Shown: piece after piece, positions 1-34,623 of the stretch
Numbering within the stretch: position 1 is the stretch's first letter
Layout: each line of letters starts with the position of its first letter
Virus record (IMG/VR): IMGVR_UViG_3300047560_000218
Coordinates: 1-34,623 of that record
DNA length: 34,623 nt
Origin: a virus
Reading direction: 5' to 3' (one strand)
Program-made: the position numbers and the translations under genes
The notes under the pieces: model-generated
What the model saw: only the letters and a program-made list of their open reading frames with translations
Told to the model about the DNA's origin: nothing
Databases searched by the model: none

Positions 1-995
1 ACAACAGCACAAAAACATATACAACAGGTGCAACTACAACAACATATTCTACAGCAAATACAGACGGAAGCTCTGTTAACTGGGCTATTAACTGCGGAAC
101 TACCTATTACTATGGCTTTTATGTAACTGCTGGATCTAGACTTTGCTTTGCTCGTGGTGGAACCACTGGAAACATCTATATTAATGGTACAGCAAGCTCT
201 TCTTTTACAAACTCTACACTTTCTGGTCAGGTATCACAAAGAAGTACTGCTAGTGCCCCAGGAACACCAACCGCAAGTAACATATCTCACACATCAGCAA
301 CCCTGACGTGGACACAGCCCACAGATGATGGACATACATTAACAACTGGTGCATGGAACAATGCTAACGTAACTGGTTGGCGAATTAACTATAAGAAAAG
401 TACAGATTCGGCATGGACTCCATATACTGGAGATGTTGCTGGAAAAATTAATCCATCTTCTGCTACATACAATTCTGGTGCAGGTACTTACTCATATACC
501 GTAACTGGGTTGAAGCCAGGAACATCATACGACTTTCAGGTAGCAGCCCTTACAAAAGCTTCGGATGCATGGAATACAGACTATTCTTCAATTACTGCTG
601 TTGTTGGTGTTAGAAGCGGTACGCTAACACTAAAGACACTGGGTGGAGTATATAGTGCTGGAACATGGAACCCAATTAAAAATGTTACGTATAAAGTATT
701 CAGTGGATCTACTTCAGTTAGCACAACATACAGCACTGGAAACCCACTGATATCAGCAACTCTAAACAGTCCAGGTATAGCATTAAAGTCTGGAGACACA
801 ATCATAATATCTGGAGCTTCGGCATCATGGGTAAACGGAACTTGGACCGTTAATACAGTGACAAGCAATACAGCGTTCACATTTGCTGGTGGAACACCAA
901 CTACAACTGGTGGATCGACTGGAACACTGTCATCTGCAACAAGAGATGCAACGGTCAAAGTCTGGAATGGAACTTCCTGGGCAACATATTTCTAG
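1..995 (+). CDS. Tail protein with fibronectin type III domain (5' end missing)
   Basis: The reading frame is open from base 3 and ends at TAG 993-995, so the gene begins before the window; about 330 codons are visible. It is rich in Thr, Ser, Gly and Asn with little charge, typical of a beta-structured fibre or minor tail protein. An FN3-like domain spans about residues 83-200 of the visible part: it opens with Pro-Gly-Thr-Pro, has LTWTQP in the B strand, and shows the usual YTVTGLKPGTSYDFQVAA signature. After it comes a beta module (KSGDTIIISG ... NGTWTVNTV) of a type also found in two later tail genes. It ends in KVWNGTSWATYF. It probably lies on the outside of the tail and contacts the host surface. 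The product class is well supported; the exact role (fibre, tail tip or accessory adhesin) is inference. Confidence 0.75.
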   Translation, partial: NSTKTYTTGATTTTYSTANTDGSSVNWAINCGTTYYYGFYVTAGSRLCFARGGTTGNIYINGTASSSFTNSTLSGQVSQRSTASAPGTPTASNISHTSATLTWTQPTDDGHTLTTGAWNNANVTGWRINYKKSTDSAWTPYTGDVAGKINPSSATYNSGAGTYSYTVTGLKPGTSYDFQVAALTKASDAWNTDYSSITAVVGVRSGTLTLKTLGGVYSAGTWNPIKNVTYKVFSGSTSVSTTYSTGNPLISATLNSPGIALKSGDTIIISGASASWVNGTWTVNTVTSNTAFTFAGGTPTTTGGSTGTLSSATRDATVKVWNGTSWATYF

Positions 996-1005
996 TAAGT
1001 ATCTA

Positions 1006-1014
1006 TGCTAAAAT
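1006..1014 (+). promoter_or_regulatory. Extended -10 promoter (TGCTAAAAT)
   Basis: TGC TAAAAT lies in the 33-base gap before the 1029 gene and matches the TGn-TATAAT family seen across the window with one mismatch. No -35 box is seen. The expected start near 1021 would leave an 8-base leader, cutting into the AGGTG ribosome site at 1020-1024. Confidence 0.5.
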
Positions 1015-1028
1015 AGATTAGGTGAAAA

Positions 1029-4000
1029 ATGTCTAGTCCGTCCAATCTATATGCCGAAAAGGTATTTGCAGAGTACCCACTTGAATTGTGGTCTCTTGAC
1101 GATGCCACAGACTACGTGTCGTTAATTACAGAATCTCAAAGAAATATTACTACAGGCTGGACAGTATCAAGAACTGGAATTGGCTCTACATCAGTATCAG
1201 TAACAAATGTAACCTCAACATTTGCAGAAGAAGATGCACCAATTCAAACATCTGGAATTTATAAAGTTTTGACACAACCAGCAGGAACTTTTACATCCAA
1301 CCCAGCTACAATCACACTAACAAGTGATACAACATTTGATCTAGGTCTTGAAACAGAATTCGCCATTGGGCTATCAACTCTGGCAAGTCCAAACACTACA
1401 GGAATTAGAGTTGGATACAAGGTTGGGTCCTCAGAAGTAGAGTGGTCTTCTTCATATAAAACAAAAGATTTTGTGTGGAGTGCAATTAGTCACACATTTT
1501 CACTAGCAGAGCCATTACCAGGACCAGCCAACATTGTTATAGAAATATCATTTTCATATTCTGGAACAAATGGTTCTCAATATATTTTTTATTTCAATGG
1601 AATTTCTGTCGGTATTAGATCAGAAGAGTTCTACGCAACATCAACTGGTATCATTCCAATTGAGAAGCCCATATCTTTTCCAATAACAGACTCTTCTGTT
1701 ATGGTATACCCAGCAAATCCGTACAGCCTATCTGACAACTATGGTTACTATACAGTTGATAATGGTTCTATCTTAAGAGCAAGAAACTCAACTATCCCCC
1801 TTGTATATGGAGCATCAAATTCTACAATTCTTTCAAAGGCTGACAATGGAAATCCATCACTTGTAATTCCTGGTCAAGGTTTATTCAATGATTCTGGGAA
1901 AGGCTTTATTAGAACTATGGAATGCTGGATAAGGCTTAATTCATCTGGGTCAGAATATAGAAGAATTATCGGACCTGTGTCTTCATCTACAAATGGACTT
2001 TATGTTCATGGACCATTTATGTCACTTAAAGTTGGAGATGCCATTGGCTCATACTTTGTTGGTGAGTGGTCAAGACCAATGCTTATTCAAATTATCATAC
2101 AAGAAAAAACGGTATCCTTAAAGGTAAACGCAGAAACTGTAATAACTCTAGACGTAGAAGTTAAGAATGAATCACTTGAGCCAAGCACAAATGATTGGAT
2201 TGGGTTTTATGCCTATGATGATGTAACTGAATTTGAGGTTGACTGTATTGCAATCTATCCATATGTTGTTTCAGACAAAGTAGCAAAGAAAAGATATGTA
2301 TATGGTCAGGGAGTCGTTCTTCCAGAATCTACCAATACATCTTATGGTGGATCATCAATAGTTATTGACTATAGCTTTGCAGACTATGACAAGAACCACT
2401 CATTCCCAAAGAATACGCCATGGTCAAGTGGTATTGTTCAAAATCTTTTTGCAGACAAAGAAAGAATAGGATTCAATAACTATTCAATTCCATCATCAAA
2501 CTTTGGAAAGAACACATACGATGAATGGCTATCTGTTATGCAAAATGTTGAGCAAGACACAGAGATGACAGATATTGGTCGTGCAGCATTCTATATGAAA
2601 CCAACATACTATCTTGATGGTGGAACAGTCTCAGTATTTGACTTGGGGAATCCATACTTCTATATGCAAAATCTAGATATGTTGACTAACTCACGAGTGT
2701 CTGGCATAAGCGTTATATTTAAAAACAACTCTGCGATATCAGATACCGACCTACAAACACTAATTTACATTGAGGACTATTTAACACTAAAGTCTTTTGA
2801 GATTTGTGCCTCAAGTGAAGACATCATATATCTATTAAATGGTGTTGAGATTGAAAGACGGCATGTGAGGGATGCTGAAGATCCAACAATCAAAGCAGTT
2901 GCAGGAATAAACATCGATTTATTTAGAAATATATCTTCCGATGCGTTCTCATTTTTCTCAGACCTGTCAAGACTAAGACTTTATATTGGTGGAAAGCCAG
3001 GTACATTCAATACATTTACTGGACCATTATACGAAATTTCACTAATGTCATCATTAGATGTGTCAAAGATTAGCTCCTCATTTGATTCAGACGGATACGC
3101 TACACATACAGAAGTTTCTGAGTTTGAAACTCTTATTCCAGCATATAAGTTGGTTGGAACATCAACATTGGGCACATTCAATCTTGACATTTCGTCAAGT
3201 GGTTACTGGGAAGACTACACCCCAATGACAATATTTAAGAAGGAACTAACACTTGAAGATGGAACCACTTTAGAAGATGTTTCAATGCTTCAAGTGAATG
3301 TTGACTATCCAACTGTTCCTCCAGGTGCAACAACATATGACACCAGTAACTCTTATGCAAGATTCTATGTGGCATTTCAAAATGCTTCGGATGGAATTGT
3401 TATGACATCTGGTAGAACTGACGTATCTGCAAAAAGCAATGGAGTAGTAATTCCAGGTGTTGACTGGGAAACAGAGAGATACGAAATCGTTGACGGTATG
3501 GTGATTGCACTCCCTGACCATGATGACGTTGATGACCTTATTCTTATTTATAGCATGGAAATAAAATCATCAAGCATATCAACAACACCAGTTATTATTA
3601 GATCGTTTGAGATTTGTTCACTAACATTTGATGAACAAACTTTGAGACCAATTGGTACAAAATATGGTACAAAGATTTATCCATTTAAAGAGATTGAGGA
3701 TGAGTCATATGTTTCATCAAAGGACAATTACTTCAAAATATATAAAGGAACAACACCATATCTATATCTAACATCAAAGACAGGAGTATCTGTTGTTGGA
3801 GACATTAAGTCACCAACAGACCAGGACTACGTTCACAGAGGAATTGTGGCAATCATCAATCAAGACTTGGCACAAAACTATGACATTAGTTCTATTATGA
3901 TGTCAGTGAGATATCAGGATAAATATTTCCCAACCACAAAGACACCTGTATTTGAAATTGAGGGTCACATATTTGATGAGGGTACTATTAAGAATGCATA

Positions 4001-4598
4001 CCTAAGATTCTACATTCAGTCAGTAAACCAAGATAATACTCGTGGACGACTATTCTGCGAAGCAAGTATTAGTCAAGGATCTTTCTCAGCATATGAAAAT
4101 ATTGTTTATTACTGGAATGGCAACATTGTTGGTTATCCACAAATGTCCAGTGGTGAGTGGGGAATGCTTGCAATATCATTTACAAACTTTATAAAGTTCC
4201 CAGCAGTTTCTGGGACATTCGAAATTCTTGGAAAACTTCTAGTTGACAACGTTTCAGTCTATAAGATTTCAGAAACCACAGCATCATCATCTACAACAAT
4301 TAATACCTGGAATACAGCCCTATATGGTTCTGGAACATGGGGGCTAGTACTTGATACAGATGGTACGGAGACACCAACCAATGACCCAGCAGACGACAAC
4401 CTATGGTTTAATACATATTCTATTGTCAAAACATCTACAAAACCAGTAGATCAGACAGAAATTTATCGTTCATACCTAGGAACTAACAAGATTATCGTTG
4501 ACACTACTGATAGTAATATAGCAATTCGTCCAGAGTCTTGTGAATATGTTATCTATAATGCAGTAGAATGGAAAACTTCTGTACTAGATGCTCTATAG
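1029..4598 (+). CDS. Large tail fibre / adhesin-like minor tail protein with LamG-like domain
   Basis: This 1189-residue protein starts at ATG 1029, with AGGTG five bases upstream, and ends at TAG 4596-4598. The N-terminus (SNLYAEKVFAEYPLELWSLDD) looks like an actinophage tail-fibre opening, and the rest is beta-rich with few charged runs. A concanavalin A/LamG-like sandwich can be traced at about residues 265-425, with MECWIRL, GLYVHGPFMSLKVGD and a late VDCIAIYPY strand. Such domains bind carbohydrate or host surface. More sandwich-like repeats follow (for example DNVSVYKIS near the C-terminus). Arg is coded mainly by AGA, unlike the capsid genes. The gene sits directly before the head genes, not after the tail hub. 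Receptor binding is inferred from domain type, not shown. Confidence 0.7.
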   Translation: MSSPSNLYAEKVFAEYPLELWSLDDATDYVSLITESQRNITTGWTVSRTGIGSTSVSVTNVTSTFAEEDAPIQTSGIYKVLTQPAGTFTSNPATITLTSDTTFDLGLETEFAIGLSTLASPNTTGIRVGYKVGSSEVEWSSSYKTKDFVWSAISHTFSLAEPLPGPANIVIEISFSYSGTNGSQYIFYFNGISVGIRSEEFYATSTGIIPIEKPISFPITDSSVMVYPANPYSLSDNYGYYTVDNGSILRARNSTIPLVYGASNSTILSKADNGNPSLVIPGQGLFNDSGKGFIRTMECWIRLNSSGSEYRRIIGPVSSSTNGLYVHGPFMSLKVGDAIGSYFVGEWSRPMLIQIIIQEKTVSLKVNAETVITLDVEVKNESLEPSTNDWIGFYAYDDVTEFEVDCIAIYPYVVSDKVAKKRYVYGQGVVLPESTNTSYGGSSIVIDYSFADYDKNHSFPKNTPWSSGIVQNLFADKERIGFNNYSIPSSNFGKNTYDEWLSVMQNVEQDTEMTDIGRAAFYMKPTYYLDGGTVSVFDLGNPYFYMQNLDMLTNSRVSGISVIFKNNSAISDTDLQTLIYIEDYLTLKSFEICASSEDIIYLLNGVEIERRHVRDAEDPTIKAVAGINIDLFRNISSDAFSFFSDLSRLRLYIGGKPGTFNTFTGPLYEISLMSSLDVSKISSSFDSDGYATHTEVSEFETLIPAYKLVGTSTLGTFNLDISSSGYWEDYTPMTIFKKELTLEDGTTLEDVSMLQVNVDYPTVPPGATTYDTSNSYARFYVAFQNASDGIVMTSGRTDVSAKSNGVVIPGVDWETERYEIVDGMVIALPDHDDVDDLILIYSMEIKSSSISTTPVIIRSFEICSLTFDEQTLRPIGTKYGTKIYPFKEIEDESYVSSKDNYFKIYKGTTPYLYLTSKTGVSVVGDIKSPTDQDYVHRGIVAIINQDLAQNYDISSIMMSVRYQDKYFPTTKTPVFEIEGHIFDEGTIKNAYLRFYIQSVNQDNTRGRLFCEASISQGSFSAYENIVYYWNGNIVGYPQMSSGEWGMLAISFTNFIKFPAVSGTFEILGKLLVDNVSVYKISETTASSSTTINTWNTALYGSGTWGLVLDTDGTETPTNDPADDNLWFNTYSIVKTSTKPVDQTEIYRSYLGTNKIIVDTTDSNIAIRPESCEYVIYNAVEWKTSVLDAL

Positions 4599-4610
4599 TA
4601 TGGTATACTA
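4596..4610. repeat. Inverted repeat TAGTAT-GGT-ATACTA over a -10 box
   Basis: A perfect 6-base inverted repeat with a 3-base spacer covers the stop codon of the fibre gene (TAG 4596-4598) and the -10 element 4604-4609. It may be an operator or may just follow from the AT-rich promoter sequence. Confidence 0.35.
4601..4609 (+). promoter_or_regulatory. Extended -10 promoter for a leaderless gene (TGGTATACT)
   Basis: TGG TATACT is an extended -10. ATG 4617 begins 7 bases after it, at the expected transcription start, and no Shine-Dalgarno sequence precedes that ATG. A leaderless transcript is therefore likely. No -35 box is visible. Confidence 0.6.
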
Positions 4611-4616
4611 GTGGTT

Positions 4617-4988
4617 ATGGATAAAGTATTAAACGGACCACTTGGTAAAACTCGTGTAAGAGTTATAGAGGAGAAGTTCTCCGATGCAGGTATTTATGTA
4701 TGGCAGTTGCCTTCAGGTAAGTACTTCACAGATGGCGAGGGTAACGCATTGAGCATTGAGTCAATGATTAACGATACCGCCAAGATTAAAGAATTAACAG
4801 AAGCAGCAGCATACTACGGTCAGCCAGATGGCAAGCCAGTATTCTTCTCAAACGTTCGTAAGATTTCAGATGAAGAGTATAGCGAACAGCAAGATCGAAT
4901 GGCACAGGGATTTATCCCATCAGAGAACGACCTAGGTGCTCTGATTGCTGCAAAGGCTACATATGATAAGTACGGAAGTGAAGACTAA
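4617..4988 (+). CDS. Small pre-portal protein of unknown function
   Basis: The product is 123 residues, ending at TAA 4986-4988, whose last A is the first base of the portal ATG. ATG 4617 was chosen over the in-frame GTG at 4611 because it lies 7 bases after TATACT and neither start has a ribosome site. The sequence is mixed alpha/beta: a basic N-terminal strand region (KTRVRVIEEKF), WQLPSGKYFTDGEGNAL, then helices with many Glu, Lys and Ala, and an acidic C-terminus. No signal peptide or membrane segment is seen. No family or motif was recognised. Its translational overlap with the portal suggests a role in head assembly or packaging, but that is inference only. Confidence 0.7.
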   Translation: MDKVLNGPLGKTRVRVIEEKFSDAGIYVWQLPSGKYFTDGEGNALSIESMINDTAKIKELTEAAAYYGQPDGKPVFFSNVRKISDEEYSEQQDRMAQGFIPSENDLGALIAAKATYDKYGSED

Positions 4989-6601
4989 TGACAGAACTTG
5001 CTAGAATTCCAATTAAGGATGACTCATTTCTAAAGGGTGAACTCAATGACCCCTCAGCAGAGTTTAAAGCTATGGACCCATTCAACAAAGACTGGAATGA
5101 GGTTCGTAAGTATTCGGGTATTGAACAAAACTTCAAGAGACGTGCAGACAGACTATTTGAAAAACAGCAGATGTCAGATGCCTATATGGATTCAGCTAAT
5201 GCGGTTCAGGGCGGTAGAGAAGACGCAAAGTCAAAAGCTATTAATCCTGGTGTAGTATACAGAAATGCTTACGGTCTATTTGATGTCATTACTCCACCAT
5301 ACAACCTAAATGAACTTGCCAATTACTACGACACATCATTCGCTAACCACGCTGCTATTGATGCAAAGGTTGAGAACACTGTCGGTCTTGGTTATGACTT
5401 TGTAGTTTCAAAAAATACACTTATGAAGCTTGAGGATGTTAGCGACCAAGAGAAGCTTGATAAGGCTCGTAAGAAGATTGAACGCCTAAAGATTCAGTTG
5501 CGTGACTGGCTAGAAAGCCTTAATGATGATGAAAGCTTTACCAGCGTACTTGAAAAGGTAATGACAGATGTCAACGCAACTGGAAACGGCTATATTGAAA
5601 TTGGTCGTACCATAAAGGGTGAGATTGGTTATGTAGGTCACATTCCATCTACCACAATGCGTGTACGTCGTCTACACGATGGTTTTGTCCAGATGATTGG
5701 TAACAAGGTTACATACTTCCGTAACTTTGGTGCTACCAATCCAAACCCAATTACTGGAGATAAGCGTCCTAATGAGATTATTCACATTAAGGAATACTCT
5801 CCACTAAATACTTTCTATGGTGTTCCAGACGTTATTGCTGCTATGCCAGCACTGATTGGTGACTCACTTGCAGCACAGTACAATATTGACTATTTCCAAA
5901 ACAAGGCTGTGCCACGCTACATTGTAACCCTTAAGGGGGCACAGCTATCTGCGGATGCCGAAGACAAACTGTTCCGCTTCCTACAGACAGGTCTTAAGGG
6001 TCAGAACCACAGAACTCTTTACATCCCACTTCCAGGAGACTCAGATACAAATAAGGTTGAGTTTAAGATGGATCCAATTGAAAATGGGGTACAGGAGGCA
6101 TCATTCAATGACTATCGTGTACGCAACCGTGACGACATTCTGATTGCTCACCAGGTTCCACTATCTAAGATTGGTGGTGGCGACGCTTCTGCTGTTGCTG
6201 CAGCTATTGCACAAGACCGCACATTCAAGGAACAGGTAACTCGTCCAGAGCAGACAAAGCTTGAGAAGATTCTTAACAAGATCATTCGTGAAAAGACTGA
6301 CATTCTTGAAATCAAATTCAATGAACTTACACTTACAGATGAAGTTGCTCAGTCACAGATTCACGAACGCTACATCCGCAACAAGGTTATTACACCTAAC
6401 GAGGTACGTGGAGACCTTGGTCTTCCACAACTTGATGGTGGAGACAAGGTTGTAGAACAGACACCTCGCCAGGTAGCAGATGCAAATGCAAATACTCAGC
6501 AGAATCGTGAAAGAGATGCAGAGAGGACAGCAAACCAATCTGACGGAGAAGCCACAACAAGTGGTAGAAATCCAAAAGGGGAAGGTAGAGCTACCGAATA
6601 A
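4988..6601 (+). CDS. Portal protein
   Basis: This 537-residue protein should form the twelve-subunit ring at one capsid vertex through which DNA enters and leaves and to which the tail joins. It resembles PBSX/HK97-type portals: a middle region with EIIHIKEYSPLNTFYGVP (about residues 265-282), followed by a helical stretch (SLAAQYNIDYFQNKAVPRYI) and the later VPLSKIGGGDASAVAAA. Length fits the family. The last 50 residues are hydrophilic and low in complexity (QQNRERDAERT). The start overlaps the preceding stop by one base. Arg codons shift from AGA in the first quarter to CGT/CGC later. The large terminase is not in the window and probably lies upstream. The identification is strong. Confidence 0.9.
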   Translation: MTELARIPIKDDSFLKGELNDPSAEFKAMDPFNKDWNEVRKYSGIEQNFKRRADRLFEKQQMSDAYMDSANAVQGGREDAKSKAINPGVVYRNAYGLFDVITPPYNLNELANYYDTSFANHAAIDAKVENTVGLGYDFVVSKNTLMKLEDVSDQEKLDKARKKIERLKIQLRDWLESLNDDESFTSVLEKVMTDVNATGNGYIEIGRTIKGEIGYVGHIPSTTMRVRRLHDGFVQMIGNKVTYFRNFGATNPNPITGDKRPNEIIHIKEYSPLNTFYGVPDVIAAMPALIGDSLAAQYNIDYFQNKAVPRYIVTLKGAQLSADAEDKLFRFLQTGLKGQNHRTLYIPLPGDSDTNKVEFKMDPIENGVQEASFNDYRVRNRDDILIAHQVPLSKIGGGDASAVAAAIAQDRTFKEQVTRPEQTKLEKILNKIIREKTDILEIKFNELTLTDEVAQSQIHERYIRNKVITPNEVRGDLGLPQLDGGDKVVEQTPRQVADANANTQQNRERDAERTANQSDGEATTSGRNPKGEGRATE

Positions 6602-6611
6602 CAAAAAAGTG

Positions 6612-6620
6612 TGCTATAAT
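6612..6620 (+). promoter_or_regulatory. Extended -10 promoter (TGCTATAAT)
   Basis: This is an exact TGC-TATAAT in the gap after the portal gene, with no -35 box at 16-18 bases. The predicted start near 6627 gives a leader of about 41 bases before the protease gene. A second -10 lies downstream at 6653-6658. Confidence 0.6.
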
Positions 6621-6627
6621 GAAAACG

Positions 6628-6641
6628 TAACACATTTGTTA
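6628..6641. repeat. Inverted repeat TAACA-CATT-TGTTA
   Basis: A perfect 5-base inverted repeat with a 4-base spacer lies between the two -10 elements ahead of the protease gene. It is too short to be a convincing terminator and has the layout of an operator half-site pair. The low complexity of the region limits confidence. Confidence 0.3.
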
Positions 6642-6652
6642 TAAAAAGGCTC

Positions 6653-6658
6653 TATAAT
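6653..6658 (+). promoter_or_regulatory. -10 element next to the protease start (TATAAT)
   Basis: TATAAT ends 9 bases before ATG 6668 and no ribosome-binding sequence lies between, so a transcript from here would have a 0-3 base leader. It lacks the TG extension and a -35 box. Confidence 0.45.
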
Positions 6659-6667
6659 ATAAATACC

Positions 6668-7948
6668 ATGGTAAATATCGCAAAAGCTCATTTCGACGTA
6701 GACGGAGATAACGTCCGTCTTTCAATGCCGTTCGCTAAAGTGGACGCAGAACGTCGCATTGTCTCTGGCTTTGCCACACTAGACAATGTTGACAAGCAGA
6801 ATGATATTGTAACCCCAGAAGCATCACTAAAGGCATTCTCAAAATTCCGTGGTAACATTCGTGAGATGCACCAGCCATCAGCAATCGGCAAGATGGTTTC
6901 ATTTAAAGAAGACAAGTACTTTGATCCAGAGACTAAGAAGTTCTACTCTGGTATTTTCGTTTCAGCATATATTTCAAAGGGTGCTCAGGATGCTTGGGAG
7001 AAGGTTCTAGATGGAACTTACTCAGGCTTCTCAATTGGCGGTAGAATGAATGACTGTGAAAAAGCTTATGACGAAAAGATGGACAAGGTTGTTCAGATCA
7101 TCAAGGACTACGACCTAGTAGAGCTATCACTAGTTGATAACCCAGCAAACCAGTTTGCAAGCATTCTATCTGTTGAAAAGGTAGACGGTGTTGACACAAT
7201 CACTGGAGATGCCGTAGGAGTAGAGATTGAAAATGTATTCTGGGACAAGGAATCTGGACTAGTAACCATTACAGATGGAGAATCAGCAGTCAGCCCAGTA
7301 TCAGGAATTCCAATGCAAAACATTGGTTTTGTCGAAAAGTCAGATTCTGACAAGGTAGACATGATTAAGTTCTTAGTTGATAGTGCTAAAGGCATTAACG
7401 TTGCTAAGATGACACAGGAGGATAATATGACAGAAGAAAATGTAACTGACGCTCCTGCAACTGAAGAAGTTGTAGAAGAAGTCGCTGTTGTTGAAGAAGT
7501 CGCTCCAGAGGCAGATGCCGTTGTCGAAGCTCCTGCAGAAAGCGTTGAGAAGGCTGCAAAGCCTATGGACGCAGAGGAAGCTGCAGAGGGCGAAGAGGAT
7601 GCTACCGAATCTTCTCAAGATGAGGAAGAAGAAGATGTAGCAAAGAAGTCAGATGAAATCTCTGATCTTAAAAACTCAATTACATCAGCCTTTAGCGAAA
7701 TTCTAGAGGTAGTTAAGGCACAAGCTGCTGAAATTGCCGAGCTAAAGAAATCAGTCGGACACGTATCAGCCCAGATCGTTGATGCAGAAAGCGACTTTAA
7801 TAATCTTGGAAAGCGAATCGATGCTGTAGAGCAAGACACAGCTTTCCGTAAGTCTGGCGATCTCGGAGAGATTGTTCAGGAACCAGCAATGGTTGAAAAA
7901 TCAGTATGGGGCGGACGTTTCCTCACAACATCCGATATACTAAAATAG
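6668..7948 (+). CDS. Prohead protease of XkdF/S78 type, fused to scaffold region
   Basis: This 426-residue protein has a capsid maturation serine protease at about residues 10-175. His68 (REMHQPSAIG) and Ser119/Ser122 (GTYSGFSIGG) are candidate catalytic residues, and the typical closing strand LVELSLVDNPAN runs through 150-161. After a 175-250 linker comes a Glu/Ala/Val-rich acidic segment (about 255-315) and then a coiled-coil segment (SDEISDLKNSITSAF to about residue 395), which is scaffold-like. It should be built into the prohead, guide shell assembly and then cut itself and capsid partners. Arrangement: portal, then protease, then capsid, as in HK97-type phages. An internal ribosome site and ATG at 7427 likely yield the scaffold part alone. 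The protease family is clear; which serine is catalytic is uncertain. Confidence 0.85.
   Translation: MVNIAKAHFDVDGDNVRLSMPFAKVDAERRIVSGFATLDNVDKQNDIVTPEASLKAFSKFRGNIREMHQPSAIGKMVSFKEDKYFDPETKKFYSGIFVSAYISKGAQDAWEKVLDGTYSGFSIGGRMNDCEKAYDEKMDKVVQIIKDYDLVELSLVDNPANQFASILSVEKVDGVDTITGDAVGVEIENVFWDKESGLVTITDGESAVSPVSGIPMQNIGFVEKSDSDKVDMIKFLVDSAKGINVAKMTQEDNMTEENVTDAPATEEVVEEVAVVEEVAPEADAVVEAPAESVEKAAKPMDAEEAAEGEEDATESSQDEEEEDVAKKSDEISDLKNSITSAFSEILEVVKAQAAEIAELKKSVGHVSAQIVDAESDFNNLGKRIDAVEQDTAFRKSGDLGEIVQEPAMVEKSVWGGRFLTTSDILK
7427..7948 (+). CDS. Nested in-frame scaffold protein (internal start within protease gene)
   Basis: Inside the protease gene, AGGAGG (7416-7421) stands 5 bases before ATG 7427, which is in the protease frame (codon 254). 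Initiation there gives a 173-residue protein. It is highly acidic at first (Glu, Val, Ala, Pro) with a predicted coiled coil near its middle (SEILEVVKAQAAEIAELKKS), and it ends in WGGRFLTTSDILK just before the capsid gene. This is the layout of lambda C and Nu3, where the protease C-terminus is also made separately as the scaffold. The ribosome site is better than that of the full-length gene, which has none. Separate expression is inferred from the sequence, not shown. Confidence 0.6.
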   Translation: MTEENVTDAPATEEVVEEVAVVEEVAPEADAVVEAPAESVEKAAKPMDAEEAAEGEEDATESSQDEEEEDVAKKSDEISDLKNSITSAFSEILEVVKAQAAEIAELKKSVGHVSAQIVDAESDFNNLGKRIDAVEQDTAFRKSGDLGEIVQEPAMVEKSVWGGRFLTTSDILK

Positions 7949-7979
7949 TAAAAAACAAAAATTCATGGAGGTGAAAATA

Positions 7980-9080
7980 ATGTCGGAAGAAATTCTAAAA
8001 AATAATCCAGGTGCAACCTACCCAAACTCAGAGGGTAACTTTGCAGCTGGTGGTATTGGTGGAGTTACTGATCCTGGATTTGCATTCCTGGGAAATACAG
8101 AAGATGCAAACTTTGGTCTAACCACAGGTCCTAACGCAGTTAACCCATCAGCTACCGCAGAACCAAACTATCCAGGTGCTGGTATCCTACGTCCTGAACA
8201 GGCTCGCCGTTTTATCGACTACGTTTGGGATGCAACCACACTTGCAAATGATGGTCGCCGTGTAACTATGCGAGCTAACACAATGGAACTTGAAAAGGTT
8301 AACGTTGGTGAGCGTGTTGTACGTGCAGCTAATCAGGGTGACGCATCATTCACAAATGCTGGAGCGACATTCTCAAAGGTGGAGCTTACTACTAAGAAGC
8401 TACGTCTTGATTGGGAAGTTTCAGCAGAGGCTCTTGAGGACAACATCGAAGGTGCTGCTCTTGAGGACCACCTAGTGCGTCTTATGACCACTGCATTCGG
8501 TAACGACATCGAAGATCTCGCTATCAACGGTGCAGCAGGTTCACAGGATGCATTCCTAGGCATCATGCCTGGTTTCATCAACAAGATCCAGAACGATGGT
8601 TTCGCACACCAGGCAGTTCTCGGCAACGCAAACATTGGCTCAGATTGGACCACAGCAGACATGCAGAAGCTTATCCTAGCTCTCCCACGTCGCTACCGTG
8701 CTCTCCAGACTGGTCTAAAGTTCTACGCTGGTACTGACACATTTGCTAACATCGTTAAGAACAACGGAACCGTTTGGGACTCAATTGGCTCAACCGAAGC
8801 AGCTCGTGGCTCATACCTTGGTGGTATTGACCAGACTGTTGGCGGTGCACGTCAGACTCGTGTCCTAGGTGTTCCAGTTCTTGAAGTTCCTTACTACCCA
8901 GCAGACTATGTAGATCTTACATTCCCTGCTAACCGTATCTGGGGCTTCCAGCGTGACATCACAGTTAACCGTTTCTACGTTCCTAAGAAGGACACAATCG
9001 AATACACCGTATTCGTTCGATTCGGAATCAACTGGGAAGAGCAGGATGCTGTTGCATTCGCAGTTAAGGACCAGGACTAA
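7980..9080 (+). CDS. Major capsid protein, HK97 fold
   Basis: This 366-residue product builds the icosahedral shell. ATG 7980 is preferred over the in-frame ATG 7965, because GGAGGTG (7968-7974) is an ideal ribosome site 5 bases upstream and would lie inside the coding region of the longer version. Features of HK97-type capsids include the long N-terminal Gly/Asn/Pro-rich arm (about residues 1-60), a helix near LRPEQARRFIDYVWD, the beta region TTKKLRLDWEVSAEALED, and the C-terminal WGFQRDITVNRFYVPKKDT then YTVFVRFGINWEEQ. All Arg codons seen are CGN, none AGA, and C-ending codons are common, fitting strong expression. A terminator follows directly. A weak TATACT (7936-7941) in the end of the protease gene could add a promoter. 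Confidence 0.92.
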   Translation: MSEEILKNNPGATYPNSEGNFAAGGIGGVTDPGFAFLGNTEDANFGLTTGPNAVNPSATAEPNYPGAGILRPEQARRFIDYVWDATTLANDGRRVTMRANTMELEKVNVGERVVRAANQGDASFTNAGATFSKVELTTKKLRLDWEVSAEALEDNIEGAALEDHLVRLMTTAFGNDIEDLAINGAAGSQDAFLGIMPGFINKIQNDGFAHQAVLGNANIGSDWTTADMQKLILALPRRYRALQTGLKFYAGTDTFANIVKNNGTVWDSIGSTEAARGSYLGGIDQTVGGARQTRVLGVPVLEVPYYPADYVDLTFPANRIWGFQRDITVNRFYVPKKDTIEYTVFVRFGINWEEQDAVAFAVKDQD

Positions 9081-9106
9081 TCCTAGGGCTTAACAGTTGA
9101 CCCATG

Positions 9107-9135
9107 AGGGGGTAGGGAGCGATACCCTACCCCTT
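9107..9135 (+). terminator. Intrinsic terminator after the capsid gene
   Basis: The arms 9107-9117 and 9125-9135 form an 11-base-pair stem (core GGGGTAGGG / CCCTACCCC, perfect) around the 7-base loop AGCGATA. It is followed by TTCTATTAATTT, a loose U-rich tract. It lies 26 bases after the capsid stop and just before a new promoter. Confidence 0.8.
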
Positions 9136-9147
9136 CTATTAATTTAA

Positions 9148-9156
9148 TGCTATAAT
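9148..9156 (+). promoter_or_regulatory. Extended -10 promoter (TGCTATAAT)
   Basis: An exact TGC-TATAAT sits 12 bases after the terminator stem. The expected start near 9163 falls in the AAGGAGG ribosome site (9162-9168), which would give a very short leader that begins with the ribosome site. No -35 box is seen. Confidence 0.65.
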
Positions 9157-9173
9157 AATCTAAGGAGGAAATC

Positions 9174-9521
9174 ATGTCAGAAATTAACAATGATTCAGTA
9201 GAGGCTGTAGAGGTCGAAAAGATCGAAGAGCCTACACCAGCAGTTGAAGAGAAGCCAGAAGTGGTAGAAGCTCCAGTTGTTGAAGAAAAAGCAGTAGAGG
9301 CTCCTGTAGTGGAGAAGAAGGCTAAGAAGGAGCCAAAGGCAGAAGTTGCCCAGGGTGAACTAGTAGCACTTTTCTCAAAGGGTAACCTAAACTGGACAGA
9401 GGTTGGAAGACTAGTATCAGGCTACAACCTTGTCTCTAAAGCAGAGGCAGACAAGTGGCTAACGATCAAGAATGTTCGTCTAGCTACACCAGAAGAAGTT
9501 GCTGCAAAGGTGGCAAAGTAA
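9174..9521 (+). CDS. Small acidic post-capsid protein
   Basis: The product is 115 residues; ATG 9174 follows AAGGAGG with 5-base spacing. Residues 1-60 are a low-complexity tail of Val, Glu, Pro, Ala and Lys, including a tandem 10-residue repeat (VEAPVVEEKA / VEAPVVEKKA, residues 31-50) and then a basic patch KKAKKEPK. Residues 63-115 look folded: a helix from ELVALFSKGNLNW, then GYNLVSKAEADKWL and RLATPEEVAAKVAK. A protein of this kind follows the capsid gene in many actinophages; its role is not settled, and decoration or head-tail joining are the usual suggestions. The acidic tail resembles the scaffold segment. It has its own promoter behind the capsid terminator. Confidence 0.75.
   Translation: MSEINNDSVEAVEVEKIEEPTPAVEEKPEVVEAPVVEEKAVEAPVVEKKAKKEPKAEVAQGELVALFSKGNLNWTEVGRLVSGYNLVSKAEADKWLTIKNVRLATPEEVAAKVAK
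9264..9323 (+). repeat. Tandem 10-codon repeat within the acidic protein
   Basis: Two consecutive 30-base units encode VEAPVVEEKA and VEAPVVEKKA. The DNA differs at several third positions, so the duplication is old or kept at protein level. Confidence 0.65.
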
Positions 9522-9524
9522 TAA

Positions 9525-10454
9525 ATGGAAATTTTGAGGGTTCCACCATATCCTATCACAACTACATGGGACGTACCAGATGCTGACCATGAGTATCTAA
9601 TCTATGTAGAGGATGTGGTGGACCACTCATTTGAAACTGTCTCAGTAACCTCTAGCTCAACGTCAAAGATTGAGTATGTTCTGCCAAGATCAAAAGTACA
9701 GTTCGATAGAGACTTCCTGTTCCGTGTATACGATACAGATCTAACTGGTGAAATTGTAATCGATTCAAATCTTACAGTTTATAGACCATATGTTGACCCA
9801 CACATGTTGGGCACAAATGCAACAGAGGTTGCAGAATATAAAAGACTTGAGATAATTGCAAGAGCAATTATGGATGCATATCTTGGTAATGATTCAGCAA
9901 ATGGAGAAGGTTTCTATAACCACAAGCTAATCATCCAGGGTATCGGTGAGGGTACAGACTATTTCCCCATCTGGCATAACCCCAAGCGTATCCTGAAGGT
10001 GTATGAAAACAACCAACTAGTATATGATGTAGAGAATGCATCAGACTACCCAGTTCAGTTTGCTATTGCTGCAAATAACTCTGCAATCATTAAGGTTGCT
10101 ACTGGAGAGTTTAACAGGTTTGAAAGCAACCCTACAAGGCTACCGTTGGCTGCTGGAGACCTTAACTATTATGGTCGTTCAGGAACTGCTTTTCCAAAGG
10201 GCTATGACTATACGTTCATTCTTGATGTTGGGTACAAGGCAGTACCGCCAGAGGTTGAGCAAGCAGCCATCATGCTAATTGAAGACCTCAAGTGTGGAAA
10301 CAACGACTATTACAAGCGTTTTGTTTCTCAGTACAATACTGATCAGTTCAGCATCAAGTACGCACCCGAATATTTAGGAGGGACTGGAAATAACATTGTT
10401 GATAAGATCCTTGATGGATACAAGGGCAGTGTTATCAAGCCAGGAATTATCTAA
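9525..10454 (+). CDS. Head-tail adaptor protein with extra N-terminal beta domain
   Basis: This 309-residue protein is the first of four overlapping neck genes. The C-terminal part (about 105-309) carries a helix typical of head-tail adaptors (VEQAAIMLIEDLKCG) followed by Y-rich and FSIKYAPEYLGGTGN segments, as in connector proteins of the gp6/gp15 class that bind the portal. The first 90 or so residues are beta-rich (DHEYLIYVEDVVDHS; DFLFRVYDTDLTG) and look like an added Ig-like or sandwich domain; ordinary adaptors are about half this length. The start is 3 bases after the previous stop, with GGTGG some 12 bases upstream. Position between capsid and head-closure genes supports the assignment. 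The role of the extra domain is unknown. Confidence 0.7.
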   Translation: MEILRVPPYPITTTWDVPDADHEYLIYVEDVVDHSFETVSVTSSSTSKIEYVLPRSKVQFDRDFLFRVYDTDLTGEIVIDSNLTVYRPYVDPHMLGTNATEVAEYKRLEIIARAIMDAYLGNDSANGEGFYNHKLIIQGIGEGTDYFPIWHNPKRILKVYENNQLVYDVENASDYPVQFAIAANNSAIIKVATGEFNRFESNPTRLPLAAGDLNYYGRSGTAFPKGYDYTFILDVGYKAVPPEVEQAAIMLIEDLKCGNNDYYKRFVSQYNTDQFSIKYAPEYLGGTGNNIVDKILDGYKGSVIKPGII

Positions 10455-10903
10455 TGTCATGCGATAAAACAGATTTTATCTATCCACTACTTGCTGACGT
10501 TTACTACCCAATTGTTGATCAGGCAGTAGGCTATGGTAGCGTTACAAAAAGATGGGTACTAGATAGATCAATTGCATGTTCATTTGCCTCAGCATCACTA
10601 AAAGCAAAAGAAGATGTAAAGCCAGAAGTAAATATTATTATTGACAATTCAATTGTTGGTAGAACAAGATCAGACATTACTCAGTCAAAACGAGGAGACT
10701 ATGTGTCTCTTACTAATATTGTTATTACAAATATTAGAGATGCCCTCGGAAATATTATTTACAATGAGTCATCTGGTCCAAGAACTGGAAGATCTACAAT
10801 CTTTGAAGTTGCTACAGTGAACCCATCTGTTGGTCCATTTGGTGGTACTGAGTTTTTCAAGCTAGTTCTTAGGCGTTCAGAAAACCAGTCAATTGACATA
10901 TGA
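10454..10903 (+). CDS. Head-closure (stopper) protein, probable
   Basis: The product is 149 residues; ATG 10454 shares its A with the preceding TAA, and AGGA lies 8 bases before it. It is mostly beta: SVTKRWVLDRSIACSF, VNIIIDNSIVGRT, YVSLTNIVITNIRDA and FFKLVLRRSENQ. The strands and size fit the stopper proteins that close the connector after packaging and receive the tail. Its second place in the neck cluster is the usual place. Arg is almost all AGA. No catalytic motif is seen. The assignment rests on position, length and fold type more than on a recognised signature. Confidence 0.6.
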   Translation: MSCDKTDFIYPLLADVYYPIVDQAVGYGSVTKRWVLDRSIACSFASASLKAKEDVKPEVNIIIDNSIVGRTRSDITQSKRGDYVSLTNIVITNIRDALGNIIYNESSGPRTGRSTIFEVATVNPSVGPFGGTEFFKLVLRRSENQSIDI

Positions 10904-11574
10904 GAGTAACATTTGATGACTCAACTTTCTTTAGAGAACTAAGCAATATTGCAAAATATGCAGAAGGCTTTGTCGAAGGCGTTAATGCTGGAAAGAATCA
11001 GTTTTTAGATAATCTTGGTCAGTCTGTTATAGAATCATTAAAAGATTTTATAGACTTAAATGCAAGGGTAGACCCAGAGTCACTACACCACGTTTATGAA
11101 TGGTATCAGGTTGGTCAAGAATCTGGAAGACTGTTTGACATAAACTATTCGGTATCAGGCGGTGGCTTGTCAATTAACTCTTCATTTAGACAATCACAGA
11201 GTGTAGCAAATGGTGCAAACAATCCATTCTATGACAAGGCTAAGATTATGGAAAATGGCATACCAGTAACCATTAGACCAAAGTATTCACAAGTACTTAT
11301 GTTTGACGACAACGGTGAAAAAGTGTTTACCAAAAAAGAGGTAAACGTAGATAGACCAGGTGGAGCATCTGTTCAGGGATCGTTTGAGAAAGTATTTGAT
11401 ATGTTTTTCTCTACATACTTCTCGCAATCATTCCTGTCAGCATCAGGTCTTAGAAAATATTTAGAAAATCCAATAGAGTTCAAAACAAAGCTTAATGCTG
11501 GAAAGTCTGGCGGTAGAGCATTGGGTAAACAAACAGGGTATAATTGGATAGTGAAAGCAGGAGGAATGATCTAA
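10900..11574 (+). CDS. Neck / head-tail connector protein (HK97 gp10-like position)
   Basis: This 224-residue protein overlaps the previous stop by four bases (ATGA, 10900-10903), a sign of coupled translation. The N-terminal half is helical (FFRELSNIAKYAEGFVEGV; QSVIESLKDFIDLNAR). A His/Tyr/Trp segment follows (LHHVYEWYQVGQESGRLFD), then beta strands. The C-terminus is basic with KSGGRALGKQTGYNW. The HHVYEW region with helical lead-in resembles the HK97 gp10 family of minor tail or neck proteins that link the stopper to the tail terminator. All Arg codons are AGA or AGG. The role is inferred from order and general shape. Confidence 0.6.
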   Translation: MRVTFDDSTFFRELSNIAKYAEGFVEGVNAGKNQFLDNLGQSVIESLKDFIDLNARVDPESLHHVYEWYQVGQESGRLFDINYSVSGGGLSINSSFRQSQSVANGANNPFYDKAKIMENGIPVTIRPKYSQVLMFDDNGEKVFTKKEVNVDRPGGASVQGSFEKVFDMFFSTYFSQSFLSASGLRKYLENPIEFKTKLNAGKSGGRALGKQTGYNWIVKAGGMI

Positions 11575-12095
11575 TGAGTAGAACATCAGTATTAAACACA
11601 CCAACCCTATGGGTTAACCTATATCTTCAAGAAAAGCTTGAGGACTTGGGATTTAGCACCGTACCATTTTTCCCATCAACTCCATCTACAATAAATGACC
11701 TTACAGAGTATTTTCCTGAAGGCGGAGTTATGTGTACATATGACAGAATGATGCGTATGAGAAGCAAGCCATTCCCACACATTAAGTGTGAGCAAATCTT
11801 GTATTATTTCTATGCAACTGCAGAAAACTCAATCCTGAACATGGTAAAGATCACTGAAAAGGTAAATAGACTTCTTGACCGTGAAGATGAATCAGCCGAA
11901 GAACTTAACGAATGGGCTAAGAGCAAGGGCACAGTTGTCGTAAATGGAGAGTCTCTAGAAAACAACTTTAGATTCCACAACTTTAAGGTATTCCAACTGC
12001 AGGAAACCAGGGATATTGTAAACTTTGGAACAGCCAGAACCTATGGCGGTAACAAAATTATTGTTGAATTTGATTATAACTTGATTGAGCAATAA
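11574..12095 (+). CDS. Tail terminator / tail completion protein, probable
   Basis: ATG 11574 is chosen over the in-frame TTG 11544 because AGGAGG (11559-11564) stands 9 bases before it and the ATG shares its A with the previous TAA. The product is 173 residues: an N-terminal TPTLWVNLYLQEKLEDLG helix, a Pro/Ser-rich loop, a strand-turn-strand with GVMCTYDRMMRMR, a helix (NSILNMVKITEKVNRLL), and C-terminal strands ending in KIIVEFDYNLIEQ. A single domain of this size just before the major tail protein is the place of the terminator that stops tube growth and joins the tail to the head. No strict signature was recognised. Confidence 0.6.
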   Translation: MSRTSVLNTPTLWVNLYLQEKLEDLGFSTVPFFPSTPSTINDLTEYFPEGGVMCTYDRMMRMRSKPFPHIKCEQILYYFYATAENSILNMVKITEKVNRLLDREDESAEELNEWAKSKGTVVVNGESLENNFRFHNFKVFQLQETRDIVNFGTARTYGGNKIIVEFDYNLIEQ

Positions 12096-12109
12096 AAAGG
12101 TGCTATAAT
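12081..12109 (+). promoter_or_regulatory. Promoter for the major tail protein (TTGATT-17-TATAAT, extended -10)
   Basis: TGC-TATAAT lies at 12101-12109, with TTGATT (4 of 6 to TTGACA) at 12081-12086 and a 17-base spacer. The -35 is inside the end of the preceding gene. A start near 12116 gives a leader of about 51 bases, the longest predicted here, with AGAGGTGA at 12153-12160 as the ribosome site. Confidence 0.7.
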
Positions 12110-12166
12110 AGTAACGAGGAAACATTGCCCCTCTATTCTATGGAAAGAAATAAGAGGTGATTAAAA

Positions 12167-12841
12167 ATGGCTAATAACTACAAACGTGGAAATAACGCCC
12201 AGATCGTAGTTGGTGCAGCTGCCCTTTTCGTTAAGGACTCAGGCTCACTAGCAGACGATACTGAAATTCCAGCATTCGAAGCAGGTGTCGATTACAAGAA
12301 GACATTGTCAGACACTACAGACGGTGCAGGTTGGACAAACGTTGGTTATACCAGCAATGGTCTAGAGCTTATGTTCGAACCTGACTTCGGTGAAGTTAAG
12401 GTTGACCAGCTACTTGACGTTGCAAAACTATTCAAGCAGGGCATGAAGGTATCACTTAAGACAAGCTTCGCAGAAGCAACTCTTGAGAACCTTCTTCTTG
12501 CAATCGCTGCCACCAACGAAATTGGTGTTCACTCAGAGAACGATGCTCCAGCAGGTTCTTCACTTGAGATTATCTCAGGTGAACTTGGTGAATATCCAGT
12601 AGAGCGTGGTCTTATCGCTGTCGGTGCATCTATCGACGCAGATGAGGTTACAGGTACAGGAGACTCAGCACAGCGTGTTTACGTTGCATACCGTGCTCTT
12701 TCAATTGAAAGCGTTACAGTATCAGCAAAGCGTGATGAGGCAACAATGTTCGAAGTAAACTTCCGTCTACTACCAAATGACGCAGGTGCTTACGGTAAGA
12801 TCATTGACCGTTCATACGGCAAAGCAAACGACCCAGCATAA
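12167..12841 (+). CDS. Major tail (tube) protein
   Basis: This 224-residue protein should assemble as the hollow tail tube. ATG 12167 follows AGAGGTGA. The middle is beta-rich with VGYTSNGLELMFEPDFGEVKV; the end has RDEATMFEVNFRLLPND, a pattern typical of siphovirus tube subunits. It stands between the tail terminator and chaperone genes, as expected. All Arg codons seen are CGT, as in the capsid gene, consistent with a high-copy structural protein. It has its own promoter and is closed by a strong terminator, so it appears to be a single-gene unit. No tail-sheath gene is next to it, supporting a non-contractile tail. Confidence 0.85.
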   Translation: MANNYKRGNNAQIVVGAAALFVKDSGSLADDTEIPAFEAGVDYKKTLSDTTDGAGWTNVGYTSNGLELMFEPDFGEVKVDQLLDVAKLFKQGMKVSLKTSFAEATLENLLLAIAATNEIGVHSENDAPAGSSLEIISGELGEYPVERGLIAVGASIDADEVTGTGDSAQRVYVAYRALSIESVTVSAKRDEATMFEVNFRLLPNDAGAYGKIIDRSYGKANDPA

Positions 12842-12862
12842 TGGATCAATAACTAAATAGGG

Positions 12863-12897
12863 ACTGCCCTGGCTTCGGCTGGGGCAGTTTCGTTTTT
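12863..12897 (+). terminator. Intrinsic terminator with UUCG loop after the tail tube gene
   Basis: The arms 12863-12873 and 12878-12888 form an 11-base-pair stem (two G-U pairs) closed by C(UUCG)G, an extra-stable tetraloop, and are followed by TTTCGTTTTT. This is a textbook intrinsic terminator, 21 bases after the tube gene stop. Confidence 0.9.
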
Positions 12898-12905
12898 GGT
12901 ATAAT
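12897..12905 (+). promoter_or_regulatory. Extended -10 promoter for a leaderless chaperone gene (TGGTATAAT)
   Basis: TGG-TATAAT begins in the terminator U-tract, and ATG 12912 starts 6 bases after the -10, at the expected transcription start. No ribosome site precedes the ATG. A -35 would fall in the terminator stem and is not present. Confidence 0.7.
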
Positions 12906-12911
12906 ATATGT

Positions 12912-13628
12912 ATGCCTAAAGAAATAATAAAAAAGACTAAGATACAGCTTATAGATGGAACGGTAGTTAAGGTTGAACCATTAAAATTAGCATATCTAAA
13001 AGAAGTCATGGAACGATTTGATGATCTAAAGACATCACAATCAGAAGACGAGTCAATGGAAATAATCCTTGATTGTGTAGCAATATCAATGCAACAATTT
13101 TACCCAGAATTAAATACCACAGAAAAGGTAGCAGACAGCATTGATATGAAAACGCTATATGTAATCCTAGAATACGGTGCAAACATCTCAATGGACCCAT
13201 CAAAGAGTAAGCCAATTGAGGAACAGGCACAGGAAGAGTTAAAGAAGAAAAAGGACTCTCAGGAGAATGAGTCGTGGGAAGAGTTTGACCTAATGAAGTA
13301 TGAGCTGCAAGTATTCTTGCTAGGCATTTGGAAAAACTTAGATGAACTTGAACGCTCACTATCTTTGCCAGAATTAACAGAAATACTTTCAACACATAAT
13401 GAGAATGAGTATAACAATAGAAAGTTCTCAGCAGCGATTCAGGGTGTAGACCTTGAAGGTGGCAAGGAAGAAGAAGACCCATGGGAGGCTATGAAAGCAA
13501 GGGTAGCAGAAAAGACATCTGGTATTTCAGTAGCCAACTCAAACGATATTACATCATTCCAAGGAGTAAAGGCTAGACAGGCTGGCTTCGGTATTGGCAT
13601 GGGTCTTGACTATGAAAGAATAGATTAG
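12912..13628 (+). CDS. Tail assembly chaperone, long form
   Basis: This 238-residue protein should bind the tape measure and help tube subunits assemble around it; it is not expected in the virion. Residues 1-90 align over nearly their whole length, with a one-residue gap, to the next gene product: shared IDGT/LDGT at 14-17, PL at 23-24, E31, M33, F36, the C-V pair near 55 and the PEL motif; about a third of positions are identical by eye. A Lys/Glu linker follows (about 100-120), then a second domain with LDELERSLSLPELTEIL and EYNNRKFSAAIQG, like the T part of a lambda G-T fusion. The transcript is probably leaderless. Order (tube, chaperones, tape measure) makes the role solid. Confidence 0.8.
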   Translation: MPKEIIKKTKIQLIDGTVVKVEPLKLAYLKEVMERFDDLKTSQSEDESMEIILDCVAISMQQFYPELNTTEKVADSIDMKTLYVILEYGANISMDPSKSKPIEEQAQEELKKKKDSQENESWEEFDLMKYELQVFLLGIWKNLDELERSLSLPELTEILSTHNENEYNNRKFSAAIQGVDLEGGKEEEDPWEAMKARVAEKTSGISVANSNDITSFQGVKARQAGFGIGMGLDYERID

Positions 13629-13641
13629 CCAAATTGTTTTA

Positions 13642-13650
13642 TGGTATAAT
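13642..13650 (+). promoter_or_regulatory. Extended -10 promoter (TGGTATAAT)
   Basis: An exact TGG-TATAAT lies in the 48-base gap between the two chaperone genes, giving a predicted start near 13657 and a 20-base leader with AGGAGG at 13667-13672. No -35 box is seen. It lets the short chaperone be made apart from the long one. Confidence 0.7.
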
Positions 13651-13676
13651 TTAAGTACAAACCTATAGGAGGAATA

Positions 13677-13991
13677 ATGGCAACAACCATTAACGAGGCA
13701 AAAACAATTGCCCTGCTTGACGGAACAGAAATCGAAATCCGTCCACTGCGAATCTCACTACTTCGTGAGTTTATGAAGTCATTTGAGCAGATCGCTGGAG
13801 TAGCAGAAGACAACGAAAAATCAATGAACCTTCTTCTTGAATGCGTAACTATTGCATTCAAGCAGTTCAAGCCTGAGCTGGCAGAAGACCCAAAGGCACT
13901 AGAGGATCTTCTAGACCTACCAACCGTCTACAGCATTGTAGAGGAAGCTTCTGGAATCCCAATGGGATACGGAATTGGTGGAGCAGCCTAA
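13677..13991 (+). CDS. Tail assembly chaperone, short form (paralog of the N-terminal domain)
   Basis: The product is 104 residues, with AGGAGG and a 4-base spacer before ATG 13677. It is a paralog of residues 1-90 of the preceding gene (LDGTEIEIRPLRISLLREF against IDGTVVKVEPLKLAYLKEV) and stops after a short Gly-rich tail (GIPMGYGIGGAA) where the long form goes on into its second domain. It therefore corresponds to the unshifted G product of lambda, while the long gene corresponds to G-T. Only 25 bases separate it from the tape measure start, so there is no room for a frameshifted extension. The better ribosome site and its own promoter suggest it is made in greater amount than the long form. 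Confidence 0.8.
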   Translation: MATTINEAKTIALLDGTEIEIRPLRISLLREFMKSFEQIAGVAEDNEKSMNLLLECVTIAFKQFKPELAEDPKALEDLLDLPTVYSIVEEASGIPMGYGIGGAA

Positions 13992-14016
13992 TCTAAGGTA
14001 ATGAGGTACTGATGGA

Positions 14017-17000
14017 ATGAGCGATGTCAATTCAAATATTAATGTAAATATTGATACGTCAGGTGCACTGGCGAGTATCAAGGATTTGCAGAGACAGATA
14101 TCGCTCTTCCACCAGGAAATGGCTCGTTCTGGTTCTGCAGCAAACCAAGCTGCAGCCAGAAGCCTACAAAGCACATTGATGAACAACATCAATGCTACAG
14201 GACAATTTAGAAGTCAAATAAAAACAATCCAGTCTGAGACTGAACACTTTACAGAACAACTTGAACGTAACAAGATGTCTGTTGGGCAGTACTTCAGATA
14301 CGCTGGTGCAGCAACTAAAAACTTTGGTAGACTCTGGAAAAGTGAGTTTAATACAATTGAAAAAGTTGCAATTGAAAGAGTAAAGACCCTACAGACTCAG
14401 TACATCAAGCTCGGTCGTGATGCTAACGGAGCATTGAAAGCTATCCAGGTTAGACCACTAGCACTTGATATGAATAACCTTGCTACAAAGGCAGCAGTCG
14501 CTGCCCAGAAGCAACAGCTACTTAACCAACTACTTAAGCAGGGTTCAACTGCAATGCTTAACTGGGGTAAGAATACTCAGTGGGCTGGTCGTCAGCTTAT
14601 GGTTGGTTTTACCATTCCATTGTCTATGGCAGGAACTGCTGCAGCCAAGGCATATATTGAATTTGAAAAAGCAGCAATTAAGTTTAAGCGTGTATACGGT
14701 GACTTCAATACAGCATCTTCTGAAACAGACAAGATGGCTGACTCAGTTAAGAAGCTCGCTCTTGAATACACAAAGTATGGTGTAGCAGTAGCAGACACAA
14801 TGAACATGGCTGCAGATGCAGCAGCAATGGGTAAGACTGGTACAGACCTTCTACAGCAAATTCAGCAAGCCAATAAGCTGGCGGTATTGGGTAACGTAGA
14901 GCAGTCACAGGCACTAGAAACCACAATGTCACTTACAAATGCATTTGGTATTGCTACACAAGATTTGACAAAGAAGATCGACTTCCTAAACGCAGTTGAA
15001 AACCAGACTGTAACATCTATTGAAGACCTAACAATTGCAATTCCAAAGGCTGCTCCTGTCATTAAGCAGCTTGGTGGAGATGTAGAAGACCTAGCCTACT
15101 TCCTGACAGCAATGAAGGAAGGTGGAGTTAATGCAGCAGAAGGTGCTAACGCTCTAAAGTCTGGTCTTGCATCTATGATTAACCCAACTAAGAAGGCATC
15201 AGACTTCCTTAGTGGACTTGGTATTAACATTCAGGGTATTGTTGAGGCAAACAAGGGCGACATTGCTAAGACAGTTACTACATTTGCCAAAGAACTTGAC
15301 AAACTTGACCCACTAAACCGTGCTCGTGCAATTGAACAGCTTTTTGGTAAGTTCCAGTTCTCACGTATGTCAACACTATTTCAGAACATCAGCAAAGACG
15401 GTAGCCAGGCACAGCAGGTTCTAAAGATGACACAGATGACAGCAGAAGAGTTGTCTGTCCTATCTGAACGAGAAATGAAGAAGATCGAAAGTTCTCCTGC
15501 ATACAAGTTCCAAAAAGTATTAGCAGACATTCAGGCAAAGCTTGTTCCTATCGGTGAGGCATTCCTAAAGGCTATTACTCCAATTATTGAAAAAGTTGGC
15601 GGTATTCTTGATGGCTTTAACAACATGGGCGAAGGTGCAAAACAATTTGCTGTAATGGCTACTGTTGCTATTGCAGGTATTGGTCCTGTAGCACTTATGG
15701 CATTTGGTCTTATCGCTAACGGTGTAGCAAACCTTATTAAAATGTTTGCAGCTATGAAGTCATTCTTCAATGGCACACGAGGTGGAGCACAAGACCTAGG
15801 TGACACCACCGCATACATGACACAAAAAGAGCTAGAGGCTCAAGCAGTAGCATCATCTCTTGAACAGTCACACGCAAAACTTACACAACAGTTTACAGTG
15901 CAAGCGGATGCAATTAGAAACCTAGTTGCTGAGTATGAGCGAGCAATTGGTGCACAACAAAGACTGGCTGCTGGTAGTGCAGTTGCTGGTGGTGCTGGTG
16001 TTACACCAACAAGAAAGATGGCAGAGGGTGGTATCGTTACTGGTCCAGGTGGACCAACAGACGACGCTGTTCCTACAAACCTATCTGACGGTGAAGCAGT
16101 TATTCCTGCAGCAGCAGTTAAGAAGAATCCAGGAGTTGTTGGTGCTCTAATTCAGGGCAAGAAGATTAACATTCCTGGATACGCTGGTGGATTCGGTGGC
16201 GGAGAATATGTATACGACCCATCAGATAGAACTGCTGAGACTCACCTACAGGCTGCATCACCACTAAACCAGGATCTTGCAGGGTACAATGCACAACTTG
16301 TAAACAACATGCTTGCAGCACGACCACAACTAGCACAGGTGTCTGCAGCAGTATCAAGCCACATTGAAATTCTAGGAAGCCTAGTAGCAAATCTTCCAAA
16401 CAAGTTGAACGAAAATCTTAAGCGACCACTTGGTGTTGCCATTGAACAGTTTGACGCAGCTTGGGAAGGTACTTCAAACAAGCTACAGGATACAGTAGCA
16501 TTTGGACTAAAGAAACTCGGAGAATCTTTTGATCCATCCAACCCACAGATCCAGGCAGAGATTGCACAGATTGAGTCACAGATTCAGGCTAAGGTAAGAA
16601 CTCTTGCAGCACAACAAACAGGAGAGATGGCTGGAAGGGTAACAGATGCAATTGTTACACAGGCAACCTCTGAGGTGCTTGCAAATAGCGATACACAGGC
16701 AGCCAGAGGACTTAGAGCAGCAGCAGTCACACCAAGAGAGTATAGAACAGACTACTCAAATAAAGAACTATCAGAGTCCATTGTTAGTGGAGAACTAAGC
16801 GTTTCAAGAACATCAACTGGAACTCCAAAGATTACTGACCCAGCATCTGGACTTCAAGTTGGTCGTGGAAGAAACCTAAAGGACATGGACCGTGTCCAGC
16901 AAATGGACATGCTTGAGTCATTGTCTGGTGCAGAACGAGATGATTTCATCCGAAACAAGTTTGCAGTTAGACAAGAATCAAAGTTTGTCGGTGCTAAGTT

Positions 17001-20000
17001 TGACAAGCCAGCATTCGAAGCATCAGAGGCTACCAGAGTAAAGGCAAAAGAAAATGGAGCACAGGATGCCAAGAGCTACCAAGAGGGCATGGAGTCTAGC
17101 AGACCAAAAGATCCATACATTGTTGCCACAGAGACTACTAGAAACAGTCCAATTCCAAAGGCTGGTAAAAATGGTGCAGAGGATGCACAGCTATATTCAA
17201 CTGAGTATGAGAAGAACCTAAAGATTCCTGGTGTTCCAACACCTGGTGCAGCATTGCCAAAGACAGGCAGCTCTGGTCTTGCTTCTGGTCAGGGCATTCC
17301 AGGTGCTCCACAGCCACCTGCTATGCCAGCTGAATCAGGAAAGACTAACTTCCTTGCAAGAATGAAGAGTACCGCATCTGACCTTGGAGATAAGGCTCTT
17401 GGTGGAATTGCAAACGGTATTGATAAGGGTAAGGCAAAGGTTACTCAAGCAGCACAGTCATATGTAGATAACTGGAATGCAAGTATTGACAGAGAAGTTG
17501 CTGCTAACCGAAAAGCAAGTTCTGCAAGAATGGACCTAGCATCAAGAATTCTTGAGGCTACAGATGCAGAGTATGCTGCTATCAAGGCAGAGCAGGATGC
17601 CTACCAAGCTAAATTACTTGAGACAAATCAGGCTACAGAGGCAGAGATCCAGGCAGCAGTCGAACGCTCAAAGGTACTTGACCAGAAGAGACAAGCTATC
17701 GCTAGAGACATTGAAAACAGTGGCGAAGACCTTAAGGTAATTGAGCAAAGACTTGCAAATGCACAACAAGCAGACATGGTAAATGACCTTGAGGCTGCAA
17801 ATGCTGCTCAGGATGGAGCTACTGTTCAACAACGTGGTGCAGCTGCTCAAGGTGGTTCTGGAACTACTGCTGGTCAAATTATTTATGATACAGAAGATGG
17901 TAAACCAAAGACACCAATGACATATGGTGAGTTCAGAAACAATACAAAGGGAATGACTCGTAAAGAAAGAAAAGCAGAATTTAAGAACCTATCTAAGGCT
18001 GATAGAAAGTCTGTAAGGGCTGGTGGATTTAAGGCTGTCGGTGGCGGAATGCAAAAAGCAGCAATGGTTGGAACTATGGTTGCAGGTGCTGCATCAATGA
18101 TGCCAGGACCAGTTGGAGAGGCTGCACAGCAAGCAACACCACTACTTGGTTCACTATCAATGCTTTCTGGATTTATTACTGGTCCTGTATCTGGTGCTTT
18201 TGTTGCATTAGCAGCAGTTATTGGTGGTATTGTATTCTCAATTATGAAGCTTGATGAAGCATTCAAGAATTCATCTCAGGAACAAATTGATATTGCTAAC
18301 AAGCTTGGTTCAAGTGCTGAGGGTATTGCAACTCTAGCTGAAGCAAGCGGTAGCGTTACTGGTGCTGAATATATGGATAAGGTAAATGCACAAAAGATGT
18401 CTGGTCTATTTGCTGCACCAGGAAAAACAACGTTTGGTGAAAACTTTGTCAAGGGTGATGCAGGTAAGGCTATGCTTGATGCAGCAAAGAAGCAACTTGC
18501 ATCTGGTGGCTCAAGTAGCGATGTTTCGTCATCATTGAGCCAGCAACTATCAACAGGTGTTATGTCTGGTGCTCTATCAGCAGATCAGGCACGAAGCATT
18601 GCTGCAAACATTGGTTTGGCACTTGGAGACACCACAATTGGTCTTAAGGCAAATGCACAGATTGTAGACATCGTTGGTCCAGATGGAAAAGCATTTGAGG
18701 ACAATCCAGCAATGGTTGCTACAAAATTATACGACAAGAATGCAGCTGAACGTGAAACATTGATGAAGGGCATGAACCCTGGAACAATTTGGAGTGGTGG
18801 ACAAAACAATGCAGTAAATAGAAACATCACTGCTGGAGGAACTGTACTAGGTGCTGCTGGTGTTGGTGCTGGTATTGGTGCTGCAATTGGTTCCGTAATC
18901 CCTGGTGTTGGTACTGCAATTGGTGCGGTAGTTGGAACAATTGGTGGTGCTATTGTAGGAAGCATTACAGCAATTGGAACAATGGAGGAACAGGCAAAGA
19001 AGGCAGGTAGAGCAGCAGGTGCTGTAGTTGCAAATATCTCTCAGGGTCTAGAACAGCAAAAGCAGATCACAGCATCCCTTGACGCATACTATGACAAGAA
19101 GCTAAAGGAAGCTGAGGCAGAGGGAGACATTACTGAGTATAAGAGACTACAGCTTGAATATGACCAGAAGAAGAAGGAACTTGGTGAAGCGAATGCCAAG
19201 GCTGCTCAGGACATGATTGCATCATACGATGCAGCAGACCAAGCTGGTAAAGACGCAATGGACACAGGTATGACCAACGCTCTTGATACTAAATTTAAGG
19301 ATGATGCTGCTGCACAGCTAGTTCTTCCAGGACTAAAGAATCAGATTCAAGCACTTAAAGATGCTGGTAAGGGTGGAGAGGCGTTTGCTCTTCAGGCTCA
19401 ACTTCTAAATGGAATGGACCCAACACAGCTTACAAAGTTCTTGTCTTCTAACGAAGGCGGTACAGATGAGCAGAATGCTGCAAATACAGCATCAACAGAT
19501 AAACTAATCGCTGCTGGTGGTACAAGACTACAGGATGCAATGAATGTTGCTCAGGGTATTACAGACCAAACTGTTAGAACAACATTCCTTACACAGGTAT
19601 CTGGAATGGATGATGCAGAAGCAAAGAAGGCACAAGACCTAGCATTTAAGATTCAGTCATTCTGTGGTGTAATGCAGAACTCTGTAGACACAATGCTAAG
19701 TTATGTAATGGACCCTGCTAACGCAGATGCTAAGGCAGAGATTGACAGAATCCAGGGAGCACTTGATTCTGACAACGTAACAACTGTTGACAAAGTCTAC
19801 GAGATTGTTCCTGAGCTTGAGGTCAAGGACCCAGAAAAGGCTAAAAAAGATGGTCTTGCATTTAATGAAGAGTACTTTAAATCACTAAAGAATGAGCAGC
19901 AGCAGGAGACCTATGTATCTACTGTCACAACGCTTCTTGAGGTAATGTCTGGAGTAACAACCACAGAGCAACTAAGTAGCAACAAAGACTTTATGGCATG

Positions 20001-22029
20001 GGTTCAGGAAACTGGTCAACAGTTCCCAGGAGAACACTCAGTAATCTGGTGGAAGAATACATATGCAGAAGCTATGGGACAAAAGGTAACAAGTCAATCT
20101 GTTGATAATACTGGAACTGCACCTAAGCCAAAGACCGATGGTGGTGGCGGAGGCGGTGGTCCAGAAGCACACTGGACTGATGAAGTTGTAAAGAGTATGC
20201 GTGACTTTGTAAAACCTAACCAAAAACTTACAACTGGTATCAATGCATCCGTAAAGGCTCTAAAGAACTTTAAGAAGGCTGGAGATGCTGCATTCAATGG
20301 TCTATCAAACAGCCTACGTCAGGCAGGTGCTTCCGAAGGTATGCTTCAAAAGATTCTTGAAGATGATGCTAAGAATGTTGGACGCTTCTTTAAGAATGGA
20401 AAACTAACTGCAGAAGGTCTAAAGGTACAGGCACGTGTCTACCAAGCTTCACTTGGAAAGTATGTTGACAGCCAGAGATCAGTTACAAGAACAACAAATG
20501 ATCAAGCAACTGCAATGCGTAAACTAACAGCAGCAGGTCTATCATACGTAGGTGCTTCTGAAATGGTTCAAGATACAGAACTTGCACAGGCAATTGCAAA
20601 GGGTGCAACAACCAAGCAAATCAAGGCACTGATTAAGGCTTACAAGGATGCACAGGTTGCAGCATATAACTACAACGAGACAACAGAAGAGGGTAGAGCA
20701 AAGAACTCTATCGATATGGCTGAGGCACAGACAAAATCTCTTGAGGCTACAGCAGCTAAGTACCAGACAGGTCTTGACATTATTTCTTCACAAGAAGAAG
20801 ATATTAACAAGACATACGACAAGCGTATGAAAGCACTTGACAAGATTCTACAGGTCAACCAAGAGATTGCAGACTCACAGAAAGATCAGCTATCAATGGC
20901 TGATGCTCTATCAAAGGGTGATATCTTTGCAGCAGCAAAGGCTATGGCTGACCAGAAGTCAAAGGATGCACAGAAGCAAGCAGAAGCACAAAAGCAAGCA
21001 CTAACAGATGCAAAGGATGCTCAAATTGCTGGACTTACTGCTACAATTGGCGGTAAACAAATGAACCGTGAACAGCTTGAGCAAAAGATTAAGGACATTA
21101 ACGACCAGATTCTACAGATTAAGCGTAATGAGATTGATGCACAAAATGAACTTATTGCACGTAAGGAATATGAGGCAAAGCTTGACATTGAGAAGGCTGC
21201 TCGCAACGCTCCTGCTAAGAAGTCTGGAAAGACAAAGAAGGTTAACGCTGCTGGCGGAGGACCTGCTGGTGGAGGACCTACTAATGGAGGACCAGATAAA
21301 AAGGATCCAGGCAAGCAACAGCCAGCCACTGTTCCAGAAGAAAAGAAGTCTCAGCTAGACAAGTACAAAGATTCTGCAAAGAAGCTAAATTCTCAATTTG
21401 CAACTCTGAATAAGTCATTAAATGTTCAGGCTCAAAAGATAGTGGCAGCTAATAAGAAGATTGCTACTGCAAAGCAAATGGGGTCTGCTGGAGCTGGACC
21501 ACTTGCATCTGCACAAAAAGACCTTGCAAATGCAAGAGAAAATAAAGCTATTATTGAAGGATCAATTAGAGGATTAAGAACACAAAGAACAGCACTAATC
21601 AATAAGGCTAGAAACAGTGAGGGTTGGTTGTCAAGCTTTAGTCCAGACTCTGTAGCAAATGTTCTTGGAATTAACTTCAAAAAGGATGGAAAGTCTCCAA
21701 AGCGTATGGGTCTAATGAAGCACCCATTTGCACGAGGAACAGACATGATGCCAACAATGGTTAGCCTAAAAGAATTTACAATGCAAGCATCAGCAGTCCG
21801 TAAGTATGGTGTTGACAAGATGATGAAGATTAACGCAGGGATGCTTGATCTTGATGGCTCTAAAGAAAATGCAGCAAGAGGCAATGCTCCACACAGAAGC
21901 TTCAATCCAGTGTATAATGTTAATGTAGAGGTTGCAAAGTCAGATGCAAGTGCAGAAGAAATCGCATCAGCAGTGATTAAGTACCTTGACAGAAAAGACA
22001 AAGCGGTAATTAAAGGATTGGGATCATAA
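14017..22029 (+). CDS. Tape measure protein
   Basis: This 2670-residue protein sets tail length; at the usual 0.15 nm per residue the tail would be about 400 nm. Residues 180-520 match the TP901/PhageMin_Tail core (GRQLMVGFTIPLSMAGTAAA; the AADAAAMGKTG and EGGVNAAEGANALKSGLA regions). Hydrophobic stretches occur at about 544-578, 1344-1411 and 1611-1655; the last is a Gly-zipper (GAGIGAAIGSVIPGVG), suited to membrane insertion. Two copies of a tape-measure motif are visible: EGGIVTGPGGPTDDAVP...LSDGEAVIPAAAV near 668-715 and a diverged one near 2569-2609 (MVSLKEFTMQASAVRKYG). Long coiled-coil regions and Gly-rich joints (2041-2048, 2411-2430) lie between. No lysozyme or peptidase domain was recognised. 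ATG 14017 has GAGGT 9 bases upstream. Confidence 0.92.
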   Translation: MSDVNSNINVNIDTSGALASIKDLQRQISLFHQEMARSGSAANQAAARSLQSTLMNNINATGQFRSQIKTIQSETEHFTEQLERNKMSVGQYFRYAGAATKNFGRLWKSEFNTIEKVAIERVKTLQTQYIKLGRDANGALKAIQVRPLALDMNNLATKAAVAAQKQQLLNQLLKQGSTAMLNWGKNTQWAGRQLMVGFTIPLSMAGTAAAKAYIEFEKAAIKFKRVYGDFNTASSETDKMADSVKKLALEYTKYGVAVADTMNMAADAAAMGKTGTDLLQQIQQANKLAVLGNVEQSQALETTMSLTNAFGIATQDLTKKIDFLNAVENQTVTSIEDLTIAIPKAAPVIKQLGGDVEDLAYFLTAMKEGGVNAAEGANALKSGLASMINPTKKASDFLSGLGINIQGIVEANKGDIAKTVTTFAKELDKLDPLNRARAIEQLFGKFQFSRMSTLFQNISKDGSQAQQVLKMTQMTAEELSVLSEREMKKIESSPAYKFQKVLADIQAKLVPIGEAFLKAITPIIEKVGGILDGFNNMGEGAKQFAVMATVAIAGIGPVALMAFGLIANGVANLIKMFAAMKSFFNGTRGGAQDLGDTTAYMTQKELEAQAVASSLEQSHAKLTQQFTVQADAIRNLVAEYERAIGAQQRLAAGSAVAGGAGVTPTRKMAEGGIVTGPGGPTDDAVPTNLSDGEAVIPAAAVKKNPGVVGALIQGKKINIPGYAGGFGGGEYVYDPSDRTAETHLQAASPLNQDLAGYNAQLVNNMLAARPQLAQVSAAVSSHIEILGSLVANLPNKLNENLKRPLGVAIEQFDAAWEGTSNKLQDTVAFGLKKLGESFDPSNPQIQAEIAQIESQIQAKVRTLAAQQTGEMAGRVTDAIVTQATSEVLANSDTQAARGLRAAAVTPREYRTDYSNKELSESIVSGELSVSRTSTGTPKITDPASGLQVGRGRNLKDMDRVQQMDMLESLSGAERDDFIRNKFAVRQESKFVGAKFDKPAFEASEATRVKAKENGAQDAKSYQEGMESSRPKDPYIVATETTRNSPIPKAGKNGAEDAQLYSTEYEKNLKIPGVPTPGAALPKTGSSGLASGQGIPGAPQPPAMPAESGKTNFLARMKSTASDLGDKALGGIANGIDKGKAKVTQAAQSYVDNWNASIDREVAANRKASSARMDLASRILEATDAEYAAIKAEQDAYQAKLLETNQATEAEIQAAVERSKVLDQKRQAIARDIENSGEDLKVIEQRLANAQQADMVNDLEAANAAQDGATVQQRGAAAQGGSGTTAGQIIYDTEDGKPKTPMTYGEFRNNTKGMTRKERKAEFKNLSKADRKSVRAGGFKAVGGGMQKAAMVGTMVAGAASMMPGPVGEAAQQATPLLGSLSMLSGFITGPVSGAFVALAAVIGGIVFSIMKLDEAFKNSSQEQIDIANKLGSSAEGIATLAEASGSVTGAEYMDKVNAQKMSGLFAAPGKTTFGENFVKGDAGKAMLDAAKKQLASGGSSSDVSSSLSQQLSTGVMSGALSADQARSIAANIGLALGDTTIGLKANAQIVDIVGPDGKAFEDNPAMVATKLYDKNAAERETLMKGMNPGTIWSGGQNNAVNRNITAGGTVLGAAGVGAGIGAAIGSVIPGVGTAIGAVVGTIGGAIVGSITAIGTMEEQAKKAGRAAGAVVANISQGLEQQKQITASLDAYYDKKLKEAEAEGDITEYKRLQLEYDQKKKELGEANAKAAQDMIASYDAADQAGKDAMDTGMTNALDTKFKDDAAAQLVLPGLKNQIQALKDAGKGGEAFALQAQLLNGMDPTQLTKFLSSNEGGTDEQNAANTASTDKLIAAGGTRLQDAMNVAQGITDQTVRTTFLTQVSGMDDAEAKKAQDLAFKIQSFCGVMQNSVDTMLSYVMDPANADAKAEIDRIQGALDSDNVTTVDKVYEIVPELEVKDPEKAKKDGLAFNEEYFKSLKNEQQQETYVSTVTTLLEVMSGVTTTEQLSSNKDFMAWVQETGQQFPGEHSVIWWKNTYAEAMGQKVTSQSVDNTGTAPKPKTDGGGGGGGPEAHWTDEVVKSMRDFVKPNQKLTTGINASVKALKNFKKAGDAAFNGLSNSLRQAGASEGMLQKILEDDAKNVGRFFKNGKLTAEGLKVQARVYQASLGKYVDSQRSVTRTTNDQATAMRKLTAAGLSYVGASEMVQDTELAQAIAKGATTKQIKALIKAYKDAQVAAYNYNETTEEGRAKNSIDMAEAQTKSLEATAAKYQTGLDIISSQEEDINKTYDKRMKALDKILQVNQEIADSQKDQLSMADALSKGDIFAAAKAMADQKSKDAQKQAEAQKQALTDAKDAQIAGLTATIGGKQMNREQLEQKIKDINDQILQIKRNEIDAQNELIARKEYEAKLDIEKAARNAPAKKSGKTKKVNAAGGGPAGGGPTNGGPDKKDPGKQQPATVPEEKKSQLDKYKDSAKKLNSQFATLNKSLNVQAQKIVAANKKIATAKQMGSAGAGPLASAQKDLANARENKAIIEGSIRGLRTQRTALINKARNSEGWLSSFSPDSVANVLGINFKKDGKSPKRMGLMKHPFARGTDMMPTMVSLKEFTMQASAVRKYGVDKMMKINAGMLDLDGSKENAARGNAPHRSFNPVYNVNVEVAKSDASAEEIASAVIKYLDRKDKAVIKGLGS

Positions 22030-22919
22030 TGGCATCAGGATCATATCTATTAAATAGAAAGAAGTACGGAAGACCACAGGCAATGCTATGGTCTGAAAAT
22101 CCAGGTACTCTAGTTAATGGTCTCTATGTCCCTGCAGGATATGAAGTAGATGCTAATGTTCCAGAAGGAACAGACCCAGACTTGTTAGACCAGTTTATAA
22201 TTCTATCTGACCACAACCGTTCACCACTTGACTTTAGCATTGAGCGTATTGAGCAGCGTGAGCGTATGATTAATGGTCGTATGCGTTCATACCACGTAGA
22301 TGATAAAATATCTATTTCAACATCATGGGACTTAATTCCATCTCGTGCATTCAAACAAAAGCCAAACTGGGAGTCAGACTTCAGACAGGCATACATCATT
22401 GATGTTGTTGGTGATGCAGAACAGAACAAGATTACATATAGCTTGGCAAGCCTTGACAACCCATTTGTTGTTGGAGACGTTATTGATGTTACAGGCACAA
22501 ACGTAACAGGATTCAATGTAAAGGGAAAAACAATTACAGAGGTTACTGAAGATGATGGCGTTCAGCAAATTGTAATTGCTGGATCAACTAATGGAACATA
22601 CCAGTCAGGCGGTCTCATTACAATTGCTGGCGTTGGTATTTCTGAAATCAAAGATAATTTTGAATATCAATATACTGTAGATGGTGGTGCAGGTGGTCTA
22701 GATCTGCTACAATGGTATGAGAGCCATCCTGGATCATTCTGGGTATTCCTGGCATATGACAAGTTTACAAACTACGGTAGAGATACTCAAGACTATAAGC
22801 ACCTTGACCAGTACAACGAAGTAGTTGAGATGTATATCTCAGACTTCTCATATACAGTAGAAAAACGTGGCGGTATTTATGACTTATGGAATGTTTCTAT
22901 AAGTCTGGAAGAGGTTTAA
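22029..22919 (+). CDS. Distal tail-like minor tail protein
   Basis: The product is 296 residues; its ATG shares one base with the tape measure stop. It takes the place of the distal tail protein, between tape measure and hub. The N-terminal part (about 1-120) has RSPLDFSIERIEQRERMINGRMR and KISISTSWDLIPSRAF, and the C-terminus returns to strands (YISDFSYTVEKRGGIYDLWNVSISLEEV), a pattern seen in actinophage tail-tip proteins. Between them (about 130-205) sits a beta module with VVGDVIDVTG and NGTYQSGGLITIAG that recurs in the first gene of the window and in the hub. The Dit-like role is inferred from position and size. Confidence 0.65.
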   Translation: MASGSYLLNRKKYGRPQAMLWSENPGTLVNGLYVPAGYEVDANVPEGTDPDLLDQFIILSDHNRSPLDFSIERIEQRERMINGRMRSYHVDDKISISTSWDLIPSRAFKQKPNWESDFRQAYIIDVVGDAEQNKITYSLASLDNPFVVGDVIDVTGTNVTGFNVKGKTITEVTEDDGVQQIVIAGSTNGTYQSGGLITIAGVGISEIKDNFEYQYTVDGGAGGLDLLQWYESHPGSFWVFLAYDKFTNYGRDTQDYKHLDQYNEVVEMYISDFSYTVEKRGGIYDLWNVSISLEEV

Positions 22920-22920
22920 G

Positions 22921-25900
22921 TTGTACCAGTCTGAAGAAGTAAAGGACCACATAGAGCAATCCTCCACAGTCGAATCACGTGCTATGATTCTAGCTGAGTG
23001 GAATCTAAACATTGCTGAAAACATTGAAAAGATTGGCAACTATAGATACAAACCAACCATTCAGTCACCTACCGAAAATAATTTTGGTGTAATTGCCCCT
23101 ACATATGACAGCACTGATGCAAAGAATGCCTATACAGGTGCTACAGATTCTGACATTACCATTGATGGTGGATACGATAAGTCGGATAATCCAATTACTT
23201 TTACCACTCCAGAAAAGCAGAAAGAGTTTCTGTTCTCCCTAGAGCAGTGCTTTGATAGATTCCGTCCTCGCTCTGGAATTAATAAAATGATTTATAATGA
23301 TCTTGAGTCTATCAATGATGCGTCAAAGTCTTTTGCAACAAGACCAAGATATTACCTAGCCAGCCGTGAAGATGTTTTTAAGTATTGGACATCAGTTAGA
23401 ACTGAGGGAACAGGGCTTACAGGAATTTCATTTAAATCATCTAATAAGTTTTACATTAATGATGCTGCACCATTTGTTGTATATAAGAATGTAGTTCCTA
23501 CTAACAGAATCATTACAAAGGTTCAGACCCATGTTGGTACAACAAAAGTTAGTGATTCAGATCCATTTTACGGCGAAGAAAACATGGCAGTTCCAAAAGA
23601 ATGGAAGATTCAGTACCTAGATGAATCAGATGTTTGGCAAGATGCAAAAACATTTAACACAATTGTTTTTGGTGCAGATGGATACCTTGAACTTCAGTAT
23701 GGATTGATTGTTCCAGAAAAGTATGACGTGTTCATTAAAGCACCTACAATTAGCTCTATTGATTTTCTTCCAGAAAACGCACCAGATGGATACTCGTATC
23801 TGCTTATCGAAAACACAGGAGATAAGGGTGTTTACTTCACTAGAAATTCTACCAACACAGTTGGCGATGAGTATAACGGAAATAACTATCCAGGTTGGGA
23901 TAAATGGACCCCTACCTATGGCTGGTACGTAGGTAATGAAGTGGTAGATACAAAGTCTTCAGTAGTAAGTAATCTGACAAATCCAGATTCATATATTGAG
24001 AACAGTGTAACAAAGTATAGAGAGTTTTCGCACATTCGTGGAGTAAGATTAGTAGTGTCAACAATGAATAAGATTGACGCACGTCTTGACCTAATTGAAA
24101 TCTCTCCAAGACTAGCAGCAGATTTATCAGATGTCACAACATCATATTCAACTACTCGCCAGGCAGCAGACTTAGGGTCATCTCCATTCCCTGTTGGCTC
24201 TCTAGTGGCTTCTACAGGCTCCCTAGACCTATTTGACTATGATCTGGCATTCAGTAATCAAAATAAGAGAAGCATCCTCAATGTTGTAGAGAACGACAAG
24301 ATTGTTTACAATATTTCAAACAAGAACATGCAAGTAAAGTTTTACGAGATTATTGAAAACGTTTCTGGTAAAGATTACTACGTACCAATCAAGGTATTGT
24401 ACGCTGAGGGTTTTCCAGAGGTGTCTGCATCAGAAAGAACAACCACAATTGGGCTAAGAGACCTATTCTTCTTCTTTGAGTCGGTATCTCCACAAGACAC
24501 GGTTATGATTGATCAGCCACTAAGCTATATTATCGCCACCCTTCTTGACTCTGTTGGATTCTCAAACTACAAGTTCTATCGTCTTCCAGGTAGTGCAGAT
24601 GACATTATCCCATACTTCTTTATTTCAAAAGATTCTAAAGTTTCGCAGGTACTTAACGAACTCGCTGTAGCAACACAGTCAGCAATGTTCTTTGACGAAA
24701 CAAATAATCTTATCATTGCAAGCAGAGACTACATGTTCCCCAAAAAGGATGATAGAAAGATTGAGATTACGCTTAATGGAACAAAAGACCAAACTGTAGA
24801 TGGTGCATATAGAAACAAGGCAACGCAATCTATTCTAGCTAACATTATGGAAATTTCTTCACAGGAAGAGGATATTTATAATGATGGAAAGATTACATAT
24901 TCTCCAAAGTACATTCAGAAAACTGTACGAGATATTGAGCAAGCAAGCAAGCTTGACAAAGAACGTAACTGGGTATACAAGCCTGTAATGCTATGGGAAG
25001 TATCTCAGACAGATGCTACTAAGTCAATTAATGGAGAAGAGTCAAATTCCCAGGGCATGGCTCTAACAGCAATCCCACTGAAGACATCTCTATCAGACAA
25101 ACTACCAGAAGTATTTACTAATTCAAAAACTAACGAAACATATGTCATAAACAACACAATTTCGTTTGGAGATTCCGTATACTTTGTTGGAAGATATAAT
25201 GGATACTTTTATGCAAATGGTGAGATCATTAAGTATGATGCAGTTGAGTATAGCTGTCCTTCTGCACGTATTGCACAGCTATCTGGAACAATCAATATTG
25301 GCTCTGATATCATCAATCTTTCATCTGGTAATACAACCTCTATGTTTGTTGGTCAGCCAATACTTAAAACTTCTGGAGGTGCTACAATATCTGGATCACC
25401 AAAGATTGTAAAGATTATTAGCGACAAGTCTATCCAAATATCTGTTAGCAATGTCGATAACTATGCACCAAACTATAATGGTGATAAGACAAGCATTACT
25501 TTTGATGTCCCACCTACAATGACAAGAAAGTGGGTATCAAGTCTAGAGGAGTACGAAGAACTATTTGCGAACATTCCATTCAATGGAAAGCTATACCCAA
25601 CAGGAAGAGTAAGAATCTACACAGAGTTAAAGTATAATGCAAATGATGAACTTGACGGTATTGCAAAGCATGGTCGTGGTCAATTTGGAACAAAGGTGGT
25701 ATCACACCCTGCAGGTCTAGATAAAACATGGAAGGACAACAAGACTGGTTGTGAGATGGACATGGACCTTCTCATTAATGGTGGAAATACATTGCTATCT
25801 ACCGTTGGAGAAATTAAGAATGCTTCAGAAACAGCAAACACACAGGGTCTTTACACTGCTGAAATTCACTATGTTAAGTCAATCAACGCATTCTATGCCA

Positions 25901-28200
25901 ACCAAGAAATATCAGCATCCAGTCTGACAACACTTTCAGAAACAGGAACAATATACGAAGCTTCCACAACAAAAACCAATAATCTTTATACAGCAAAGAT
26001 TAAGGATCTTGTATCAACAGACTATTTCTATGTTGGTCAAGTGCTAGATGCAACATCTGGAGAAGATAGCATTGGAAGTTTCAATGCTTCAAATGAAGTA
26101 AAGGTTGCTTCAATTGTTTCCACTACAGAGATTACAGTAACAGGAACAGCAGCATTAACAAACGGACCAATTACAAACATTAGGGCAGACCTAGATAGTG
26201 GAGATCTTGCTGGTAAAGTAACTATAACCCTTGTTTCTGGAAGTGTCCTGAATGTTTCTTCCACAGATAAAATGACCAATGGTCCTATCTCCAACATTGT
26301 TACTCCAGACCTACCAAAGGGTGGATACGGTCTTGCTGGAAAAACAAGCAAGGCAAGTACATATTCAAAGAACACAACTGTAGAAGGTCTTATGAAAAAC
26401 TATCTTTCAACCACTCCTCTATCAGAAGACCCTAAGCTCAAGAAGCAGCAGACATCTCAGTTGGTTCAGTCTTCAGCACTAATCATCAATGGTCCAAGCT
26501 TCCCATCTACAGATAATCCAGTAGACTTTATCACCTATAGCTACCGTGAAATGCCAGATCAAAGTAAGTTTACACACTTTGGAACAAGGGCAAGAATTAT
26601 TGGTCAGTCTGGCACGAGCCAGGAAAAGCTTCAGACACCAGTTGGCTCTGCAGGATGGACAACCATTGACGGAAAGACTGTAGCAGGTTCGTCTGGAGGT
26701 CTAGCGGTCCTTTTGAACCCAGACACTAATATTGGGTACTACTTTGAAATTGCTGCTTTTACTGATAACAATGTTGTTAATTATACTGGAGAAGTTTCTG
26801 CAATCAACAATGTATATTTCTATAAGATGCGTTCCAGGTATGACTACCTTGTATCTGGAGGAACTGCCCTTCAGTCTGGTACATACAAGATTGAGAACGG
26901 TGTAGCAACTCCAAATAATTCAGAAGACTCTTTGAATATCACATCTGTTGAAAATGAGTCGCTTGGTCAGATCATTGTTTTTGAAAACCAGACAGATTCA
27001 AGATTAAACGGTTTTTGGAGAATTGACAAGATCACAATGGGCTGGAAACTAACCAAGGTAGAGCCACAGGCAATTCCAGAAACTCTTTGGTCTGGTCTAA
27101 CATCAATCGTTACGGATAGTGGTCAATTTATCGGGGCAGGTAGAGTACTTGGTGAGGATAACCCATCAGTATATGACCTAGCGGTAGAGTATGTTGATAC
27201 AGACGGAAAGAGACAGTTCTACCTATACATCAACGGAATCAAAGTTGGTGAGGTTGTAGATACAGAGCCTACAAAGGCATATAAGGGGGTTGGTCTTTTC
27301 TCAAGAGGATCTGCACGAGTAATGTTTGAAAACTTCTATGCACTTAATTCAAATTATGGCGTAAATACTCAATCACTTATTTCAGCACCAATTAACAGCG
27401 TATTTATGAATCAAGACTCTCTAACAAAAAATGCTGCATTTACTAAGTATGCACTAAGTGGTGCAATTCAATCAACCTACCTATCTGGTATTGGAACTGA
27501 AGGAAGTCCTCAGTATGAGATTTTCTATGACGAGTTTGGTACAATTATGCGAGAAGCAGCATACTTCAATATTCGCTATGAAGATGCATACCCAGCTTTG
27601 AGGGCAATGATAGCACCAACACTAAACACGGAAAAGGGGTACACAGTTTCTGGATTTATGGATACCCCTTACGGTGCAGAGTTCTTAATTTTTAACAATA
27701 CAGATACTGTTTTGGCACTAGATGAAACAACTGGAAACTACCTAAGAATTTTGGGTATCACATTTACACAACAATCATCACATGACCTTACAGTTGACGA
27801 CTACTTCAATGAAGTTGGGAACCTGTCAAATGTTGATGTGCTTGGTCAAGTAAACCTAAGTGCAAATAAGAGACGCTATCAGGACATCAAAAACAGTAGG
27901 GTTACATATGGTACAAAAGAGTTCTCACTTGAATCGCCATACATTCAGTCCAGAAACACTGCAGAAAAGATGATGGAGTGGACCATTGATAGGCTTTCAA
28001 AGCCTCGTAAATCAATCGGTATATCTATTTTCCCAAACCCATTGATTCAAATCGGAGATCTTGCTACAATAGATTATAAGGATAAGAGTGGAATGGATAT
28101 TTTAGGAACGGACGGAACACAGTTTGTTGTGTACTCAATTGAGTATCAGAAATCATCAAGTGGTCCGTCAATGGTTCTACACTTAAGCGAGGTATACTAA
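22921..28200 (+). CDS. Tail hub / tip protein (minor tail protein, 1759 aa)
   Basis: TTG 22921 is the likely start: GGAAGAGG (22907-22914) stands 6 bases before it, while the next in-frame ATG (22984) has no such site. The N-terminal part has ARPRYYLASREDV-like sequence (about 139-155). A hub-like region at about 480-620 contains PQDTVMIDQPLSYIIATLL and VLNELAVATQSAMFFDETNN. Beta modules lie near 779-845 and 1021-1088, with LTNGPITNI echoed later by MTNGPISNI. A LamG-like sandwich at about 1392-1477 includes RQFYLYINGIKVGEVVDTE. The C-terminus (NPLIQIGDLATIDYKDKSG) is typical of hub proteins. It probably forms the tip below the distal tail ring, with built-in sugar-binding domains. No peptidoglycan hydrolase motif was seen. 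Confidence 0.75.
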   Translation: MYQSEEVKDHIEQSSTVESRAMILAEWNLNIAENIEKIGNYRYKPTIQSPTENNFGVIAPTYDSTDAKNAYTGATDSDITIDGGYDKSDNPITFTTPEKQKEFLFSLEQCFDRFRPRSGINKMIYNDLESINDASKSFATRPRYYLASREDVFKYWTSVRTEGTGLTGISFKSSNKFYINDAAPFVVYKNVVPTNRIITKVQTHVGTTKVSDSDPFYGEENMAVPKEWKIQYLDESDVWQDAKTFNTIVFGADGYLELQYGLIVPEKYDVFIKAPTISSIDFLPENAPDGYSYLLIENTGDKGVYFTRNSTNTVGDEYNGNNYPGWDKWTPTYGWYVGNEVVDTKSSVVSNLTNPDSYIENSVTKYREFSHIRGVRLVVSTMNKIDARLDLIEISPRLAADLSDVTTSYSTTRQAADLGSSPFPVGSLVASTGSLDLFDYDLAFSNQNKRSILNVVENDKIVYNISNKNMQVKFYEIIENVSGKDYYVPIKVLYAEGFPEVSASERTTTIGLRDLFFFFESVSPQDTVMIDQPLSYIIATLLDSVGFSNYKFYRLPGSADDIIPYFFISKDSKVSQVLNELAVATQSAMFFDETNNLIIASRDYMFPKKDDRKIEITLNGTKDQTVDGAYRNKATQSILANIMEISSQEEDIYNDGKITYSPKYIQKTVRDIEQASKLDKERNWVYKPVMLWEVSQTDATKSINGEESNSQGMALTAIPLKTSLSDKLPEVFTNSKTNETYVINNTISFGDSVYFVGRYNGYFYANGEIIKYDAVEYSCPSARIAQLSGTINIGSDIINLSSGNTTSMFVGQPILKTSGGATISGSPKIVKIISDKSIQISVSNVDNYAPNYNGDKTSITFDVPPTMTRKWVSSLEEYEELFANIPFNGKLYPTGRVRIYTELKYNANDELDGIAKHGRGQFGTKVVSHPAGLDKTWKDNKTGCEMDMDLLINGGNTLLSTVGEIKNASETANTQGLYTAEIHYVKSINAFYANQEISASSLTTLSETGTIYEASTTKTNNLYTAKIKDLVSTDYFYVGQVLDATSGEDSIGSFNASNEVKVASIVSTTEITVTGTAALTNGPITNIRADLDSGDLAGKVTITLVSGSVLNVSSTDKMTNGPISNIVTPDLPKGGYGLAGKTSKASTYSKNTTVEGLMKNYLSTTPLSEDPKLKKQQTSQLVQSSALIINGPSFPSTDNPVDFITYSYREMPDQSKFTHFGTRARIIGQSGTSQEKLQTPVGSAGWTTIDGKTVAGSSGGLAVLLNPDTNIGYYFEIAAFTDNNVVNYTGEVSAINNVYFYKMRSRYDYLVSGGTALQSGTYKIENGVATPNNSEDSLNITSVENESLGQIIVFENQTDSRLNGFWRIDKITMGWKLTKVEPQAIPETLWSGLTSIVTDSGQFIGAGRVLGEDNPSVYDLAVEYVDTDGKRQFYLYINGIKVGEVVDTEPTKAYKGVGLFSRGSARVMFENFYALNSNYGVNTQSLISAPINSVFMNQDSLTKNAAFTKYALSGAIQSTYLSGIGTEGSPQYEIFYDEFGTIMREAAYFNIRYEDAYPALRAMIAPTLNTEKGYTVSGFMDTPYGAEFLIFNNTDTVLALDETTGNYLRILGITFTQQSSHDLTVDDYFNEVGNLSNVDVLGQVNLSANKRRYQDIKNSRVTYGTKEFSLESPYIQSRNTAEKMMEWTIDRLSKPRKSIGISIFPNPLIQIGDLATIDYKDKSGMDILGTDGTQFVVYSIEYQKSSSGPSMVLHLSEVY

Positions 28201-28883
28201 TGGAAAATGAAACTAGAAGCTTAAGTGAAATTCAAAGGTTTGACAAGGAACTTGAAGATGCACAAAAACAATTAGATGCAATCCAGGCAAAGCTGAATAA
28301 AAAGAAGCTATCTAAAAAACAAAGGAGAAAGCTAAAGGCTTCAAAAGCAAAGATTCAATCTACACTTAGTGATATTAGGGCAAACCAACTTCAGTATCCA
28401 CAGCTTTATACCCAAAAGGTATCTGTAGGTCTTGGAAAATCAAAGACTGTCAAGATACCAGGCGACAATCTTTTTGCTGTAACTCGTGAAGCAATCAATC
28501 CTGCAGCAATGGAAAAACTGTTCTTTGACAGCATCGGCACAACAGAGATTATTAATGTTGAGAGACATGACAACATCAATACTTTGAATGCTCCATATCA
28601 GCCTATTGTTGACATTGCAAGCATCAATACAGAATATAATCCTAATAAGATTGTTTCTCTTCAAAAGACTGCGTCATCATATTTTAATACTTTTGCTATC
28701 CCATTTGACGACTACATGCCTGAAAATGGTACTGGACCAGCTAATGAGATAGTGTATGTTGAGCAAGAAACAGGCGATCTAATCATAAATGTGCTTGAAT
28801 TACCACAAAATTTCAAGGTAGAAATCCAAGTTCTGTCCTTTGAAGACATTTTAAATGATACAATATATATGGAGAATATATGA
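28200..28883 (+). CDS. Minor tail protein with N-terminal coiled coil, unknown role
   Basis: The product is 227 residues; ATG 28200 shares its A with the hub stop, and GAGG sits 7 bases upstream. Residues 8-60 are a charged heptad-like coiled coil (FDKELEDAQKQLDAIQAKL) with a strongly basic stretch KKKLSKKQRRKLK. The rest is a mixed domain with many Asn and Ile, ending in strands (DLIINVLELPQNFKVEIQVL). A TATACT just before the ATG is too close to act as its promoter. The gene lies between hub and fibre-like genes, so it probably joins fibres to the tip, but no family was recognised. Confidence 0.65.
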   Translation: MENETRSLSEIQRFDKELEDAQKQLDAIQAKLNKKKLSKKQRRKLKASKAKIQSTLSDIRANQLQYPQLYTQKVSVGLGKSKTVKIPGDNLFAVTREAINPAAMEKLFFDSIGTTEIINVERHDNINTLNAPYQPIVDIASINTEYNPNKIVSLQKTASSYFNTFAIPFDDYMPENGTGPANEIVYVEQETGDLIINVLELPQNFKVEIQVLSFEDILNDTIYMENI

Positions 28884-30007
28884 TAACTAATACTGGAAAA
28901 AGCATTATTGCTAGATACTTGCTAGGTCAGACAACTGACTATGCGTCCTACATTGCCATTGGCTGCGGACCAAAACCAATTGACGCACAGGGCGGAACCT
29001 TTGATACAGATGCATACAAGCTAAGGGATAACCTTGAATTTGAAATGTTCCGTGTACCAGTTATTTCTCGTGGTACAGTAACAGAAGATGGTAAAACAAA
29101 GATTGTTCTTTCTGCAGAATTACCAACAGAAAACAGATATGAGATATCTGAAATAGGTGTATTCTCTGCAGGTTCAAACCCAGCACTCGGTGCATATTCA
29201 AGCAGAAACCTATTTACATTTTCTGATGGAGAATCCTGGCTTTACAACTCAGCTATCCCATCACTTATCACAGATACACTTAACGATGGTAGCGGAAACT
29301 TCATAACCTCAGTATCTGGAAAAGCTTTCTATGCCAACTCAGACAACCCAATCTTTACAGATGAAAGAACGCTACGTTACGAAACACCAAGATTTATGAA
29401 TTCATCATTATTTGTTCCTGGCAATTCATCAAACATGACAAACACTAATGGTGTTCTTACATTACCACAAGAAGGCGGTAACCCAATCAAGGTTAATGGT
29501 ATCGATATTGACCTAGACAGATATTCATCTGAAGACGAAATTAGGATTGCGTTTGCTGCAGTTGCAAAGGATAACCCACAAAGCCCAGTAAGCCTTGGAT
29601 CTGTAAGAGTAAAGGTTGAGTTTAGATACTCAGCAGAAACAACTTCACCAAAAGCAACCCTTGATGCAGTAGTGCAAGATGCAAATGGTTTAAATGATCA
29701 CAGATATTTTGTTGTGTCAAAAAAGATTAAGGATTTTGCTCCAGCAGACTTTTCATGGGCTTCTGTGAGCGTTATTCATATCTATGTTTCAACACATTCT
29801 ACCACAAATGGTGTCATTTCTACAAACAGCACTTCAGACTTCTTCGTTGCTTTGGACGGTATGCGTATTGAAAATGCACAGTCAAACAACCCACTATACG
29901 GCATGATTGGATACAGCGTTTTGAAGAATAAGAATGCTAAGACAATTATTAAAAAGAATAACAGCACTAGCTATGTAGAGTTTAGGTTTGCATTGGACGT
30001 GAACTAG
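28880..30007 (+). CDS. Minor tail / baseplate fibre protein
   Basis: This 375-residue protein overlaps the preceding stop by four bases (ATGA), with GGAG 5 bases before the ATG. The N-terminal 100 residues follow a pattern common in actinophage tail-tip genes: ITNTGKSIIARYLLGQ, then YASYIAIGCGPKP, FEMFRVPVISRG, and RYEISEIGVFSAGSNP, which recalls fibre attachment domains. The middle (about 155-300) is beta-rich and may be another sandwich domain; the end is YGMIGYSVLKNKNAKT followed by VEFRFALDV. It likely attaches to the hub through its N-terminal domain. Tail-tip membership is well supported by context; receptor binding is inference. Confidence 0.7.
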   Translation: MITNTGKSIIARYLLGQTTDYASYIAIGCGPKPIDAQGGTFDTDAYKLRDNLEFEMFRVPVISRGTVTEDGKTKIVLSAELPTENRYEISEIGVFSAGSNPALGAYSSRNLFTFSDGESWLYNSAIPSLITDTLNDGSGNFITSVSGKAFYANSDNPIFTDERTLRYETPRFMNSSLFVPGNSSNMTNTNGVLTLPQEGGNPIKVNGIDIDLDRYSSEDEIRIAFAAVAKDNPQSPVSLGSVRVKVEFRYSAETTSPKATLDAVVQDANGLNDHRYFVVSKKIKDFAPADFSWASVSVIHIYVSTHSTTNGVISTNSTSDFFVALDGMRIENAQSNNPLYGMIGYSVLKNKNAKTIIKKNNSTSYVEFRFALDVN

Positions 30008-30008
30008 C

Positions 30009-30542
30009 ATGGCTACTCCAGATCCAAATATTCGCAAGGTAACGCTCAGACAAAAAGATATTGGTGCTATGTACACCAATCCAGATCTAGCCCTAGATAA
30101 GTACTACCTTAGATATCGTATTGTCTCAGAGGACGGCACACAGCAGTCTAGATGGTCTCAAATATATGCCGTTGACGGTTCTAGTGCTGTTACAAACGGA
30201 TACGTGTCTGGATATACGGTTCTTTCAAATGGCACAACAATTACTGTTAGCTGGAAGCTTGAATCTGGAGTATTTGGAACACCATTTGATGCGTATGTAA
30301 GATGGAATAATGACTCAACCAGACCAGATACCAATGACCTTTCCTGGAGTGACTGGGAGTTTGTATCAGAAGTTACTTCCTCATCATTTGCAGTAAATGT
30401 AGAGCCTGGTGCAAAATGGGTTCAGGTCTATATTCAAAGACAGACATTTCCGAAGGTACGTTCAGAAGCTGCAAAGCTATTTGAAAGCACTGTATATACC
30501 ACAAGGTCAACTACAGACTCTGGTCTTGTATCAGAGGGCTAG
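30009..30542 (+). CDS. Small beta-sandwich (FN3-like) tail protein
   Basis: The product is 177 residues, starting one base after the previous stop with no clear ribosome site, so it is probably translated by coupling. The sequence reads as one or two Ig/FN3-like sandwiches: KYYLRYRIVSEDGTQQSRWSQ, then TTITVSWKLESG, a Trp-rich strand (DLSWSDWEFVSEV), and AKWVQVYIQRQTFPKV. Such domains decorate tail fibres and often help binding. The C-terminus (residues 160-177) is Thr/Ser-rich and looks flexible. It stands among fibre genes. No closer family was recognised. Confidence 0.65.
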   Translation: MATPDPNIRKVTLRQKDIGAMYTNPDLALDKYYLRYRIVSEDGTQQSRWSQIYAVDGSSAVTNGYVSGYTVLSNGTTITVSWKLESGVFGTPFDAYVRWNNDSTRPDTNDLSWSDWEFVSEVTSSSFAVNVEPGAKWVQVYIQRQTFPKVRSEAAKLFESTVYTTRSTTDSGLVSEG

Positions 30543-30545
30543 TTG

Positions 30546-30554
30546 TGATATAAT
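30546..30554 (+). promoter_or_regulatory. Extended -10 promoter (TGATATAAT)
   Basis: TGA-TATAAT is followed directly by AGGAG (30555-30559) and ATG 30564. The expected start is near 30561, after the AGGAG, so a transcript from here would lack the ribosome site and be nearly leaderless, while read-through transcripts would use AGGAG. The -35 region (TTGTAT, 30526-30531) is weak. Confidence 0.55.
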
Positions 30555-30563
30555 AGGAGTATT

Positions 30564-30995
30564 ATGGGATCGTTAAATATACCAAACAAGGGTCAGCCAA
30601 TTGACTACTCTTACATTAAGCAGATTGTAGATGCTGTAAACCGACTTCAGGATGCAAAGTCAAGTGACTCTAACATTCTTGATAAGGCAACAAATACACA
30701 GAACAGAGTTAGTACTAATAACGTTGTTATGGTAACTAGGTATGTCGAAGTATCATTCTCAGAAAAGGCTACATCTAGCCGAATTGAGTTTGGGTCAAGC
30801 TTTAAGACAACCCCAATTGTGACTGCTACTATTGTTTCTACAAACGACGGTAACGACCCAGAAAAGACAACTCTTGCACTGCAAAATGTAACAAGCACAG
30901 GCTGCGAAGTTCTTCTGTACTCAATTGAGAAGAAGCAGAAGAAGGTTGGAATTAACATTATTGCTATTGGCGAGGGGCTAAGTAGGGCAGTCTAA
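30564..30995 (+). CDS. Small tail-associated protein, possible H-type-lectin-like domain
   Basis: The product is 143 residues. Residues 1-45 form a helix (YIKQIVDAVNRLQDAKSS) that could trimerise or anchor to the tail tip. Residues 55-143 are a compact beta domain: TRYVEVSFSEKATSSRIEFG, then FKTTPIVTATIVSTNDG and GCEVLLYSIEKK. A strand pattern with F-x-T-x-P-x-V is shared with H-type lectin-like domains found at the ends of phage fibres. This is a resemblance by eye only. It is the last gene of the structural block and comes just before a DNA-binding protein gene, with one-base overlap of stop and start. Confidence 0.6.
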   Translation: MGSLNIPNKGQPIDYSYIKQIVDAVNRLQDAKSSDSNILDKATNTQNRVSTNNVVMVTRYVEVSFSEKATSSRIEFGSSFKTTPIVTATIVSTNDGNDPEKTTLALQNVTSTGCEVLLYSIEKKQKKVGINIIAIGEGLSRAV

Positions 30996-31525
30996 TGGCA
31001 GCAGTAAGTAGGGAGACCTACAACTCTTTGCCAGTCATTCCTGGAAGCAAAAAGGTCTGGTTCTTGAATGGTGACTTGGTGAGGGTACACCACCTAAATA
31101 GGTCTAACGGAATCATGTCCGTATATAACATTATTAAAGATCAGATTGAAAGCTGTCTTATTAGTGATTTTAAAAAGAATAGAGAACGTGCATATACTGT
31201 TGGAGAGACAGCAGCCCTTGTGAACCGTCATAAGAAGTATATGCCACAATTAGTCAAACGAGGTGTTATTCCGCCTCCTACAGGCTCTCAGAAGGGCGGT
31301 AGCACAGGTTGGCAGGTACGTAGTTACTACTCTGAATCACAGGTTCGTGAACTTCGTGATATACTAGCTTCCTATCATATGGGTAGACCCAGGAATGATA
31401 GATTAATTACAAATGATGTAACTCCTTCAAAACAGGAGTTGACAAGACGTATGGGTGATGGTATACTTACTTATACGAAGACCGATGATGGTCGCTTCAT
31501 TCCTGTGTGGAGTGAATCAATTTAG
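30995..31525 (+). CDS. MerR-like winged-helix DNA-binding protein
   Basis: The product is 176 residues; ATG 30995 shares its A with the preceding stop. Residues 68-125 look like a MerR/excisionase-type winged helix: YTVGETAALVNRHKKYMPQL, then a VIPPP turn, a Gly-rich wing (GSQKGGSTGWQVRS) and YYSESQVRELRDILASYH. No ligand or effector-binding domain follows, only about 45 more residues (LTRRMGDGILTYTKTDDGRF). The N-terminal 65 residues may form a small beta domain (KKVWFLNGDLVRVHHL). It should bind DNA, perhaps as the switch between replication and structural genes. A consensus promoter for the downstream replication genes lies in the 3' end of this coding sequence. The motif is fairly clear; the target is unknown. 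Confidence 0.7.
   Translation: MAAVSRETYNSLPVIPGSKKVWFLNGDLVRVHHLNRSNGIMSVYNIIKDQIESCLISDFKKNRERAYTVGETAALVNRHKKYMPQLVKRGVIPPPTGSQKGGSTGWQVRSYYSESQVRELRDILASYHMGRPRNDRLITNDVTPSKQELTRRMGDGILTYTKTDDGRFIPVWSESI
31439..31467 (+). promoter_or_regulatory. Consensus promoter inside the MerR-like gene (TTGACA-17-TATACT)
   Basis: A perfect TTGACA (31439-31444), a 17-base spacer and an extended -10 TGG-TATACT (31459-31467) make this one of the two best promoters in the window. A start near 31474 would read through the end of the MerR-like gene into the replication block starting at 31537. Confidence 0.75.
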
Positions 31526-31536
31526 CAGAAAGATAT

Positions 31537-31752
31537 ATGGGTATGGATAACAACGATACTAAAGTGACGGTTACGCTTGGTTACACACTTAACCTTGGTA
31601 ACTTCCAGTCGCTCCGCATTGATCTGGGAGTATCAGACTCTCGCCGTGACGGAGAAAACATTAACGAAGCCTTTGAGCGTGTTTATAGTTTTGTAGAAGC
31701 AAAGCTTGGCGAAAAGGTTGCAGAGGCACAGTCAGAAGCCGAAGGTAAGTAA
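31537..31752 (+). CDS. Small replication-region protein, unknown
   Basis: The product is 71 residues starting at ATG 31537 (69 from the alternative ATG 31543); neither has a strong ribosome site. The visible pattern is VTVTLGYTLNLGNFQSLRIDLG, a pair of strands, then a charged helix (GENINEAFERVYSFVEAKLG) and an acidic end. Short proteins of this beta-beta-alpha type occur next to helicase or primase genes in other phages; no function is known to me. The one-base overlap with the next gene and the consensus promoter upstream place it first in the replication operon. Confidence 0.65.
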   Translation: MGMDNNDTKVTVTLGYTLNLGNFQSLRIDLGVSDSRRDGENINEAFERVYSFVEAKLGEKVAEAQSEAEGK

Positions 31753-32060
31753 TGGCTGAACGCAAAGACCGAATGGCTTTGCTCAGTCGCTATGCCAAGC
31801 TGCATACAAAATACTATGAGCAAAGAGTTACACTCAATCTAAACGTTGAGCAATGGGCTGCAGATGCTCTCATAGAATCATATGGTCTGCCAGAGTGCTA
31901 TGACCTACTAGAGTATTACTTTGATGTTGCACAGACACCAAACTGGAAATACTTCGCTAACTATGCGGATAAGATTATTGATGCTAGGGAGCAATACCAA
32001 CAAGATATTAAGGAGAGAGCCGAACGCCGAGCAAAGGCAAAGGAGTGGTTAAATGAGTAA
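31752..32060 (+). CDS. Small helical protein before the helicase, possible helicase loader
   Basis: The product is 102 residues, almost all helical and rich in Tyr, Glu and Arg. ATG 31752 shares its A with the previous stop, and AAGG sits 6 bases upstream. Landmarks: YAKLHTKYYEQR, then EQWAADALIESYGLPECYDLLEYYF, and NWKYFANYADKIIDAREQY. The C-terminus is very basic and acidic mixed (KERAERRAKAKEWL). It overlaps the helicase start by 8 bases. In several phages a short helical protein encoded directly before a DnaB-like helicase loads it; that is the basis for the suggestion. There is no sequence signature I recognise, so the function remains a guess. Confidence 0.6.
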   Translation: MAERKDRMALLSRYAKLHTKYYEQRVTLNLNVEQWAADALIESYGLPECYDLLEYYFDVAQTPNWKYFANYADKIIDAREQYQQDIKERAERRAKAKEWLNE

Positions 32061-33273
32061 CACAGAAGCAAAACTAATTTCTGCGGTACTGCAAGACAAG
32101 CAGGTACACGTACTACTACAAGCAAACGTAGACAACATTCTACGTACACACAATGATATTTGGCAGTTCATTCGTAACTATTCTGAGATGAATGGAACTG
32201 TTCCACCTGTATCTCTTGTAGTAGATAAGTTTCGTGACTTCTCTCCTGTTGACGGCATTGGTGCTACCAAATATCACCTAGAAGAACTACAGGCTGAATT
32301 CCTAAACGATAGCCTCAAAGACATTCTTCGTAGCACTGCTTCAGAGGTTCAGGCTGGTCAGGGTGTAAAGGCTCTTGAAGAACTAATTACACAGACATCA
32401 ACGCTCAAGAAGAACACATCTGTCATTCGTGACATTGACGTTATTGACATTGAGGATGCAGTTGCATATTACGAGAACGTAAAGAAGCAGAACGAGATTG
32501 GCTCTGTCGGTATCAAGACTGGTCTTGCTGGATTTGACAACTATCTACCTGCTGGCATTACTCCAGGTCAGCTGGGCGTGTTCCTGGCATATCCAGGTAT
32601 CGGTAAGTCGTGGATGGCTCTATACTTCGCTGTACAGGCTTGGAAGCAGGGTAAGTCACCACTAATCATCTCTCTTGAAATGAGCGAGACAGAAGTCCGT
32701 AACCGTGTATTTACAATCATGGGTGAAGGTCTTTGGTCACACCGTAAGCTTTCTGCTGGTCTTGTAGAGACAGACGATCTTCGTCGTTGGCACGGTAAGG
32801 AACTTGCTGGCAAGCCAGAGTTCCACATCATTTCAAACGATGGCGGTGGAGAAGTAACACCATCAGTTATCCGTGGTAAGATTGACCAGTATAAGCCAGA
32901 CCTTATCATTGTGGACTACTTGCAACTTATGTCTCCAAACCAGAAGTCTGATAATGAGACGGTACGTATGAAGAACCTGTCTCGTGAACTAAAACTTATG
33001 GCTATTAGCGAAGAGATGCCAATCATTGCAATCTCGTCAGCAACACCAGACGATGTTAACAAGCTTGATACTGTTCCTACACTTGGACAAACTGCTTGGT
33101 CACGTCAGATTGCCTACGATGCTGACTGGGTACTTGCACTGGGTCGTGCCACTAACTCTGATATCATTGAATGCGTATTCCGTAAGAACCGTAACGGTTT
33201 TATGGGTGAGTTCATTGTACAGGCTGATTTTGACAAGGGCTGGTATAAGTACAAGGACTTTGAAGAAAACTAG
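32053..33273 (+). CDS. Replicative DNA helicase, DnaB family
   Basis: This 406-residue protein should unwind DNA at the fork as a hexameric ring. The N-terminal domain (about 1-115) resembles DnaB N-terminal helices. The RecA-like ATPase domain starts near KTGLAGFDNYL (about 155). Walker A is YPGIGKSW (about 180-187), followed by the DnaB signature SLEMSETEVRNRV. Walker B is IIVDYLQLM (about 295-303), and SRELKLMAISEEMPIIAIS follows, then QIAYDADWVLALGR and FRKNRNGFMG near the end. ATG 32053 has AGGAG 7 bases upstream and overlaps the preceding gene by 8 bases. Arg is coded by CGT in all cases checked. The assignment is strong. Confidence 0.92.
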   Translation: MSNTEAKLISAVLQDKQVHVLLQANVDNILRTHNDIWQFIRNYSEMNGTVPPVSLVVDKFRDFSPVDGIGATKYHLEELQAEFLNDSLKDILRSTASEVQAGQGVKALEELITQTSTLKKNTSVIRDIDVIDIEDAVAYYENVKKQNEIGSVGIKTGLAGFDNYLPAGITPGQLGVFLAYPGIGKSWMALYFAVQAWKQGKSPLIISLEMSETEVRNRVFTIMGEGLWSHRKLSAGLVETDDLRRWHGKELAGKPEFHIISNDGGGEVTPSVIRGKIDQYKPDLIIVDYLQLMSPNQKSDNETVRMKNLSRELKLMAISEEMPIIAISSATPDDVNKLDTVPTLGQTAWSRQIAYDADWVLALGRATNSDIIECVFRKNRNGFMGEFIVQADFDKGWYKYKDFEEN

Positions 33274-33274
33274 G

Positions 33275-33280
33275 TATAAT
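33275..33280 (+). promoter_or_regulatory. -10 promoter for a leaderless gene (TATAAT)
   Basis: GG-TATAAT sits just after the helicase stop (33271-33273), and ATG 33288 begins 7 bases after it, at the expected transcription start, with no ribosome site between. There is no -35 box and the TG extension is incomplete (AGG). An out-of-frame ATG at 33284 is not used. Confidence 0.6.
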
Positions 33281-33287
33281 AGTATGT

Positions 33288-33632
33288 ATGGATCACAGTC
33301 ACCACAAGTCAATAAAGAGGTTCTCTCTGGACGGTATCATCAAGGATGATATCTCCATTGGGCGACTTCGCCAGGAGTACACAAGACTATTAAGATCAGA
33401 AATGAGACTTAATGGTTATGCTCCAAGACTTGACATAGACCCAGACTTTACGATATACTATAACCAAGACAAAGATTATTACGAATTTATATTATCAGTA
33501 TATGGAACTTACATAGGAAGAAAACAGATAGAATGGATAGAGGGAATAGACGGCACAGCACTAGTGCCTACACCGAAGAACAAATCAAACGAGTTGTCGC
33601 AGGATCAGGAATCAGCATCGAATCAGAAGTAG
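33288..33632 (+). CDS. Unknown protein between helicase and primase
   Basis: The product is 114 residues. The N-terminus is His/Lys-rich (DHSHHKSIKRF), followed by a helix (ISIGRLRQEYTRLLRSEMR), then strands LDIDPDFTIYYNQDKDYYEF and ILSVYGTYIGRKQIEWIEG. The last 25 residues are hydrophilic and probably unstructured (PKNKSNELSQDQES). The final 100 bases overlap the primase gene in another frame. It is predicted to be translated from a leaderless transcript. The fold looks like a small mixed alpha/beta domain; I recognise no family. Location suggests a replication role. Confidence 0.65.
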   Translation: MDHSHHKSIKRFSLDGIIKDDISIGRLRQEYTRLLRSEMRLNGYAPRLDIDPDFTIYYNQDKDYYEFILSVYGTYIGRKQIEWIEGIDGTALVPTPKNKSNELSQDQESASNQK

Positions 33633-34477
33633 ACTCTGATTATATTATTTTTTGTCCTTTCCACAACAACTATCGTTCACCTGCTGGTGAGGTTGATAAG
33701 CGTTCTGGGTTCTTCTTCTGTTTTTCTTGTCAGCACGTATGTGACCTTACTGAGCTCGTAATGCACACATCTGGTCGTACCTATTTTGAAGCGGTACGTT
33801 TCATTAAGTCTAAAGAGACTGAATCTAATCTTGAGCTACAAATCAACAAAGCATTGGTAGAGAAACAAGATTACATACCATATGACGAGATTTTGATTAA
33901 GCGTCTTAACAATCAAGCACTAGAGTCACCTCGTGCTATGCGATACTTCCAGGGCAGACTAATTACAGAAGACTCTGTAAAGCGTTTTGCACTGGGATAC
34001 TCTGAAAAGCAGGATATGGTAACCATTCCTGTAGCCTCACCAGATGGAATTGACATTGGGTTTGTTGGTCGTTCCATTGAGGGTAAAGAGTTTAAGAACA
34101 CACCTGGATTACCAAAGTCAAAGGTATTGTTCAATCTACACAGGGTAAAGACTGCTGGCAAGGTCTATGTTGTCGAATCATCATTCGATGCCATACGCCT
34201 TGACCAGTGCGGTTTCCCTGCTGTAGCAACCTTGGGTGCAAACGTATCCAAGATACAAACAGACCTACTTCAGAAGTATTTCAATAACATTATTGTTATT
34301 GCTGATAATGATGAAGCTGGCGGTAACATGAAAGACAAGCTGATTGAAAAGCTTGGCAATCGTGTAACTGTTATAACACTAGATAAGAAGTATAAAGATA
34401 TTGGCGATATGTCAGATGAAGATATCAAGAATTTGGATGAAACATTTGACAAAACCATTATCGGTATGCTACAATAA
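33533..34477 (+). CDS. DNA primase (CHC2 zinc finger and Toprim)
   Basis: This 314-residue protein should make RNA primers for replication. Zinc ligands are visible as C41-x2-H44 and C63-x2-C66, with a short basic loop between (NNYRSPAGEVDKRSG). The Toprim core has E215 in VYVVESSFDAI and the D258-N-D260-EAG motif. The domain between them (about 90-205) is shorter than in bacterial DnaG, and no helicase-binding domain is evident; the helicase is encoded separately just upstream. ATG 33533 is the only plausible start, with AGGAAG 12 bases upstream; the conserved sequence starts at about residue 12 (YTEEQIKRVV). The first 100 bases overlap the preceding gene in another frame. The assignment is strong. 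Confidence 0.88.
   Translation: MDRGNRRHSTSAYTEEQIKRVVAGSGISIESEVDSDYIIFCPFHNNYRSPAGEVDKRSGFFFCFSCQHVCDLTELVMHTSGRTYFEAVRFIKSKETESNLELQINKALVEKQDYIPYDEILIKRLNNQALESPRAMRYFQGRLITEDSVKRFALGYSEKQDMVTIPVASPDGIDIGFVGRSIEGKEFKNTPGLPKSKVLFNLHRVKTAGKVYVVESSFDAIRLDQCGFPAVATLGANVSKIQTDLLQKYFNNIIVIADNDEAGGNMKDKLIEKLGNRVTVITLDKKYKDIGDMSDEDIKNLDETFDKTIIGMLQ
34446..34475 (+). promoter_or_regulatory. Consensus promoter before the single-strand binding protein gene (TTGACA-18-TACAAT)
   Basis: A perfect TTGACA (34446-34451), an 18-base spacer and TGC-TACAAT (34467-34475) lie at the end of the primase gene. A start near 34482 gives a leader of about 25 bases with AAGGAGA (34492-34498) before ATG 34507. Confidence 0.75.
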
Positions 34478-34506
34478 TAATCCAACCAATTAAGGAGAAA
34501 CATATA

Positions 34507-34623
34507 ATGAGTATCATTAGAGGGCTTAAAGACATCAACGCTATTGTTGACAAGCCAAAATTCGAAGGCACAGGACAGAAGGTCCGTTGGGTCAAGCTTG
34601 CAGATGGACAGTCTGCCAAGATC
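34507..34623 (+). CDS. Probable single-strand DNA-binding protein (3' end missing)
   Basis: Thirty-nine codons are visible before the window ends, beginning MSIIRGLKDINAIVD. The stretch VRWVKLADGQSAKI has the pattern W-x-K-L-x-(D)-G-Q-x-x-x-I, as at the start of the T4 gp32 core (W-K-L-K-L ... G-Q-A-V-I before RFLP). The position after helicase and primase, behind a consensus promoter and a good ribosome site (AAGGAGA), fits a protein needed in large amounts during replication. Only a small part is seen, so the family call is tentative. Confidence 0.5.
   Translation, partial: MSIIRGLKDINAIVDKPKFEGTGQKVRWVKLADGQSAKI

Follow-up and report, generated by a model that had tools for sequence, protein, structure and literature searches.

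The tail locus analysed here raises the question of how a long-tailed phage can supply a short and a long tail assembly chaperone from two adjacent genes. In most long-tailed phages both proteins come from one gene via ribosomal slippage; tail-chaperone frameshifting is among the most conserved recoding events known. The −1 frameshift kind of tail assembly chaperones was reportedly described by Xu, Hendrix and Duda in 2004. In the lambda kind, the −1 frameshift gives a ratio of 30:1 (PMC5009743). Like lambda gpG/gpGT, the window (the whole 34,623-nucleotide stretch of IMG/VR record IMGVR_UViG_3300047560_000218) encodes a short G and a long G-T protein with a common N-terminal domain, their genes lying between those for the major tail and tape measure proteins; whereas lambda frameshifts, the long protein here is an in-frame fusion (G~T) and the short one is encoded by a separate downstream gene (Table 1). 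As argued below, the long G~T and the separate short G are very probably two chaperone isoforms made from two genes, with the excess of the short form set by initiation signals.

Table 1. Features of the two-gene chaperone locus and its flanks, in window coordinates
Feature	Coordinates	Strand	Evidence or remark
Major tail tube protein (Ig-type domain), upstream of the chaperone pair	12167..12841	+	PHROG 2175, E 7.6e-32; syntenic to the gene annotated as major tail protein in Streptomyces phages
Intrinsic terminator hairpin between major tail protein and long gene	12860..12891	+	−24.7 kcal/mol, z −5.3, T tail
Extended −10 TGGTATAAT of long gene	12897..12905	+	Hexamer ends 6 nt before ATG 12912
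Long tail assembly chaperone, in-frame G~T fusion, 238 aa	12912..13628	+	PHROG 10504 on residues 7-94, PHROG 10474 on 139-210
Long chaperone domains: G, residues 1-98; T, about 127-238	within 12912..13628	+	
Extended −10 TGGTATAAT of short gene	13642..13650	+	26 nt before ATG 13677, AGGAGG between
Shine-Dalgarno AGGAGG of short gene	13668..13673 (within a base or two)	+	Sequence
Short tail assembly chaperone, stand-alone G domain, 104 aa	13677..13991	+	PHROG 10504, E 1.6e-14; BLASTP to long copy 3e-18
Tape measure protein, 2670 residues, expected client of G domains	14017..22029	+	PHROG 10030, E 1e-94 on first 667 residues

The first-pass annotation had placed both reading frames correctly and had described the short protein as about one-third identical to the first 90 residues of the long one, with a single gap. 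BLASTP matches the short protein to residues 1-94 of the long protein over 96 residues (34% identity, 63% positives, E = 3e-18), so that the level of identity holds, while the similarity extends further (96-98 residues) and contains two one-residue gaps. A pairwise profile comparison, named in the first-pass annotation as the test that could refute paralogy, gave clear homology: the two family profiles, built from alignments of 59 and 60 members, align over 98 columns with a probability of 99.9% (E = 9e-35). PHROG 10504 matches almost all of the short protein and the N-terminal region of the long one, and PHROG 10474 falls within the C-terminal half of the latter; the N-terminal domain is thus common to both proteins and the extra C-terminal domain is confined to the long one. 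The flanking major tail and tape measure genes were recognised by their PHROGs, and the gene order is the same in relatives. Upstream of the portal gene, the window also contains an ORF of 1189 residues (1029-4598) with no Pfam or PHROG match.

That these genes encode tail assembly chaperones, as initially proposed, is supported by their position, by relatives annotated as such and by fold matches. The AlphaFold model of the long chaperone (pLDDT 81.5), in which the G domain and helices to about residue 176 are well predicted and the last 60 residues poorly, matches in BFVD the predicted structure of phage N15 gpGT (E 3.6e-4), along with further predicted tail chaperones. Foldseek found no significant match in the PDB (best E 1.1; HK97 gp13 third), and a second-look alignment to solved structures returned YqbN (Z 6.3), a phage-like island protein (Z 5.0) and HK97 gp13 (Z 4.8) as its top three. 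The matches to YqbN and HK97 gp13 are modest, in the range of chance matches, and would be unconvincing by themselves. Nothing credible was found with both family profiles among the sequences of solved structures, and a Pfam search gave no match.

Among sequenced phages, tblastn with the long protein retrieved mainly Streptomyces phages (127 of 130 records), with E values down to 2e-27 to genes annotated as tail assembly chaperone; the portal of the window likewise leads to these phages. All four Streptomyces phage records opened (Coruscant, TunaTartare, Beuffert and Teutsch) are classed as Stanwilliamsviridae. Their G and T domains are homologous to those of the window (33-41% identity) and lie in the same synteny, in most with an extended −10 and a Shine-Dalgarno sequence before G. 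In contrast to the window, their locus comprises one annotated tail assembly chaperone gene, G, overlapping a second ORF, T, in the −1 frame (annotated as a joined CDS in TunaTartare), and neither a second G copy nor an in-frame fusion was present in these four records.

Environmental sequences hold both arrangements. In IMG/VR, an in-frame fused G~T followed by a second G was found in at least 269 loci (202 distinct DNA sequences) and the overlapping G/T type in at least 53 (35 distinct, including four from Streptomyces phages), the distinct-DNA counts allowing for contigs fetched repeatedly under different queries. Every complete locus among the matches listed has exactly one of the two arrangements; the remaining few loci are cut by contig ends. 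A profile search identified 572 loci encoding relatives, of which the best 80 were classified. Clustering at 90% identity gave the 60 lineages referred to below. The nearest named phages to the two-gene virus infect Streptomyces. A search of genome contigs with the short-copy profile gave no match and therefore no host, while the long-copy profile matched one contig, from an uncultured cyanobacterium assembly, whose chaperone is of the frameshift type and therefore permits no host inference. On this contig of 110 kb the G/T chaperone forms a cassette with the tape measure gene, and the contig could be phage DNA that was binned into the cyanobacterium assembly.

The frameshift site itself can be followed from one arrangement to the other. 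T lies in the −1 frame relative to G in all overlapping G/T loci, and CCCAAAC/T or GGGAAAC occurs at the junction in 13 of 15 loci of the first set and in all 38 later loci; the four Streptomyces phages have CCCAAAT except for Coruscant and Teutsch, the two loci without a canonical XXXYYYZ heptamer, where C CCG GAA occupies its place in the same D-P codons. The tail motif ...GIKLnDPNLL of frameshifting G reads ...GIKLtDASLL in many short copies, the DPN codons being replaced by DAS, DAA, DTS and similar. Across the 60 lineages, no short copy contains CCCAAA and three contain any heptamer, and no heptamer is present at the long-gene junction in the window. The window locus thus has, in place of the slippery site and overlapping −1 T frame of the lambda kind, an in-frame fusion. 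The earlier proposal that two genes replace frameshifting agrees with this absence, from both copies, of the older −1 site of relatives.

Each gene has its own promoter motif, TGGTATAAT, as had been claimed. Exact TGNTATAAT occurs six times in the window against 1.67 expected by chance, in every case on the + strand and shortly before an ORF start. At 30546-30564, TGNTATAAT has its hexamer ending 9 nt before ATG 30564; the 143-aa ORF that starts there has no known function and may likewise be near-leaderless. Before the long gene, a hairpin with a T-rich tail is present in all 60 lineages (against 4 of 90 shuffles), and the extended −10 hexamer lies no more than 9 nt from the start in 55 and exactly 6 nt from it in 44, a placement within 9 nt that is seen at 2 of 374 other gene starts of the same loci. 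A 5-base Shine-Dalgarno core is found before none of the 60 long genes and a 4-base core before two. With the extended −10 about 6 nt before the ATG, the long-gene mRNA is predicted to start at or next to the A of ATG 12912 and hence to be leaderless. The short gene, by comparison, has its extended −10 24-30 nt before the ATG in 47 of 60 lineages and a Shine-Dalgarno core of at least 4 bases in all 60, resembling frameshift-type G in both respects. The contrast between a leaderless-type long gene and a short gene with AGGAGG, first noticed in this window, is therefore kept in the 60 lineages. The interval between the long and the short gene shows no clear terminator (5/60), so that the short gene could be translated from both transcripts. 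No Rfam element was found in the window.

We posit that in this long-tailed, actinophage-like virus the long isoform is a permanent in-frame G~T fusion and the short isoform a separate second G. On the roles established for lambda, many short copies would coat the tape measure protein, and few long copies would recruit tail tube subunits through the T domain. Relatives make both isoforms from a single gene by −1 frameshifting; in this clade the frame is closed and the slippery site gone. The long gene would be transcribed from its own promoter into an mRNA starting at the AUG; the short gene has a promoter of its own and a strong Shine-Dalgarno sequence, and ribosomes could reach it on the long transcript as well. 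The initiation signals of the two genes would set the surplus of short over long. Being leaderless does not by itself imply a rare long product, because leaderless mRNAs in mycobacteria are common and reported to be translated about as well as leadered ones (PMC4633059), as also found in a study that predicted a lower output of transcript from leaderless constructs (PMC7148126). The strength of the promoter and stability may be more important for the rarity of the long product.

Codon adaptation provides an indirect sign of the short-over-long ratio. Measured against major tail proteins, with leave-one-out for the fused type, the median CAI of the short copy (0.624) equals that of frameshift-type G (0.625), and those of the long G part (0.463) and long T part (0.484) are close to that of frameshift-type T (0.475). 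In all 60 lineages the value is higher for the short copy than for the long G domain, and in all 49 frameshift loci it is higher for G than for T. By this measure the G part of the long gene uses codons as a scarcely made protein would, and we infer that the short product would be abundant and the long one rare. Both genes have dN/dS well below 1 in seven pairs, and in the seven close pairs synonymous divergence is 0.2-0.5 for the short gene and 0.7-1.1 for the long gene of the same genomes, the low values of the short gene agreeing with stronger selection on its codons.

On a backbone tree of the major tail and tape measure proteins, a single state change divides the two types. Frameshifting is likely the older state, since the outgroup, Streptomyces and other frameshifting phages, frameshifts. 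The branch uniting the fused type is weakly supported (37%) because of one row (L031). On balance, we favour the reading that a large environmental phage clade switched once from −1 frameshifting, and that the combination of leaderless initiation (long, rare) with Shine-Dalgarno initiation (short, abundant) sets the ratio in place of recoding efficiency.

The origin of the second copy can be read in two ways. In a G-domain tree to which frameshift-type rows had been added, the short copies and the long copies each form a clade of their own; the short clade nests with near frameshift-type G (98/95), and the long copies fall outside on long branches. Local duplication with fast change of the long copy, or capture of G from a frameshifting relative, would both fit. 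The first-pass annotation had seen duplication in place of recoding: a second G copy without a frameshift is indeed present, but an in-place duplication is not demonstrated, since the short copy clusters with frameshifting relatives and not with the long copy. It is quite possible that G, with its promoter and Shine-Dalgarno sequence, was acquired from such a relative and inserted behind a vertically inherited, frame-closed gene, its function staying the same. The nesting of the short copies to the exclusion of the long ones would be explained in this way, as would the resemblance of the short-gene promoter and Shine-Dalgarno sequence to those of frameshift-type G; however, attraction of the long-branched long copies to a distant outgroup can produce this same topology, and a clade of long plus short copies, though not recovered in the tree, was not rejected (p-AU 0.055 and 0.206).

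We consider it unlikely that the two proteins have taken on separate functions, for example the short one acting with the tape measure protein and the long one as a separate initiator or virion part. The long G domain does evolve faster, and more than half of its positions differ from the short copy in every lineage, as such a divergence would have it. Against this, every complete locus of the two-gene type contains both G~T and G, and the codon bias of the two mirrors that of the G/T pair in frameshifting relatives.

Long genes have heptamers within codons 81-125 in 9 of 60 lineages, at scattered positions with nothing conserved, and the counts per 45-codon block in other parts of the gene (14, 5, 17, 18 and 6 of 60) show no enrichment at the junction. 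It is accordingly very improbable that the long gene still recodes in the manner of dnaX, with some ribosomes slipping near the G/T junction and stopping and the extra gene only topping up the short product: the −1 frame does close soon after codon 95 (median 1.5 codons), which would give a G-sized slip product, but these heptamers are no more frequent than in other parts of the gene, 8-base A/T runs occur in 1 of 60 lineages, and the junction in the window has no heptamer.

Two isoforms made by two genes are not without precedent. Some T4-like phages are described in PMC10885494 (citing Vladimirov, Gautam and Davidson 2022, Virology 566:9) as having separate genes for a short and a fused long chaperone, without frameshifting. 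Compared by that description, the T4-like case shares with the present locus a separate short gene and an in-frame long fusion gene, but T4-like phages are myoviruses, whereas the window has a tail locus of Stanwilliamsviridae type, frameshifting sisters and a conserved leaderless/Shine-Dalgarno pair. Going by this account, the two-gene principle is known from some T4-like phages, and what is new here is its occurrence in another virus group, with frameshifting sisters and the leaderless/Shine-Dalgarno pair; the locus is therefore a variant and not the first two-gene replacement. A literature search excluding most subscription journals found no report of the two-gene arrangement in siphoviruses.

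PHROG 10504 and PHROG 10474, both listed as of unknown function, gain putative tail-chaperone identities from this comparison, and two-gene loci are a warning to gene callers against forcing a frameshift where such genes occur. For the phages themselves, both solutions exist among sister lineages: the older slippery site can still be read in one type and has eroded in the other. The codon bias suggests that selection preserves the abundance ratio of the two isoforms and not recoding itself.
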